A stretch of DNA of 64,000 bases from the NCBI RefSeq assembly GCF_021729155.1, contig NZ_JAJQYA010000001.1, positions 62,001 to 126,000 of the forward strand. The letters run 5' to 3'. The position numbers and the translations under genes are program-made. Source of the stretch: Membranihabitans marinus (GTDB lineage Bacteria > Bacteroidota > Bacteroidia > Chitinophagales > Saprospiraceae). Position 1 is the first letter of the stretch. The number at the start of each line of letters is the position of its first letter. Below are positions 1 to 64,000 of the stretch, piece after piece. The notes under the pieces were generated by a model. That model was given only the letters and a program-made list of their open reading frames with translations, made no database searches and was not told the DNA's origin.

Positions 1-283
1 GTAAGGTAGAAAAATTGAAAAAAGTGAATCAATAAGAATTGAAAAAAAGTTGATAAGCACTTAAGAGATCATCCTCTTTACACATTTTCATTGTTCATTC
101 ATTTGCTAAAGGGCAAAATTGTGAATAAGCCATAAGTTATTCACATTTCTCTCCACAAAACATAGATTTTTTCATTTTTATAAATCATTATATATTAGTT
201 TTTTAAAGATTATTATAAAAAGTTATGTTTGTAACAATTAAAACATATTATAATTTTTCTTAATTTGTTTGCAATTAAACAAA
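1..283. other. Candidate replication origin (DnaA-box-like cluster)
   Basis: This is a non-coding, very AT-rich leader. Two perfect inverted copies of a DnaA-box-like 9-mer are visible: TGTGAATAA at 120-128 and TTATTCACA at 137-145, separated by 8 bp. Weaker matches are CTTTACACA near 75-83 and CTCTCCACA near 149-157. An A+T-rich stretch follows to about 283 and could serve as an unwinding element. Almost all genes from 284 to 22997 point away from this site, as expected for a leading strand. The boxes are seen; the origin role is inference. There is no dnaA gene beside it, and the window edge cuts off whatever lies to the left. A 9-bp inverted repeat could instead be an operator. Confidence 0.33.
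224..231 (+). promoter_or_regulatory. Possible -7 promoter element (TATGTTTG)
   Basis: TATGTTTG fits the Bacteroidota -7 consensus TAnnTTTG and lies about 50 bp before the first gene. No clear TTG or TTTG is seen at the expected -33 position, so this is a weak call. Confidence 0.25.
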
Positions 284-877
284 ATGAACATGGGCGATCT
301 ATTAAATTATCAATCAGACAAAAAAACTATTGTGGAACTATTGGAAAATGGTATTCACTTTTCCCCTTATTTATTAAGGGATTTCAACATTGCGAAAGGA
401 GAATATTTTCCTGCAATTGTACAATCTCATACCTCTAAGGTATACATGATGTCATGGGGAATTGACAATTACAATCAGTCATTAACACTGACTCAGATTT
501 ATTTTAAGTCGTTTGAAAAACAAAGCAGTTTAAAAAAATTGTTGGTTAACAATCGAATTCTAATACCTGTCAACCAACTCATGCAAAACAAAGATGAATA
601 TAAACCTGAGTTAGTAATTAGGTCTAAGGAAAACAATATTCTTTATATGGCAGGTATATGGAAGGAGAATGAAGATGGTAGTCTTGGTTTTGCTATTATT
701 ACCAAAGATGTAACGGAAGAATATTCAAGTAAAATCAGGAGAATCCCTTTGTTTATAACATCAAGAGAAGATATAGCTACATGGTTGAAAAAGGATACTA
801 AGATTATTAATGAATTAAATTATTTTTTAAAAAAGAAGGTGGATGTAGAAATTTTACACGACATAATTTTAGTATAA
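284..877 (+). CDS. Hypothetical protein, 197 aa
   Basis: I do not recognise this soluble protein. There is no signal peptide or membrane segment. It is a mixed alpha/beta sequence with a middle section rich in I/L/Y strands and a Lys-rich C-terminus. I take ATG at 284; an in-frame TTG at 269 and a second ATG at 290 are alternatives. It ends 6 bp before dtd and is probably cotranscribed with dtd and the MazG-like gene. The short gap and steady composition suggest a real gene rather than a random frame. No function is claimed. Confidence 0.75.
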   Translation: MNMGDLLNYQSDKKTIVELLENGIHFSPYLLRDFNIAKGEYFPAIVQSHTSKVYMMSWGIDNYNQSLTLTQIYFKSFEKQSSLKKLLVNNRILIPVNQLMQNKDEYKPELVIRSKENNILYMAGIWKENEDGSLGFAIITKDVTEEYSSKIRRIPLFITSREDIATWLKKDTKIINELNYFLKKKVDVEILHDIILV

Positions 878-883
878 GATAAT

Positions 884-1336
884 ATGCGTGCATTAATTCA
901 ACGTGTTTCAAAAGCACATGTTAAAATAGATGGCAAAATCAAATCGGAGATAGGTCAGGGTCTTGTTTGTCTTTTGGGTATTGAAAAACATCATAATAAA
1001 GAAGATATTCCTTGGTTGATAAAAAAGATTCTTCAATTGAGGATATTTTCAGATGAAGAAGGTAAAATGAATCTTTCCGTACAAGATGTATTTGGTGAAA
1101 TACTAGTCATTAGTCAATTTACTTTATTTGCCAGTACCAAAAAGGGAAACAGACCATCGTTTATTGGATCGGAAAATCCTGAGCTTGCTGAAAAAACTTA
1201 CTTGGAATTTATAGATTTTATGGAATCTCTTTATCCCAACAAAATAAAGACGGGAGAATTTGGAGGAGATATGAAAGTTTCATTAACCAATGATGGACCA
1301 GTAACCATAATGATAGATTCTAACGCCAGAGAATAA
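884..1336 (+). CDS. dtd: D-aminoacyl-tRNA deacylase
   Basis: This enzyme hydrolyses D-amino acids mischarged onto tRNA and so protects translation in the cytoplasm. The 150-aa length is normal for the DTD family. It starts with the typical MRALIQRV strand, carries the SQFTLFA signature near residues 78-84, which holds the catalytic loop, and ends with the NDGPVT motif (the Gly-Pro pair that excludes L-amino acids) near residues 136-141. It follows the preceding gene by 6 bp and precedes the MazG-like gene by 20 bp. The dtd-mazG-like pairing is one I know from other Bacteroidota. Family assignment is firm. Confidence 0.96.
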   Translation: MRALIQRVSKAHVKIDGKIKSEIGQGLVCLLGIEKHHNKEDIPWLIKKILQLRIFSDEEGKMNLSVQDVFGEILVISQFTLFASTKKGNRPSFIGSENPELAEKTYLEFIDFMESLYPNKIKTGEFGGDMKVSLTNDGPVTIMIDSNARE

Positions 1337-1356
1337 AATAATTTCAAGTCATAAGT

Positions 1357-1692
1357 ATGGAAATCAAGGCTTATCAACAATTAGTGGATCAATGGATACA
1401 AAAATACGGTGTTCGATATTTTGATGAAAAAACAAATATGTTGCTTCTTATGGAAGAAGTAGGAGAGTTGTCTCGTTTAATAGCTAGAATATATGGTGAG
1501 CAATCTTTTAAACAGGGAATGACTGCCGACAAATCATCTATAGAAGATGAAATGGCTGATATCTTTTTTGTTTTGACATGTTTATGCAATCAAATGGATA
1601 TTGATATTACAAATATTATAAATAAAAATATTCAAAAAAAAACGCAGCGAGATAGTGAAAGACACCAAAAAAATGATAAATTAAATAGATAA
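1357..1692 (+). CDS. MazG-like nucleotide pyrophosphohydrolase
   Basis: This is a small all-alpha NTP pyrophosphohydrolase of the MazG superfamily, which converts (d)NTPs to monophosphates and PPi and is usually a house-cleaning enzyme. The metal-binding motifs are visible as EEVGEL near residues 28-33 and DEMADIFF near residues 64-71, matching the EExxE...ExxD pattern. At 111 aa it is a single-domain version, unlike the two-domain E. coli MazG. The C-terminal tail is Lys/Gln-rich and probably disordered. It sits in a run with dtd. The exact substrate cannot be read from sequence. Confidence 0.9.
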   Translation: MEIKAYQQLVDQWIQKYGVRYFDEKTNMLLLMEEVGELSRLIARIYGEQSFKQGMTADKSSIEDEMADIFFVLTCLCNQMDIDITNIINKNIQKKTQRDSERHQKNDKLNR

Positions 1693-1715
1693 ATGTGTAA
1701 AAGATAGGATTTTAC

Positions 1716-2933
1716 GTGAATATACCAATAAGTCAAGAAAAATTTACTAGGGAACTAGAAAAAAGAGATCAACAGATCCACTGCTTAATGCAAATAACGG
1801 AAGCCATCAATCACAATGCTTCAGTAACAGATCTCTTTGATATTTTTCGAAAGTCTATTCAAAAACATTACAGTCCTGAAGGCATCACTCTATGTGTTCA
1901 AGAAAATAAAGAATGGCTTACTTATAGTACGATTGATAATGCAAAATCAATTGATTATTCACATCAATTTAGTTATTACTCAAAAGGCAAAAACAATTTA
2001 CACACTTCTGATTACGGAGATATATATATCCCTGTTTACCACAAGCAACAGTTGATAGCCTTGGCTCATTTTTATAAGTTATTTCCAGAAAGCAAGGAAG
2101 AAATAAGGTTTTTGAAGACGATTACCAATTTTATTGCCATTGCTATTGAGAATAAGAGATTGTCTAAAGAGAAAAGGGAAAAGGAACATTACAAAACCCA
2201 ATTGTCTTTGGCCAGGAAAATTCAATTGTCATTAATGCCCAAAAAACTGTCGGATACTAGGGAACTGGAGTTTGAGACCCTATACATCCCACATAGTGAA
2301 ATAAGTGGGGATTACTTCGACTTTTTCCACATTGAAAACAGTAATATTAGTATTTTTTGTATAGCAGATGTTGCTGGTAAAGGAATTCCAGCGGCTATAC
2401 TTATGGCGAATTTACAGGCTAGTTTGCGTAGACTGAGTATTAATTTTACAGATATTGTTTCCTTAATTCGCGGATTGAATGAAGCTGTTTATGATACCAC
2501 TGAGGGAGATAGGGTAGTGACCATATTTTTAGCTGCCTACGATGTAATGAAAAATGAATTGTTGTATATCAATGCTGGACATAACTATCCTATTTTACAA
2601 CAAGAAGAAGGATATACTAAATTTTTAAAAGAAGGGACTATTCCTCTAGGTGTAATTAGAGATCTACCAGAAATCGTCGTGGGCAAAGAAGAAATCAATA
2701 AAGAAACCGTTATATTATCATATACTGATGGCTTGGAAGAATTGAGAAATGGTGAAGGAAAAATGATGGGCCACGACAAAATTTTAGAAAACCTTCAAGA
2801 TATTAGTTTTGGTAATATAGATGCGATAAGAGATAAAATAGAGGGGTTTATCGAAAATTTTAAAGAAAATGAGCCAATACTAGATGATATCACTGTTTTA
2901 TTATGTAAAATAAAGCCGAACGGAATTACATAA
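1716..2933 (+). CDS. GAF-like + SpoIIE (PP2C-type) serine phosphatase
   Basis: This is a PPM/PP2C-type phosphatase of the SpoIIE/RsbU class, usually a signalling enzyme acting on phosphorylated STAS anti-sigma antagonists. An N-terminal helix is followed by a GAF-like sensor at roughly residues 20-150. A linker helix with the phrase LARKIQLSLMPK, typical of this class, leads into the catalytic domain at about 190-400. The metal-binding positions are seen in SGDYFDF and DVAGKGIPAA, then NAGHNYP, SYTDGLEE and a terminal DDITVL. The start is GTG at 1716; no closer ATG keeps the N-terminus. No partner STAS or kinase gene is adjacent, so its target is unknown. The TM2 gene begins 6 bp downstream. 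Confidence 0.9.
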   Translation: MNIPISQEKFTRELEKRDQQIHCLMQITEAINHNASVTDLFDIFRKSIQKHYSPEGITLCVQENKEWLTYSTIDNAKSIDYSHQFSYYSKGKNNLHTSDYGDIYIPVYHKQQLIALAHFYKLFPESKEEIRFLKTITNFIAIAIENKRLSKEKREKEHYKTQLSLARKIQLSLMPKKLSDTRELEFETLYIPHSEISGDYFDFFHIENSNISIFCIADVAGKGIPAAILMANLQASLRRLSINFTDIVSLIRGLNEAVYDTTEGDRVVTIFLAAYDVMKNELLYINAGHNYPILQQEEGYTKFLKEGTIPLGVIRDLPEIVVGKEEINKETVILSYTDGLEELRNGEGKMMGHDKILENLQDISFGNIDAIRDKIEGFIENFKENEPILDDITVLLCKIKPNGIT

Positions 2934-2939
2934 AATATT

Positions 2940-3863
2940 ATGACTCAAAGAAAAGATAAATCATTGGCGGCCCTATTGGCTTTTATTGGTGGTATAGCAG
3001 GCCTTCATAGATTTTATTTAGGACAAACAAAGACAGGTGTATTTATGATACTTCTATCGGTATTTACATTTGGTATGTTGTCATCGTTAATAGGATTAAT
3101 TGACAGCATTGTATTTTTTACCATGGATGATGAAATATTCGATCTTAAATACAACAAGGAAGAAAATAGAAGAAGAACAGATGCTGCATATTATAAGACA
3201 AAGCGCAGAAGGAAAATAAGATCAGAAAAACCAGATTTTCAAAGAAGTCAACATAGGGATTTTAGGCAGTCCGGTAGGAGTAGAAGAATTAAGACCACAA
3301 AGGTTGAAAAAACTAAAACTGAAGATAAACCAAAAGAAGCTTACAAGGAATTGTTGGCCAAGGTTGAAAAGTATAAGGCAGCTGGAATTGCTTATTTTAA
3401 AGAATACGACTTTGAAGAATCTATAGCTAATTTTAACAAGGTTTTGGAATTGGATTCTGGCAATGTAGCCGCGCATTTCAATATAGCTTGTGCATATTCT
3501 CAGATAGAAGACACTACAAAGGCAATTTTTCATTTGGATAAAGCGGTCAAAAATGGGTTTAAAGATTTTGATAAAATAAAAAAACACGAAAAATTATCAC
3601 TGACTAGGATACAAAAGGAATGGGAAAGCTTTGAAGCCAATGGATTTCAATTAGAAATTGAAAATGAAGAAGAAACCAATCCATTGGAAAATACAAATAG
3701 TGAAGGAATTACTGAAGTGGATAATGGAGTTAATTCCTTCAATGAGGAAAAGCCCAATAGTGATTCACTGTTTGAAAATTTGAAACTATTAAAAGAACAG
3801 AGAGAAAAGGGACTTATCTCAGATAGTGAATTTGAATTGCAGCGGAGAAAACTCTTATCCTAA
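2940..3863 (+). CDS. TM2-TPR-SHOCT multidomain membrane protein
   Basis: Three small modules are joined in 307 aa. Residues 1-60 are a TM2 domain (two membrane helices with GGIAGLHRFYLG between the start and the first helix). A highly basic linker follows, about residues 75-130. A TPR-like unit lies near 140-200 (AYFKEYDFEESIANFNKVLEL and the following helices). An acidic linker leads to a C-terminal SHOCT domain (LLKEQREKGLISDSEFELQ at the very end). All modules are known families, but their function is unknown. It follows the phosphatase by 6 bp, which suggests a shared transcript and perhaps a signalling link. Confidence 0.85.
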   Translation: MTQRKDKSLAALLAFIGGIAGLHRFYLGQTKTGVFMILLSVFTFGMLSSLIGLIDSIVFFTMDDEIFDLKYNKEENRRRTDAAYYKTKRRRKIRSEKPDFQRSQHRDFRQSGRSRRIKTTKVEKTKTEDKPKEAYKELLAKVEKYKAAGIAYFKEYDFEESIANFNKVLELDSGNVAAHFNIACAYSQIEDTTKAIFHLDKAVKNGFKDFDKIKKHEKLSLTRIQKEWESFEANGFQLEIENEEETNPLENTNSEGITEVDNGVNSFNEEKPNSDSLFENLKLLKEQREKGLISDSEFELQRRKLLS

Positions 3864-3892
3864 TTTTTTGGTTTATTATTAAAAGAAGAACT

Positions 3893-4549
3893 ATGCTTTC
3901 AGTAGATATAATGGCAAACAGCAATATAAAGGTATCCATGACCAATACCGTAGGGGAAGCCATGGATCTTTTAAATAATCACAAGATTAGACATATACCT
4001 TTACTAAAAAGTAAGGCATTTATGGGCATAATCGATGAAACTACCTTGAAGAATACAACGCCATCCACCATTATGAGGGAATTGGTAAACAAAGGGGAGA
4101 AAAAATTTGTAAACGATACAGACCACATATTAGAAGCTGCAAAAGTTATGGTAGATAATGAATTGTCTATTGTACCTGTTTTGGCTCAGGATCAATCTTA
4201 TTTAGGCCTGATAAAAGTAGAAGATTTATTTAATGAAATTGTTTCAAAATTTGGTTTAAACACTGAAGGAAGTCTATTGATCATTGAGATGCAACAGCAA
4301 GATTTTCAATTGTCTGAATTAATAAGAATATTGGAGTTGGAAAATGTTCATCTATTTTCTGTTCTGGTTTCCCTCAATTACCTTCCCCTCATTGAAATAA
4401 CCTTAAAAACAGATATCAAGGACATAAATTCAATTTTGCAAACATTGGAAAGATATTCTTATAAGGTGAAAGCATACTTTGAAAATGACCAATACTCCCA
4501 TCAATTAAAAGATAGATATGAATCTTTGATGTCTTATCTAAATGTTTAA
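3893..4549 (+). CDS. CBS-pair protein with C-terminal ACT-like domain
   Basis: A tandem CBS (Bateman) module fills about residues 1-120 (NSNIKVSMTNTVGEAMDLL and DHILEAAKVMVDNELSIVPV). The second half (LLIIEMQQQDFQLSELIRIL onward) resembles an ACT-like fold. CBS pairs usually bind adenine nucleotides and control attached domains, and a CBS-ACT layout suggests a small-molecule sensor. In Bacteroidota I know of, a CBS gene of this kind lies just before nadK; here the Omp85-like gene lies between them. The start ATG at 3893 follows an A-rich, weakly SD-like stretch. No ligand is proposed. Confidence 0.85.
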   Translation: MLSVDIMANSNIKVSMTNTVGEAMDLLNNHKIRHIPLLKSKAFMGIIDETTLKNTTPSTIMRELVNKGEKKFVNDTDHILEAAKVMVDNELSIVPVLAQDQSYLGLIKVEDLFNEIVSKFGLNTEGSLLIIEMQQQDFQLSELIRILELENVHLFSVLVSLNYLPLIEITLKTDIKDINSILQTLERYSYKVKAYFENDQYSHQLKDRYESLMSYLNV

Positions 4550-5018
4550 TTTAAAAATACAAAATTAGTTATTACATTAAAATACTAGAAATCATATTCT
4601 ATTGGGGGAAATGCTGGGCTATAAATAAAATAAAAAAAATAGAACGATTAGACCTTACTAGCATTCTAATAGGAATATATAAATACCTTTCTAAATTTAG
4701 CATACCTTATTCATAAAAATTAACTGTAATAGTATAATAAATAGCTGTATACTAGTATGTTATTTTATGCGTTTATACTTTATTTTTATAGTAAATAAAG
4801 GCTATTCATAAGGAAATAAACCTCCTTAATAAAGGGGGATAGTAATAATATAAATACCCATAATAAATGACTCAATTGAATGGATCTTATCTTTTGAAAT
4901 GATTTTATTAAGAATTATTATGATTTTAAAATCGTTCTTTACTTAAAGAAGATCAGTATATTAAGAACTTATTGGAGAATTAAAAAATCTATTTCTTCAA
5001 TCGTTAGAAAACAGAGGT
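4550..5018. other. Long AT-rich intergenic region
   Basis: No gene, tRNA or strong promoter is seen in this 470-bp gap. It holds a 7-bp hairpin with one G-T pair (CCTCCTT at 4821-4827, AAGGGGG at 4832-4838) and a 10-bp palindrome ATACTAGTAT at 4749-4758. The hairpin lacks a T-run on the plus strand, so it is not a convincing terminator for the CBS gene. Confidence 0.5.
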
Positions 5019-5063
5019 ATGAAAATAGTTAAACTTTCAAAAGATAAGAAAACCACTAAGTGA
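5019..5063 (+). other. 14-codon mini-ORF overlapping the next start codon
   Basis: ATG at 5019 opens a 14-codon frame (MKIVKLSKDKKTTK) whose TGA stop at 5061-5063 overlaps the GTG start (5060-5062) of the Omp85-like gene. A GAGG lies immediately before the ATG. The overlap would allow translational coupling. It may be chance in AT-rich DNA. Confidence 0.3.
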
Positions 5064-6493
5064 AGATAAATATCAATAAATATAATATTGTAAAGATTTG
5101 TTTCTTGGTATTGGTAAGTATGTGTTTTACTTATTCACAAGCATGGGCACAACAACAAAGCCAACAAAAAATATTGGTTAGGCAAATTAGTTTTGAGGGC
5201 AACATAAAAACTAAACCGCAAAGAATACTAAGGGAAATGGAAATTAATGTAGGTGATTCCCTCACATTGACCAGTATTCAAAAAAAACTTAAATTATCCA
5301 AAAACAGGATCATAAATACTGGACTATTTACCGATGTAGTTACCAATTTATATTTTGACGAAGAAAATTATAAAAATGTAAGTATTATCATTTCAGTAAA
5401 AGAAGGATTGTTTGTCATCCCTATTCCTATCATTGAATTGGCGGCGAGAAATTTTAATGTATGGATAAATGAGTACGATAGTCACATTAAATTTCTAAAT
5501 CTTGGATTGTATCTAAAATTAAAGAACTTAACAGGAAATGCGGATCAATTAAATTTACTGGCTCAAGGCGGATTTGATAGAAAATTTTCTGTGAATTATA
5601 TAAGTCCATATTTTGATAGGGAAAGGAAATGGAATTTTCAATTTACCAGTTTACTCAACTCCAACAAGGAGGTATCCTATATAGGTGATGATGGAATACC
5701 TACTTTTGCATCCAATAATAATAAATATCTCCACCATCGTTTTGAATCAGGATTTTCATTGAATTATCGACCCAATTATATCAATACATTTAGTGTGAAA
5801 TTGGGTTTTAATTACCAGGGTATTAGTTCAGAACTATTGGAGACTATACCTACTTTTTTGGCTGGTAAAAAATATCAACGATATAGTGATATTGAATTAA
5901 GTTATAGTATTGAACAAAGAAACAATAAGTATCTGGCAACTCAGGGTTGGTTTTCCAAAATAAAAGTACAGAAAAATGGATTGTTTGGCGAAGATGATTA
6001 TCAAGCTTGGAATGTAAAAGGTGATTTACACGTCCACGATTATTTGGGTAAGGGATGGACCTGGAATAAGAGTTTAATAGTAAGAGCTTTACTACCGAGG
6101 GATAAGTATCCCTATTACAATTTGAACCGTTTGGGGGGAGAAGCAGAGTATGTTAGAGGTTATGAAAACTATCAAATAGAAGGGAGTTCTTTGGTCATAG
6201 GAAAAACCTCTATGATGAAGAAAATAATAGACAGGCCGATAAATTTAGGTAAACTAATGCCATTTGTAAATTATAAATCGATGGATACAAAAATTTATCT
6301 CAGTTTAAATTTTGATTACGGCTATGTATGGGATAATTATTATTATACCAGTGAATGGGTGAATAAACCACTATATGGAGGTGGATTAGGCATTAATTTT
6401 TTACTGTATCATCAATTGGGTATTATTTTTGAAGCAAGTATGGATAGGGAAAATAATTTTGGAATATTTTTTCACATTAATGATACATTATAA
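5060..6493 (+). CDS. POTRA/Omp85-like outer membrane beta-barrel protein
   Basis: This is a secreted protein of 477 aa. The N-terminal signal peptide has a hydrophobic core ICFLVLVSMCF and a likely cleavage after AWA near residue 30. One POTRA-like domain follows (ILVRQISFEGNIKTKPQRIL through a GLF...V strand, about residues 37-115). The rest, residues 120-477, has the alternating aromatic pattern of a 16-stranded Omp85 barrel and ends in a short hydrophobic strand. BamA has five POTRAs, so this is a shorter relative (TamA-like or the FhaC/surface-antigen group), not BamA itself. The start is GTG at 5060. It overlaps nadK by one base (TAATG), so coupled translation is likely. Confidence 0.85.
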   Translation: MKININKYNIVKICFLVLVSMCFTYSQAWAQQQSQQKILVRQISFEGNIKTKPQRILREMEINVGDSLTLTSIQKKLKLSKNRIINTGLFTDVVTNLYFDEENYKNVSIIISVKEGLFVIPIPIIELAARNFNVWINEYDSHIKFLNLGLYLKLKNLTGNADQLNLLAQGGFDRKFSVNYISPYFDRERKWNFQFTSLLNSNKEVSYIGDDGIPTFASNNNKYLHHRFESGFSLNYRPNYINTFSVKLGFNYQGISSELLETIPTFLAGKKYQRYSDIELSYSIEQRNNKYLATQGWFSKIKVQKNGLFGEDDYQAWNVKGDLHVHDYLGKGWTWNKSLIVRALLPRDKYPYYNLNRLGGEAEYVRGYENYQIEGSSLVIGKTSMMKKIIDRPINLGKLMPFVNYKSMDTKIYLSLNFDYGYVWDNYYYTSEWVNKPLYGGGLGINFLLYHQLGIIFEASMDRENNFGIFFHINDTL

Positions 6494-7386
6494 TGAAGAT
6501 ACTGATCTATGCAAATGTGCTATCGAAGGAAAATGAGCAATATTATTTTCAATTGATTGAGAAACTACAACGCCATCATATATTGATCGGTATTTATAAA
6601 GATATTAGAAATCATTTTATCCATACCCGGGGTGAATTTTCTGATGATTTTGATATAATTCACGATTACTACCAATTGAGAGAAGACCCATATGACTATT
6701 TATTGTCTTTGGGAGGAGATGGTACTATATTGAATGCCACATTGTTGGTAAGAGATATTGATACTCCAATTTTGGGTATAAATCTAGGTAGATTGGGGTA
6801 TTTGTCCAGTATTGAAAAATCTAAAATTTCAGAGGCCATCGATGATTTGATACAAGGATCTTTTTTACTAGACGAAAGGACGATTTTGCAGATGGATTCA
6901 AATCCAGTGTTGTTTAAGGATGAGAATTATGCTTTAAACGATTTTACCATTCACAAAAGAGATAATTCTTCGATGATTATCGTGCACACCTACGTCAATG
7001 AAGAGTTTCTAAATACCTATTGGGCAGATGGCTTAATTGTTAGCACTCAAACAGGTTCCACTGGATATTCTTTGAGTTGTGGAGGTCCTATTTTGGCTCC
7101 GGGAAGTAATAATTTTATAATAACTCCTGTGGCACCACACAATCTCAATGTGCGTCCAGTAGTTTTGTCCAAAGATGTTACTCTTCGATTTGAAGTAGAA
7201 GGAAGAGCTGAAAACTTTCTTTGTACTTTGGATTCAAGGTATGAAGTGATGACGGCTCATCACAGTATTGAGGTAAAGAAGGCAGATTTTAAAATTAAAT
7301 TGGTTTCACTCGAACACTTATCTTATTTCAAAACCTTGCGCAATAAATTGATGTGGGGAAAAGATTTGAGAAACACAAAAAGTTAA
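6493..7386 (+). CDS. nadK: NAD kinase
   Basis: This enzyme phosphorylates NAD to NADP in the cytoplasm. The family signature GGDGTIL (about residues 74-80, with the catalytic Asp), the ND motif in ALNDFTIHKRD and the glycine-rich TGSTGYSLSCGGPIL are all present. The 297-aa length is normal. Its ATG overlaps the stop of the Omp85-like gene. A hairpin with a 10-bp stem follows at 7432-7462. Assignment is firm. Confidence 0.97.
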   Translation: MKILIYANVLSKENEQYYFQLIEKLQRHHILIGIYKDIRNHFIHTRGEFSDDFDIIHDYYQLREDPYDYLLSLGGDGTILNATLLVRDIDTPILGINLGRLGYLSSIEKSKISEAIDDLIQGSFLLDERTILQMDSNPVLFKDENYALNDFTIHKRDNSSMIIVHTYVNEEFLNTYWADGLIVSTQTGSTGYSLSCGGPILAPGSNNFIITPVAPHNLNVRPVVLSKDVTLRFEVEGRAENFLCTLDSRYEVMTAHHSIEVKKADFKIKLVSLEHLSYFKTLRNKLMWGKDLRNTKS

Positions 7387-7431
7387 GAAAAATAAAACTT
7401 TCTTAATTATAATCTAGTTGTATTGATAAAG

Positions 7432-7462
7432 AAGTGTTGAAGTTTATAAAATTTCAATACTT
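7432..7462 (+). terminator. Possible terminator after nadK
   Basis: AAGTGTTGAA (7432-7441) pairs with TTCAATACTT (7453-7462), ten pairs including one G-T, with an 11-base loop. A second perfect 8-bp repeat, TTAAGAAA/TTTCTTAA, lies at 7383-7406 across the nadK stop. Both are AT-rich and the T-run is weak, so termination is only plausible. Confidence 0.4.
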
Positions 7463-7527
7463 TATAGAAATAGTTATATTTTTAATAGCAATAAACGTTT
7501 TTAGTCTCTTATGATATACTGAAAGAC

Positions 7528-8208
7528 ATGCGATTTCTAACCAATGTAGATATATCAAATTTTTATTCAAATTTTTTGTCTATCGATAGGCAGGATGTCG
7601 AGTTTATTATCCACGAATATCAAAACAATAAAGAATTAATAAAAATTATGGCCTTGGAGCAAAGGCTGCAATTGGAATATATTTATTTGGAGGCATTGTT
7701 TAATGTAGGTAGTTATGGTATTTTTTTAAGGGTTGTGGATGAGACAATTGAAGAGATAATAGATAAAAACATAGTCTATATAGAAAGACAAAATGTATTT
7801 GAATCCTTACTTTTTAAAAAGGCTTCTGCCCTATTTCACTCGGGATTTATAGATGAGTCACTATATGTGATCTTAGAATTGATAAAAATAAATCCAAACG
7901 TTACTCTATACAAAGCCATGTTGGGCAAAATATATTATAAGAGGAATGAAAATCGTTTTCAACATATCAAATGGATATGTGTAATACTGGTTATTGTTGC
8001 CGCTTTGGTATATGGAGTAAATTTGCTAATAGTACGACCAGTAACTGGTGAGTATTTACCTATTCTTTTTGATCTAGGATTTTTGTTGTTAAATATTGGA
8101 TTCTTAAGTTATATACTTGGAGAAATATTTTCATTTGCGGCAGCTACCCTATCTAGCCGTTATGTAGTGAATAAAATAAAGAAAAACAAGGTAAAACCCA
8201 TTGAATAA
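7528..8208 (+). CDS. Hypothetical membrane protein with helical N-domain
   Basis: I do not recognise this 226-aa protein. Residues 1-145 are helical and could form TPR-like repeats (for example LIKIMALEQRLQLEYIYLEAL and ESLLFKKASALFHSGFIDES). Two membrane helices follow, near 150-168 (VILVIVAALVYGVNLLI) and 180-205. The tail is short and basic and probably cytoplasmic. It stands alone between nadK and secA, with about 140 bp before it and 460 bp after. A soluble helical domain carried on two C-terminal helices suggests a membrane-anchored scaffold, but this is inference only. Confidence 0.7.
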   Translation: MRFLTNVDISNFYSNFLSIDRQDVEFIIHEYQNNKELIKIMALEQRLQLEYIYLEALFNVGSYGIFLRVVDETIEEIIDKNIVYIERQNVFESLLFKKASALFHSGFIDESLYVILELIKINPNVTLYKAMLGKIYYKRNENRFQHIKWICVILVIVAALVYGVNLLIVRPVTGEYLPILFDLGFLLLNIGFLSYILGEIFSFAAATLSSRYVVNKIKKNKVKPIE

Positions 8209-8667
8209 GGTGAAAGAACTTTGTTTTGATATTGTCAAAAACAATGTGTTATAATGACAGAATGTCATTGAATTATTGTCTATTCGTCATTTACCCATTT
8301 ATAAACAAATTAATTATTCTACCTTATTTTAGTAGTTACCCACCATGTAGGTGTTGTAAATACTGTGTTTGGGTTGAAATACATACTATTTCATTCATTG
8401 CCGAAAGTTAATCCTGTGTTATGTAAACATAGAATAGCATAATTATTGATAATCTTATCAAGTATTGACCTCATAAAGGAGAAAATGGATAATAGTTATG
8501 CCATAGAATATGTTACATAATGAGGACGTGATTTGATCTTTAATGGATGTTTTTGCGGAGTAAACGAATAAGAAGCAGTTGTATCTTTATTGAAAACTTA
8601 TTCTTTGGAAGGTTATATCTTGCTTAACTTTGTGTCAACATCATACTATAATATAAACACTACTATA
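8209..8667. other. Intergenic region before secA
   Basis: No credible gene is seen in this 459-bp gap. It holds a perfect 7-bp inverted repeat with a 3-bp spacer (AATGACA-GAA-TGTCATT, 8253-8269), which looks operator-like, and the secA promoter at 8604-8632. A 61-codon frame at 8226-8411 is Cys-rich with no coding features and is not called. Confidence 0.45.
8604..8632 (+). promoter_or_regulatory. secA promoter (Bacteroidota type)
   Basis: TTTG at 8604-8607, a 17-bp spacer, and TAACTTTG at 8625-8632 match the Bacteroidota -33/-7 consensus. Transcription would begin around 8638, about 30 bp before the secA ATG at 8668. This also argues against the longer upstream frame starting at 8590. Confidence 0.6.
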
Positions 8668-11600
8668 ATGTTAAAATTTCTAAAGAATATTTTTGGTACA
8701 AAACACGACAGAGATGTTAAAAATTATTTGCCAAAAGTAGAATTGATCAATGAACATTTTGAGGCTTATCAATCATTGACCAATGACGAATTGAGGAATA
8801 AGACCTTGGAGTTTAGAGAAAGAATAACTACCTATTTAGAGGATATTGACAGTGAGATTGTAAAGAGAAGAGAGGAAGCAATAGCGATCAAAGATTTTGC
8901 AGAGAAAGAAGAGCTTTTCAATCAAGTGGATGCACTCGAAAATGATAGAAATACTTATCTGGAAGAAATCCTTATGGAGATATTGCCAGAGGCTTTCGCA
9001 GTTATAAAAGAAACGGCGAGACGATTCTCTACTCAAGAGGAGATAAAGGTTACCGCTACCGACATGGATAGGAATTTGGCTGCCAAAAAGGATTTTGTGA
9101 CCATTCAGGGAGACCAAGCTATTTGGAAAAACCGTTGGTTGGCAGGAGGAGCTGAAGTTAAGTGGAATATGATCCATTACGATGTACAGTTGATAGGGGG
9201 AATGGTATTGCACGATGGCAAGATAGCTGAGATGGCTACTGGTGAAGGTAAAACTTTAGTGGCTACACTTCCAGCATACTTAAACGGATTGGCAGGTAGA
9301 GGTGTCCATGTGGTAACCGTGAACGATTACTTGGCCAAACGGGATTCCGAATGGGTAGGGCCGATATATCAATTCTTGTTTTTGACTGTAGATTGTATAG
9401 ACAAATACAAACCGCATTCCCCAGATAGAGATGCGGCGTATTTATGTGATATAACCTTTGGTACCAACAATGAGTTTGGCTTCGATTATTTGAGAGACAA
9501 TATGGTTCGATCCAAAGGCGAGCAAGTTCAGCGCAAACATCACTATACCATTGTGGATGAGGTGGATTCGGTATTAATTGACGATGCGAGAACACCGTTA
9601 ATTATTTCTGGACCTATACCTAAAGATGCCGATCAACAAGAATATGTGGAATTAAATCCCAAAGTGGGTAAGTTGGTAGGGGAACAGAAAAAATTGGCAA
9701 CAAAATATTTAACCGATGCCAAAAAACTGATTGAATCAGGTTCTTTGGGTTATGGTGAAGATGAAGGAGGTATGGCTCTGTTGAGATCTTATCGGGCATT
9801 TCCCAAAAACAGACCATTGATTAAATATCTGAGTGAGGATGGTATAAAAGCTATTTTGCAAAAAGCGGAGAATCACTATATGCAAGAACAATCAAAGCAT
9901 ATGCATGTAGTAGATGAGCCTTTGTATTTTACCATAGACGAAAAAAATAGAAATGTTGAAGTAACGGAGAGAGGGGTTGAATTTTTATCCAAGTACGAGG
10001 AAAATCCAGATTTCTTTGTTATGCCTGATTTGGCAACTGAATTATTAAAGATAGAACAGGAAAATACTGATCCTCGAGAAGTCAGGGAGAAGAAACAAGA
10101 ACTTATTCAAGATTATTCAGAAAAATCTAAGAGACTTCACTCGATTAGCCAATTGTTGAAAGCATATGCATTATTTGAAAAGGATGCAGAATATGTGGTC
10201 ATGGACGGTCAAGTAAAGATAGTCGATGAGCAAACTGGTCGGATGATGGAAGGTAGAAGATATTCCGATGGTCTGCACCAAGCATTAGAAGCCAAAGAAA
10301 ATGTAAAAGTTGGTGATCTTACCCAGACTTATGCCACGGTTACCTTGCAAAACTATTTCCGAATGTATCACAAGTTGTCTGGTATGACTGGTACAGCGGA
10401 AACAGAAGCCAACGAACTTTGGGAAATATACGAATTGGATGTGGTGGTAGTTCCTACCAATAAGCCTATAATAAGAGACGATAGAAATGATTTCTTGTTT
10501 AAAACCCAACGAGAAAAATACAATGCTGTAATTCAAGAAATAGCAGAAATGACTAAAGTAGGTCGACCGGTCTTGGTCGGTACTACTTCGGTAGAAACAT
10601 CAGAAAAACTGAGTAGGATGTTGAACATTGCCGGTATTCCACACAATGTATTAAATGCCAAACAACATCAAAGAGAGGCAGAAATCGTAGCGGAAGCTGG
10701 ATATCCATCCAAGGTCACTATTGCGACCAATATGGCTGGTAGGGGTACCGATATCAAGATATCGGAAGAGGTTAAAAAAGCTGGAGGATTGGGTATCATT
10801 GGTACTGAGCGTCATGATTCTAGAAGGGTAGATAGACAGTTGCGTGGTAGAGCAGGACGACAGGGAGATCCAGGTAGCTCCCAATTTTTTGTATCCTTGG
10901 AGGACAATCTTATGCGTTTGTTTATGAATGAACGATCGATTAAGATTATGGATAGAATGGGTCTTAAGGAAGGGGAAGTCATTCAGAATGGAATGATGAC
11001 CAAATCCATCGAAGGAGCTCAAAAGAAAGTAGAAGAAAACAACTTTGGTATCCGTAAAAGATTGTTGGAATACGATGATGTAATGAATATCCAACGTGAA
11101 GCCATTTACAAAAAACGTGAGAATGCACTAAAAGGCGAAAGGCTAGAAGTCGATCTTAGAAATATGGTGGACGGCTTTATCGAAAGTTTGGTGTACGAAC
11201 ATAAATCAGAGGGTGATTACTCAACGTTTAGAGAAGCATCAATCAGAGAAGTAGGTTATGATCCACAAATGGATAAAGAGTATTTTAATACGACATCTAT
11301 AGATGAAGTATCCAATACTTTTAGAGCTGAAATATGGAAGTTTTACGAGGAAAAAGAAGCCTATATCATTAAAATTCTTTTGCCTACAATTACCAACATT
11401 TATCAAAATGAAGGCAATAAGTATAAGCGAATAGCGCTACCCTATTCGGATGGAACATCGAAAACTTTAAATTTAACAGCAGATTTAGAACAAGCGGTTA
11501 AAACAGAAGGTGTGTCCATAATGAGGGATCTCGAAAAGACGGTGACCTTAGCGCTGATTGATGAAAACTGGAAAGAACACTTGCGCTATATGGACGAATT

Positions 11601-11973
11601 GAAGGAATCAGTGCAAGCTGCAGCCTTCGAACAAAAAGATCCATTGGTGATATATAAGATGGAAGCCTATAATCTATTTGAAGAATTAATATATAAAATT
11701 AATCGAGAAGTATCTGGGTGGATATTAGGAGGTAAGATTTTAATAGACGCACCTAGAGATGTTAAAGAAGCGAGAGTTGAGCGTACAGATTTGAGTGGAA
11801 CAAGTACCAATAGATCAGCCGAAGAGTTGGCTGCAAGAAAGGCTGCGAGTAATGCGGGTAGAAGTCCTCAGAAGGTGGAGACATTTGTGAGGGAAGAAAA
11901 GAAGGTCGGTAGGAATGATCCTTGTCCTTGTGGAAGTGGAAAAAAATATAAACAATGTCATGGAAAAGTATAA
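8668..11973 (+). CDS. secA: Preprotein translocase ATPase SecA
   Basis: SecA is the motor that drives unfolded preproteins through SecYEG. This copy has 1101 aa, long for SecA but normal in Bacteroidota. The Walker A GEGKT is at residues 192-196. The DEVDSVLID Walker B and the PTNKPIIRDD, GTTSVETSEK, NMAGRGTDI and RGRAGRQGDPG motifs of the helicase core follow in order. The C-terminus has the zinc/SecB-binding tail CPCGSGKKYKQCHG. I start at ATG 8668 (MLKFLKNIFG) because the in-frame extension from 8590 overlaps the promoter. An insertion around residues 310-400 (after the NPKVGKLVGEQKKLATKYL phrase) accounts for the extra length. Confidence 0.97.
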   Translation: MLKFLKNIFGTKHDRDVKNYLPKVELINEHFEAYQSLTNDELRNKTLEFRERITTYLEDIDSEIVKRREEAIAIKDFAEKEELFNQVDALENDRNTYLEEILMEILPEAFAVIKETARRFSTQEEIKVTATDMDRNLAAKKDFVTIQGDQAIWKNRWLAGGAEVKWNMIHYDVQLIGGMVLHDGKIAEMATGEGKTLVATLPAYLNGLAGRGVHVVTVNDYLAKRDSEWVGPIYQFLFLTVDCIDKYKPHSPDRDAAYLCDITFGTNNEFGFDYLRDNMVRSKGEQVQRKHHYTIVDEVDSVLIDDARTPLIISGPIPKDADQQEYVELNPKVGKLVGEQKKLATKYLTDAKKLIESGSLGYGEDEGGMALLRSYRAFPKNRPLIKYLSEDGIKAILQKAENHYMQEQSKHMHVVDEPLYFTIDEKNRNVEVTERGVEFLSKYEENPDFFVMPDLATELLKIEQENTDPREVREKKQELIQDYSEKSKRLHSISQLLKAYALFEKDAEYVVMDGQVKIVDEQTGRMMEGRRYSDGLHQALEAKENVKVGDLTQTYATVTLQNYFRMYHKLSGMTGTAETEANELWEIYELDVVVVPTNKPIIRDDRNDFLFKTQREKYNAVIQEIAEMTKVGRPVLVGTTSVETSEKLSRMLNIAGIPHNVLNAKQHQREAEIVAEAGYPSKVTIATNMAGRGTDIKISEEVKKAGGLGIIGTERHDSRRVDRQLRGRAGRQGDPGSSQFFVSLEDNLMRLFMNERSIKIMDRMGLKEGEVIQNGMMTKSIEGAQKKVEENNFGIRKRLLEYDDVMNIQREAIYKKRENALKGERLEVDLRNMVDGFIESLVYEHKSEGDYSTFREASIREVGYDPQMDKEYFNTTSIDEVSNTFRAEIWKFYEEKEAYIIKILLPTITNIYQNEGNKYKRIALPYSDGTSKTLNLTADLEQAVKTEGVSIMRDLEKTVTLALIDENWKEHLRYMDELKESVQAAAFEQKDPLVIYKMEAYNLFEELIYKINREVSGWILGGKILIDAPRDVKEARVERTDLSGTSTNRSAEELAARKAASNAGRSPQKVETFVREEKKVGRNDPCPCGSGKKYKQCHGKV

Positions 11974-12003
11974 TTGTGTTATTTTGGGATTAAATTATAT
12001 CCC

Positions 12004-12633
12004 ATGAATGTAAAAACTTATATTGATTATACTTTACTAAAACCAGATCTGACCTTTGAACAAATAGATAAGGTTGTTTTTGAGGCCATTATAAATAAAT
12101 ATTATTCTATCTGCATCCCCCCTTATTTCATTGACCGCGTAAAGAGGGCAGTCGATGAAAAGGACTTAGTTATAACGACGGTGATTGGATTTCCCAATGG
12201 ATTTGAGTCGTATAAAGGAAAGGTGGAAGAAATTAAAGAAGCCGTATCCAATGGAGCCAAAGAAATGGATGCAGTATTGAACTTAAGTGCAGTAAAAAAC
12301 AATAAGTGGAATTATGTGGAAAACGAAATTGATAGTTTGACTTCTATTTGTCGTTTAAAAAATGCCAAGTTAAAATTGATAGTTGAGAACCAATTGGTGA
12401 CAGAAGAGGAATTAGATCAAATCGTTAAACTATGCATTAAACACAATGTAGATTTTATAAAGACAGCAACCGGAGTTAATGGTAAAACAAGTCTAGAATT
12501 TATACGTTCATTAAAAAGATTATGTGGTGATGATTTGTTGATAAAGGCAGCAGGTGGAATATCTACAAAAGAAGAAGCGATAGCGATGATTGAGAATGGA
12601 GCGAGTCGTATAGGAACGAGTTCATTAATATAA
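12004..12633 (+). CDS. deoC: Deoxyribose-phosphate aldolase
   Basis: This enzyme cleaves 2-deoxyribose 5-phosphate to glyceraldehyde 3-phosphate and acetaldehyde in deoxynucleoside breakdown. The start IDYTLLKPDLT, the Schiff-base lysine motif FIKTATGV and the second active-site lysine in LIKAAGGI mark the DeoC class I aldolase fold. At 209 aa it is of normal length. The frame opens at TTG 11974 right after secA, but ATG 12004 gives the usual N-terminus. It follows secA by 30 bp and may be cotranscribed. Confidence 0.95.
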   Translation: MNVKTYIDYTLLKPDLTFEQIDKVVFEAIINKYYSICIPPYFIDRVKRAVDEKDLVITTVIGFPNGFESYKGKVEEIKEAVSNGAKEMDAVLNLSAVKNNKWNYVENEIDSLTSICRLKNAKLKLIVENQLVTEEELDQIVKLCIKHNVDFIKTATGVNGKTSLEFIRSLKRLCGDDLLIKAAGGISTKEEAIAMIENGASRIGTSSLI

Positions 12634-12641
12634 AAGCCAAA

Positions 12642-13058
12642 ATGAAGATATCAATTTTTCAAATAGGATTTTTGGCCATTTTTTTAATGGTTTCAAAATT
12701 GGATGCACAGCAGGTTTCATTTCAGGAATCTCCTAAGGTGGATCGCGCCATGGAAAATTATATAAATGCTATGCAAAATACAACCGAATTGTCGGGGTAT
12801 AGAATATTGTATTTTTTCACGAATGATCGTCGTGAAATGGAAGAGGTGGAAAAAAGATTTGTGGAAAAATTTGACTTTATACCTCATGATTGGGTTCACG
12901 ATCAACCTTATTACAACCTTTATGCGGGGTCATTTCTGTCCAAATATAAGGCGATGAATTTACTTTCACAATTGAGGGAAGATTTTCCTGCAGCCGTATT
13001 GGTCAATGCAAAAGTGACTAAGGAAAATGTGTATGAGAGTAGATTAAAAATTCAGTAA
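12642..13058 (+). CDS. SPOR-like secreted protein
   Basis: This is a short periplasmic protein of 138 aa. The signal peptide has core ISIFQIGFLAIFLMV and a cleavage site near LDA-QQ. Residues about 55-135 match the SPOR/sporulation-repeat pattern seen after DeoC in Bacteroidota (GYRILYFFTNDRREMEEVEK, then YYNLYAGSFLSKYKAMNLL). SPOR domains bind denuded peptidoglycan at division sites, which suits its position 2 bp before rodA. The SPOR call rests on pattern and context and is moderately secure. Confidence 0.75.
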   Translation: MKISIFQIGFLAIFLMVSKLDAQQVSFQESPKVDRAMENYINAMQNTTELSGYRILYFFTNDRREMEEVEKRFVEKFDFIPHDWVHDQPYYNLYAGSFLSKYKAMNLLSQLREDFPAAVLVNAKVTKENVYESRLKIQ

Positions 13059-13060
13059 TA

Positions 13061-14455
13061 TTGAATAAGATTAGAAAACATTCATTTGATTGGGTTCTAT
13101 GTGGAGTATTCTTCAGTATCTTGATTGTTGGTTGGTTTATTAAAGTTGCTGCCACACCGGCTACATCATTTTACGATGTAGAAATTTTCAATATAAGGTC
13201 AACAGTAGGTATGCAAACTTATTGGACCATTGCCTGTATTTTGGTTTTTTTGTCGGTCTTGTTGATTGAAAAAAAATTCTGGAATATATTTTCTCTGCCC
13301 ATTTATGGACTGAGTCTATTATTGCTATTACTGGTCTTGGTCTTCGGTTCGGAGATTAACGGAGCTAAGTCATGGATTAGTTTGGGAGGATTTTCTTTAC
13401 AACCTTCAGAATTAGCCAAATTTGCAACCTGTCTATCCTTGAGTAACTTTTTGGCGAATCCCTCCGTGAAGCTGGATAATTTTCGGTCTATATTTATATC
13501 CTTAATTATAATTTCCGCTCCGATCTTGTTAATCTTATTACAACCAGATATGGGATCGGCTTTGGTATTTTTTGCATTTAGTTTTGTCCTGTTTAGAAAT
13601 GGTATTTCGATTTGGCCATTCATTGCTATTATATTATTGGGGGCAGTCTTTATAATGACATTATCCTTTAGTGTATACAGCACTTTGGCTTTCTTGATGA
13701 TTACTCTAATGCTGGTATTGGGTTCGCAAAACAAGTTTTTTAAATATTGGCTTTTGAGTATATCTATTTTGACCATTGCCAATATTGTTTGTTTTTACAA
13801 TGAATTGGAAGTGCTAATATTGATTTTTGATGCTTGCATTGCCATAATGTTTATATTCTTGTCGATTAGAGAAGGTCAGCTCAAATTGGTATCCATTATA
13901 TCTTCGATATTTGTTTTGTTTTCAGGCCTGTCTTATGCCACATCTTTTGTGTTTTTTAATGTTTTAAAACCCCATCAGCAAGATAGATTAAACGCTTGGT
14001 TACATCCAGAGCTTTGTGATCCAAGAGGAAGTTTATACAATGTGATTTTATCTAAAATGGCTATTAGTTCTGGTGGTATGAATGGCAAAGGATATATGGA
14101 GGGAACATTGACCAAGCTCAATTATGTACCAGAACATACCACGGATTTTATTTTCTGTATCGTTGGTGAAGAACAGGGATTTATAGGGTCAATGGTGATT
14201 CTATCTATCTTTTTTATCATGATATTTCGGATAATTTATATAGCGGAGAAATCAAATATTAGATTTGTTTCCAATTTTGGATATGGATTTGCAGGTATAT
14301 TATTTTTCCATGTTTTTATTAATATTGGAATGACTATTGGTCTTGTTCCAGTCATTGGAATACCGCTGCCTTTTATTTCTTATGGAGGTTCTGCCTTGTT
14401 AGGATTTTCCCTTATGTTTGCAGTGTTTCTAAATATTTCAAGTAAAGAATACTAA
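13061..14455 (+). CDS. rodA: Peptidoglycan glycosyltransferase RodA
   Basis: This SEDS-family transmembrane protein polymerises lipid II during cell elongation and works with the class B PBP2 (mrdA, at 58466-60319). The 464-aa protein has about ten membrane helices. The SEDS signatures GAKSWISLGGFSLQPSELAK and the C-terminal PLPFISYGGSALL are clear, and the long periplasmic loop (KPHQQDRLNAWLHPELCD) is in place. RodA rather than FtsW is inferred from the preceding SPOR gene and from the lack of fts genes. The start is TTG at 13061; the next ATG would delete the first helix. Confidence 0.9.
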   Translation: MNKIRKHSFDWVLCGVFFSILIVGWFIKVAATPATSFYDVEIFNIRSTVGMQTYWTIACILVFLSVLLIEKKFWNIFSLPIYGLSLLLLLLVLVFGSEINGAKSWISLGGFSLQPSELAKFATCLSLSNFLANPSVKLDNFRSIFISLIIISAPILLILLQPDMGSALVFFAFSFVLFRNGISIWPFIAIILLGAVFIMTLSFSVYSTLAFLMITLMLVLGSQNKFFKYWLLSISILTIANIVCFYNELEVLILIFDACIAIMFIFLSIREGQLKLVSIISSIFVLFSGLSYATSFVFFNVLKPHQQDRLNAWLHPELCDPRGSLYNVILSKMAISSGGMNGKGYMEGTLTKLNYVPEHTTDFIFCIVGEEQGFIGSMVILSIFFIMIFRIIYIAEKSNIRFVSNFGYGFAGILFFHVFINIGMTIGLVPVIGIPLPFISYGGSALLGFSLMFAVFLNISSKEY

Positions 14456-14463
14456 TCTACTCC

Positions 14464-15597
14464 ATGTTTGAATTTGATATTGATAAATCGGATGAAAAAA
14501 GCCAGGCGAGAGCAGGTAGGCTTCATACCGGAAGAGGGGTAATAAATACACCTATATTTATGCCGGTTGGCACTGCAGCCACCGTTAAGGGGGTTCACAT
14601 GGCTGAATTAGAAGAGACTATAGCGGCTGAAATTATTTTGGCCAACACTTATCATTTATATATTAGGCCAGGTATTCCATTAATTGAAAAGGCAAAAGGA
14701 GTACACCGGTTTGGTGGGTGGGAAAAGCCTATGCTTACCGATTCAGGAGGATACCAGGTTTATTCTTTAGGCCAAAGTAGAAAGATTTTTGAAAAAGGAG
14801 TAGAGTTTAGGAGTCATATCGATGGATCAAAACACATATTTACCCCTGAATCTGTAATGGATATTCAGCGTTCAATCGGAGCTGATATTATCATGGCATT
14901 TGATGAATGTACACCTTATCCATGCGATTGGAAATATGCCAATACTTCAATGCACCGAACTCATCGTTGGCTGGAAAGATGTATAAAAAGGTTTAATGAG
15001 ACTGAAGAGAAATACGGAGTGGTTCAGACATTGGCTCCTATTGTACAGGGTAGCGTATATACAGATTTACGAAAAATATCGGCTGAGTATATTGCGGGTA
15101 CAGACCAACCCATCAATGCTATAGGAGGATTGTCAGTTGGTGAACCCAAGGAGGATATGTATGCCATGACCGATGTGGTGACATCCATTTTGCCGAAAGA
15201 AAAACCCCGCTATCTAATGGGTGTGGGCACACCAGAAAATTTATTGGAAAACATAGCTTTGGGTATTGATATGTTTGATTGTGTTCTACCTACAAGAAAT
15301 GCACGACATGGCTTGATATATACCCATGAAGGTATAATCAATATTAAAAATGCAAAATGGATGGAAGACTTCTCTGCCATCGATGAAGAAAGTACGGCGG
15401 ATACAAGTAGATTTCACAGCAAGGCATTTTTGCGGCATTTGTTTTTAAGTAAAGAATTGTTGGGACCGCAGATTGCTACTATTCAAAACCTCTCTTTTTA
15501 TTTGCAATTGGTTCGCAATGCTAGGAAGCATATTTTGTTGGGAGATTTTGCGGAATGGAAGAACCAAGCCATCCGCCAGTATAGTCAAAGATTATAA
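14464..15597 (+). CDS. tgt: tRNA-guanine transglycosylase
   Basis: Tgt exchanges G34 for preQ1 in tRNAs with GUN anticodons, the first committed tRNA step of queuosine synthesis. The active-site Asp motifs LTDSGGYQVYSLG and FDCVLPTRNARHG, and the substrate loop GGLSVGEPKEDM, are intact, and the 377-aa length is typical. Oddly, the C-terminal zinc site (CxCxxC plus a distant His in well-studied enzymes) is absent. The equivalent stretch reads EESTADTSRFHSKAFLRHL and the later His is replaced in ATIQNL. I believe some other Bacteroidota Tgt proteins also lack the cysteines. It sits between rodA (8 bp) and the LptF/G gene (2 bp). Confidence 0.95.
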   Translation: MFEFDIDKSDEKSQARAGRLHTGRGVINTPIFMPVGTAATVKGVHMAELEETIAAEIILANTYHLYIRPGIPLIEKAKGVHRFGGWEKPMLTDSGGYQVYSLGQSRKIFEKGVEFRSHIDGSKHIFTPESVMDIQRSIGADIIMAFDECTPYPCDWKYANTSMHRTHRWLERCIKRFNETEEKYGVVQTLAPIVQGSVYTDLRKISAEYIAGTDQPINAIGGLSVGEPKEDMYAMTDVVTSILPKEKPRYLMGVGTPENLLENIALGIDMFDCVLPTRNARHGLIYTHEGIINIKNAKWMEDFSAIDEESTADTSRFHSKAFLRHLFLSKELLGPQIATIQNLSFYLQLVRNARKHILLGDFAEWKNQAIRQYSQRL

Positions 15598-15599
15598 CT

Positions 15600-16685
15600 A
15601 TGAAAATAATAGATCGATATATACTGAGAATATTTTTGAAGACTTTTTTCTTCACTGTCTTGTTGTCTTCGTTGATATCGGTGGTTTTTGATTTAAGTGA
15701 AAAGAGTCAAAAGATTTTAAATTCTGGTTTAGATTTTTGGACGGTCTTAGTAGATTATTTTTTGCCATTTATCATGTATATCGACAGTACAATATGGCCT
15801 ATATTTATACTGATTAGCGTTATTTTTTTTACTTCGAGATTAGCGAAAAACAGTGAAATCTTGAGTATTCTCAATGCGGGTTCAAGTTTTCAAAGGTTTT
15901 TATTCCCCTATATTATAGGTGGTTTATTGGTATCTGGTATTCATTTAGTGGCCAATCATATTATTATACCCTATGGGGAAAAATCCAGAATTGTTTTTTT
16001 AGCTGAATATATTGCTAAAAGCAAAAAAAATATTCGCGAGACAAATATTCAACAGATGTTGACTCCAGAGTCTATGATATATATCAAGACTTTCAGACAC
16101 AACGATACTACAGCATATAATATTCGATTGGAAAGGATGAAGGATAATGCCTTAGTAGAAATCATAAAAGCCAATAAAATGGAGTTTGTAGAAGCCCCAT
16201 TTCATTGGAAAATATATGATTACTCCATTCGAACCTTTGATGGGGAAGAACAGTCTATTGAGGTATTTAAGAATAAATGGTTGGATACAACACTGTATAT
16301 TAAGCCTTCAGATTTTATTCAAATAGATGAGATTGAGCGGACCTATACCACTTTAGATCTCTTAAATCAGATAGAAGAGCAAAAGCTAAAAGGTTTTTCT
16401 AATGTAGATAGATTTTGGATTGAAATCCACCGTCGGTCGGCAGATGCGGTAACATCCTTTATCCTTGCCATTATAGCCGTTTGTGTAGCTTCTCGTAAGG
16501 TGAGAGGAGGATTGGGTTGGCATTTGGCCACTGGTATGTTGATTGGAGCTACCTTTATTTTGTTATCCAAATTTAGTATAACCTTTGCCAACTCTTCAGT
16601 TTTGCCCCCAGCTTTGGGTGTTTGGATGCCCAATATTGTCTTCGGTTTTATCGCTTATATTTTATTTAGGCGAGCACAGAAATAA
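15600..16685 (+). CDS. LptF/LptG family LPS-export permease
   Basis: This is an inner-membrane subunit of the LptB2FG transporter that extracts LPS toward the outer membrane. It has 361 aa and the family layout. Three N-terminal membrane helices come first (starting YILRIFLKTFFFTVLLSSLIS), with the conserved RLAKNSEILSILNAGSSF coupling region. A beta-jellyroll periplasmic domain lies at about residues 130-265, and three C-terminal helices follow from near 280. Whether it is LptF or LptG is not decided; a partner gene is not in the window. It follows tgt by 2 bp and is convergent with the next gene. Confidence 0.9.
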   Translation: MKIIDRYILRIFLKTFFFTVLLSSLISVVFDLSEKSQKILNSGLDFWTVLVDYFLPFIMYIDSTIWPIFILISVIFFTSRLAKNSEILSILNAGSSFQRFLFPYIIGGLLVSGIHLVANHIIIPYGEKSRIVFLAEYIAKSKKNIRETNIQQMLTPESMIYIKTFRHNDTTAYNIRLERMKDNALVEIIKANKMEFVEAPFHWKIYDYSIRTFDGEEQSIEVFKNKWLDTTLYIKPSDFIQIDEIERTYTTLDLLNQIEEQKLKGFSNVDRFWIEIHRRSADAVTSFILAIIAVCVASRKVRGGLGWHLATGMLIGATFILLSKFSITFANSSVLPPALGVWMPNIVFGFIAYILFRRAQK

Positions 16686-16698
16686 TACCGAATGTGTT

Positions 16699-16714
16699 GT
16701 AGGGTTAATCCTAC
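16699..16714. terminator. Weak terminator between convergent genes
   Basis: GTAGG (16699-16703) and CCTAC (16710-16714) form a 5-bp stem with a 6-base loop between two convergent genes, and a T-rich stretch follows on the plus strand. The stem is short, so this is tentative. Confidence 0.35.
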
Positions 16715-17379
16715 TCTTTGGGTTTTTGCAAGTGCCATATGTAGAAGTCTCGTTTCATTTCTTCCCCGAGTTTGGATTTAATGATTTCTGTATGACTGTC
16801 CAAGGATATGGTTTTGAATTTAGATTGTGAACTTAGATCTTCAATGGAAGAATCATCGTATTTTTTAAATCCGTACTTTGTAAAAGGCAATTTTTCTAAA
16901 GTGGAAGCTTGTACAAAGGTGATGATTAAACTTCCCAAAGGTTTCAATACCCTGTAGATTTCTTCTAGAAAAACCTGTGGTTCTTTCCAAAAGTACAAAG
17001 TGTTTACTGTAAATATTTTGTGGAAGTAATGGTTATCATAGGGAATATTTTCTCCAGAATACCATTGAAAGAAAGCTCGATGGTGATTTACATGGATTTG
17101 ATTGATGCGAATGGCTTCTTCAATCATCAAAGGCGAAATATCTAAACCGTAGTATTTTATATTTTCTGCAATTCCAAGAATTCTGTCCAGATGAGATGCC
17201 AAGCCTGGACCTATTTCTAATACCTTGTCCTTTGATTGAATTTTTAATTGTTCAACTGTTGACCAAGTCATAAAGATATTGGATTCATGCATTAACTGAC
17301 CTATTTCTATTCCCGTATCGCCTGAAGGACAAGACAATTGAGATGCCAGTAATTTCAGACCTTCTTCATATTGATTCAT
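16711..17379 (-). CDS. Class I SAM-dependent methyltransferase
   Basis: This is a Rossmann-fold methyltransferase. Motif I is VLEIGPGLASHLDRIL, followed by YYGLDISPLMIEEA (motif II acidic residue binding the ribose of SAM), FHKIFTVNTLYFWKEP and EIYRVLKPLGSLIITF, the order found in UbiE-like small-molecule methyltransferases. I start at ATG 17379 (222 aa). A GTG at 17433 would add 18 residues with no family features. It is the only minus-strand gene in the first 23 kb. Its substrate is unknown. Confidence 0.85.
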   Translation of the reverse strand: MNQYEEGLKLLASQLSCPSGDTGIEIGQLMHESNIFMTWSTVEQLKIQSKDKVLEIGPGLASHLDRILGIAENIKYYGLDISPLMIEEAIRINQIHVNHHRAFFQWYSGENIPYDNHYFHKIFTVNTLYFWKEPQVFLEEIYRVLKPLGSLIITFVQASTLEKLPFTKYGFKKYDDSSIEDLSSQSKFKTISLDSHTEIIKSKLGEEMKRDFYIWHLQKPKE

Positions 17380-17433
17380 AATTGCATAATAGATGGTGTT
17401 GAAACTGTAATTCGTATTAAAGGTAGAATTCAC

Positions 17434-17753
17434 TTATATCGATTATTAAGGTACGATAATTTGTTGAATTGGAAGATAAAATGATTTCTAGTAATTAATC
17501 CTTTGATTAAATGTGACCACCATTTGGATTGTAAGTCCAAAAGAAGTTAACCAAATTTTAATAGTTCTTGAATAATATTAGGCAATATTCATTTTAATAT
17601 GAACGTTATAAATGTCGTAAAGTATTGAATAACAGAGGTTAAGTAAATATTAAGCAGTTTGTTAAATTTTTTAATGATATTTTGTTTAACAAAAGTTGAA
17701 AAATAATTAAACAGTTTTGTATCTTTGTATTATCACAAGAAAAAAGAGGAATT
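17434..17753. other. Intergenic region between divergent genes
   Basis: This AT-rich 320-bp gap lies between the methyltransferase and the sigma gene. It holds a 6-bp inverted repeat with a 4-bp spacer (AATATT-AGGC-AATATT, 17574-17589) and the sigma-gene promoter near its right end. No gene is seen. Confidence 0.45.
17696..17727 (+). promoter_or_regulatory. Promoter of the ECF-type sigma gene
   Basis: TTG at 17696-17698, a 21-bp spacer and TATCTTTG at 17720-17727 match the Bacteroidota housekeeping consensus well. The start codon follows at 17754 with AAGAGGA as a plausible ribosome site just before it. Confidence 0.62.
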
Positions 17754-18290
17754 ATGTCTAAGTTTGAATTTTCTAATAAGTTTGACGAACAAACCAAAGT
17801 TTTAAGAAGTTTTGCATTCTCATTAACTAAAAATGAAGAAGCAGCGCACGATCTATTTCAGGAGACGGCTTTTAGAGCCTTTAGCAATAAAGAAAAGTTT
17901 AAACCGGGAACAAATTTCAGAGCCTGGTTGATGACGATAATGAAAAATATTTTTATCAATAATTACCGTCGTAAAAAGAGATTTAATACTATATCAGATC
18001 AGACCAATAATCTATATTATATCAACAGCGGTGAGGACGATATCTTTAATAAAGGGGAAGTAGATATATTTATGGAAGAGTTGATGGATATTATCGGTGA
18101 ATTACCTGATACATTGAAGGAACCATTTCAGTTGTATTATGAAGGTTTCAAATATCACGAAATTGCCGAGCAATTAGATTTGCCTTTGGGGACGGTGAAG
18201 AGTAGAATTTATTTTGCGAGAAAAGAATTGAAGGAAAAGATTAAGCATCAGTACAGTAACATATACGAACTAGAATCTAGAGCTAGTTAG
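17754..18290 (+). CDS. ECF-type RNA polymerase sigma factor
   Basis: This is a sigma-70 family factor of the two-domain (ECF) type, 178 aa. Region 2 is at about residues 10-85 (AAHDLFQETAFRAF, then FRAWLMTIMKNIFINNYRR, which binds the -10/-7 element). Region 4 is at about 105-165 (LPDTLKEPFQLYYEGFKYHE, then EIAEQLDLPLGTVKSRIYFA). No anti-sigma gene follows; the next gene is mutY. It is read from a housekeeping-type promoter. Such stand-alone copies are common in Bacteroidota, and the regulon cannot be inferred here. Confidence 0.93.
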   Translation: MSKFEFSNKFDEQTKVLRSFAFSLTKNEEAAHDLFQETAFRAFSNKEKFKPGTNFRAWLMTIMKNIFINNYRRKKRFNTISDQTNNLYYINSGEDDIFNKGEVDIFMEELMDIIGELPDTLKEPFQLYYEGFKYHEIAEQLDLPLGTVKSRIYFARKELKEKIKHQYSNIYELESRAS

Positions 18291-18380
18291 AACTAAATAT
18301 AAAGAATGCGATATATCGATGGATTTAGTCTGTTGGCTAAGTAGATTGCATGACCGCTTCGAAAGTCGTATATTTCGCCG

Positions 18381-19457
18381 ATGTATCGCAAAAATAACGA
18401 TTTAGATATTCAGACATTTTCGGAAAAAATGTTGGAATGGTCTAAAAAAAACAATAGATCCTTACCATGGAAAGATTTCAGAGATCCTTATTCGATTTGG
18501 ATCTCTGAAATTATTTTACAGCAGACCAGAGTCAATCAAGGCCTACCTTATTTTTTATCTTTTATAGAGAGATTTCCCAATGTAGAAAGTCTAGCCGCTG
18601 CAAGCGAAGACGAAGTTTTGAGGGCTTGGGAAGGCCTGGGATATTATTCAAGAGCTAGGAATTTAAGAAAGGCAGCCATCCAAATCATGGATGGCTATAA
18701 AGGGGTTTTCCCAAAAACATACAAAGATTTGCTATCGCTTAAAGGTGTGGGCCCCTATACGGCTGCAGCTATCGCTTCTTTTGCATATGAATTTCCCTAT
18801 GGAGTAGTAGATGGAAATGTAAAGCGGGTGGTTGCTAGGATATTTGGTTATACCGATGATATTGATGCTAGCTCAACGGTAAAAGAAATCCAAACCTTAG
18901 TTCACGAAGCGGTATCCTACGTCCTTCCCTCTGCATTCAATCAAGCTATTATGGATTTTGGTGCTATGCATTGTCTTCCGCGCAATCCAGGATGTGGCGA
19001 TTGTGTTTTTCAAGATCACTGTTTTGCTTTTGAAAATAATATGGTATCTACCCTGCCATTCAAGGCCAAGAAAATAAAAAGACAATCCAAGAGCATACAT
19101 ATGGCTGTGTATACCGACGGTACAGAATGGGTAATTACCCAAGAGAACTCTGTGTCGTTTTGGAAGGGTTTGTATACCTTTCCGATGTTATCCGCTGAGC
19201 AACAGCTAAATATCGAGAGCTATGAATTGTTAGATACTATGGAATGGAATTTGACTCATCGAAAGCTAACTTTGTATTTTTACAAAATTGATAAAAACCG
19301 TCTATTTTGTGAAGAAAATCAAGGGTGGACAATAGTAAAGTCAGAAAATTTAAGGAAATTTGCACTTCCTAGGCCATTGCGTTTGTTTCTAAATAAGAAT
19401 TCTTGTAACTTAGGACTAAAAGAAAATAATGATCAACAAGGTAATATTGATAGGTAA
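18381..19457 (+). CDS. mutY: A/G-specific adenine glycosylase
   Basis: MutY removes adenine mispaired with 8-oxoguanine. It has 358 aa. The helix-hairpin-helix LKGVGPYTAAAIASFA is followed by the catalytic Asp in YGVVDGNVKRVVAR. The [4Fe-4S] cluster ligands have the C-x6-C-x2-C-x5-C spacing (CLPRNPGCGDCVFQDHC), and the catalytic Glu lies in SEIILQQTRV. A C-terminal NUDIX-like domain that reads 8-oxoG spans about 240-345. Its last 29 bp overlap ssb. The order mutY-ssb-gldE-gldD is a conserved Bacteroidota block. Confidence 0.96.
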   Translation: MYRKNNDLDIQTFSEKMLEWSKKNNRSLPWKDFRDPYSIWISEIILQQTRVNQGLPYFLSFIERFPNVESLAAASEDEVLRAWEGLGYYSRARNLRKAAIQIMDGYKGVFPKTYKDLLSLKGVGPYTAAAIASFAYEFPYGVVDGNVKRVVARIFGYTDDIDASSTVKEIQTLVHEAVSYVLPSAFNQAIMDFGAMHCLPRNPGCGDCVFQDHCFAFENNMVSTLPFKAKKIKRQSKSIHMAVYTDGTEWVITQENSVSFWKGLYTFPMLSAEQQLNIESYELLDTMEWNLTHRKLTLYFYKIDKNRLFCEENQGWTIVKSENLRKFALPRPLRLFLNKNSCNLGLKENNDQQGNIDR

Positions 19458-19887
19458 CTTGGGAAGAGACCCAGAAGTAAAGGTATTTGAGAATGGGTCG
19501 AAAGTCGCTAAATTTTCTGTGGCTACCAATGAGAGTTATTTAGATAAATCAAATGAATGGCAGACCATTACCGAGTGGCATGATGTGGTTTTGTGGAGAA
19601 ATTTAGCAGAACGAGCAGAGCGCCAGCTGAAAAAGGGAAACCAAGTATATATTGAAGGGAAATTGACTCATCGAAAGTATCAAGATAAAGATGGAGTAGA
19701 TAGATATATCACAGAAGTGGTTGCGGCTACCTTTAGATTATTGGAGCGTAGAGATAGCGGGCCATCGACTTCATTTCCCGATCGAAGTGATGAACCGTCA
19801 AGCCCATCAAGATCAACAACGCCTTCTCAAACGAAGACTAATTCGGTGAATACGGATGCTCCAGATGATGACGATTTACCCTTTTAA
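19429..19887 (+). CDS. ssb: Single-stranded DNA-binding protein
   Basis: SSB coats single-stranded DNA in replication and repair. It has 152 aa with an N-terminal OB fold (MINKVILIGNLGRDPEVKVF, residues 1-110). A Ser/Pro/Thr-rich disordered linker follows, then the acidic tip ending DDDDLPF, which recruits partner proteins. The ATG at 19429 lies inside the end of mutY (29-bp overlap), and the OB fold begins exactly there, so the overlap is real. Confidence 0.97.
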   Translation: MINKVILIGNLGRDPEVKVFENGSKVAKFSVATNESYLDKSNEWQTITEWHDVVLWRNLAERAERQLKKGNQVYIEGKLTHRKYQDKDGVDRYITEVVAATFRLLERRDSGPSTSFPDRSDEPSSPSRSTTPSQTKTNSVNTDAPDDDDLPF

Positions 19888-19905
19888 TTAAGCAAATCCA
19901 CTAAT

Positions 19906-21321
19906 TTGGAAATCGAGCATTGTAATTTGTTCCTTCATTCTTTTACACATTCTGCCCTGGTTTCATTAGTTTGGGATTGGGAGTGGATTATTGTAGTAGT
20001 AGCATTGATATTTCTACTCATTTGTTCCGCTTTAATTTCTGGAAGTGAGGTGGCTTATTTTTCGATAAGTCCCAATGATATTGAGATTTTGCAAAATGAA
20101 AAATCAAAGTCCTCCGATCGAATTATTAAGCTAAAACAAAGTCCTAGACATTTATTGGCCAGTATATTGATCAGTAACAACTTTATCAATATTGCCATAG
20201 TCTTATTGTCTGATTACTTGGTAGGCATACTACTCAATGACAAAACCCTGTTTCATTGGTCGGTATATCTTAGTGATTCAATACCATTTATTGGTAACAA
20301 TTATGCAACGATATCCCTGTCTATTGAATTTGTGATCACCGTTGTTGGAGTCACATCATTATTGGTTTTATTTGGTGAGGTATGTCCAAAAATCTATGCC
20401 AATAGTTTTAATCTTAGATTGGCACGTCTTACTTCAAAACCGTTGATAATAGTGAACAAGATTTTATATCCCATTAGTCATCAGTTGGTTTTGTGGACAC
20501 AGGGTATGGAGAAGAAAATGGCCAATAGAAAAATGGTTCGCAGTTCTACTAGTAAAGAGGACATTGATGCTGCCATTGATTTGACCATACAACGCAGTAA
20601 TAAGGCAGAAGCAGAAATTTCATTGCTTAAGCGCATCGTAAAATTTAGCGATACATCGGTAAAGCAAATTATGACTTCCAGAACAGATGTCACGGCCATA
20701 GATATTACCGCACCTTTTAACGAGATCTATAATACGGTAAGAGATAGTGGATTTTCTAGGATTCCGGTTTATTCTGGAGATTTTGATACGATAGAAGGTA
20801 TCCTATATGTAAAAGATTTGTTGCAATTTATGGATGATGACAATTTTATATGGTCGGAAATCATTCGCAAAGAAATCATGTATGTACCAGAAACAAAGCG
20901 GATTAGTGAATTGTTAAAAGAGTTTCAATCCGAAAGAAAACACCTTGCTATTGTGGTAGATGAATATGGGGGCAGCGCAGGGGTAGTGACTTTGGAAGAT
21001 ATTATGGAGGAGGTAGTCGGTGATATTAAGGATGAGTTTGATGTAGAGCTTGCCTTAGATTATAAAATTATCGATAAAACTACTTACGAGTTTGATGGTA
21101 AATTTTTGATTAACGATTTAAGTAGGGTTTTGAACATAGACTTGGATTATTTTAATCTATATAAAGGAGAGTCGGATTCTATTGCAGGTATGGTACTAGA
21201 AGTTTTAGGTAGGATGCCTAAAAAAAATGAAGAACTTCAGTTTAATGAATACAAAATTAAGGTCATATCCGTTAATAAGAAGAGGATTGAGAAAATACAA
21301 GTATCCAAAAATAATGCATAA
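19906..21321 (+). CDS. gldE: GldE, CNNM/CBS gliding-motility-associated protein
   Basis: This is a 471-aa membrane protein of the CorC/HlyC-CNNM family. The N-terminal CNNM domain has about four membrane segments (first near residues 27-45, starting EWIIVVVALIFLLICSALISGSEVAYFS). A CBS pair lies at about 260-375 (VKQIMTSRTDVTAID and HLAIVVDEYGGSAGVVTLED), and a CorC_HlyC C-terminal domain covers about 385-465. Its place between ssb and gldD identifies it as GldE, which in Flavobacterium overlaps GldD in function. The start is TTG at 19906. It overlaps gldD by 8 bp. Confidence 0.9.
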   Translation: MEIEHCNLFLHSFTHSALVSLVWDWEWIIVVVALIFLLICSALISGSEVAYFSISPNDIEILQNEKSKSSDRIIKLKQSPRHLLASILISNNFINIAIVLLSDYLVGILLNDKTLFHWSVYLSDSIPFIGNNYATISLSIEFVITVVGVTSLLVLFGEVCPKIYANSFNLRLARLTSKPLIIVNKILYPISHQLVLWTQGMEKKMANRKMVRSSTSKEDIDAAIDLTIQRSNKAEAEISLLKRIVKFSDTSVKQIMTSRTDVTAIDITAPFNEIYNTVRDSGFSRIPVYSGDFDTIEGILYVKDLLQFMDDDNFIWSEIIRKEIMYVPETKRISELLKEFQSERKHLAIVVDEYGGSAGVVTLEDIMEEVVGDIKDEFDVELALDYKIIDKTTYEFDGKFLINDLSRVLNIDLDYFNLYKGESDSIAGMVLEVLGRMPKKNEELQFNEYKIKVISVNKKRIEKIQVSKNNA

Positions 21322-21913
21322 TAACATCTTACTGTTGTTCGTATTTAGTTGTTTTTTATTGGGTTGTAGTCAAGAGGAAGTCTATACCACACCAAGACCG
21401 AGGATGTACCCAAAGGTAGAATTTCCAGATAGATCGTATGAAAGAGTAAAATTAGAAGATTGTGGTTTTTCTTTTAAAAAATCGAAAGCTTCACAAATGA
21501 TTGAAAAAACAACTTTTTTTAATGAGGATATAGAACAACCCTGCTGGTTTAATATCAAATATCCTATATGGGATGTGACTATTCACTATACTTATTACGA
21601 CATTACTGCCGATGATTCATTTGAGGGCTTGGTTGATGAATCCTTTAAACTGGCTTACGAACACACGGGGATGGCAACTGGAATAGAGGAAATCCCGTTA
21701 ACAAATGAAGGTAAACCCATAGGGATGGCATTCGATTTGAGCGGTCCGGTGGCCAGTCCTTATCAATTTTTTATTACGGATTCAACAGAACATTTCCTCA
21801 GAGCTTCTGTATATTTTAATACCAGACCCAATCCCGATTCACTATTTCCTATGCTATCATATATCAAAGGAGATCTGGACACCATGGTGCATTCATTTGA
21901 ATGGCCCCAATAG
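21314..21913 (+). CDS. gldD: GldD gliding-motility lipoprotein
   Basis: This 199-aa lipoprotein starts at ATG 21314. The signal peptide NILLLFVFSCFLLGC carries a lipobox with Cys at residue 17. The mature part begins with the GldD-like TPRPRMYPKVEFPDRSYE and an acidic/Cys segment (LEDCGFSFKKS). A frame beginning at 21227 is only a read-through of gldE in another phase. GldD is needed for gliding and type IX secretion in Flavobacterium. No other T9SS genes lie in the window, so gliding itself is inferred, not shown. Confidence 0.9.
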   Translation: MHNNILLLFVFSCFLLGCSQEEVYTTPRPRMYPKVEFPDRSYERVKLEDCGFSFKKSKASQMIEKTTFFNEDIEQPCWFNIKYPIWDVTIHYTYYDITADDSFEGLVDESFKLAYEHTGMATGIEEIPLTNEGKPIGMAFDLSGPVASPYQFFITDSTEHFLRASVYFNTRPNPDSLFPMLSYIKGDLDTMVHSFEWPQ

Positions 21914-21942
21914 TATTTTTTAAAACACATGAAATCATAATA

Positions 21943-22674
21943 ATGATAAGAGGGATTTTAAGCTTATTTGTAATTTTGTTATTGGCGAGCTGTTCCAAAG
22001 ACAGTAAAGATGAACTCGGTTCATTAAATATTCTATTTAATCTTAAATACGATGGAAGTACCGTTAATTCTCCTCAAGACTGGTATAGTTTGTCTGATAG
22101 TGTTGATTTGAGATTTTCGAAAGTTAGTTTTTATTTGTCAGATATTACCTTGGCCAATGATGTGGAAGACTTAGTGATTACAGATATCATTCATCTTTCC
22201 TATTTGCAAACAATATTGGGGGACGTAATCAACAGCAATCAAATTATATTGCCATTTAGCAATCTTCCTTTGGAACAGTATTCAGGTTTGCGTTTTGGAT
22301 TGGGGGTAAGTCCGAGTCTGAATAGAACATCTCCTACTGATTATGGTTCTGGGCAACCTCTGAGTTATACCAGTGAATATTGGACACCATGGCAGAGTTA
22401 TATTTTTGCAAAAATAGAGGGTGAATTCAAGGTAAATGGTGGAGAATCAGAATCTTTTGTTCTTCACACTGGTTCAGATGAAGCATATAGAACCATATCT
22501 ATCGATCAAACATTAATAATGGAGACAGATAAAGAGAAAAATATTGCTCTGGATATAGATTTATATAAAATTCTCGTTGACTATCCAATTATCTCACAGC
22601 CCCGAATACATCAACTGTCTCAGCAAGAATATGTTAATAAATTGTCTGATAATTTTGCAAACTCGTTAAAATAA
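21943..22674 (+). CDS. MbnP-like lipoprotein
   Basis: This is a 243-aa secreted lipoprotein. The signal peptide is IRGILSLFVILLLASC with the lipid Cys at residue 17. The mature region shows the MbnP pattern (GSLNILFNLKYDG, then LRFSKVSFYLSDITL and YSGLRFGLGVSPSLN). MbnP-type proteins are known with MbnH di-haem enzymes in copper biology, but many Bacteroidota copies have no such partner. None is adjacent here; the window's di-haem peroxidase is 24 kb away. The start is ATG 21943; an upstream ATG at 21901 lies inside gldD. Confidence 0.72.
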   Translation: MIRGILSLFVILLLASCSKDSKDELGSLNILFNLKYDGSTVNSPQDWYSLSDSVDLRFSKVSFYLSDITLANDVEDLVITDIIHLSYLQTILGDVINSNQIILPFSNLPLEQYSGLRFGLGVSPSLNRTSPTDYGSGQPLSYTSEYWTPWQSYIFAKIEGEFKVNGGESESFVLHTGSDEAYRTISIDQTLIMETDKEKNIALDIDLYKILVDYPIISQPRIHQLSQQEYVNKLSDNFANSLK

Positions 22675-22683
22675 TGATAAATA

Positions 22684-22708
22684 ATTTGGTTATCCAAATA
22701 TTTTTTCG
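22684..22708 (+). terminator. Rho-independent terminator after the MbnP-like gene
   Basis: ATTTGG (22684-22689) and CCAAAT (22694-22699) form a 6-bp stem with a TTAT loop, followed at once by ATTTTTTCG. It lies 10 bp after the stop at 22674. Confidence 0.55.
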
Positions 22709-22746
22709 TATTATTTAGCGGCTTAAAAAAAAGGTCAAATTTAATC

Positions 22747-22765
22747 GTTGATAAAGCGTATCAAC
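22747..22765. promoter_or_regulatory. Operator-like palindrome before the small ORF
   Basis: GTTGATA (22747-22753) and TATCAAC (22759-22765) are perfect 7-bp inverted arms around a 5-bp spacer, 28 bp before the ATG at 22794. The size and position suit a dimeric repressor site or an RNA hairpin in the leader. Confidence 0.4.
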
Positions 22766-22793
22766 TTATTTATTTAACAAAATCAAAGATGTA

Positions 22794-22997
22794 ATGAGAA
22801 AGAAAAATTACACGATGGCTGAAGGCAACTATTACTTTAATGTAAAGAGCGGGCACCAGATGATTACGATTTATAGGAAGGATAAGAAAACTGCCGTCAA
22901 CACCTTTAATAATTATCTTAAGGTAGGCAAAGATGTTGAATGGTTAGGATGCTGGGATGGAAATAATTTTAAAGAAACCAAAGCTCCCAATTCTTAG
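22794..22997 (+). CDS. Small hypothetical protein, 67 aa
   Basis: I do not recognise this protein. It is basic and soluble, with no signal peptide and two beta-like segments (GNYYFNVKSGHQMITIYR and TFNNYLKVGKDVEWLGCWDG). A strong terminator follows 30 bp after the stop and an operator-like palindrome lies 28 bp before the start, so it looks like an independent, regulated small gene. A Tyr/Trp-rich beta fold could bind ligand or RNA, but this is speculation. Confidence 0.65.
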   Translation: MRKKNYTMAEGNYYFNVKSGHQMITIYRKDKKTAVNTFNNYLKVGKDVEWLGCWDGNNFKETKAPNS

Positions 22998-23026
22998 CTA
23001 CAGCAGATATTATAATTAAAAAGAAT

Positions 23027-23061
23027 AAAAAAAGCTCAATGAAATCCATTGAGCTTTTTTT
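23027..23061. terminator. Strong bidirectional terminator
   Basis: GCTCAATG (23034-23041) and CATTGAGC (23047-23054) form a perfect 8-bp stem with a 5-base loop, flanked by A7 on the left and T7 on the right. It can end both the small plus-strand gene and the minus-strand exporter gene. Confidence 0.85.
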
Positions 23062-23089
23062 ATTTTACAACTAATTCGTATAACCCTCC

Positions 23090-24337
23090 TTACTTAAATA
23101 AGATATATACCACGATCAATGTAATAATGATATTGAAAAATTGAGCTATAGAAAAGGCATAAAATGGTTTTAGCCTATTCTTATTTAAAAAATCACTGAT
23201 ATTGGTCTCTAATCCTATGCCGGTAAATGCCAAGGCAAACCACATGGTCCGCATCCCCTTAATATCTGATTTTGCTTCACTGACTACTTCTGGACTTAAA
23301 AAGAATGAAAACAATAAAGACGCAGCTATAAATCCAATTACAAATTTTGGAAATCGGTGCCAAATAACTTTTAATGTCGGTTTTTCATCTACATCGGCTT
23401 TATTGGTCATCGACCAGTAGATGGATATTAGTAGTGCAGCTATTCCCAACATTACATTCTGAGAAAACTTGACAATAGAACTTATTTTAAGCGCTTCCTC
23501 TCCTACCAATGATCCAGAGGCAACTACTGCACCAGTTGTATCAATCGTGCCCCCTAGCCAAGCTCCTGTTTGGATTTCAGATAAACCTATGGCCTGAGCG
23601 ATATAGGGCAAAAATATCATCATAGGGATGGCCATGATAAGGACTAGAGATATAACATAGGACAATTTTTTGGAGTCTCCTTTGATGGCCCCTGCTGTAG
23701 CTATAGCGGCAGAAACACCACATATAGATACTGCACTGGACAACATGATGGCCATATCCTTTTCTACTTTCAATCGTTTACATACCCAAAAAGAAAAGTA
23801 CCACACACTGACTACTACTATGGTCGCCTGTATTAAACCTAAGGCCCCTGCTTGTAATATGTCGTTAAAGATAATGCCAGTACCTAATAAGACTAAACCA
23901 ATTTTAACATAGAATTCCGAATCCAAAACCGATTTCATCCAATCTGGAAGGGTGAAAATATTGCCGATGAGCATACCTATAATTAAACTAAAGATCACCG
24001 CCTCTAGATTGAGGGATTTTAATGCACTGTTGCCAGCAAATATTAAAGCAAATTGAGTGATAAAAAAGATAACAGCAAAAGTGGCTCCAACATTGAAAAG
24101 AGGTTTGTTGGCAATAGCTCCTCCAATAAGGATAACTATGAGTCCAACAATAAATTGCATGGCTATTTTACCAAAATTTCCACCAGTAAGTATATTGTTG
24201 GTAAATTCATTGAGGTTGGCCCAAGTGTAACTCGGCGACGATAGTTGTAATCCTAAAATAACGGCTGTTATTATAAAAAAACCTAGTATAACTACAACCC
24301 AGTCATCGGATATAGCCCATTTTTGTTTCGATTCCAT
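23090..24337 (-). CDS. YeiH-family (UPF0324) putative sulfate exporter
   Basis: This is a 415-aa inner-membrane protein with about eleven helices. The family features are visible: a duplicated helix pattern, VKIGLVLLGTGIIFNDIL, the motif VSICGVSAAIATAGAIKGD and the turn GAWLGGTIDTTGAVVASGSLVG. The family is annotated as a putative sulfate exporter, with taurine or sulfonate breakdown a frequent context. No sulfur genes flank it, so the substrate stays open. It is convergent with the small gene and shares the terminator between them. Confidence 0.85.
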   Translation of the reverse strand: MESKQKWAISDDWVVVILGFFIITAVILGLQLSSPSYTWANLNEFTNNILTGGNFGKIAMQFIVGLIVILIGGAIANKPLFNVGATFAVIFFITQFALIFAGNSALKSLNLEAVIFSLIIGMLIGNIFTLPDWMKSVLDSEFYVKIGLVLLGTGIIFNDILQAGALGLIQATIVVVSVWYFSFWVCKRLKVEKDMAIMLSSAVSICGVSAAIATAGAIKGDSKKLSYVISLVLIMAIPMMIFLPYIAQAIGLSEIQTGAWLGGTIDTTGAVVASGSLVGEEALKISSIVKFSQNVMLGIAALLISIYWSMTNKADVDEKPTLKVIWHRFPKFVIGFIAASLLFSFFLSPEVVSEAKSDIKGMRTMWFALAFTGIGLETNISDFLNKNRLKPFYAFSIAQFFNIIITLIVVYILFK

Positions 24338-24481
24338 GTTATTGAAAATTTCAGTTATAAAAAAAATTTAAATATATAAAATTACTGGTTGAATTGATTC
24401 AGGATGAAAACATTTTGTTTTATATCGATACCAATGAAGAATAAATAGTAATTTTGAATTATTTACAAAACCAGATAATAT

Positions 24482-25060
24482 ATGCCAAAAATCCAGATTT
24501 TATCCTCAAGTGTGAGGACCGGACGCAATAGTCATCGAGTAGCTTTATATTTTAAACAGTTTATAGAAACCCATGGGGTGGCTGAAGTTGAGATTTTAGA
24601 TCTAGATGAATATCAGTTTCCCTTGTTTGAAGAAAGGTTGGCATTTATGTCAGAACCCAGTCCAGCTATTTTAGAATATGCAGATAAGATAAAGAAAGCA
24701 GATGGTGTACTTATTATGTGTCCTGAATACAATGGTGGTTATCCTGCAAGTTTAAAAAATGCCATCGATTTACTCCATCCAGAATGGAGAAAGAAACCTG
24801 TTGGGATAGTTGCTATTTCTGGAGGACAGTTTGGAGGGAGTCAAGCATTAATGGGGTTAGAATTTGTGATGTGGAAAATTGGAGCATGGGTAATACCAGC
24901 TCAATTCCCAGTGCCTTTTGTCGGAAAAACTTTTGATGAGAAAGGAAAGGCTAGCGATGCAGAAAAGTCAGATGCTAGAGCCAAGAAATTCGTAAATGAA
25001 TTGTTGTGGTGTATAGAGGCCCAAAATAAAATGAAGGAATATAAACCGATTTTGGTCTAG
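24482..25060 (+). CDS. NADPH-dependent FMN reductase family protein
   Basis: This 192-aa flavodoxin-like protein starts IQILSSSVRTGRNSHRVALYF (phosphate-binding loop) and carries CPEYNGGYPASLKNAIDLL, the FMN-binding signature of the NADPH-dependent FMN reductase/azoreductase group, followed by VAISGGQFGG. It probably reduces flavin or quinones with NAD(P)H. A TAATTTTG that fits the -7 consensus lies at 24449-24456, but no -33 element sits at the right distance. The glycosyltransferase follows by 12 bp, probably in one transcript. Confidence 0.9.
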   Translation: MPKIQILSSSVRTGRNSHRVALYFKQFIETHGVAEVEILDLDEYQFPLFEERLAFMSEPSPAILEYADKIKKADGVLIMCPEYNGGYPASLKNAIDLLHPEWRKKPVGIVAISGGQFGGSQALMGLEFVMWKIGAWVIPAQFPVPFVGKTFDEKGKASDAEKSDARAKKFVNELLWCIEAQNKMKEYKPILV

Positions 25061-25072
25061 AAATATATTGTT

Positions 25073-26209
25073 TTGAAAAATAAATCCACATCTGACCTAC
25101 ATGTCTTGATAATACCACCTTGGTTCGATGTGGATTTTTCGGCTTTATTTTCCAAAATGTTTCATCATTTAGCCGAAGATTTGCAAAGTCATACTTCTTT
25201 GCAAATTGGATTGATATACGGGGATTTTCAATGGAAGAATCGATCGACTGACTTTATCCATAATAATGATATTACCTATAATTACCTTGGACTCAAACAA
25301 TGTTGTCCACCGAAAAGGGGAATATTGTGGAAATATTGGTTGTGGAAATATGAAATACTTTTTAAACAATACACAGTTCAATATGGGCGACCTGACCTCA
25401 TACATGGACATTCTATATTGGGTCTGTTAGCTGCCAGCCACCTTGGAAAAGTGCATAATATACCCTATATATATACCGAGCACCTAGGTGGATTTATGGA
25501 AAATCGGATATCTAAGCAATATCTTAAAAAGGCCAAACAAGGAGTCCTCGGATCTAAATACAACAGCGGTGTTAGTCCATTGTTTGCCCATCGGTTGTCT
25601 TCCATATTAGAACAACCCTTTCACTATATTCCCAACTATATAGATCATGAGGTTTTCTATCCCATGGACTTTCAACACAGTCATCCAGTATTTATTTCTA
25701 TTGGTAGACCAGCTGAGATAAAAGGTCTAGATAATTTAATAACAGCATTTCATCGTGTCTTGAAAGTCTTGCCTAAAGCTAGATTGTACTTGGTCGATGA
25801 TTTATCTGATTTTCAAGCCCAATTAGATATTCCATCAGAATTAGGACGTGCTATTGTGTTTACCGGTGAAGTAAGTCGTGAGAAGGTGCGCGATTTATTG
25901 CATCAATCCTCGGTATTGGTAAGTGCATCAAAATTTGAAAGTTTCGGCATGACTATGGCGGAAGCTATGTCTTGTGGACGACCTGTGGTGGCTACGGACA
26001 CTGCCGGATCGCGTCTAATACTGGAAGAAGGCGGTGGACAGATTGTTCCTCAGGATGATATACCATCTCTAGCGGAAGCAATGATATTCGTTTACAAGAA
26101 TTTAGACCAGTATTCACCTTCCCAATTACATGACAGTATTCATCGAAGATTTGGTGTGGAACAAATCTGTAGGCAGTGGGAGTCCATTTATCATAGTCTA
26201 AGGTCTTAA
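25073..26209 (+). CDS. Glycosyltransferase family 4 (GT-B)
   Basis: This is a 378-aa GT-B retaining glycosyltransferase of the GT4 class, cytoplasmic or membrane-peripheral. The N-terminal domain has LIHGHSILGLLAASHLGK and IPYIYTEHLGGF. The linker IPNYIDHEVFYP leads to the nucleotide-sugar domain with the EX7E motif in KFESFGMTMAEAMSCGRPVV and the following DTAGSRLILEEGGG. The start is TTG at 25073. It probably adds a hexose to a lipid or polysaccharide acceptor; none is evident, as no other capsule or O-antigen genes adjoin it. Confidence 0.88.
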   Translation: MKNKSTSDLHVLIIPPWFDVDFSALFSKMFHHLAEDLQSHTSLQIGLIYGDFQWKNRSTDFIHNNDITYNYLGLKQCCPPKRGILWKYWLWKYEILFKQYTVQYGRPDLIHGHSILGLLAASHLGKVHNIPYIYTEHLGGFMENRISKQYLKKAKQGVLGSKYNSGVSPLFAHRLSSILEQPFHYIPNYIDHEVFYPMDFQHSHPVFISIGRPAEIKGLDNLITAFHRVLKVLPKARLYLVDDLSDFQAQLDIPSELGRAIVFTGEVSREKVRDLLHQSSVLVSASKFESFGMTMAEAMSCGRPVVATDTAGSRLILEEGGGQIVPQDDIPSLAEAMIFVYKNLDQYSPSQLHDSIHRRFGVEQICRQWESIYHSLRS

Positions 26210-26567
26210 ATGATCGTCTTTACCCTAAAATAGAGATTTCTTCATCATCACTTGGTATTACACAGGGGATTTCCTTTTAGTAATTTAAATTTTAATTTAT
26301 TTCATTAAATATATCCTCGTTACATCCCCTTTTGTTGTACCTATTCCATAGGTATTAGTGTGATCGTGCTTCTTTTTAGTGCATTGACTAATTTTTTAAA
26401 CATTTATTCACATTATTATATAAAATAAATTATTGATTTAAAGTGACTTATGTTAATTAATTCCGTCTTATGTTAATATAATGATGATGGCATTATGGTG
26501 TCCTTATCGACTATTGCATAATTATTAGGTAAAGTATCGGTAATTATTAACAATTAAATCGTTTTTT
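26210..26567. promoter_or_regulatory. Regulatory region before the susC-like gene
   Basis: This 358-bp gap holds a perfect 7-bp inverted repeat with a TCC spacer (TACCTAT/ATAGGTA, 26338-26354) and two copies of CTTATGTTAAT at 26447-26457 and 26467-26477, exactly 20 bp apart, about two helical turns. No gene and no clear TAnnTTTG element are seen. Paired direct repeats suit a dimeric activator. Control of susC is inference. Confidence 0.45.
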
Positions 26568-29500
26568 ATGAAAAGATTATTACAGATTGTTTATTTTATT
26601 CTGGGAACTTCAACTTTGGCATTGAGTCAAACTATTTCTGGAAATGTATCTGATGCCAAAGATCAATCGGTTTTGATTGGGGCGTCAGTTCTCGTTAAAA
26701 ACACCCTTAAAGGTGTGGTTACTGACTTCGATGGAAATTTCGAAGTGGATGGAAATCTAGGAGATACCCTAGTAGTAAGTTATATAGGTTATTCTTCATA
26801 CGAATTGGTGGTCAGTCAATTGAATAACAATATGATAACTTTGGAACCGAGTGCACAGAGTTTGGATGAAATATTGATCACGGCTTACGGGTCGTCGACC
26901 AAGGGAAGTTATACAGGATCTGTGGCGCAGATTAAATCCGATAAGATTGCTTTGCGTCCTCTGACCAATGCAATAGGTGCATTAGAAGGACTGGCTCCAG
27001 GAGTGTTAAATAATGCAACCAGTGGCCAACCGGGTAGTGGTCCCGATATACGAGTGCGAGGTTTTGGATCTGTCAATGCATCGAGTTCTCCACTATATGT
27101 AGTCGATGGTGTTCCATTTGATGGTAATATCTCAAATATCAATGCCGATGACATAGAATCTATATCGGTTCTTAAAGATGCAAGTTCTGCTGCTCTCTAT
27201 GGAGCAAGGGCAGCCAACGGAGTAATTATTATTAATACCAAACGCGGTAGTGGAAGGACAGGTAAACTGTCTTTTCATGTAAGTCAAGGTTTTAGCAATA
27301 GAGCTATTCCCGAATACGATCGAGTTGGTCCAGACGACTATTATGTTTTGATGTGGGAGGCATACAGAAATAGTATGGCATATTCCGATGATATTCCGTT
27401 GGAAGAGGCCAATCGCATAGCCTCAGGACAGGTAGATGGAGAAAATGGAATTGGGGATTTGTTGGTTTATAACCCCTTTAATGTGTCGGCTGATCAATTG
27501 GTAACTACTTCTGGTGAATTTAATCCTCAAGCTAATCTATTGTATGCCGATGATTTGGACTGGGGCAAGGAATTAGAACGCACTGGACAAAGACAGAATT
27601 ATTCATTGAGTTATTTTGGAGGCAATGATGAAAGCGACTATTACGTGTCATTGGGGTATTTAAATGAAAAAGGATATTTAATCCGTTCTGATTATGAGCG
27701 ATTCAATGGCCGTATCAATGTTAATTCTCAGCCCCTTACATGGCTTAAGACAGGTATTAATTTATCTGGAAGTTTAACTAAGTCAGATCAAGGTTCAACA
27801 ACAGGTAGTTCTTCTTTTGTAAATCCATTTTTCTTTGCTCGCAACATGGGGCCTATTTACCCAGTATATGCACACGATGTCAATACAGGGGAGTTATTGT
27901 ATGATGAAAATGGAGAAAAAATATACGATTTGGGTAATCTTACCAGTCTTGGATTATCTAACCGGCCTAGTGGAGCTAGTCCAGGTCGACATGTGATCGC
28001 AGAGACCAGATTAAATCAAGATGGGTTTTCCCAAAATGTTTTAGGTGGTAGAGGGTATTTGACTTTTGATTTTCTTCAAAACTTTTCTTTTACCGCCAAT
28101 GTAAGTGCTGATTTAAACTCTTATTTCAATTTTGATTACGACAATACTTTAGTAGGAGATGGAGCACCAGCTGGTAGAGCGAGTAAATCGACTATCAATA
28201 GAAAAAGTTTTAATTTCAATCAATTGCTAACCTATAAGAAGTCCTTTGACATTCACAGCATTGATGTTTTGCTGGGTCATGAAAATTATAATTTTACTAG
28301 GGACTATCTATACGGGTTCAAACAAGGCCTCATAGTAGATAACAACACTGAACTTATTAATTTTACTACCATTAATAGTTTAACCTCTTATCAACGTACG
28401 TATAAAACGGAAGGCTATTTGTCGAGGTTGGAGTACTCATTGTTGTCGAGGTATTTTTTTTCGGCTTCCTACCGAAGGGATGGAACATCTAAGTTTTATG
28501 AAGACTCGCGATGGGGTGATTTTTGGTCCGTGGGTGGAGCATGGAGGTTGGATGAAGAAAAGTTTATGGATGGACTAGGATTTCTAAACATGTTGAAGTT
28601 TAGAGCCTCTTATGGTGAAACGGGAAATGATGGTGTATTAGATGCAGATGGTAATACGGTTTATTATGCCTGGCAGGCCCTTTATGATTTGGGATTTAAC
28701 AATGCGTTGGAACCGGGATTTTTACAGGCTAGTTTGTCCAACACTAGTCTTGTTTGGGAGTCGAATAACAGTTTAGATTTAGGCTTTGATTTTGTAATGT
28801 TCGACGATAGGTTATCCGGTTCATTAGAGTATTTTTATCGAGTTTCTGACAATTTATTATTCAGTGTACCATTGCCGGTTTCAAGTGGAATCAATACCCA
28901 AGATCAAAATGTAGGGACAATGTCCAATGCAGGTATTGAGGTCCAGTTGAATGGTAGACTAATAGACAAAAATGATTTTAGCCTTGACTTGGGCATCAAT
29001 ATTACTACGATAAAGAATAATATCACCAAACTTCCTCAAGAGGAAATTATTACAGGAACTAAGAAGTTGAGTGTTGGTCATTCTATATATGATTACTGGT
29101 TGAGACAATGGTCAGGAGTAGATCCATCTGATGGATCAGCCCTATTTTTTCCCGAAGAAATAATGGATGACGATGGCAATGAATTAGATGACATTCGGAC
29201 TATAAATGGCATTCAGTATACCATCGATCAAAACAATGCCAAATATGATTATTCAGGAACCGCTATCCCAGATGTATACGGAAGTTTTAATGCAGGATTT
29301 CGTTACAAAAATTTTCAATTGTCTTCCCTATTCTCCTTTCAATTAGGGGGTAAAGTCTATGATGGACTATATGGATCCCTTATGAGTTCTGGCGATTATG
29401 GCAATGCCATTCATGTAGATATTTTAAACCGTTGGCAAAATCCTGGTGATGTGACCGATGTACCTCGTATGGACGCCAATAAACTTGCCACCTTCGGTGC

Positions 29501-29750
29501 GGCTTCTTCTCGTTGGTTAGAAGATGCTTCTTATTTGAACTTAAGATCGCTATCTCTATCCTATAACTTACCAAAATCTATATTAGAAAGAATTGGTGGT
29601 CAATCCATTGTAGTTTATCTAAGTGGTGAAAACCTAGCCTTTTTATCCAAAAGAAAGGGTATGAATTTAGTTCAAAATTTTAATGGAACTACCAGTAATG
29701 TGTATGCACCAGCGAGGAATATTTCTTTGGGATTAAAGATTAATATGTAA
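26568..29750 (+). CDS. SusC/RagA-type TonB-dependent outer membrane transporter
   Basis: This is a 1060-aa outer-membrane transporter that imports a bound nutrient using TonB energy. The signal peptide ends near ALSQ. A CarboxypepD_reg-like domain spans about residues 22-100 (ISGNVSDAKDQSVLIGASVL). The TonB box region is LDEILITAYG, and the plug has the conserved VRGFGSVNASSSPLYVVDGVPF. The rest is a 22-strand barrel. It is 12 bp before susD. The substrate is unclear: no glycan-degrading enzyme sits in the immediate operon, so this may be an orphan pair rather than a full polysaccharide locus. Confidence 0.97.
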   Translation: MKRLLQIVYFILGTSTLALSQTISGNVSDAKDQSVLIGASVLVKNTLKGVVTDFDGNFEVDGNLGDTLVVSYIGYSSYELVVSQLNNNMITLEPSAQSLDEILITAYGSSTKGSYTGSVAQIKSDKIALRPLTNAIGALEGLAPGVLNNATSGQPGSGPDIRVRGFGSVNASSSPLYVVDGVPFDGNISNINADDIESISVLKDASSAALYGARAANGVIIINTKRGSGRTGKLSFHVSQGFSNRAIPEYDRVGPDDYYVLMWEAYRNSMAYSDDIPLEEANRIASGQVDGENGIGDLLVYNPFNVSADQLVTTSGEFNPQANLLYADDLDWGKELERTGQRQNYSLSYFGGNDESDYYVSLGYLNEKGYLIRSDYERFNGRINVNSQPLTWLKTGINLSGSLTKSDQGSTTGSSSFVNPFFFARNMGPIYPVYAHDVNTGELLYDENGEKIYDLGNLTSLGLSNRPSGASPGRHVIAETRLNQDGFSQNVLGGRGYLTFDFLQNFSFTANVSADLNSYFNFDYDNTLVGDGAPAGRASKSTINRKSFNFNQLLTYKKSFDIHSIDVLLGHENYNFTRDYLYGFKQGLIVDNNTELINFTTINSLTSYQRTYKTEGYLSRLEYSLLSRYFFSASYRRDGTSKFYEDSRWGDFWSVGGAWRLDEEKFMDGLGFLNMLKFRASYGETGNDGVLDADGNTVYYAWQALYDLGFNNALEPGFLQASLSNTSLVWESNNSLDLGFDFVMFDDRLSGSLEYFYRVSDNLLFSVPLPVSSGINTQDQNVGTMSNAGIEVQLNGRLIDKNDFSLDLGINITTIKNNITKLPQEEIITGTKKLSVGHSIYDYWLRQWSGVDPSDGSALFFPEEIMDDDGNELDDIRTINGIQYTIDQNNAKYDYSGTAIPDVYGSFNAGFRYKNFQLSSLFSFQLGGKVYDGLYGSLMSSGDYGNAIHVDILNRWQNPGDVTDVPRMDANKLATFGAASSRWLEDASYLNLRSLSLSYNLPKSILERIGGQSIVVYLSGENLAFLSKRKGMNLVQNFNGTTSNVYAPARNISLGLKINM

Positions 29751-29762
29751 AATTATACAGCC

Positions 29763-31232
29763 ATGAAAAATATAATTATAAAATCAATAATAATCATTTT
29801 CGTTCTCTCAGTTTCTTCTTGTAACAAAGATTATCTCGATACCACACCCACTGAATCCGTGTCGGAGTCTTCTGTTTTTGCAACCGTTAAAGATGCCAGA
29901 GCTGCTATCAATGGTATTCATCGTTTTATGTTTTATAGATTGGATGCTCAAGATGAAGCCGGATTCGGTGCCATGATGATCAATTACGACATGATGGGCG
30001 AAGATTTAGTCATGACTTCTTCCGGAAATGGATGGTTCAATAGTGTTTATAAATGGATAGAATCGAGAAGTGAAACCAGTAGTTTGGTAGATTTTACGTA
30101 CGAATTTTACTATAAAATAATTTCCAATTCCAACATGATCATCAACAATATTGATAATGCCACTGGGGATGAAAGTGAGAAAAACAGTATCAAGGGTCAA
30201 GCATTGGCTTATAGGGCGTGGGCTCATTTTATGTTGGTTCAAAGTTTTGGACAGCGTTATGATGCCAGCGGTAGTAATTCGGGTTTAGGAGTACCTATTC
30301 TCATTGATAATACAGTAGAAGGTCAACCAAGATCAACAGTGGAGCAAGTATATACACAAGTTATAGCCGACCTAAACGCATCGAGGGATTTATTGAGTAC
30401 AGCGGATGAACGTCTCAATATTAGCCATATCAATATCGATGTAGTCAAAGGTTTAATAGCTAGGGTCGCCCTCACCATGCAAAATTATAGTTTGGCGGCT
30501 CAAATGTCTTCGGAAGCTAGGGCTGGATATAGTTTAATGGACGAAGAGGAGTATTATAGTGGTTTCAACAATATAGACAACCCTGAATGGATATGGGGAG
30601 GCATTCAAATCTCAGATCACAATACATTTTTTGCTTCCTTTTTTGCCTATATGTCGTACAACTTTAGCTCTACCAATATTCGCTCCAATCCCAAGGCCAT
30701 CAACTCATTATTGTATGATGAGATATCTGATACGGATTATAGAAAAGGATTGTGGGATCCTGAAGGGATTGGATTTGATCAATCGACTAGCTTTACTACA
30801 AAACCATATATGAATCGCAAATTTATGGCGGCAGGAGGATCGAGCAGTATTGGAGATTTAATGTATATGAGGGCTTCCGAGATGATATTGATTGAAGCGG
30901 AATCCAAGGCCAGAATGGGTGATGATGCTGGGGCGGCAGAAGCATTGTTCGAATTGGCATCGGCAAGAGACACCGCCTATCTTCTATCCAGTAATACCGG
31001 TCAAGCATTGTTAGATGAAATATCGATCCAGCGAAGAGTAGAATTGTGGGGAGAAGGATTTAGATTCTTTGATCTGAAAAGAAACAATGAGGCTCTGGAT
31101 AGAAATGGAGCCAATCACGACAATACTTTGGTGGCAGGGAAATTTGATGTGGCGGCAGGCGACAGAGAATGGCAATGGCTATTTCCTAGAAGAGAGCTCA
31201 ATGCCAACGATAAAATAGAGCAAAATCCATAG
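29763..31232 (+). CDS. SusD/RagB-type nutrient-binding lipoprotein
   Basis: This 489-aa surface lipoprotein binds nutrient and caps the SusC barrel. The signal peptide IIKSIIIIFVLSVSSC has the lipid Cys at residue 20. A SusD-like TPR core is present with the typical INGIHRFMFYRL, NSIKGQALAYRAWAHFMLVQ and C-terminal ELWGEGFRFFDLKR motifs. It is 12 bp downstream of susC and ends with a hairpin terminator, so the two form a two-gene operon. Confidence 0.96.
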   Translation: MKNIIIKSIIIIFVLSVSSCNKDYLDTTPTESVSESSVFATVKDARAAINGIHRFMFYRLDAQDEAGFGAMMINYDMMGEDLVMTSSGNGWFNSVYKWIESRSETSSLVDFTYEFYYKIISNSNMIINNIDNATGDESEKNSIKGQALAYRAWAHFMLVQSFGQRYDASGSNSGLGVPILIDNTVEGQPRSTVEQVYTQVIADLNASRDLLSTADERLNISHINIDVVKGLIARVALTMQNYSLAAQMSSEARAGYSLMDEEEYYSGFNNIDNPEWIWGGIQISDHNTFFASFFAYMSYNFSSTNIRSNPKAINSLLYDEISDTDYRKGLWDPEGIGFDQSTSFTTKPYMNRKFMAAGGSSSIGDLMYMRASEMILIEAESKARMGDDAGAAEALFELASARDTAYLLSSNTGQALLDEISIQRRVELWGEGFRFFDLKRNNEALDRNGANHDNTLVAGKFDVAAGDREWQWLFPRRELNANDKIEQNP

Positions 31233-31258
31233 TTATTTATTCTATATTTAATTTATTT

Positions 31259-31292
31259 ACCTCAAATTATGAAAATAGTTTGGGGTTTTTTA
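31259..31292 (+). terminator. Terminator after the susCD pair
   Basis: ACCTCAAA (31259-31266) pairs with TTTGGGGT (31279-31286), including one T-G pair, and is followed by TTTTTATT. It lies 27 bp after the susD stop. Confidence 0.72.
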
Positions 31293-31469
31293 TTGCATGA
31301 ACTTTTTGAGATAAATTACACTTGTATCAAATAGATGGACTTGGTTTTTGGTGATATTTTATCATTCAATTACTGTACTTTCAAATGTGAAATAAAGGTT
31401 TACATCGATGTATACCACCGGAAATATGACATTTAGACTGTATATTGTGTAAAATTGAAATACTGATTT

Positions 31470-32564
31470 ATGAATACTACTTTCTATCCGACTACTATTA
31501 CAAAAATAATTAAGGAAACCGACGAAGCTATTGTTGTCGAATTTGATGCCAATGCTGAACATTTAAAAACATTTAGATCAGGACAATACCTTACTTTAAG
31601 AGTTAAGGATGAAGGCAAAAACATTCAGCGAGCCTATTCATTGTGTACTGCTCCGTATGAAAACAAATGGCAGGTAGCCATTAAAAGAGTGGATGAAGGC
31701 GTATTTTCTACGAAAGCTCATGAAACCTTTGAAGTAGGAGATCAAATTGAAGTGATGGCACCTCATGGCAATTTTGTATTGGATATAGATCCAAACCATC
31801 AAAAACACTACGCCTTTTTTGCTGCTGGAAGTGGAATTACTCCGGTGATTTCTTTACTCAAAGATGTATTGTATCACGAAAAGTCGAGTACGGTATCTTT
31901 GTTTTACGTTAATAAGTCATTGAATTCTACCATATTTAATGATGCCCTAGCTTCACTTAAAAAACATTACTTCGATAGGCTAGATGTGTATCACTTTTCT
32001 ACTAGAGAAAACATAAAAGAAGGATTGTTTAAGGGAAGAATCGATGCCGATAAATGTAAAAAGTTAATTGATATTCCCCTATTGGATTTAGATCATACAG
32101 ATGAATATTTGATTTGTGGTCCATACGATATGATAATGACTATTCAAGATGCACTTAAAGCCGAAGGAGTGTCAAAGGACAAGATACATTTTGAATTGTT
32201 TACGACCCAACCCAATACTAAGTTGAAAATCGAAGAGAAGGTTGAAAATCCAACTCCGAATGCAGAGGTGAAGGATGAGATTGAAATCAGTCAACTCAAA
32301 GTGACACTTATGGGCGAAACCCATGAATTTGAAGTAAAACACGACAATAGAAGTATACTTGAACACGCCATCAATCAAGGGATCGATGTGCCTTATTCTT
32401 GCCAGGGAGGTGTTTGTTCTACATGTAGAGCCAAACTCATCGAAGGGGAAGTGAATATGATGACTAATTTCGCCTTAGTAGATAGTGAAGTGGAAGAAGG
32501 TTATCGATTGACTTGTCAGAGTTTACCTGTTTCTGAGAAAATACATGTAAATTATGATGAATAG
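31470..32564 (+). CDS. PaaE-like ferredoxin-NAD(P)H reductase with [2Fe-2S] domain
   Basis: This is a 364-aa flavoprotein with three modules. The FAD-binding barrel carries RAYSLCTAP near residues 53-61. The NAD(P)H domain carries FAAGSGITPVISLL. A plant-type ferredoxin domain lies at about 275-364, with cluster ligands in CQGGVCSTCRAKL and a last Cys in RLTCQSLP. The layout equals PaaE of phenylacetyl-CoA epoxidase and related oxygenase reductases. No oxygenase partner lies nearby. It stands as a single gene. The exact electron acceptor is unknown. Confidence 0.9.
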   Translation: MNTTFYPTTITKIIKETDEAIVVEFDANAEHLKTFRSGQYLTLRVKDEGKNIQRAYSLCTAPYENKWQVAIKRVDEGVFSTKAHETFEVGDQIEVMAPHGNFVLDIDPNHQKHYAFFAAGSGITPVISLLKDVLYHEKSSTVSLFYVNKSLNSTIFNDALASLKKHYFDRLDVYHFSTRENIKEGLFKGRIDADKCKKLIDIPLLDLDHTDEYLICGPYDMIMTIQDALKAEGVSKDKIHFELFTTQPNTKLKIEEKVENPTPNAEVKDEIEISQLKVTLMGETHEFEVKHDNRSILEHAINQGIDVPYSCQGGVCSTCRAKLIEGEVNMMTNFALVDSEVEEGYRLTCQSLPVSEKIHVNYDE

Positions 32565-32675
32565 TTGTAAATACTATTGCAGATCTTATAAAAAAATGTA
32601 GAAACCACTAGTAAATAGCAGCGTTTTAGCCTGAATCATGGTTATAACTATACTTTCTATTTAAATTCAATATAG

Positions 32676-33521
32676 ATGGGTAGGGAATTAGTTCTTTTTA
32701 TTTTGATATCGTCCTTGGTTTCCTTGGCGTCGGATCTGGTCTATGGTCAGGTCAATCAAAGTCAAGAGGATGCATTGTTATTTGATCTTCGGCCGACAAT
32801 GGAACCATTCTTGATTAGGGCCGATGTGTTTTGTCCCGACAGTGATTGTGATACCATCCAGCCCGCTGACAAATATCAAGTCTTGGGTTTTGATTTAGGT
32901 GATGGATTGTTTTATGATCTCAATGGATATTTGTGTTTTGATATATTGGCCTTATTAAGTGTGGATGTTGAAGGAAATTTTGTGGTCCAAAGAACCGATG
33001 AATCTAGGTTGTTTAAGCAGGTATATTATTTTTATAAAAGAGGAGAGAAATTCTATAAGGGTCATAATCCCAACAGTAAAATTAATATAGCCCGGTTTGC
33101 CATTGACTACGAAGTAGATCGTGTAAATGTAAAGGAAAGTTTTCTTTCGAAGTATTCAGTTCAGTTTTCTCCAGATGGAGATGTTATTAAACAGAATGGA
33201 GGTTTCAATAAAACTATAAGACGCATTGGCGATCAAGAATATGAAATATCTGGACTGTTTAAGAAAAATATAGTAAAGAGAGATGATATTATTGAAGTAG
33301 ATAACCATCAATTCAAAAAGGTTTCGAGTACTGAAATGGAATTTTTTAGAACGGGGTTCTTAAGTAAACTAAGTCAGATTTATCATATCGCAAAATATGA
33401 GGATGGGTTTGCTGTTCATAAAGGGAAGCGCCTCATACTAGAAGTTTTTTGTTTCCCCGGTGAGGTAATTGTTGTCGATCAGTATGGAAGAAGATTATCC
33501 TATAGATTGTTGGAAAATTAG
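32676..33521 (+). CDS. Hypothetical secreted protein, 281 aa
   Basis: I do not recognise this protein. It has a signal peptide (LVLFILISSLVSLA, cleavage near VYG-QV). The mature part is beta-rich with acidic patches and paired Cys in DVFCPDSDCDTIQPADKY. It contains a 20-residue Lys/Arg stretch near residues 200-215 and ends in RRLSYRLLEN. It stops 16 bp before the left 61-bp repeat of the island, so it is the last chromosomal gene on that side and appears complete. Confidence 0.7.
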   Translation: MGRELVLFILISSLVSLASDLVYGQVNQSQEDALLFDLRPTMEPFLIRADVFCPDSDCDTIQPADKYQVLGFDLGDGLFYDLNGYLCFDILALLSVDVEGNFVVQRTDESRLFKQVYYFYKRGEKFYKGHNPNSKINIARFAIDYEVDRVNVKESFLSKYSVQFSPDGDVIKQNGGFNKTIRRIGDQEYEISGLFKKNIVKRDDIIEVDNHQFKKVSSTEMEFFRTGFLSKLSQIYHIAKYEDGFAVHKGKRLILEVFCFPGEVIVVDQYGRRLSYRLLEN

Positions 33522-33537
33522 CTATCCAGGGATATTC

Positions 33538-33598
33538 CTGACAGCGTTTCATTTAATGACAGAGTTATTGTTTACAGATTAAGAGGATTTAGGTTACA
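33538..33598. repeat. 61-bp direct repeat, left copy
   Basis: This 61-bp block is identical to 42890-42950 (offset 9352 bp, no mismatches) and starts CTGACAGCGTTTC. Identity ends exactly at TTACA on the right, which in the other copy is the end of the IS3 remnant. It is therefore read as the leftover end of a deleted second IS copy. It lies 30 bp from the GIY-YIG stop codon. Confidence 0.93.
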
Positions 33599-33628
33599 GA
33601 TTTTTTATTGACAATTTTACTGACTTTT

Positions 33629-34840
33629 TTATTTTTTCAACTTTATTCTTTTTAATTCCGTGTCATATTCATAATTCACTATATTTTCATTCAAAATCAA
33701 TTGGATGGCCTCCTCAATTACCTCAAAAGGAACTACAAACCATTCTCTTGGATTTAGTCGTTGCCCTCTCTCATTGAACAAGTCAATATCTAAACAAGCA
33801 TTAGCGAAAAAGCGATGTAATAAATTTTCAAGTTTGTCAGCATTTCGATTGTAAACTTTCCAAGCTTTTAAATTTTTAACATCTGAAAACAAATAGGTCG
33901 CTTCGTTTTTAGCGTTTTTTATTCTTTCAAGAACTGATATTGACGAGAAACCTATTTTGTAAAGATCCTTAATTGATATAAGTTCTGGATGAGTAGATTT
34001 TGTTTGTAAAGTGTAAATCCAACCCGATGGCACATCTTCTTCTACAACAAGACCTGAATTTAAAAATAATTCTTGCTCAATTTTGTCAGAAGTGTTCGTG
34101 ATTAGTTTTCCATCTTTTTGGATTTGTTTCCCTAATGAACGATACAGCATATTACTATAAGTTCCGTTTTCAAAAACTGTTCTCGTTCTTCCCTCAATTC
34201 GAACTCTGTTACCGGACTTCTGTTCCCATTCCGTTTGCTTTAAGTTTGCAGATTCTAAATACAACATAATGCCATTCATTAAATAGAAATCGCCTACGTG
34301 TAAATTCTTTTCGATGTTCTTGAATGGTTTGATTTTTCGTTTTCCTTCTTTAATTTCTTTGTGAACTTGTAGAAATAGTTTCTCGTATTTCTCAAATTCT
34401 TTTTCTTTTATTGGTTTTCTTTGGGCAACAAAATCGGCTTCTACTCGGTCTTCTGGTTTTGGCGTATGCTTAAATTTGAAAATATCTAAATCTTTATCTG
34501 AATCCAACAAACCAAACTCGTCATCATCATTTAGGATATCATCAATGGATTGCTTTTCAATTTCTATGTGACCTAATAAATTGTGTCTATCGTAAGGTTT
34601 AAGGATTTTCTTTTGAGCTTCATTTTCTCTGAAATTTTTAAGTTTAGCCATTAAACCGTATTCTGACATAGTTGATTTGTTGGGTTCACGCTCATTTTTG
34701 TCAATAAACACATTGATTTCCTCAAAAGAATCAATAAGCCTGTCTTCATCTGTTTTTACAGTTGAAGTTTTGACTTTAGAATCTAACAATCCAAAATCAT
34801 CATCGTTAAAGATGTCGTCTATGGTTAGTTTTTTTTTCAT
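33629..34840 (-). CDS. GIY-YIG (T5orf172/MUG113-type) nuclease-domain protein
   Basis: The C-terminal domain, about residues 275-400, has the GIY-YIG pattern GWIYTLQ...DLYKIGFSS, then an Arg in LERIKNA and a Glu in KLENLLHRFF, and ends with PREWFVVP, as in the T5orf172 group. The N-terminus is unusual: the acidic phrase IDDIFNDDDFGLLDS recurs about 90 residues later as IDDILNDDDEFGLLDS. I prefer ATG at 34840, since the repeat starts just after it. An ATG at 34864 overlaps the stop of the upstream four-helix frame and would add 8 residues. It is last in the island operon and is a likely nuclease or DNA-binding effector. Confidence 0.82.
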   Translation of the reverse strand: MKKKLTIDDIFNDDDFGLLDSKVKTSTVKTDEDRLIDSFEEINVFIDKNEREPNKSTMSEYGLMAKLKNFRENEAQKKILKPYDRHNLLGHIEIEKQSIDDILNDDDEFGLLDSDKDLDIFKFKHTPKPEDRVEADFVAQRKPIKEKEFEKYEKLFLQVHKEIKEGKRKIKPFKNIEKNLHVGDFYLMNGIMLYLESANLKQTEWEQKSGNRVRIEGRTRTVFENGTYSNMLYRSLGKQIQKDGKLITNTSDKIEQELFLNSGLVVEEDVPSGWIYTLQTKSTHPELISIKDLYKIGFSSISVLERIKNAKNEATYLFSDVKNLKAWKVYNRNADKLENLLHRFFANACLDIDLFNERGQRLNPREWFVVPFEVIEEAIQLILNENIVNYEYDTELKRIKLKK

Positions 34841-34856
34841 AATGCTTAATGATGAA

Positions 34857-35231
34857 TTATTCATGGTTAATGTTGGCTTTTGCTGACTTGATGATACTTG
34901 TTATCAGTTTGATAATTTCTGTCGCATCATTATTGAGACTCTTAAATTCTGATTCATTCAGGTAATCTGTTTCTTTTAATAACTCTAACCAATAATTATT
35001 TTCTTTGATTTCTTATTGGGTTATAGCCATTTTTTGAATGAAATCTTTCTTGGTTTCTGCGTGTTCTGCTTCTCTAACCAATGCCCCAACACTCGTTCCT
35101 GAACGCAATAATTGTTTAGATAAAACATACTCTTTCTTTTCAGTTGTCAGAAACTGATATAAGCGAACAATTCTTATTGCAATTTTAAAACTCTTTTCCT
35201 TTACTAAATTTTTTCTCATTGCATTCACCAT
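34857..35231 (-). pseudogene. Four-helix-bundle (S23/IVS-type) protein, broken by a stop codon
   Basis: The first 72 codons (RKNLVKEKSFKIAIRIVRLY, then LSKQLLRSGTSVGALVREAE) match the small four-helix-bundle family often found in 23S rRNA intervening sequences and beside restriction genes. After MAITQ an in-frame TAA occurs. The same frame then continues without a break for about 50 codons with clear family sequence (YWLELLKETDYLNESEFKSL) to TAA at 34857. One base change, AAA or CAA to TAA, explains it. The start is ATG 35231 or 35219. It lies 17 bp after the helicase stop. Confidence 0.82.
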
Positions 35232-35248
35232 TTATCGTTGATAATTAA

Positions 35249-37234
35249 TCATTGAGCATTTATCATTCTTTTACGTTTCAGTTCTCTCAAAAACACTAAT
35301 GCTTCTGCCATTCGTTTTTCTTTATGGTCAAAAGCTTGAATACTTGGTTGTTCTCCATTATTGTTCTTAACCCATTCCTTGATTTTTGGCCAAAGCAAAA
35401 TGGCTTCTTCTTCGGTCATTTCTATTTTGGTAGATTGTATATGTTCATCTATCAATTTTAAAACTTGTGTCGTTACTGATTTTGACAGAATTTCAAATGC
35501 CTTTTGGAATGGATTAACTTTGTCGATTAAGTCAATATGAATGTCATCGATATTTACAAAACTACCAGCCATTCTAATAAACCTTTTATCGCCTTGTTCC
35601 TCAATAGTTCCATTTTTAATGACTGAATCCACAACTACGTGTTGTCTCACAGCTTCAACGTCTTCTTCGTCAATATCAGGATAAACCTCACGAATGATTT
35701 TAGGAATCAAAACTGTATTTATAACTTCTGGTTCAATGTTTCCTGGCATTGCCTTGAGCATTTGTGGGTCTTGAAGAATTTTAGCTTTCAAGTCATTCAA
35801 GTCCGTTTCAATAATATCTTTTGCTCTTTGTGATGTTGGCAATTTGAACCCTCTAATTTTTATAGTGTTATAATCCTCTTCACCTTCTTGTACCTTATCC
35901 CCAGTAAATTCTTCGTCCTCATCTTTTTTGAGTTTGAATTTGAAGTTCGGTGCCAACACTTGTTCCATCAATAAAGATGCTGTAATCGCTTTCAGCATAT
36001 TGTTAACCGATAGCTTCACTTCTTCATCTTCGGCATCTGGTTGAGCAATAAGATTGGTGAACTGAGCATGTGTTTTGTTATTGCTATCTCTTGTGGCTCT
36101 ACCAATAATTTGGATAATTTCGGTTAATGAACCTCTATAACCAATGGTCAAAGCGTGTTGACAATACGGCCAATCAAAACCTTCTTTTGCCATTCCCAAA
36201 GCGATGATAATATCGATATCATCTGCCGAATTTACATTGCGTAAATAAGCACTTATTTTGTCTCTTGACTTTGGATTGTCATTAACTAAGTCGGCGACTT
36301 TTAATGTTTTACCTGTTTTGTGGCTTTTGATGTATAAAACGCCTGTATCTTCATCTTGATAATCCAAAACACCCAAAACGTCAATAATATGATTGACTTC
36401 TTCGTATTTTTCTTTAGAAGATTCGGCAGAATTAACGCTTGGAATATGAATAATCGTCTTTTGTTTTTCGTCCAAAATTTCTGCTAAGGCAGACATTTCT
36501 TTGTCCGGATGCTTTTTAAAGTATTTCCCGGTATAAAAATGATAGCCAATGCCCAATGATTTTAAATATTCGTAGCCATTTAACTGTTGATAATAGGTGT
36601 AAGTAACTTTGGTAAACTTTGCTTCATCTTCTGGCATTAAAACAGGAACGCTATCTCCCCTAAAATAGGAACCTGTCATCGCAACAATATGTGCCGAGGA
36701 ATTAGTCATAATGCTTTTTAGTACTTGACCTAAAATATTATCGCCTTCGGCTGAAACGTGATGAAATTCATCAATAGCAACTAAAATATCGTTTAATTTT
36801 TTTGGGTCTAAACCATCAAAAGCAAAGCGAAAAGTAGCGTGAGTACAAACCAATATTTGTTCATCAGATTCTAAAAACTCTAAGAAGACCGTTACTTTAC
36901 TTTTTTCCTTTCCTGGTGTACATAGATTGTATTTTGGATTAGGATTCCAATCTTCAAAAAACCCAAACTTTTTTAATTCTGTTGTGCCAAAAGATGCACC
37001 AATTGATTTTTCAGGAACCGCAACTATTACTTTCTTGATGCCTTGATTTTTCAGTTTATCTAATGCAATAAACATTAAAGCTCTTGATTTACCTGATGCT
37101 GGTGGTGCTTTAATTAATAAATATTGTGCGGTTCTGCCTTCGTATGCCTTTTCTTGCATTTCCCGCATTCCGAGAGCATTGGTACTTTTACTTTTTCCTG
37201 TTTGTCTGTATGTTACTTCTACTAAGTTTGGCAT
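35249..37234 (-). CDS. SF2 DEAD/DEAH-like helicase
   Basis: This is a 661-aa superfamily 2 helicase/translocase. Motif I is APPASGKSRAL (about 43-53), motif II IDEFHH (154-159), motif III MTGS (186-189), a motif V-like IIALGMAKEGFDWP (343-356) and motif VI IIGRATRD (376-383). The ATPase core resembles the ResIII translocases of restriction enzymes, but no nuclease domain is fused. The C-terminal 250 residues are helical and acidic with no recognised domain. It is preceded by a 155-bp gap holding GTCTAA repeats. Likely it works with the methyltransferase and the GIY-YIG protein. Confidence 0.9.
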   Translation of the reverse strand: MPNLVEVTYRQTGKSKSTNALGMREMQEKAYEGRTAQYLLIKAPPASGKSRALMFIALDKLKNQGIKKVIVAVPEKSIGASFGTTELKKFGFFEDWNPNPKYNLCTPGKEKSKVTVFLEFLESDEQILVCTHATFRFAFDGLDPKKLNDILVAIDEFHHVSAEGDNILGQVLKSIMTNSSAHIVAMTGSYFRGDSVPVLMPEDEAKFTKVTYTYYQQLNGYEYLKSLGIGYHFYTGKYFKKHPDKEMSALAEILDEKQKTIIHIPSVNSAESSKEKYEEVNHIIDVLGVLDYQDEDTGVLYIKSHKTGKTLKVADLVNDNPKSRDKISAYLRNVNSADDIDIIIALGMAKEGFDWPYCQHALTIGYRGSLTEIIQIIGRATRDSNNKTHAQFTNLIAQPDAEDEEVKLSVNNMLKAITASLLMEQVLAPNFKFKLKKDEDEEFTGDKVQEGEEDYNTIKIRGFKLPTSQRAKDIIETDLNDLKAKILQDPQMLKAMPGNIEPEVINTVLIPKIIREVYPDIDEEDVEAVRQHVVVDSVIKNGTIEEQGDKRFIRMAGSFVNIDDIHIDLIDKVNPFQKAFEILSKSVTTQVLKLIDEHIQSTKIEMTEEEAILLWPKIKEWVKNNNGEQPSIQAFDHKEKRMAEALVFLRELKRKRMINAQ

Positions 37235-37350
37235 AATTTGTTTTCACTTTTCCGATATTTAAAAAATAAGATAAATACTGATAATCAGTGTTTTATAGAA
37301 TTTTATTCTCAATTTATTTTTTTAGCTAATTCATAGATTCAGTTTCGTTT

Positions 37351-37406
37351 GTCTAAAAATGTCTAAAAGTTCGTCTAAAAATGTCTAAGCTATTTTGGTT
37401 TAGACA
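37351..37406. repeat. Cluster of GTCTAAA half-sites before the helicase gene
   Basis: GTCTAA(A) begins at 37351, 37361, 37373 and 37383, and the inverted form TTTAGAC lies at 37400-37406 inside the last codons of the AlbA_2 gene. A 16-bp unit (GTCTAAAAATGTCTAA) is repeated exactly at 37351-37366 and 37373-37388. The 10-12-bp spacing puts the sites on one helix face. It could be an operator for the helicase part of the operon, or simply a short tandem repeat. Confidence 0.5.
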
Positions 37407-39024
37407 TTTTCCAAACCTTGCCATCAGGAACTATTTTCCCTTGTTTTCTCAACGTTTGAAGATTATTCTTTACCTTATTTTTCTTTTGCTCAATGTCTAA
37501 AACATCGGGAAGTTTATCTAACAAGATTTTTTCAAAATCCGATTTTCTTCCTGCTTTAAATTTACTCAAATAATCAAGAATTATCTTTTGACAATAAGCA
37601 TCATCAATACCTCTTTGTTTGATGTATTTTGCTTTTTCACCTGTTACGTTAGCTACCGAAGATGAAATATGATAATTTGGTTTTCTGCCTTCAATCAGCT
37701 TTTTTGATTTTAATTGCCTAACCTCATCTTTAGTAATAGATTTGCTTTTAGCCACTTTATCCAACAGCATTATCTCCTGTAAACTCAGTTCTTTTAACTC
37801 TGCTAACTTGCGGGCGTAATTAACATCAACCACTTTCCCTGTAATTTTAACCGTTATTTTTTCATTGCTAAAGTCATAATCCGGTAATGGGAAATACTTG
37901 TTTTTCTGAATTATAAACATTTTTTTAATACCACTACCAATGGTGTCTATCATGTTTAGGTTAACCATTGCATTGGCCAGAAAAGGATTGCGGTAATTGG
38001 TTTCGGGTGCGTCTGCTTCAATTACTTTTTCAATGCTTTCTGGAATAAAAGTTCCTGAATTAACAAAAGTCAATTTACCATCTTCATGTTCCACCACATT
38101 AATTTTTCCTCCTAAAGTGTAATCTTGATGGGCGATACAGTTATTTAGTGCCTCTCTAACAATGTATGGGTCGTATTGGTCCACTTCATCGGGAAATAAA
38201 GTGCCATCTTTGATATACCTGTATTTTAGATTTCTAATTTTTGCTTTTACATTTTGTACTTCCAACAGCAAAGGACAGGTAAAATGCTCGTAATCTTTTT
38301 CAATATTATCTCTATCTTTTAAAATCCATGAAATTTTTGCTGTTGCAGGTGAAATATAATGTTCTGATTCAGGCTTGCCTAATAGGAGTATAGCTGTGTT
38401 CGTGATTTTTCCGTTGATGCAAACTTTCGCTTTGTTTAAAAAGGTAGCATTATCCCATGTAGGTATTTCTTCTCTTAATTTAGTATTTTTTTCAGCAAAT
38501 TGTTTCTTCGCCATACTGATCGCTTTTAATGATAAATCATCTAAACTGGCGTGTTCAATGATTTGTGCTGACCAGTCTGCATATTGAGTCTGTGATTGTA
38601 TTTTTTTTAGTTCGTAATCGTTCAGCCCACCAAGGCTTTCGCCATCCCTTCCGTAACGATGACCTTTCCACGAAACGGGAATACCTTGTGGAGCAGCAGG
38701 TATTTCAAATAGCAAAACATTAAAACCCTGATAATTCACTTTATGCACATCTGCAAACGATAGTTTTGGGCTGGTATGGTTAGCCATTTCTGCCTTGTAC
38801 TCGTTAATTTGATGGTCATTGATAGAAGTACCTGCAACACTTTTATCATTCTTTACACCAAGTACCAACCAAGCATTTGGCTTACCTTTTAGATTAGCCT
38901 CATTGCTTAATGCAGAAAAGTATCTGCCCAATTTATCTTTGTCGTATTGGTTTTTTGCTTCTTTAAACTCTACTACCTCGTTTTCTGTGGTAAGCGACAA
39001 TAAATTGTTAAGTACATCTATCAT
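37390..39024 (-). CDS. AlbA_2 (Schlafen-type) + HATPase_c_4 ATP-binding protein
   Basis: This 544-aa protein belongs to COG2865. The N-terminal AlbA_2/Schlafen-like nucleic-acid domain, residues 10-125, has EFKEAK near 19-24 and the typical AWLVLGVKND. A helical middle leads to the HATPase_c_4 region with EALNNCIAHQDY near residues 291-302 and LTFVNSGTFIPESIE. The winged-helix C-terminus (residues 400-540) repeats Lys-rich segments. Proteins of this type are often encoded with restriction systems, where their role is debated: a regulator or a tRNA/DNA nuclease. It lies 51 bp after the methyltransferase gene. Confidence 0.88.
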   Translation of the reverse strand: MIDVLNNLLSLTTENEVVEFKEAKNQYDKDKLGRYFSALSNEANLKGKPNAWLVLGVKNDKSVAGTSINDHQINEYKAEMANHTSPKLSFADVHKVNYQGFNVLLFEIPAAPQGIPVSWKGHRYGRDGESLGGLNDYELKKIQSQTQYADWSAQIIEHASLDDLSLKAISMAKKQFAEKNTKLREEIPTWDNATFLNKAKVCINGKITNTAILLLGKPESEHYISPATAKISWILKDRDNIEKDYEHFTCPLLLEVQNVKAKIRNLKYRYIKDGTLFPDEVDQYDPYIVREALNNCIAHQDYTLGGKINVVEHEDGKLTFVNSGTFIPESIEKVIEADAPETNYRNPFLANAMVNLNMIDTIGSGIKKMFIIQKNKYFPLPDYDFSNEKITVKITGKVVDVNYARKLAELKELSLQEIMLLDKVAKSKSITKDEVRQLKSKKLIEGRKPNYHISSSVANVTGEKAKYIKQRGIDDAYCQKIILDYLSKFKAGRKSDFEKILLDKLPDVLDIEQKKNKVKNNLQTLRKQGKIVPDGKVWKMSKPK

Positions 39025-39075
39025 TTCACTTTCTTTTTAAGGGTCTTCTGCTTCGCAAACAACGCCACTTTCTCA

Positions 39076-41700
39076 TTAATCATTAACCATTCTTTCATAT
39101 TGTTTGAACAAATACTCCAACCGCTCGGTATCGTTTCTAAAAGGTTTTAAACGATAACATTGCTCTATGGCTGTGTCTAATTCTTGATGGGCTTGCAACA
39201 AACCTTGGGGCATGGTATCTGGATTGTATAATTGTGCCATAGTTTTACTGGGATGTTTGGCTCTTTCATCTAATATGGCAAAAACGTATTCGTTTAGATT
39301 TAGCTTCTGTTTGTTGCTGATTTCTGGAAATGGGAAAGTGTTGTAGCATATAGTTGATGAATAGCGATAATCATTTTTCATTTTGCCTCCTACTGCCCTT
39401 ACCCAAGTCATATGCATACGGGATGAAACAATTGCAAAAATGATAGGTTCTGGATTTTCAATTATAACTACTTGGTCATTGAAAGCATATCTCCCTTTTA
39501 GTATTATAACAGGGACATAATTTCTTGTTTTCGATGATATTCTAGGTATTACTAAATACTCAATTTGATTACTGATTTTTTTCTTACAAAATCTATGAAT
39601 ATCTTTTTTCGAATTTCTGTCTTTTTCTACTTTTAATAAACAACCATTAATAAAATCATCTTGTTTAGCTTCTAATAATTCGAAATCTTCAATATAAAGA
39701 CAATACTTTTTTTTGCCTTGTAACATTTCATATGAACCTATTAACTCTCGTATGAATTTTTTATTAAAGTCATTTATTATTTTATTCTTTTGAGTCTCAT
39801 CAAAGAAAAGTGCATCACTTTTAGAAATAAAACTAACTCTTGTCGGACTAGGGTATTTGAGTAATTTATTTGAATTACTTAATTTTTTTACAATGGTATT
39901 GGCTTCATCTCTTAAATATGCATTTATGTTTTTAACTTCTTGTTGAAAATTATCTATAAAAAGATACTTTGATTTATTAGATACATTTCTTAAACCTATT
40001 ATTACAACAATAACTCCCGCATTACCTTTAGCATTATTTTTCCAAGTAAATGATGGATATGCAAAATCTATTTCTATCCTTTTAGATAGTAGCTTCTCCC
40101 AAATTAAAGTAACCTGTTCTCCTTGACATATTGAGTTTGTTGAAACCAAAGCGACTTTAGCGTTATAATTTTTAATATACTCCACAGCTTTAGCAAACCA
40201 AGCAGAAACATAGTCTACTTTTCCAGGTATTAAACCTGAGATTTTTATATCTTTTTTTTGAATATCACTTAGTTTTGAAGCTCCCCAAAAAGGTGGATTT
40301 CCAATGATGTATACCTCATCCTCTATAGTAATCGGGCAAACGGTTTTCCAATCTATACGTATAGCATTAGCGTGTGTTATTTGTCCTGCTTCCTTCAATG
40401 GTAAAATGGGTTTAGATTGCCCTAAACCGGCCAGATCGCTTTCAAATACTTGGTTCATTTGGTGTTCCGCCAGCCAAAGCGAAAGGATTGCTATTTCGTG
40501 GGCAAAATCGTCTATTTCAATACCGTAAAATTGAGAAAGTTGTACAGAAGTCCATTTAAATGTAGGTTGCGTTTCTAAATCGGTTAATTTTTGTAGAATC
40601 TTAATTTCCAACAAACGGATTTCCTTGTAGGTAATAATCAAGAAATTTCCACTACCACACGCTGGGTCAAAGAATTTGATTTTTGAGATTCTTTGAATGA
40701 GTGTATAAAGCTGTTTTACCGTTGATGCTTTTTCAAATTCTTCATACAACTCATCTAAAAACAATGGTTTAATCAGTTTCAGAATATTTTCTACCGAAGT
40801 GTAGTGCATTCCTAAATCACTCCGGTAATCTTTATCAACCACCGCTTGAATCATTGAGCCAAAAATATCAGGGTTGATATCCTTCCATTGCAATTCGCCT
40901 AAGTCAATAAGCGTTTTTCGTGCTTTTGCACTAAATCGTGGAGAACTAATTTTTTGTCCAAACAAACCACCATTTACATAAGGGAATTTGGCTAAAAAGT
41001 ATGGATATTCTTTTCCGCTTTCACTGTCCAAACGGTCGAACAAATCATCTAAAAAAGAATGTGTATCGCTTCCATTTTCTGCTGTGTGTTGAGCAAGCGT
41101 GTTGGTGAAAATACTGTTTTCGCTAAATATTTCGGTATCTTCTGCAAAGAAGCAAAACAACAAACGCGATAAGAATATATTCAGATGATGAATACTTTCT
41201 TTTGAGTTATAGATTTCAGGGTTTTTCTCGACAAGCAAGTCATATAAATCTGCCATTTTATATGATGCATTTCTGTCTGCTTCATCGTTATTTGCAGAAT
41301 TATAAATCTCGCTACCTGCTAATGGTAAAAAGAAGTCAAAATAATTGGGCAATTCTTTGATTTCAATGTCTAAGTTTTTGCCTAATCGCAAATCCTTTGC
41401 AACAAGTTGTTTATGGTCAGTCAGAATCGCAAATCTTGGTTTGTGTTTTAAGATGCGTTCTTCTTTTGAAATTTCGTCAATGCAATTGAGTAGTTGTCCT
41501 GTGGCTTCTACTTTAAAGTAGATTTTCTTTTTGTACAGAATTTCGCCATCAACTTTTGACAGGTTGTAATCGCCTTTTCTCAGTCGAGTAACCGAGGTTT
41601 TTGATATGCCGTAGGCAATAAGTAAATCAAATACAAAATCCTCCTTCGAGAAGTTGTCGATTACATTTTGAACGTTTTGTTGTATTTCGCTTGATTTCAT
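39076..41700 (-). CDS. Class I N6-adenine DNA methyltransferase (COG1002, IIG/PglX-like)
   Basis: This is an 874-aa DNA methyltransferase. Motif I DPACGSGNFL is at 345-354, the target-adenine motif NPPF at 468-471, with helical domains before and a specificity-like domain after (about 590-800). The N-terminal 130 residues (FDLLIAYGISKTSVTRL, then GEILYKKKIYFK) resemble the head of fused restriction-methylation enzymes, but I see no clear PD-(D/E)XK set there, so cleavage would depend on another protein. It is the first complete gene of the island operon. It probably methylates one strand of a target site to mark self. Confidence 0.9.
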   Translation of the reverse strand: MKSSEIQQNVQNVIDNFSKEDFVFDLLIAYGISKTSVTRLRKGDYNLSKVDGEILYKKKIYFKVEATGQLLNCIDEISKEERILKHKPRFAILTDHKQLVAKDLRLGKNLDIEIKELPNYFDFFLPLAGSEIYNSANNDEADRNASYKMADLYDLLVEKNPEIYNSKESIHHLNIFLSRLLFCFFAEDTEIFSENSIFTNTLAQHTAENGSDTHSFLDDLFDRLDSESGKEYPYFLAKFPYVNGGLFGQKISSPRFSAKARKTLIDLGELQWKDINPDIFGSMIQAVVDKDYRSDLGMHYTSVENILKLIKPLFLDELYEEFEKASTVKQLYTLIQRISKIKFFDPACGSGNFLIITYKEIRLLEIKILQKLTDLETQPTFKWTSVQLSQFYGIEIDDFAHEIAILSLWLAEHQMNQVFESDLAGLGQSKPILPLKEAGQITHANAIRIDWKTVCPITIEDEVYIIGNPPFWGASKLSDIQKKDIKISGLIPGKVDYVSAWFAKAVEYIKNYNAKVALVSTNSICQGEQVTLIWEKLLSKRIEIDFAYPSFTWKNNAKGNAGVIVVIIGLRNVSNKSKYLFIDNFQQEVKNINAYLRDEANTIVKKLSNSNKLLKYPSPTRVSFISKSDALFFDETQKNKIINDFNKKFIRELIGSYEMLQGKKKYCLYIEDFELLEAKQDDFINGCLLKVEKDRNSKKDIHRFCKKKISNQIEYLVIPRISSKTRNYVPVIILKGRYAFNDQVVIIENPEPIIFAIVSSRMHMTWVRAVGGKMKNDYRYSSTICYNTFPFPEISNKQKLNLNEYVFAILDERAKHPSKTMAQLYNPDTMPQGLLQAHQELDTAIEQCYRLKPFRNDTERLEYLFKQYERMVND

Positions 41701-41872
41701 TTGTTTTCTTGTTCAGGTTTGTAGAGACTAGAAGTTCCTTATCGCTCACATTAAGAATTTCCGCAATCTTGTATAAGTTATTTATTTTGCGCAAATGAGG
41801 GTAGATATTATAACTCATTTCCAATTGTTCAACTAACCAAAACAGTTTAATTCCTTTCCTGTCTAAAACCAT
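41627..41872 (-). CDS. XRE-type HTH regulator with a shortened recognition region
   Basis: The 81-residue frame starts MVLDRKGIKLFWLVEQLEMSY and later has LYKIAEILNVSDKELLVST, both as in the small HTH regulators placed before Bacteroidota type II R-M genes. Between them, where about 16 residues with the recognition helix are expected, only about 10 unlike residues (IYPHLRKINN) remain. A second phase of that DNA reads STLICAK, which suggests two compensating frameshifts or an in-frame loss. The last ~25 codons overlap the methyltransferase start and look like read-through. It may be a non-functional gene. Confidence 0.6.
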   Translation of the reverse strand: MVLDRKGIKLFWLVEQLEMSYNIYPHLRKINNLYKIAEILNVSDKELLVSTNLNKKTNEIKRNTTKRSKCNRQLLEGGFCI

Positions 41873-42558
41873 TTTTATTAACTTTCTTAAACGTTCCCTT
41901 AATTTTGGTTATATCTTCCTTCCCCCAAGACATAGACAGTAAATTTAAGATTCTAATATAAAAATATAGCATTAGTTTTCCACATTTCAATGACCAAAAT
42001 ATCCCTCACAAGATTTTTTTAAGGCTGTTGTAATGTTGTAAACTAAATGGCTAAGCAGCTACTTTAAGTTTCTTTAAGAAAAGAACTATCGGTCTTTTAT
42101 CCCCTACCATTTAATGTCACCTATTTCCATTGTAATACTTAAAATTTTCGTCTAACTTATGGTATAATTTTCTTCTATTTGATGATGGATTTAAATAGAC
42201 TTTTTCATATTTTACCGTTCTCCGTAATCGTACTATAAATGCATTATCTGTTGCTCTTACTCTTTTATTCTTTGACAATTTTTTCCATTAGACAATACTG
42301 TTGACCTGAATAATTCAGAGGTATTCCTTGATTTGTATTTATTATTCCTAGACAACCATGTTTTTCTATTGATTCTTGAATGGTTTATGTTGCCCATTCT
42401 TTATCCAGAGTGTTTGATAATGAACAGTTTACAACATATCTAGAACGTACATCAATAACAGTTGTTAAATACATAAAGCCTTTAGCCATAGGTATATAAG
42501 TGGTGTCTGTCTCCCATCCTTGGTTAATCCGGTCTATTTTTAGGGATCGAAACAAGTA

Positions 42559-42719
42559 ATACGAATTACATTTTATAATGACGGAAAAGATTTCGAGAGT
42601 ATTTGAAGTTTGACGAGGCTAAAAACACAGGCATAGCCGTAGCTACGGCGAGTATTTTAAACGAAGTAAAACTTCTAATAAATCGAAAGATTACCGTTAA
42701 TTATAAATGTAATTCGTAT
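42559..42719. mobile_element. MITE-like hairpin element inside the IS3 remnant
   Basis: This 161-bp element is bounded by ATACGAATTACA (42559-42570) and its exact complement TGTAATTCGTAT (42708-42719). The similarity of the arms continues inward with a few mismatches for about 37 bp each, then more loosely to a perfect 14-bp palindrome GCCGTAGCTACGGC at 42636-42649. It has no coding capacity. IS3 OrfB-like sequence lies on both sides (a KIYP-like phrase above, IDRINQGW below), so it inserted into the IS. Confidence 0.75.
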
Positions 42720-42889
42720 AAGGGTATATCTTATGACTTTTACACCGTTTTGATGTATGTGGTCCTGGCTGTGGTGATTTGAGTCATTACATTGTATTAT
42801 AGACATGCGATATGCTTTTTGTTTACTATTTTTTGACTCAAATACCCCTTCTTATTTGATACAAATTCTCGTTTCCAAGAACTTATTTA

Positions 42890-42950
42890 CTGACAGCGTT
42901 TCATTTAATGACAGAGTTATTGTTTACAGATTAAGAGGATTTAGGTTACA
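42890..42950. repeat. 61-bp direct repeat, right copy
   Basis: This copy is identical to 33538-33598 over 61 bp. Its right edge at 42950 is the terminal TGTAACC end (other strand) of the IS3 remnant, and it sits at the outer edge of the island. The next base already differs (G versus A). Confidence 0.93.
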
Positions 42951-43196
42951 AATTTATATTGCTATATTCAGACTCAGGTCTAATAATATGATATATAGAT
43001 AGTTATAATGTTGTATTTTGATTTGAAATAAAATTGGGAAATCTTAGTTTCTTATCAATGGTTTATTTTTTCATTTTCTAGTTATTTTGATTTTTGTGAG
43101 TTTCAATTCTTATAACAGGCTTTATAAATACAGCATAAATAGCTTCCCAGCCATGTAAAAAAATGGTATATTTAGTTACATCAAATTGCCAGGACA
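42951..43196. other. Intergenic region right of the island
   Basis: This AT-rich gap lies between the IS end and the phosphatase-family gene. I see no gene. No good TAnnTTTG element is found, so the promoter of the next gene is not identified. Confidence 0.4.
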
Positions 43197-44318
43197 ATGA
43201 AAAGTAATTGTAATCTCCGATATATAGCTACTATATTATGTTTGGTACTCATCCAAGCCTGTACATCGAAAGAAGAAGTATCTGTCGAAGATTCTATTGA
43301 TCCGAAGGTGGTTTTGGTAACATTGGATGGATTGCGATGGCAAGAATTGTTTTCTGGAGCTGACCCAAGCCTTATCAATCATACCGAATATGTGAGTGAT
43401 ACTGCCAAATTAAAGGCTTTGTTTTGGAGGGACAATCCTCAATCGAGAAGACAGGTTCTTATGCCTTTTATGTGGAAAACCATAGGGTTGGAAGGACAGT
43501 TATATGGCAATCGCGTCTTTGGTAATCATGTGAATTTGACCAATAATCAGTGGTTTTCCTATCCGGGCTACAGTGAAATCCTTTGTGGATTTGCCGATGA
43601 TAATCGCATCAACAGCAACGATAAAATCAATAATGAAAACACTACTGTCCTTGAATATGTACATAACCAAGCGGGATTTCAAGGTAAAGTAGCCGCATTT
43701 GCAAGTTGGGATGTTTTTCCTTATATAATTAATGAAATGAGAAGCGGAATTCCTGTAAATGCAGGATACGAAGATGTGGTAGATCCCTATACTGAAGAGG
43801 AAAAACTTATCAATCAACTGCAACATCAAACCCCAAAATTATGGGAGTCGGTGCGATTGGATGGTTTTACCCATCAATTGGCAATGTCTCATTTGGTCAA
43901 TCACCGTTCCAAATTGCTATATATTGCCTATGGAGAAACGGATGACTTTGCACACGAAGGTAAATACGATGAATACCTTAAGGCTGCTCGACGTACCGAT
44001 GATCTTTTATCTCAGCTTTGGAAAACATTGCAATCGGATCCATTCTACAAGGATCAGACTACTCTATTGATCACTACCGATCACGGACGCGGCGTACAAC
44101 CTATTGATCAATGGAGGCATCACGGCAAATCTAACATACCACGATCGGATGAAGTTTGGATTGCTGCCATAGGACCAAAAATAGCTTCGAAAGGAGAAAT
44201 AAACACTATTCAACAATTGTATAGTAATCAAATAGCCGCAACTATAGCCAAAATATTGGGATTTGATTATCCCGAAGAAAGAGCTGGAAAAGATTTACTT
44301 ATGTTTCTTCAGCCTTAA
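43197..44318 (+). CDS. Alkaline-phosphatase-superfamily lipoprotein
   Basis: This is a 373-aa secreted lipoprotein. The signal peptide ATILCLVLIQAC has the lipid Cys near residue 22. The core is of the type I phosphodiesterase/alkaline phosphatase superfamily. Metal Asp lies in VLVTLDGLRWQELFSGAD, the likely nucleophile Ser or Thr in the GYSEILCG loop, further ligands in DDFAHEG, and the pair LITTDHGRG with a late HHGKS His. The substrate, a phosphomonoester, phosphodiester or sulfate, is not clear from sequence. Together with the nearby sulfatase it may release sugar or phosphate. It is the first complete gene past the island. Confidence 0.82.
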   Translation: MKSNCNLRYIATILCLVLIQACTSKEEVSVEDSIDPKVVLVTLDGLRWQELFSGADPSLINHTEYVSDTAKLKALFWRDNPQSRRQVLMPFMWKTIGLEGQLYGNRVFGNHVNLTNNQWFSYPGYSEILCGFADDNRINSNDKINNENTTVLEYVHNQAGFQGKVAAFASWDVFPYIINEMRSGIPVNAGYEDVVDPYTEEEKLINQLQHQTPKLWESVRLDGFTHQLAMSHLVNHRSKLLYIAYGETDDFAHEGKYDEYLKAARRTDDLLSQLWKTLQSDPFYKDQTTLLITTDHGRGVQPIDQWRHHGKSNIPRSDEVWIAAIGPKIASKGEINTIQQLYSNQIAATIAKILGFDYPEERAGKDLLMFLQP

Positions 44319-44765
44319 TTTTATTCAATTCTTCCATTGGCTATTGTTTTAAGCGTAGCGGTACTTATCCTAAATTGTTTGGATATAAAGAGTCTGTATC
44401 ATTGTGCAGGGACGGACGATACCCCGCTATCCAATAAAATATAATTCAATCTATCTCCACTTAATATTTTTCACATTTTCTCTTATGTGAAATTCAATTT
44501 TGAATATCTAGCTAATGCTAAATAGCCTTATCTCAAGAGAATCGTTCACAATATGTTATAGAAATGATAATTAATATCAACAAATGTTAACAAACATTAG
44601 TGTGAATAATTGAAAATAAATATAGGCATTTGAAATATAAATTGGCTAAAAATCTTAGCCTGAAACTAATTAGTTAATATTTTGTATAAAATAGAAATAA
44701 TAATAATATTGCAGGCATAAACATAGACTGTTTGTCCAATTATATGAACTCAATAAGATATTAAG
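44319..44765. other. Intergenic region with three inverted repeats
   Basis: This 447-bp gap holds TTTCACAT/ATGTGAAA (44469-44492, 8-bp loop), AATGTT/AACATT (44583-44598, 4-bp loop) and GGCTAA/TTAGCC (44644-44660, 5-bp loop). None has a T-run. They could be operators or remnants. No gene is recognised. Confidence 0.4.
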
Positions 44766-45227
44766 ATGGTAATAGGAAGACTAAATTCTAGCAATATTCA
44801 AAAATTCACTCAATTAATTAATTCTGCCAAATATAATTTTTCTAAAGCAATATTCACTTTGCTCTGCATTTTTGCCCTTTCTTCACTCAACGGTATAGTT
44901 TATGCTAGCGATGGCGGTTCGTCCTTTGGTTTGGAAGAAGTAACACCTGGTATTGAAATTTCAGGAAAGGTGTTAAATGAAAAAGGAGAGCCTTTAACTG
45001 GTGTAAATGTAATAGTAAAAGGAAAAAACATAGGTGCTGCTACCGACTATACTGGTGATTTTACATTGGAATTGAAGGTGGGTGATGTATTAGAAATCTC
45101 TTATGCCGGTTACAAAACCGTAGAAACTACGATATCAGACAAAACCCAAATTAAAGTCACGCTTCAAGAGGAAAGTAATTCCAAGGAAGAAGTTGTGGTA
45201 ATAGGGTATGGATCCAAGAAAAAGTAA
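44766..45227 (+). CDS. Truncated SusC-like N-terminus (CarboxypepD_reg domain)
   Basis: The 153-aa frame has a long N-terminus with one hydrophobic segment (FSKAIFTLLCIFALSSLNGIV) as a signal peptide. A complete carboxypeptidase-regulatory-like domain follows at about residues 68-140 (ISGKVLNEKGEPLTGVNVIV). It ends with the TonB-box region VVVIGYGSKKK and a stop. A full SusC would continue for another 850 residues with plug and barrel; the DNA after the stop has no plug sequence in any frame I read. It is either a remnant of a deleted transporter or a small free-standing domain. A pseudogene is more likely. Confidence 0.7.
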   Translation: MVIGRLNSSNIQKFTQLINSAKYNFSKAIFTLLCIFALSSLNGIVYASDGGSSFGLEEVTPGIEISGKVLNEKGEPLTGVNVIVKGKNIGAATDYTGDFTLELKVGDVLEISYAGYKTVETTISDKTQIKVTLQEESNSKEEVVVIGYGSKKK

Positions 45228-45894
45228 TTTTCCATTACATCATATATAAATCAATGAAGATTAAATAAAGGTGAATTTTATCTCAGATTGTAATTCTGTC
45301 TTCTTAGGATTCATCTATATCTCTTTCAACTAATGTTGTGATACTTGTTTATGGTCGCAATGATGCATAGTTAATTTGAGAATTCCTGCATAGACGGATG
45401 AGGGTTTTTGGATCAAGTTGGTGGAATTCAGAACAATTAAATAAGAAGGCTGCCCAAAGGGCAATTTCATTCGGTTATTCAAAATCTTTTCAGTCATTAT
45501 AAAAAGTAAGTCGTATCAGAAGAGGAAAGTCCTGAAAGGACCTAGTCTAATGGAATAGGGTGAAACCCAATGAATTCAATGCCTTCCTGAGAATAAGTCC
45601 TAAAGGGTCGGAGGAATTCAATTGGTAAGTAAACATCCATACACTCTATAAGAAATTGGGACTGATGTAGGGATTGTATTATTCCAAAAGCATATGGTAT
45701 AACTAAATTATACATTCAGTGTAGTAAAAAACTTATATAGAAGTATATCTGGCTATACACTTTTTCTTTTCGGAATTTTAAAATGTGTTCCAAAAGATTT
45801 TACTCAAAGTTCTAATGGGGAAAACAATGAAGTTTGCAATAATTTACTGCTATATTATGTAGTGAAATAAGCTAGTCTTTTTTTATTTTTATTT
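45228..45894. repeat. REP-like hairpin region
   Basis: This 667-bp gap has several short, similar stem-loops. TGCCC-AAA-GGGCA lies at 45451-45463, GTCCT-GAA-AGGAC at 45529-45541 and GGGT-GAA-ACCC at 45558-45568, with a further AGTCCTAAAGGG form near 45596. GAATTC also recurs. Such GAA- or AAA-looped hairpins with GTCC stems look like the REP elements spread by RAYT transposases in Bacteroidota. No transposase gene and no other gene is seen. Confidence 0.55.
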
Positions 45895-47097
45895 ATGAGA
45901 TACGGGATTCACTATATATTATACCTTTTTGTATCAGCAATAATTTTCGCTGTTTCTTCTTGTAATGGTGAGTCTTCTCCACATTCTGAACGCGAAATTG
46001 TTAATAAGTCAACATTGTCCAAACCCAAGTTGATGGCCTTGCCCAATAAAGTAGTCCATCCTGAGGACAATCCATTTACACCGGAAAAATTGAAACTCGG
46101 AAAATTACTTTTTTATGATCCTATTCTATCGGGAAACAAAGACGTAGCCTGTGCTACCTGTCATCATCCCAGTACGGGATATGCGGAATTTTTGGATCTG
46201 TCAATTGGGGTCAATGGTAGAGGATTGGGTCATAGTAGAAGATTTAGACAGCCCAATACCATTCCTCTGGTTAAGCGAAATGCACCAACCATACTCAATA
46301 CTGCTTTTAACGGAATTGAAATAGGAGTGAAATATCAACCATCTTCTGCTCCTATGTTTTGGGATATGAGGACAGAGGGGTTGGAGGCACAGGTCTTAGA
46401 GCCAATGATGGCTATGGAAGAAATGAGAGGACAGAATTTTACTAAGAGTGAATTGATGGTAGAAATTGTGAAAAGATTGAAATCCATCCCTAAATATGAT
46501 TCTTTATTTATGGTGGCATTCCCTGAGGACAAAACGGGAATTACAATGGAGAATGTGACAAAGTCCATTGCTGTATTTGAGCGCAGTCTAGTCACTAATC
46601 ATTCTAGATTTGATCAATATATGCGAGGGGATGAGGAGGCCATATCTTTGTCAGAAAAGGAGGGTTTAGAGTTGTTTACCAAAGTGGGCTGTATTGACTG
46701 TCATCATGGCCCCATGCTGTCTGACTTTAAACCTCATGTCCTTGGAGTAGCAGAGAATAGTAAGCTGAACACAGTGGATTCAGGATGGATGTCGCAATTT
46801 GCTTTTCGTACGCCCACTCTTCGCAATCTTAGGTATACGGCTCCGTATATGCATAATGGAAGTATAAAAACATTGCAAGAAGTCATGGAATTTTATGAGG
46901 ATATTACCTTTAAAAAAAGTATAAATCATCATGTGGCGCAAGGTAGTATCGATAGTCTGGCAGTGTCCGGTACTATCAGAGTTAAGGATATGTCTAGAAT
47001 TATTTCTTTTCTCAATACTTTAAATGATACGACATTTGATAAAACTATACCCAAAGAAGTTCCAAGTGGCCTGCCGGTTGGTGGATTGATTCAATAG
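45895..47097 (+). CDS. Di-haem cytochrome c peroxidase (CCP/MauG family) lipoprotein
   Basis: This 400-aa protein sits in the periplasm or on the outer membrane. The signal peptide ends in a VSSC lipobox, with Cys near residue 23. Two haem-binding motifs, CATCHH and CIDCHH, lie near residues 85 and 263. The conserved surroundings LGKLLFYDPILSG, MFWDMRTEGLEAQVLEPM and FRTPTLRNLRYTAPYMHNGS are typical of CCP/MauG. It may reduce hydrogen peroxide, or in MauG fashion oxidise a partner protein. It stands alone, so its partner is unknown. Confidence 0.93.
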   Translation: MRYGIHYILYLFVSAIIFAVSSCNGESSPHSEREIVNKSTLSKPKLMALPNKVVHPEDNPFTPEKLKLGKLLFYDPILSGNKDVACATCHHPSTGYAEFLDLSIGVNGRGLGHSRRFRQPNTIPLVKRNAPTILNTAFNGIEIGVKYQPSSAPMFWDMRTEGLEAQVLEPMMAMEEMRGQNFTKSELMVEIVKRLKSIPKYDSLFMVAFPEDKTGITMENVTKSIAVFERSLVTNHSRFDQYMRGDEEAISLSEKEGLELFTKVGCIDCHHGPMLSDFKPHVLGVAENSKLNTVDSGWMSQFAFRTPTLRNLRYTAPYMHNGSIKTLQEVMEFYEDITFKKSINHHVAQGSIDSLAVSGTIRVKDMSRIISFLNTLNDTTFDKTIPKEVPSGLPVGGLIQ

Positions 47098-47219
47098 GTA
47101 ATTCCTGTAAATTTTAAATTTCAACGAGACAATTCACTGGAAAAACTGGATAGATTCTATCTCAGGCATAGGTTTGAAATATGCAATTCTTTTTCGTCCT
47201 CTCTGTCACATCGAGAACC

Positions 47220-47243
47220 ATTCAATTATAGTTATTATTGAAT
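47220..47243. terminator. Weak hairpin between convergent genes
   Basis: ATTCAAT (47220-47226) and ATTGAAT (47237-47243) form a perfect 7-bp stem with a 10-base loop between the peroxidase gene and the convergent sulfatase gene. It is purely AT-rich apart from two G-C pairs, so it is a tentative call. Confidence 0.35.
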
Positions 47244-47249
47244 ATAGAA

Positions 47250-48836
47250 TTAATTACTTCTACCGCTTTCAATTTGTTGGGTAAGTTTGGTTTTTAATTC
47301 GGCCACTCTAGTCGGTTTTTCAAGATAGTAGTTATTGGATTCTATATTATCCGATTCTATCCAATATAGTTGTCCCGGTGCTGAAGTTCCACCCACTTCA
47401 GATGAGGACTCTGTAAAACCACCTGAACCCTGTCCATCGATTAGTTTCCAGCCGCGGTCGCGAATGGCAAACATGGCTTTGGACGAATGGTGAATCATAG
47501 AACTGCGGTTGGATGGGAGGCCATTGAATAGAACAGAAAGGAAGCTAAAGCTGTCTTCACCTTCATTGACTTCCATTGCTTGATTGGTGAGTTCTTTAAA
47601 AGTAGCGTAAAAGTCGGTTAAACTGATCAGTCCATCATAGGTTTGACCCTCGGCAATGTGATTTGGCCAGTGCATGACTAATGGAATGCGATGTCCACCA
47701 TCCCAAATATCGCCTTTCTGCCCTCTACTGCCCCAATTGGAGTCGTGAGATTGGGCGATGATTTCTTCTTCAGGCCAATAAGCGCCATTGTCACTGGTAA
47801 AAATGATTATAGTTTCTTCATCGATATCTAAGTCTACTAAGGTTTGATATATTTCTCCAACTATTCCATCGATATTTAATACAAAATCTCCATAGTCTCC
47901 CAGAGCGGATTTGCCTTTGTATTTATCTTCTGGCAACCATGGGGTATGTGGGCCAGTGAGTGGCAGGTATAGAAAAAAGGGCTGTTGAGAGTCTTCGGAT
48001 TTCGTTTGATTTATGAAGTTTTGTTTTTTTATAAAATTTATTCCTTCTTCCTTAATTTCCGACAAGCAATTTTCAACTTTAAATGAGGCTGCTATTTCAC
48101 CTTTACGCCACCATACACCCTTGTTCCAATAAACATCGCCTTCTTGGGTATGTTTTTTGTCCCAAGAAACTTCAGTGTCCTCTTGGCTAGATGGATAGAC
48201 TTGGTTGGTAAGCCATATCTTATGGTCTGTTGCCATGCCATTTCTCAAAAATACATAGGGAGGCATATCCAAGGAGGCTGGGTGAATAAAGGAATAATCG
48301 AATCCATGATGATTGGGACCATTTTTCACAGGTTTTGTAAAATCTATATTTGAGGTGCCTGTATTGTTATCGTAACTAGCCATGGAATTGCCATCTAGTG
48401 TAGACCATTCCAATCCCAAATGCCATTTTCCTATACAGGCAGTTTGATAACCAGCTTTACTAAAGACATTGGCCAATGTAGATCTTGAATTTTCGATTAC
48501 TGGACCGTGAAATCCACTAATTCCTTTGGCCGCTTTATCTGACCGGAAGCCATATCGACCAGTCAATAACCCATATCGAGAAGGGGTGCATACTGAAGCA
48601 CTGGCATGAGCAGTACTAAAGGTCAATCCTCGTCGGATCAATAGATCGATGTTTGGGGTATAGGTTTTGGCTCTGGGATTAAGTCCAGATACGTCGCCAT
48701 ACCCCATATCATCTGCTAAGATGATGATTACATTGGGCAGATTAGATGATGTACTTTGAGCATGATTAGTTTTTCCACTTAGGATGAAAAATAAGCCTAG
48801 AGCATACCACTTAATTCTGACCGATGAATTCATCAT
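47250..48836 (-). CDS. Secreted S1 sulfatase (arylsulfatase type)
   Basis: This is a 528-aa exported sulfatase. The signal peptide ends at HAQ near residue 27. The metal-site start is IIILADDMGYGDVSGLNP. The formylglycine motif CTPSR has Cys at about residue 83, to be matured by a sulfatase-modifying enzyme encoded elsewhere. Further conserved parts are GKWHLG, FFLYLPLTGPHTPW and FTSDNGAYWP. It removes sulfate from carbohydrates or aromatic sulfates. A sialidase-like lipoprotein gene lies 30 bp upstream on the same strand, so the two may act on one sulfated glycan. Confidence 0.94.
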   Translation of the reverse strand: MMNSSVRIKWYALGLFFILSGKTNHAQSTSSNLPNVIIILADDMGYGDVSGLNPRAKTYTPNIDLLIRRGLTFSTAHASASVCTPSRYGLLTGRYGFRSDKAAKGISGFHGPVIENSRSTLANVFSKAGYQTACIGKWHLGLEWSTLDGNSMASYDNNTGTSNIDFTKPVKNGPNHHGFDYSFIHPASLDMPPYVFLRNGMATDHKIWLTNQVYPSSQEDTEVSWDKKHTQEGDVYWNKGVWWRKGEIAASFKVENCLSEIKEEGINFIKKQNFINQTKSEDSQQPFFLYLPLTGPHTPWLPEDKYKGKSALGDYGDFVLNIDGIVGEIYQTLVDLDIDEETIIIFTSDNGAYWPEEEIIAQSHDSNWGSRGQKGDIWDGGHRIPLVMHWPNHIAEGQTYDGLISLTDFYATFKELTNQAMEVNEGEDSFSFLSVLFNGLPSNRSSMIHHSSKAMFAIRDRGWKLIDGQGSGGFTESSSEVGGTSAPGQLYWIESDNIESNNYYLEKPTRVAELKTKLTQQIESGRSN

Positions 48837-48866
48837 TTTGCTATTATTTTTTAATTATATGTAAAA

Positions 48867-49991
48867 TTATAATTTATCGGGATCAATGACTACATATTTC
48901 ACTGATCTTCGATTATAGGTATAGGTAATGTGAACCAAACCATCTTTTGATTGAATAATGGCTGGATAAGCATAGCCGTCATCGATGGGAACATTTTCCA
49001 AGGTCATGACTGGTTTCCATTTTTTACCATTTTTAGAAATAGCAAGATTTAGAATATTTCTTCCCTTGGGTTCTGCTCCTTTTTTGGTACTGTGATTGTA
49101 GATTAGCAATTGTCTTCCGTCAGCTAATGTTACCGCATCGGTACCAGAATTGGGATTGGGAAGAGAAACTGCTTCCATCTTACTCCATGTCATACCTCCA
49201 TCTTTGGACCAAGATTGTGTAAGTACATCTTGTCTACTTCTACAGATGACCTGCATGCTTCCATCTTGGTAAGTGAGGATACTCGGTTGAATAGCGTCAA
49301 ATTCTACGCCGTCGTTTATAGGACCTACCACTTCCCAAGTTTTGCCCATATCACGACTTATTTCAAAGTAAACCTGCCAGTATAACTCATTGTCATCGCC
49401 ATCGTATTCTATACTGGTAGGACTGATAATACTGCCATCGGCCAATTGAATGGGTTTGTTTTTAATCGGGCCTAAGAGATGGCCTATTTTGGGATCTTCA
49501 CCCATTTTTACCGGTTCTGACCAGGTTTTACCATCGTCGTTGGAGGTGATAACCATACCCCACCAAGTTTTTGGACTAGGCCCTACTTTGTAGAACAACA
49601 TTAAAGGCCCATTTTCGGGTAAAAATAGCACGGGATTCCAACAAGGATATCTTTTGTCTTTGCTTTCAACACCATTGGCGACTTCAACTGGCCAGGTCCA
49701 TTTCCCATTTTCCAATCGGGAAACTCTGATTCCCACATCGGGATTTTTTTCATGACTACCACTAAAGAATGCGCTGACCATGCCGGACGGTGTCTCTACA
49801 ATGGTTGAAGCATGTACTTGTGGTGTGGGGCGGTTGTCTAAAGAATAGATCAATTCCCCTTTGACATAACCTCCTTCACCAGGATGAGACAATGGGGGTA
49901 ATAAAGCTGGATCGGTACTCGTTGTTTTGAGACTGCTGCAACTGGTAACCATGTAAAAGCAAGCGAAAAAAACTAAAATTTTTGTATTCAT
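48867..49991 (-). CDS. Sialidase-fold (BNR) lipoprotein
   Basis: This is a 374-aa lipoprotein. The frame begins at 50048, but ATG 49991 gives a proper signal peptide (ILVFFACFYMVTSC) with the lipid Cys near residue 18. The mature protein is a six-bladed propeller with Asp-box motifs SNDDGKTW, SRDMGKTW, SKDGGMTW and SKNGKKW. The fold is shared by true sialidases and by several glycan lyases and rhamnosidases, so the exact substrate is open. It is just upstream of the sulfatase in the same direction, a small glycan-processing pair. Confidence 0.85.
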   Translation of the reverse strand: MNTKILVFFACFYMVTSCSSLKTTSTDPALLPPLSHPGEGGYVKGELIYSLDNRPTPQVHASTIVETPSGMVSAFFSGSHEKNPDVGIRVSRLENGKWTWPVEVANGVESKDKRYPCWNPVLFLPENGPLMLFYKVGPSPKTWWGMVITSNDDGKTWSEPVKMGEDPKIGHLLGPIKNKPIQLADGSIISPTSIEYDGDDNELYWQVYFEISRDMGKTWEVVGPINDGVEFDAIQPSILTYQDGSMQVICRSRQDVLTQSWSKDGGMTWSKMEAVSLPNPNSGTDAVTLADGRQLLIYNHSTKKGAEPKGRNILNLAISKNGKKWKPVMTLENVPIDDGYAYPAIIQSKDGLVHITYTYNRRSVKYVVIDPDKL

Positions 49992-50165
49992 TGATGATAT
50001 TATTTTAACAATTTGCCCTAGTCTACAATGTCCTTCTTTGATATTCATTGTTGGGCATATATATATCGCACAATATAGTAATACGAAAATTAAAATGAAG
50101 ACCTACATATCGTTTATTGACCTTAAAAATTTTAACATATAATATGAATTACCTTTGGTATAAAT

Positions 50166-50210
50166 CCAAAAAATAATGCCCTTTCACGTTTTTATAATGA
50201 ATGGGCATTA
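50166..50210 (-). terminator. Terminator after metH
   Basis: On the minus strand, TAATGCCC (50203-50210) and GGGCATTA (50174-50181) form a perfect 8-bp stem with a 21-base loop, followed directly by a run of six T. It lies about 65 bp past the metH stop codon. Confidence 0.65.
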
Positions 50211-50274
50211 GATAGAAATTCTTAAATATGACTTCTGGTTTCTAAATACCAGGAAATTTTAGTTTAGGTATGAA

Positions 50275-53200
50275 TTAAATATCATAGGCTAAAACAGGGC
50301 TCAACCATCTTTCCATTTCCTCTAAGGAAAATCCTTTTCGTTGGGCATAGGGAACTACTTGATCTTTTTCTATTTTCCCCAAGCCAAAATAGGTAGATTC
50401 TGGATGAGAAAAATACCAACCCGATACCGCTGCAGCTGGATACATAGCAAAAGATTCAGTTAATTTAATCCCAGTATTTTCCTCCACATTTAAAAGGTCA
50501 AATAATTTTGTTTTCTCTGTATGGTCGGGACAAGCTGGGTAACCAGGTGCTGGTCGAATTCCTTGATATTTCTCTTGAATTAAATCTTCATTGGACAACT
50601 GTTCTTGGCTATATCCCCATATTTCTGTTCTCACTTTGTGATGCATCATTTCGGCCAAACCTTCGGCCAATCTATCTGCTAAGGCCTTGAATATTATACT
50701 ACTGTAGTCATCGTCGACCTCTTTGTACTTCCGCAATTGTTTTTCAATATCGATACCTGCAGTCACAGCAAATCCACCGATGTAATCCATTTTGCCACTT
50801 TCTTTTGGGGCAATAAAGTCCGCTAAACTTCTATTGGGTAGATTTTTGGCTTTCTTTAATTGCTGACGTAAAAAGATCAATTTTTCTTTGACTACCGATG
50901 GGTCATTTTCATCATAAATCCAAACCTCATCTTCATTGCTCTGTGCTGGGAAGATACCTATGACAGCATTGGCTTTGACCCAAGATTGATCGATCATTTG
51001 GGTTAAAATCTCTTGGGCATCATCAAACACTTTTTTGGCTTCTTGACCTACCACTGGGTCATTGAATATTTCTGGATATTTTCCTTTTAATTGCCAACTT
51101 TGGAAGTAGGGTGTCCAGTCAATAAAGGGTCTGATATCGTTGAGGTCAATATCTTTAAAAACCTGGATTCCCAGTTGTTTAGGTACATAGGGAGTAAAAG
51201 TTTCCCAGTCGATCTTTGGTTTATTGGCGTGTGCTTGAATAATGGGAATGGTTTTCTTTTTACCGGCATTTTGTCGACGAAGGCGAACCGCTTCATACTC
51301 TTCAAGCAAATCTTGGTGAAATTTAGCCCTGCTCTCCTCAGTATTTCCTATGAGAGAAGATACCGTTGATACACTTTTAGAAGCATCCAATACGTGAACC
51401 ACTGGGGCGTCATATTGTGGGGCTATTTTCACTGCAGTATGTATTTTAGAAGTGGTGGCACCACCGATAAGTAGAGGCAAAGAGAAATTTTGACGTTTCA
51501 TCTCTTTGGCCACATGGACCATTTCATCTAATGACGGTGTAATTAACCCGCTAAGTCCGATCACATCAACTTTTTCCGCAATAGCTGTTTCAAGGATTTT
51601 GGCTGCAGGAACCATGACCCCTAAGTCGAGGATTTCATAATTATTACAAGCCAACACCACCCCAACAATATTTTTACCTATATCGTGGACATCTCCCTTC
51701 ACTGTAGCCAATAGGATTTTACCCTTAGCTCGCACTACCCCAGATTTTTCCGCTTCAATAAATGGAGTCAAATGATTGACGGCCATTTTCATCACACGGG
51801 CACTTTTGACCACCTGAGGCAAAAACATTTTACCAGCACCAAATAAGTCTCCGACTACATTCATCCCATTCATCAATGCTACTTCGATAACCTGTAGTGG
51901 CGAGTTGTATTTTATTCTGGCCTCATCGGCATCGGCAACTATAAACTCAGTGATGCCTTTGACCAATGAATATTCCAATCTTTTTTCAACAGAAGTTTCT
52001 CTCCAACTGAGATCTCTTTCCTGTACTTTTCCTTTGTTTTTTACCGTATCTGCAAAGGTGACTAGATCTTCCGTCGCATTGCTATTTTTGTTGAACAATA
52101 CATTTTCTATGAGAACCAACAATTTCTCCGGAATATCGGCATAGACTTCCATCATACCGGCATTGACTATGCCCATATCCATGCCAGCCTTGACGGCATG
52201 ATAGAGAAAGGCAGAGTGCATAGCTTCTCTTATCGTATTATTCCCTCTAAAAGAAAATGAAATATTACTTACTCCACCGCTAATTTTGGTCAATGGGAAT
52301 TTTTCTTTAATAGCTTTTACGGACTCTATAAAACTTACGGCGTAGTTGTTGTGTTCTTCGATCCCGGTGGCAATGGCAAATATATTGGGGTCGAAGATGA
52401 TATCTTGAGGTAGAAAACCTACTTCTTCGGTAAGTATTTGATAGGCGCGACTACAGATTTCTATTCTGCGTTCTGTAGTTTCGGCTTGACCATCTTCGTC
52501 GAAGGCCATGACTACGGCAGCTGCACCGTATTTTTTTACCTTTTTAGCTTGTTCAACAAAGGCCGCTTTACCCTCTTTTAAAGAAATAGAATTGACAATG
52601 CATTTTCCTTGAACGCATTTTAATCCTTTCTCGATTACAGAGAATTTAGAAGAATCGATCATTATGGGTAATCGAGCGATATCTGGTTCAGACATCATCA
52701 TATGAAGGAAGACCTCCATTTCCTTTTCAGAATCCAATAATCCCTCATCCATATTGACATCGATGACTTGGGCACCTCCTTCTACTTGTTGTTTGGCTAC
52801 TTCTAGAGCTTCCTCATACAAGCCTTTTTTAATAAGTCGAGCAAATTTTTTGGAACCGGTAACATTTGTTCTTTCCCCAACATTTATAAAATTTGATTCC
52901 GGCCGTATGACCAAGGGTTCCAAACCACTAATTTGACTTAATATTTGAGGTTTTTTTCTTCTTCTCGGTGGAAGATCTTTGACCGCCGTCGCTATTTCGC
53001 GGATATGATCTGGTGTGGTTCCGCAACAGCCCCCTACGATATTCACAAAATGATTTTGAGCAAAATCCCTAATGTATTCTCTCATCTCTTCGGGATCTTG
53101 ATCGTATTCTCCCATTTCATTGGGCAATCCAGCGTTGGGATAGGAACTGATATAACAATCCGCTATTTTGGCGAGACTTTCGAGGTGAGGTCTCATTTCT

Positions 53201-53943
53201 TTGGCCCCAAGAGCACAGTTTAGTCCTACAGCCAAGGGTTGGGCATGAGCTATGGAAATCCAAAAAGCTTCTACGGTCTGACCTGAAAGGGTACGACCGC
53301 TATTGTCGGTAATGGTTCCACTAATAATAAGTGGAATTTTTTCTCCTAATTCTTCTTCCAAATCCAAGATGGCGTGAATTCCAGCCTTGGCATTTAATGT
53401 ATCGAATATAGTTTCCAATAACAGGATATCAGATCCCCCTTCCATCAAGGCTTTGGCTTGATCGTAATACAACTGATGTAGATCATCGTATTTCACGGCT
53501 CTATAACCGGGATTGTTGACATCTGGTGACAATGATGCCGTCCTGTTCGTCGGACCTAAAGCACCGGCCACATATTTCTTCTGACCCGGATGTTCGGCCA
53601 TGTATTTATCGACGGCCTTTCTCGCCATTTGAGCACCAGAGAGGTTGATGGCCTCTACAAGATCTACAGTGTCATAATCCGCCTGAGAGAGCAAGTTGGC
53701 ATTGAAAGTATTGGTTTCTACAATATCGGCCCCTGCCATTAGGTATTCCATATGGATGGCTCCTATAATATCTGGGCGAGTAAGGTTGAGTAAATCATTA
53801 TTGCCCATGACATCTAAATGGTGATCTTTCAGAATATCGCCTCGAAAATCTTCTTCGCTAAGGCGGTACTGTTGAATCATGGTTCCCATGGCACCATCTA
53901 ATACCAAAATTTGATGGTCTAATATGTTTTTGATTTCCTTCAT
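50275..53943 (-). CDS. metH: Cobalamin-dependent methionine synthase
   Basis: MetH transfers a methyl group from methyltetrahydrofolate through cobalamin to homocysteine. It has all modules in 1222 aa. The homocysteine domain (residues 1-320) carries the zinc-site [11 protein letters not shown] near 305. The pterin domain lies at about 350-620 ([16 protein letters not shown]). The B12 cap and B12 domain carry the [10 protein letters not shown] cobalt-ligand motif near 750. The AdoMet reactivation domain fills the last 330 residues. The preceding gene abuts it with no gap, so a B12 riboswitch is not possible directly at its start. Confidence 0.97.
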
Positions 53944-55644
53944 TTAAAATATTGAATTTCCTGAGGTTTGAGCATTTAATCTAAACGCAACACTACCCCA
54001 TAGATTATTGTTCTTATCCTGTGATCTTATCCCAATATTGAGATCTAAGTACCCTTGATGCCATAACTGATAGGATATCCTACCTTGGAGGCCAAAAATT
54101 TCACTTTCCATACCTTGCAAAGTCTTATTCCCATAATCCGAAGCTCTGTTGTAAGAGGTGCTGGTTCTGACATCATTGCCATAATTGATATCATCAGTAC
54201 TCAATCCTTGTCTGATCCAGTAAGCAGCCCCACTCATATACCATCGGCGAAAGGGATTGTAATCAAGGGTAGTAATTACTTCCTTAAAATTGGCTCCTAG
54301 TGGATGTGCCAATGGTGAATTGTTATGGGTATAGGTGGTTATAGAGTCTCGATGTGCATAGGTATAAGGCCGTACCGTATTGAATTCTATCGTCCAATTT
54401 AGGTCTTGAACATTGAAAATGTCAAAGGTCTTTAGTCCTATTTGGACTCCAAATTTATTGGCCCACCAACCGTTGTTGTCCTTTATTTCTTTTAGTTTAA
54501 ATTCATCCATTATAAACTGGCTATAGAGTTTGCTGCGATGAAAAATCGACCAACTAAAGTCCAATCCCAGTAAAACATTATCTGGACTGCCAATTGATCG
54601 TTCGACTGATCTAAACAATATCACTGGTAGCAAGTAATGCCATTCCAACTGTTGATCTCGACCGAATACTATGGATTCAAATAATCCTAGGTGTGCTTTT
54701 TGTCCCAACATAAACTGTAACATATGAGTGGCCACAAATTTTTTGGGTAGCAATTGATCTCCAATATCCTGTTGAGGACTAATAGCCGTCATCTCAGCTA
54801 TGGTAAATCGATACTTCAATTTCCATATCTCAATGTCAAAATTGAGGTGGAGGTAGTTGGGTCCAAAATCGGACAGCAATAATGACTGGACTCCACTGCC
54901 AATAAATTGACGACCATATCCAAACTGTGTCGATACATATTTACCTATAGGGATGGTCATATAAGCTTCCGAATTGAGTACATCACGACCTTTGATTTCT
55001 GGAATTAATGAACTGTTATAATTGCTGTAAAAATTGTATCCCGGAATGGAACGATAAGTATTGATATAGTTTTCAATATACCCAGGACGTGAAAATTGCA
55101 AATCTTCGATCTTGGTATAGATGAATATTTTGCGGTCGACTCCCGCTCTTAAATCCAGACCTTTTTTGTTCTCAAATATGTGGGCATAACCATCGGACTG
55201 CTGACCATATTTCCAATGGATGATGGGATTAACTGCGAGGAAAAAATCTTTTTTATTAATAAATAAAAAGTTGGAAGGCATTCGATAGATAGATTGCCAA
55301 AACCCATAATCCGATGTATTGTAGTCAATACTACTTCCTAAAGAACTCATGTTTTCGGCCAAAAAACTACTGTCTTGAAACCATTCGGGATTCTCCTTAA
55401 CCCAGTAATCGACAATATTCAAGTCGTGACCTGACATTTCATTGATGGGTAGGTTGGCAATAAATTGGGATATTTTTTTGCGACTTATCGACCGGTTTGA
55501 AGGAAAGATTTTGTACCCACCATCGTATTTGGTCCACAGTCTTTCGAGTTGTTGATACTGTTGACGATCCAGTCTCATTGGACTGTCCTGGGACCACAAT
55601 GCAGTTGAAAATAAACAGAATAGTATAAGTGTTCTTATGATCAT
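53944..55644 (-). CDS. Wzi-like outer membrane beta-barrel protein
   Basis: This 566-aa protein has a signal peptide (MIIRTLILFCLFSTALWS). A helical part follows at about residues 25-115, then a barrel with many aromatic strands (SDGYAHIFENKKGLDLRAGV, then YVSTQFGYGRQFIGSGV). It resembles the Wzi capsule-assembly family common in Bacteroidota. Its last base abuts the metH start, and it overlaps lpxK by 4 bp, so it is part of a long minus-strand run. A surface-polysaccharide role would suit the neighbouring lpxK, but this is inference. Confidence 0.72.
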   Translation of the reverse strand: MIIRTLILFCLFSTALWSQDSPMRLDRQQYQQLERLWTKYDGGYKIFPSNRSISRKKISQFIANLPINEMSGHDLNIVDYWVKENPEWFQDSSFLAENMSSLGSSIDYNTSDYGFWQSIYRMPSNFLFINKKDFFLAVNPIIHWKYGQQSDGYAHIFENKKGLDLRAGVDRKIFIYTKIEDLQFSRPGYIENYINTYRSIPGYNFYSNYNSSLIPEIKGRDVLNSEAYMTIPIGKYVSTQFGYGRQFIGSGVQSLLLSDFGPNYLHLNFDIEIWKLKYRFTIAEMTAISPQQDIGDQLLPKKFVATHMLQFMLGQKAHLGLFESIVFGRDQQLEWHYLLPVILFRSVERSIGSPDNVLLGLDFSWSIFHRSKLYSQFIMDEFKLKEIKDNNGWWANKFGVQIGLKTFDIFNVQDLNWTIEFNTVRPYTYAHRDSITTYTHNNSPLAHPLGANFKEVITTLDYNPFRRWYMSGAAYWIRQGLSTDDINYGNDVRTSTSYNRASDYGNKTLQGMESEIFGLQGRISYQLWHQGYLDLNIGIRSQDKNNNLWGSVAFRLNAQTSGNSIF

Positions 55645-56702
55645 ACTTTAAAATTCGTCATTTTTTCTTTCACCCAATCCAAAAAAACATCTGGATTATT
55701 TAGAAAGCGAACTTCGATGGGCAGTGCAAAGATGACAATTTTATGTTTAAGAAAATAATCAAAGTGGGGTTCTATTCTGATCAAGTCTTTTTCTGTAGTT
55801 AAAAATATTTTTTTCTGGCCTTCCATTTTTTGATACGAATCAACCACGGTTGCTATATCGTGTTTGGTAAAGGCATGATGATCGGCAAATTTGCGATGAA
55901 AGAACGTGACATTTTTTTCTGATAAATAATCGATTATAGGTTGTGGATTGGCGATACCTGTCATCAAAAATACAGCCTGATCATTGAGAAGGATGCGCTC
56001 GGTATTATTGAAAATATTATATGCGGTGTGATAGACCAGACTGGAAAACATAAGGACTTGATGGTCAAGTGGAGCAATCTCATTTTTAATCTTTTCCTGC
56101 TCAGCAAGCGAGAGATCAGGTGGACATTTGGTCACGACAATTGCATCGGCCCTAGACTTACTCGATCGTGGTTCCCGCAATCTACCCATGGGTAAAATAT
56201 AATCCTTGGTAAATCTTGAATTGTAATCGGTCAACAAGATATTGATATATGGATTGACCCCTCTGTGTTGATAGGCATCGTCTAGGAGAATGGCTTTTAG
56301 CTCTTCGTGATTTTGCAACATTTGTGGAATGGCCAATGCTCTTTCTTCACCTACAGTAACTGGTATATGTGGATATTTTTTTTTTAGGAATAACGGTTCA
56401 TCACCTACGGATTTATAGGGGCTATCGGGAAGCACTTCTAAGTATCCTTTGGTATTGCGTTTATATCCTCTACTCAAGACGCCTACATCGATATAATTAT
56501 TCAAATGTCTTATCAAATATTCAATCATTGGTGTTTTTCCACTGCCACCAGTGTTGAGATTGCCTACCGATACAATGGGAATGTCAAATTTAATAGATTT
56601 CAAAAGACCTACCTCGTATAAAAAATTCCTTATTTGAATGATAATCCAATAAAGCAGGGCAAATGGTGATAAAATAATACGAGCAATCCAGGTATTTATC
56701 AT
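55641..56702 (-). CDS. lpxK: Tetraacyldisaccharide 4'-kinase
   Basis: LpxK phosphorylates the 4'-position of the lipid A precursor at the inner membrane. The 353-aa protein has one N-terminal membrane-associated helix (WIARIILSPFALLYWIIIQ) and the P-loop VGNLNTGGSGKTP near residues 46-58. Catalytic and metal Asp residues lie in ILLDDAYQHRGVNP. It overlaps the DUF2851 gene and the Wzi-like gene by 4 bp each. Lipid A biosynthesis is thus confirmed for this Gram-negative organism. Confidence 0.95.
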   Translation of the reverse strand: MINTWIARIILSPFALLYWIIIQIRNFLYEVGLLKSIKFDIPIVSVGNLNTGGSGKTPMIEYLIRHLNNYIDVGVLSRGYKRNTKGYLEVLPDSPYKSVGDEPLFLKKKYPHIPVTVGEERALAIPQMLQNHEELKAILLDDAYQHRGVNPYINILLTDYNSRFTKDYILPMGRLREPRSSKSRADAIVVTKCPPDLSLAEQEKIKNEIAPLDHQVLMFSSLVYHTAYNIFNNTERILLNDQAVFLMTGIANPQPIIDYLSEKNVTFFHRKFADHHAFTKHDIATVVDSYQKMEGQKKIFLTTEKDLIRIEPHFDYFLKHKIVIFALPIEVRFLNNPDVFLDWVKEKMTNFKV

Positions 56703-57991
56703 GATTTCAATAATATAGCTTGGCCAATGTTACACTGAGCACATTTTCGATTCATACAATATTCATTATGAAGATATAACAAAGCTTGAGAATCGAGGGC
56801 ATGATCAATTTTAATATTGAGTTTCTCCCATTTTTTGATGATAGCATTCTTCTCTGCCGTCGTATTTTCAAGGATGGCAAGGGCATTATTTTTTAGTTGT
56901 TGATCTCTTTTTTGATGACCGCTAAAAAACATAAATGGTGCTAATACATTAATTAGAATTAAATGAAGGCTGGTTTTACCCAAATTTTTGGGTTTTGATG
57001 ATTCGGTTACTACATCAAATCTATAATGGTTGTTCCAGTATTCACTTGCTTGGCAGTCGATGCCATTGGAAAGCTGATTCCACTGCAAGGTATACATGAA
57101 TTTTTGTCCGTATTTATACAGAAAGTCTGCGAGTTGAGCTATCCTAATGGTTGGAAAATTTTGCGGTCTAATACGACCAAAATTCCATACTGCTGGGTCA
57201 ATGGAAGTTAGATTGTACTTTTCGGCCAGTACCGTGTATTCTTTCTTTAAAGTATTGGGGTATTCGTCTTCAAATTCGCCGTCCAACATGCCTGCCTGCC
57301 CAAATAGTAGGGCTTCTAATTGTTCCCGGTCTTGTAGGTGTTTGGATAATATCTTAAATTGAATAGTATTGGCCATCCATTCAAAAGCGGTACTATTTTT
57401 GGAGAATCCAAAAGCTCTACATAATAGTTTAAAGAGGGTTTCTTGATAGTTTTTGTTGCTAAAAACAAAGACTTCTTCAATGGATTCAAATTTTTGTTCC
57501 AGTCTCGATACGGCCATGCGTTCCTTCCAAGCCGTGATATTGAGTTTGGATACTTTTGAGATCAATTTTTCACAGGGAATGGATTCGTATTCATAGGAAT
57601 TGAGATAGGTATAGGTCTCCAATATTTTTAGATCAATGCGATCCTTCAATACCAATGTAGGGATCGGATCTCCATATTGATCTTTAACTGGTTCGTCATC
57701 TTCGTAAACTACGTGAAGTATAACATTGAAATAATCGGGATTATCACTGTGGCCATGTTTAGCCCAGTCCGAAGAATTCGTATGAATTTCTACTTTTCCC
57801 GCCCAAAGTTGACCGGATATTCTAATTCTTGCATCAAAAAAATCAGGTCCTTGCTCTTTGTTAACCAAGCCGGTTTTTAATATTTCCAAGGGCTCGCCAG
57901 CCGCAGTACATAAGTTGTCTTTGTCGAATTTTTGTGTACGCCAAATGTATTGGATAAAATCCTCTTTTATGCTTGGACTATATTCTTTCAT
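56699..57991 (-). CDS. DUF2851 family protein
   Basis: This 430-aa cytoplasmic protein belongs to a family widespread in Bacteroidota but not understood. Its conserved start DFIQYIWRTQKFDKDNL is followed by GPDFFDARIRISGQLWAGKVEIHTNSSDW, a pattern I know from DUF2851. A Cys motif (EYCMNRKCAQCNIG) closes the protein and could bind metal. It overlaps folA by 14 bp and lpxK by 4 bp, so expression is coupled. Function is not known. Confidence 0.85.
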   Translation of the reverse strand: MKEYSPSIKEDFIQYIWRTQKFDKDNLCTAAGEPLEILKTGLVNKEQGPDFFDARIRISGQLWAGKVEIHTNSSDWAKHGHSDNPDYFNVILHVVYEDDEPVKDQYGDPIPTLVLKDRIDLKILETYTYLNSYEYESIPCEKLISKVSKLNITAWKERMAVSRLEQKFESIEEVFVFSNKNYQETLFKLLCRAFGFSKNSTAFEWMANTIQFKILSKHLQDREQLEALLFGQAGMLDGEFEDEYPNTLKKEYTVLAEKYNLTSIDPAVWNFGRIRPQNFPTIRIAQLADFLYKYGQKFMYTLQWNQLSNGIDCQASEYWNNHYRFDVVTESSKPKNLGKTSLHLILINVLAPFMFFSGHQKRDQQLKNNALAILENTTAEKNAIIKKWEKLNIKIDHALDSQALLYLHNEYCMNRKCAQCNIGQAILLKS

Positions 57992-58469
57992 AAATCATAA
58001 ATGTATATCCGTATTCATTTTTTTCGTCTGGTGGGTGAGCGTCGTTGGCTATTAAACGCCATTCGTTTTCGTCCCATTCAGGAAAATATATATTGCCCTC
58101 TATTTCGCCATGTACCCTTGTTAGGTATATACGCTGGCAAAAAGGAAGCGCTAAATTAAAAATTTCTGCACCACCAATTACAAAAACTTCATCGGAGTCG
58201 CTTTCTCTTGCTATATCTATGGATTCTTCCAATGAGTGAGCTACTGAAATTCCGTTGGCTATGTAAAATGGATTTTTGGTGATGACTATATTTTGACGTT
58301 TGGGTAAGGGACGACCAATAGACTCAAAACTTTTTCTCCCCATGATTACGGGGTGATTTATAGTAGTTTTTTTAAAATACTTTAAATCGGCAGGTAAATA
58401 CCAAGGAAGTTGGTTATTGTGACCGATTACATTGTTTGTAGAGATCGCTACAATGGCGGATATTATCAT
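57978..58469 (-). CDS. folA: Dihydrofolate reductase
   Basis: DHFR reduces dihydrofolate to tetrahydrofolate with NADPH. It has 163 aa. The start IISAIVAISTNNVIGHNNQLPWYLPADLKYF (active-site loop with WYLPADL), the VIMGRKSFESIGRPLPKRQN motif and VFVIGGAEIFNLALP are classic. It overlaps mrdA by 4 bp and DUF2851 by 14 bp. Folate supply also suits the metH gene further down the same run. Confidence 0.97.
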   Translation of the reverse strand: MIISAIVAISTNNVIGHNNQLPWYLPADLKYFKKTTINHPVIMGRKSFESIGRPLPKRQNIVITKNPFYIANGISVAHSLEESIDIARESDSDEVFVIGGAEIFNLALPFCQRIYLTRVHGEIEGNIYFPEWDENEWRLIANDAHPPDEKNEYGYTFMIYERI

Positions 58470-60319
58470 GGCAACATTACGTTATTAATTAAGTCGGATT
58501 TCATCATGCGATCTTCAAGCCATTTTCTGCTTGAATTGATTTCTCCGTTTATATATTTTTCTACAATAAAACTCGCTATGGGAGCGGCATAACTTCCACC
58601 CCAGCCTCCATTTTCTATAAACACAGCAATGGCAATTTTGGGGTTGTCTTTTGGTGCGAATGCAAAAAAGACGGAATGGTCTTTTCCGCTGTTTTCCGAG
58701 GTTCCGGTCTTGCCACATATTTCTATATCGGGAATGTTGGCAGCACCTGCTGTACCCGCTACTATAGCACTTCTCATCCCTTCGATTATGGGCTCAAAAT
58801 ACTCCTCCTCAATACTTACTTTCTGGAATTCAGTATATTTTTTAGGTAAGCTTTCTGTGGAATTGTCGATGGTCTTAATGACGTGGGGCATCTTGTATTT
58901 GCCTCTATTGGCTATTATAGATACGGCATGAGCCATTTGCAAGGTAGTCAGTTCGGTTTCCCCTTGACCTATGGCATTGGATATTATATAAGTAAATCGC
59001 CAATCTCCCTTATTGCGATACAAGTCGTCGTAGTAGGCAGGGGTTGGGTTAAAACCAGTACTTTCTAAAGGCAGGTCAATTTCTAGTTTTTTGCCCAAGC
59101 CGAATTCATCCAACCTACGGTGTAGGTCAAACAATCCATTTTCCGGTTTATTGAATCCGTACTTGTTAATCAAATCTCTATATACAGTAAAAAAATAGGT
59201 ATTACAAGATCTCGATATTGCAGTATTCAGGTTGTTGTTTCCCCCACCGGCATGACATCGCCAAATATTATTCCCATAATGATATCCACCGCTACATCCG
59301 ATGCGATCGGTGGTTTTAATGACTCCTTCTTGAAGGGCTATAAGTCCGAGTATGGGTTTGAATATACTTCCCGGCGGATAATGAGCCATAATGGACCTAT
59401 CGTAAAACGGCTTAAGGGTATCGGCGTAAAGTTCTTTAAATTTTTCTCCGCGATTTTGACCGATGGATAGATCTTCGAGGTTGAAGCCCGGATTACTCAA
59501 CATAACTAAGACTTCTCCAGAACTGGGTTCAAGAGCTACAATCCCTCCTTTTTTATTGGCCATTAATTTTTCCGCATAGCGTTGAAGTTCGATATCTAGA
59601 CCCAGTTTGAGATCTGACCCTGAAATGGCTTCCTTATTTTTTGTTCCATTTAAATAATCACCTACTCTCCTTCCCAAGTTGTCCTTTAATTCATAGCGAT
59701 GTCCTTTTTCTCCCTTGAGTACTTCTTCATAAAACACCTCTACACCGCTTTTACCTATATAATCTCCAGCTACGTAGTTGAGATCTGGATTGTCTACCAA
59801 GTCTTTGTCTACCTCTGATATATACCCAAGTACATGAGATGCAGTGGGGTATTTATATCCTCGTACCACTTCTTTGGTTAAAGAAAATCCGGGGAATGAA
59901 TATAAATTTTCCTTTAGTCTAAAGGCAATGGTATCCGGTATTCTGGACATAAAGGTAAAGGGCACAAATTTTGAATACCTGACGTCCGACCAATTTTTTT
60001 CAATGTTTTTTTCAAAAAACTCAAGATCGATATTGAGCAAATCGCAGAGCAATGTTGTGTCCATATTGGCATCCATGTCGTTGTATACCACATTGACATC
60101 GTAGACAAATTTGTTGAAAACCACCAGTTCTCCATTGCGGTCGTAAACTAAACCTCTCGAAGGTTTTTGAACAGTTTCTACAAGGGAAGTCGTATTGGCC
60201 TTGTCTTGGGACTGCTTGTCCAATAATTGAATCTTGGCTACCTTTGCCAGTAGGAAGGTGAAACTAAATAATACCAGTGCAAGTATTAACTTATATCTAT
60301 AACTTTGATCCAAAGCCAT
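58466..60319 (-). CDS. mrdA: Penicillin-binding protein 2
   Basis: This class B PBP is the transpeptidase of the elongasome and works with RodA (13061-14455). It has 617 aa. One N-terminal membrane helix (KLILALVLFSFTFLLA) is followed by the PBP dimerisation domain. The transpeptidase domain has the active-site SxxK in PPGSIFKPILG, SxN in SRSCNTYFF and KTGT in ICGKTGTSENSG. It follows mreD by 6 bp and completes the mreBCD-mrdA operon. Confidence 0.95.
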   Translation of the reverse strand: MALDQSYRYKLILALVLFSFTFLLAKVAKIQLLDKQSQDKANTTSLVETVQKPSRGLVYDRNGELVVFNKFVYDVNVVYNDMDANMDTTLLCDLLNIDLEFFEKNIEKNWSDVRYSKFVPFTFMSRIPDTIAFRLKENLYSFPGFSLTKEVVRGYKYPTASHVLGYISEVDKDLVDNPDLNYVAGDYIGKSGVEVFYEEVLKGEKGHRYELKDNLGRRVGDYLNGTKNKEAISGSDLKLGLDIELQRYAEKLMANKKGGIVALEPSSGEVLVMLSNPGFNLEDLSIGQNRGEKFKELYADTLKPFYDRSIMAHYPPGSIFKPILGLIALQEGVIKTTDRIGCSGGYHYGNNIWRCHAGGGNNNLNTAISRSCNTYFFTVYRDLINKYGFNKPENGLFDLHRRLDEFGLGKKLEIDLPLESTGFNPTPAYYDDLYRNKGDWRFTYIISNAIGQGETELTTLQMAHAVSIIANRGKYKMPHVIKTIDNSTESLPKKYTEFQKVSIEEEYFEPIIEGMRSAIVAGTAGAANIPDIEICGKTGTSENSGKDHSVFFAFAPKDNPKIAIAVFIENGGWGGSYAAPIASFIVEKYINGEINSSRKWLEDRMMKSDLINNVMLP

Positions 60320-60325
60320 TTTTCC

Positions 60326-60844
60326 TTATTCTTTAGGATTAAAAATAATCATTATTACCATCACTATAAGATAAGACGCTAATCCGGACAAAAAGGTTCT
60401 TAAAAGGATGTAGTGTAAAAATTTTAATTGAAAAATATCAAAAATTGAAACGGTTAAACTGTGGAAAAATGTCATGATTCCTGCATAAATTGCAAACCAT
60501 TTAAAATTTATACTGACTATGGTCGGTGAAATATTTACTTTATACCCACCTCTAGGTTGTATAAATTGTATAATAAATGGTCTAATATAACCGATCAGAG
60601 TTCCCGCTCCAGAATGTATCCCAGGTGTATTGTTAAATATGTCGACGATAATGCCAATAATAAATCCACTGATTATTAGGGCACTTCTAGGCGTTTTAAG
60701 AGGCAGAAGTAAAATAACCAAGGGGTAAATATAGATTTCTATAAACGGTATAGTAAACCACTCGATACTAAAAAAGTTAAAAATTAGAATCTGAGTTAAT
60801 ATAAGAAGTAAGAATCGGATAATATTTATTCGATATACGTTCAT
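60326..60844 (-). CDS. mreD: Rod shape-determining protein MreD
   Basis: This is a 172-aa inner-membrane protein with about five helices (IIRFLLLILTQILIFNFF at the start, FLSGLASYLIVMVIMIIF at the end). The helix spacing and the position between mreC and mrdA identify MreD, although the sequence itself is poorly conserved. It overlaps mreC by 4 bp (ATGA-type). Confidence 0.9.
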   Translation of the reverse strand: MNVYRINIIRFLLLILTQILIFNFFSIEWFTIPFIEIYIYPLVILLLPLKTPRSALIISGFIIGIIVDIFNNTPGIHSGAGTLIGYIRPFIIQFIQPRGGYKVNISPTIVSINFKWFAIYAGIMTFFHSLTVSIFDIFQLKFLHYILLRTFLSGLASYLIVMVIMIIFNPKE

Positions 60845-61683
60845 TCGCTAGGATTCATATTTTTAAGTATTTGATGACTTTCTCCCCATGTATCCTTGAC
60901 GATAAAACAATTTTGTAATTGATAATTGTTTTCGATTAATCGTACTCTTACAGTAAAATCATTTTCTCCACTTTCTACGTTAAAGTCTTCAACTACTCCA
61001 ATGGGGATATCCTTTGGAAATGAAAAAGAATAACCACTGGTGACTACGGTATCGCCTTTGGCCAATTCCACGTGGCGGGGGATTTCTCTCATGGTTACAA
61101 ATCGCAAGTCATAGGGATCCCATTTAATTACGCCCAAGGCATTATTGTGCTTTATTTTTGCACTTATCGATGTTTCTATATTGTATAGTGAAATAACTTT
61201 TGAGTAATTGGTGGCAGCATTGACTACGATTCCTATTGGACCATTGCTACTCATAACCCCCATACCTGGTTTGACTCCTTGTCTTTTGCCGGCATTGATG
61301 GTGATATAATTGTGTAGTGAAGAGAAAGAATTCGATATTATTTCAGCCGATATAATTTGGTATCTTTCTATGGTATCTCTAACGATAATTGAAGTTGAGT
61401 CGATTTTCTTTTCGACAATGGGCGAAAGTTTTAAATTGATCAGCTGTTTTTTTAATTCGGCATTTTCTTGGGAAAGTGTGGTATTTTCCGTTTTTAGGTT
61501 TAAATAGGCAGTAGCATTTCCCAGCTTGGATTGAAAGAATCCAGTTATTTCGTTGGAGGTACTCAGGAAAAGATTCTTTCTTCGATCGTTGTAGTTTACA
61601 GCCAGATTAATGCTAATCAGTTCAAGAATAACAAATAGGATAAATGGCAAATTTTGTAAAATAAATCGTATGTAATTTCCCAT
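60841..61683 (-). CDS. mreC: Rod shape-determining protein MreC
   Basis: This 280-aa protein is anchored by one N-terminal membrane helix (LQNLPFILFVILELISINL). A coiled coil follows at about residues 60-95 (TENTTLSQENAELKKQLINL). The two-lobed periplasmic beta domain carries GKRQGVKPGMGVMSSNGPIG and VVTSGYSFSFPKDIPIGVV. It scaffolds PBP2 and RodA. It lies 15 bp after mreB. Confidence 0.95.
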   Translation of the reverse strand: MGNYIRFILQNLPFILFVILELISINLAVNYNDRRKNLFLSTSNEITGFFQSKLGNATAYLNLKTENTTLSQENAELKKQLINLKLSPIVEKKIDSTSIIVRDTIERYQIISAEIISNSFSSLHNYITINAGKRQGVKPGMGVMSSNGPIGIVVNAATNYSKVISLYNIETSISAKIKHNNALGVIKWDPYDLRFVTMREIPRHVELAKGDTVVTSGYSFSFPKDIPIGVVEDFNVESGENDFTVRVRLIENNYQLQNCFIVKDTWGESHQILKNMNPSE

Positions 61684-61698
61684 GTTTAATTACCGTTC

Positions 61699-62730
61699 TC
61701 ATACATTCTTACGATCGATTAAAAAAGTAAATTTACCGATGTTATCTAGGGCAATGCCAGTACCGATAACTACAGCTCTTAAAGGATCGTTGGGGACGTG
61801 TACATCCAATTTGGTCTTGGCAGAAATTCTTTTGTCTAGACCGCGCAAGGCTGCACCACCACCGGTTAAATAAAGTCCTTTTCTAAAGATATCAGCAGCC
61901 AATTCCGGGGGAGTGGCTTCCAATGCCTTTAATATCGCTTCTTCTATTTTGGCTACCGACTTGTCGATAGCTTGGGCTATTTCTTGGTAGGATATTATTT
62001 TTTGTTTGGGGATACCTGTCATCAAATCTCGACCATTAACTGGGATATCATCAGGTGGATTATCCAACTCCGATAAAGCAGATCCCACTTTTATTTTTAT
62101 AATTTCAGCCGTTCTCTCTCCAATAAGAAGATTGTGTTCACGTCTCATATAGTTGACGATATCTGAAGTAAATTCATCCCCTGCAGTGCGGATGGACTGA
62201 TCGGCTACTATACCAGATAGGGCAATTACCGCAATTTCTGTAGTTCCTCCACCGATATCGATAATCATATTCCCTTCGGGTTCTTCAACATTGAGTCCAA
62301 TACCCAAGGCTGCAGCTAGGGGTTCATGAATTAAATAGGTCTCTTTTGAATCCACGTGATCGGCACTGTCAAAGACGGCTCGTTTTTCAACCTCGGTAAT
62401 GCCTGAAGGAATACAGATGACCATTCTCAAATGGGTGAAAAAGCTTTTCCGGCTATCGATCATATTGATCAATCCCTCGATCAAACTCTCAGCAGCTTGA
62501 AAATCTGCAATAACTCCGTCCTTAAGGGGTCGGATGGTCTTAATGTTCTCGTGGGTTTTTTCATGCATTTGCATTGCCTTGGTACCCACTGCAATAACCT
62601 CGCCCGTCCTTCTGTCGATGGCTACTATAGATGGTTCATCTACTACAATTTCACCATTCTGAATAATCAACGTGTTGGCCGTACCTAGATCTATTGCAAG
62701 TTCTTGTGTAAAGAAACTAAATAATTTCAT
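61699..62730 (-). CDS. mreB: Actin-like cell-shape protein MreB
   Basis: This is a 343-aa bacterial actin that guides elongation. The start ELAIDLGTANTLI (phosphate 1), VCIPSGITEVEKRAV, MIIDIGGGTTEIAVIALSG (phosphate 2) and the C-terminal LTGGGAALRGLDKRI are all intact. It is first in the mreB-mreC-mreD-mrdA-folA run. The promoter should lie in 62731-62819, where a TAAATTTT on the minus strand is only an imperfect -7 match. Confidence 0.97.
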   Translation of the reverse strand: MKLFSFFTQELAIDLGTANTLIIQNGEIVVDEPSIVAIDRRTGEVIAVGTKAMQMHEKTHENIKTIRPLKDGVIADFQAAESLIEGLINMIDSRKSFFTHLRMVICIPSGITEVEKRAVFDSADHVDSKETYLIHEPLAAALGIGLNVEEPEGNMIIDIGGGTTEIAVIALSGIVADQSIRTAGDEFTSDIVNYMRREHNLLIGERTAEIIKIKVGSALSELDNPPDDIPVNGRDLMTGIPKQKIISYQEIAQAIDKSVAKIEEAILKALEATPPELAADIFRKGLYLTGGGAALRGLDKRISAKTKLDVHVPNDPLRAVVIGTGIALDNIGKFTFLIDRKNV

Positions 62731-62819
62731 ATTTTTATAAACATGCGTAATTACACTAAGCTAAACTAAAATTTAACTCATTAATTTATTTGACAAATAT
62801 TTGCGACCACAATTTAGCA

Positions 62820-64000
62820 TCAATTTACCACTACAGTAAATAATTGATCCTTTTTCAAATAATTTTTTGCTAACTGTCTTACTTTTTCAGCTTTAATATT
62901 GTCTATGTGGTCAAAAAAGTCATAAATCCATTCGACTTCCATATTCTCGAGTGTCAATAACTTGACTATTTCAGCTTTGGAAAAAACACCATCTAGAGCA
63001 CTCACTAAATAGCCCTTAATATAATTGCTAACAGTGTTCATTTCTTTTACCGGGATTAACTCGTTTTGTAAGATATCAATTTCATCGTAAATTAAACCTA
63101 TTACTTGTTTAATATTTTCAGTTTTTATATCTGTACCGATGATAAAGTACCCATCGTATTTCATCGGTTCCAAATCTGAATAGATATTATAAGTTAAGCC
63201 TTTCTTCTCACGAATATTTTGCATTAGTCTAGAACCGAAAAATCCACCCATTATTGTATTGAGAAAATGCATGCCTATGTAATCGGGATGATCACGCTTA
63301 AGCATTCGCTTGCCTAGCTTGACAGAACTCTGAGCATCGAAGGAATAATTGTTCTTAATAAAAAATTCACCTGGTTGATTGGTCTCTCCTTCTAGATTCA
63401 CCAATTTTAAACTGCTTCCATTAGTACTTCCTGTGGGAATTTTATATAAATATTCAGTGATGATATCTACGATATCGTTTTCCACACTACCGGATAAATA
63501 AACTTTGAAATTGGGTGCACAATAGTTTTTTTCGTGATATCGGTATAAATCTTCAATCTCAATATTGTCGATATCGTCATAATTGGAATTGTAACCATAG
63601 GCGTGTTGACTGCCAAAGATTTTTTCCGTAAGTATGCGAAATGACATGGCATCATTGTCTGCCTCTGCTAACTTGAGCTTGGATTTAGCTCTTTTCTTTA
63701 ACAGAGCCAATTCTTCGCGATCAAACTTGGGCCATTGTATAATTTCAAAAAACAAGGGCAAAACTTCGGGAAAATGTTTTTTCAAACTGACTAGTGTGAA
63801 ACTGGCATAATCCAAATGATAGCGGACTTGAAAGTCGGCGCCGAAAAAATCAAATTTGTCATTGATGGCGTCGCTGTTGTAATGTATGGTGCCCTCTTTT
63901 AACATTCGTGCACAAAACCGTGAACTCAACCTTTTTTCCTCTTGAAATCTACCGCGATCTAAGACTACTTCTATTTTTACCAATTCTAGGGAATGGGCCG
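62820..64000 (-). CDS. M16 (insulinase-like) peptidase subunit, 5' end outside the window
   Basis: The frame stays open through the right edge, with residues AHSLE before the listed start, so the true start is beyond position 64000. The visible 390 residues have the M16 alpha/beta repeat: LVKIEVVLDRGRFQE, a first half ending near IIQW, and the second half with LGKRMLKRDHPDYIGMHFLNTIMGG and REKKGLTYNIYSDLEP. At the place of the zinc motif HxxEH the protein reads SRFCARMLKEGT, so it is probably the non-catalytic partner of an M16 pair. It is upstream of mreB on the same strand. Confidence 0.85.
   Translation of the reverse strand, partial: AHSLELVKIEVVLDRGRFQEEKRLSSRFCARMLKEGTIHYNSDAINDKFDFFGADFQVRYHLDYASFTLVSLKKHFPEVLPLFFEIIQWPKFDREELALLKKRAKSKLKLAEADNDAMSFRILTEKIFGSQHAYGYNSNYDDIDNIEIEDLYRYHEKNYCAPNFKVYLSGSVENDIVDIITEYLYKIPTGSTNGSSLKLVNLEGETNQPGEFFIKNNYSFDAQSSVKLGKRMLKRDHPDYIGMHFLNTIMGGFFGSRLMQNIREKKGLTYNIYSDLEPMKYDGYFIIGTDIKTENIKQVIGLIYDEIDILQNELIPVKEMNTVSNYIKGYLVSALDGVFSKAEIVKLLTLENMEVEWIYDFFDHIDNIKAEKVRQLAKNYLKKDQLFTVVVN

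Follow-up and report, generated by a model that had tools for sequence, protein, structure and literature searches.

A canonical bacterial DnaA-dependent oriC combines a cluster of DnaA boxes with an AT-rich unwinding element, and the parS consensus of ParABS systems carries a T at position 5. In the Bacteroidetes, an oriC remote from dnaA is described as common in the available part of PMC4755523, which includes a predicted oriC for Prevotella intermedia OMA14. For the Saprospiraceae, we found no report of an oriC in one open-licence library, the partial matches being, by title, on other subjects.

We analyzed 64,000 nucleotides (the window, C11:62001-126000) from contig C11 (398,098 bases) of the Membranihabitans marinus genome (G000), a 5.4-Mb draft of 78 contigs. 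Like the canonical DnaA-dependent oriC, the locus at the left edge of the window has DnaA boxes and an adjoining AT-rich stretch; unlike it, it has few exact boxes and no dnaA beside it. With the predicted oriC of P. intermedia OMA14, as described in the available part of PMC4755523, it shares a skew change and several DnaA boxes far from dnaA; the lineage is another one, and parS-like sites are also seen here. The initial annotation of the window had noted that the origin in Bacteroidota is often away from dnaA, and this agrees with that source as far as its available text goes.

The ctaA/dtd gap and its DnaA boxes

The candidate oriC is a 490-bp gap (C11:61800-62289) with the divergent ctaA/COX15 gene on one side and a SRAP-like gene followed by dtd on the other (Table 1). 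Because it lies at the left edge of the window, its sequence was taken in full from C11.

Table 1. Features of the candidate origin and its neighborhood (window positions unless C11 is given)
Feature	Position	Strand	Remarks
ctaA/COX15	C11:60753-61799	-	PF02628, E 7e-82
Putative oriC gap, right part	1-289		~200 bp of the gap lie left of the window
Weak DnaA box CTTTACACA	76-84	+	1 mismatch
DnaA box TTATTCACA, left arm of the pair	120-128	-	same place in G002, weaker in G001
DnaA box TTATTCACA, right arm of the pair	137-145	+	one mismatch in G002 and G001
Very weak box CTCTCCACA	149-157	+	2 mismatches, read from sequence
Candidate DNA unwinding element	167-270		92% A+T over 167-226, 89% over 171-270
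SRAP (YedK/HMCES-like) gene	290-877	+	PF02586, E 8e-14; first right of the gap; alternative starts 269, 284
dtd, D-aminoacyl-tRNA deacylase	884-1336	+	PF02580, E 2e-57; synteny marker
mazG, MazG-type pyrophosphohydrolase	1357-1692	+	PF03819; synteny marker
SpoIIE-type phosphatase	1716-2933	+	PF07228; synteny marker

The sequence elements named in the initial annotation are all present: a perfect inverted pair of boxes, reading TGTGAATAA in the left arm and TTATTCACA in the right, two weaker boxes, and an AT-rich flank whose composition over 171-270 is matched by 0.02% of the 100-bp windows of C11. The pair by itself is weak evidence and not decisive, since the 7 occurrences of TTATNCACA in the window (shuffle mean, 3.95) were reached by 8 of 100 shuffles and since three places in the genome have strict boxes this close together. 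Among strict-box pairs 1-31 bp apart, two are inverted like that of the gap, one is direct, and none has the opposite inversion; the other inverted pair of the gap's kind overlaps the start of a coding frame.

Between ctaA and dtd (1,084 bp), we counted two exact TTWTNCACA sites against 0.29 expected, a number reached by 3 of 100 simulated sequences, and nine boxes with at most one mismatch against 5.55 expected, which is not significant (reached by 13 of 100). At a window size of 150 bp, the gap is the unique top of C11 (398 kb) for the density of DnaA-box-like sites. At 500 bp it is not the top: its score is reached by 0.48% of windows and exceeded at 63.5-64.4 kb and at 274.6 kb of C11. The box cluster expected of an oriC is seen at the 150-bp scale, with only two exact boxes and without the top rank at 500 bp. 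The expected AT-rich element lies beside the boxes, where melting would take place.

The 22-kb run of codirected genes that had been cited as a further sign holds except for the ORF at 16711-17433, which is on the opposite strand. We dropped this run as an origin indicator because the strand bias across the gap is small: plus-strand ORFs make up 52% of ORF length left of the gap and 61% right of it on C11, which makes the run a weak sign of an origin. The ORF at 16711-17433 is the sole minus-strand ORF of at least 100 amino acids in the run without a plus-strand ORF overlapping it, and its translation, judged by eye, resembles a methyltransferase.

GC skew and the position of dnaA

A skew minimum at this place had been named as the check on the origin proposal. 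We fitted a change-point model of third-codon-position GC skew with a gene-strand term to the 256 ORFs of C11. The strand-corrected change from negative to positive falls at the gap, whereas the raw cumulative skew is lowest ∼14 kb to its left. Of the boundaries tested on C11, the best was 61799/62269, with a residual of 621 compared to 1073 without a change; block permutation gave a best residual of 845 in 60 trials, and exactly this boundary was returned in 48 of 100 bootstraps. The strand term was small (-0.035 versus 0.156 for side). Computed in 4-kb steps, the raw cumulative skew was -1602 at 48 kb, its lowest value, versus -1531 at 64 kb; to the left of 48 kb the skew is mainly negative, and it is positive over the 32 kb right of 64 kb and most of the remainder. 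The ORFs at 48-57.5 kb are on the plus strand.

Beyond C11, skew was sampled at both ends (20 kb each) rather than in the interiors of 13 contigs, at one end of 7 large ones, and in one stretch or none of the rest. The sign was the same at both ends in 12 of the 13, and C3 was ambiguous (-0.010 to +0.157).

As had been proposed, dnaA does not adjoin the candidate oriC: it lies on a different contig (C33:204925-205410). A second dnaA-family match, on C45, was barely at the cut-off. The mean skew of C33 was positive in all eight stretches sampled, with single 5-kb pieces as low as -0.011. Seventeen kilobases from dnaA there is a step in third-position skew, where three ORFs (184.3-187.3 kb) average -0.08 and the rightward ones +0.14. 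Because a positive value (0.209) was found for 140-160 kb, this step, which rests on three weakly negative ORFs, looks local.

parS-like sites and synteny in the family

Outside the window, three parS-like sites (C11:56258, 57214, and 59932) lie left of the boxes at a distance of 2-6 kb; two of these are located in thrC or at its start. A whole-genome search with the parS consensus, allowing up to two mismatches, returned two places, 59932 (one mismatch) and 56258 (two mismatches) on C11. With the motif TGTTCCACGTGGAACA, again at up to two mismatches, these three sites were the only ones in the 5.4-Mb genome; this uniqueness is partly circular because the motif was fitted to sites seen first. 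At no more than one mismatch, C11 gives three sites and eight Markov-simulated C11 sequences give none, and no match to TGTTYCACGTGRAACA at up to two mismatches was found in 960 kb of other stretches of G000. The sites resemble ParABS parS in being near-palindromic 16-mers close to an origin and differ from the consensus in that all three have C, not T, at position 5. A perfect 16-base palindrome, ACGCAAGATCTTGCGT, occurs twice on C11, at 40621 and at 59028, the latter 3 kb from the gap.

Both congeners, G001 and G002, retain the gap. Alignment showed the inverted pair to be nearly intact in G002 (left arm unchanged, one mismatch in the right) and weaker in G001 (one mismatch per arm), with the remaining gap sequence largely diverged among the three genomes. 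The 60-bp stretch highest in A+T (92 to 93%, searched within 700 bp of ctaA) lies next to the pair, toward SRAP, in each of the three genomes; this is the layout to be expected of boxes next to a putative unwinding element. The excess of one-mismatch boxes in the congeners was not significant (reached by 7 of 100 simulations for G002 and 6 of 100 for G001). The change-point model put the best boundary at the same gap in G001 and in G035, in G001 as a near tie (228.1 versus 228.6 for the boundary on the other side of ctaA). For G002, the gap ranked second, behind the SRAP/dtd boundary.

DNA similarity to positions 1-900 of the window was found in 8 of 60 relatives, always within 166-282, the AT-rich part, and over no more than 47 letters of the query apart from one match of 64. 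The comparison needed protein synteny. From a family set of 36 genomes, 34 were examined around dtd; G021, without a dtd hit, and G015, whose dtd is at the end of a contig, were left out. The divergent arrangement of ctaA on the minus strand and dtd on the plus strand was found in 17 of the 34 (G001-G004, G006, G009, G011, G012, G014, G018, G019, G022, G025-G027, G034, and G035). A local skew flip accompanied it in 12 of 15 usable genomes and was absent in 3; where ctaA is not beside dtd (17 genomes), 2 of 15 usable genomes had a flip, and we rejected dtd alone as an origin marker. A one-sided Fisher test that ignores kinship gave p = 0.0003; the genomes are related, so these counts are not independent events. 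Four of the 34 rows were dropped from the count as short, three of which would be flips: G009 and G011, which have the arrangement, and G010, which lacks it. In G055, from another family, the sampled skew change lies ∼0.25-0.45 Mb from dtd.

For boxes with at most one mismatch, the count between ctaA and dtd was within the upper 5% of 100 simulations for 15 of the 17 genomes with the arrangement, all but G001 and G002; for exact boxes this held in 11 of 17. Compared to the two exact boxes of G000, eight of these relatives have more and six have fewer. The densest 500-bp box window fell inside ctaA-dtd in 14 of 17, tied with other places in two, and near the 3′ end of ctaA in G003, G011, and G018. 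In the 17 genomes without ctaA beside dtd, the best 500-bp score was 2-5 in 16 and 8 in G010, and in G010, G013, and G036 the top box window was still no more than 1.2 kb upstream of dtd. Some loci are short upstream of dtd (1.3 kb in G010, 1.7 kb in G029), so ctaA was possibly missed there.

At least two matches to TGTTYCACGTGRAACA, with up to two mismatches, were present near the gap in 10 of the 17 genomes with the arrangement and in 1 of the 17 without it, G036, in which the neighbors are others (thrC, SpoIIE, and nadK). The scans covered 180 kb in G001, 100 kb in G002, 40 kb in G035, and at most 20 kb elsewhere; within these lengths no parS-like sites were found in 7 of the 17, three of which are represented by loci shorter than 14 kb. 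Among the named records, SS_bin_77, R3_Bin_219, and Lewinella cohaerens carry sites of this kind, and the loci of MAG-55, MAG-141, Phaeodactylibacter, and g2_MAG show none.

We note several further observations on individual loci. In L206 (G011), L199 (G003), and L212 (G018), DnaA-box-like sites form another, denser cluster around the far end of ctaA, which may be part of a two-part origin. In L. cohaerens (L080), dtd and ctaA are not neighbors. The box window of highest density is found 3.8 kb downstream of dtd, shortly ahead of ctaA, and the locus has two parS-like sites toward its left end; in this species the origin may have remained at ctaA. L096 and L140, from records titled Akkermansiaceae and Verrucomicrobiae, have a dtd product 57% identical to that of the window, as near as those of Bacteroidota, and it is possible that they are mislabeled or mixed bins.

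The adjacent SRAP protein and the case for an origin

According to the accessible text of PMC9436759, the SRAP active site comprises Cys2, Glu105, His160, and residue 75. In the SRAP protein beside the gap, and likewise in its counterparts in L066 and L067, so that all three congeneric species agree, four conserved residues are replaced. These are the Cys that follows the initiator Met, the N-A-R Asn, the Y-E-W Glu, and the His preceding R-M-P. Four of five other distinct SRAP neighbors of dtd keep all four, and the SRAP beside the gap in G018 (L212) has Cys2 without the Glu and His. On C3 there is a further SRAP gene, in which a Cys follows a candidate start. The window protein is 49 and 43% identical to its two congeneric counterparts, one of which is truncated by a few residues at the N terminus; the frame is open in all three species. 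That it stays open at such identities suggests that the origin-adjacent SRAP has been retained, probably with a function other than that of the known SRAP enzyme. It is quite unlikely, in our estimate, that a SRAP without these residues has been repurposed as a noncovalent DNA-binding factor at the newly opened origin.

Taken together, these data support the initial reading of the locus as resembling a replication origin, and we regard it as highly probable that the gap between ctaA and SRAP-dtd is the chromosomal oriC. The skew change, the synteny, and the parS-like sites make this case, which the box pair alone would not decide. The alternative we took most seriously is that the gap is an ordinary promoter region between divergent genes, in which DnaA boxes occur by chance, and that the true origin is close by, with initiation elsewhere in the surrounding 10-20 kb, such as to the left of ctaA. 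The raw skew minimum at ∼48 kb would fit such a site, as would the higher 500-bp box density at 63.5-64.4 kb, the box-rich 3′ end of ctaA in G003, G011, and G018, and the boundary beyond ctaA that describes the skew of G001 nearly as well as the gap does. Against these stand the strand-corrected change-point, which falls at the gap here and, in three relatives, at this gap or adjacent to it, and the AT-rich stretch that adjoins the box pair in G000 and has been retained there in two congeners; we judge initiation elsewhere nearby to be very improbable.

We give next to no credence to a site that titrates DnaA or serves regulation without being an origin: box clusters alone fail to discriminate here, but a titration site would have no cause to coincide with a change in skew and to have parS-like sites next to it. 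No more credible is a skew change produced by a scaffolding join between two unrelated strands. The assembly is indeed a draft of 78 contigs; yet the same gene order and flip recur in the separately assembled genomes of relatives, and the N letters of C11 are all confined to a block at 388-392 kb.

The gap is thus very probably a DnaA-type oriC remote from dnaA. From the arrangement of its elements, we propose that DnaA, encoded elsewhere, would bind the inverted pair and the neighboring weak boxes and that the resulting complex would melt the ∼90% A+T stretch on the SRAP side. Helicase would be loaded at the melted stretch, and two forks would leave it, one leftward through ctaA and the other rightward through SRAP-dtd-mazG, while ParB, if bound to the three parS-like sites, may partition the new origins. 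An oriC away from dnaA in this genome is a new instance of a situation already reported for Bacteroidetes, as the available part of PMC4755523 describes it, and because remote origins are reported there as common, the kind of site is ordinary. A finding made on raw sequence has here been narrowed by computation to one gene boundary. For many genomes of the family, the ctaA/dtd gap, often accompanied by parS-like sites, would offer a practical landmark in place of dnaA, which would be misleading; the gap could be used for chromosome numbering, for estimating growth from read depth, and for building oriC plasmids.
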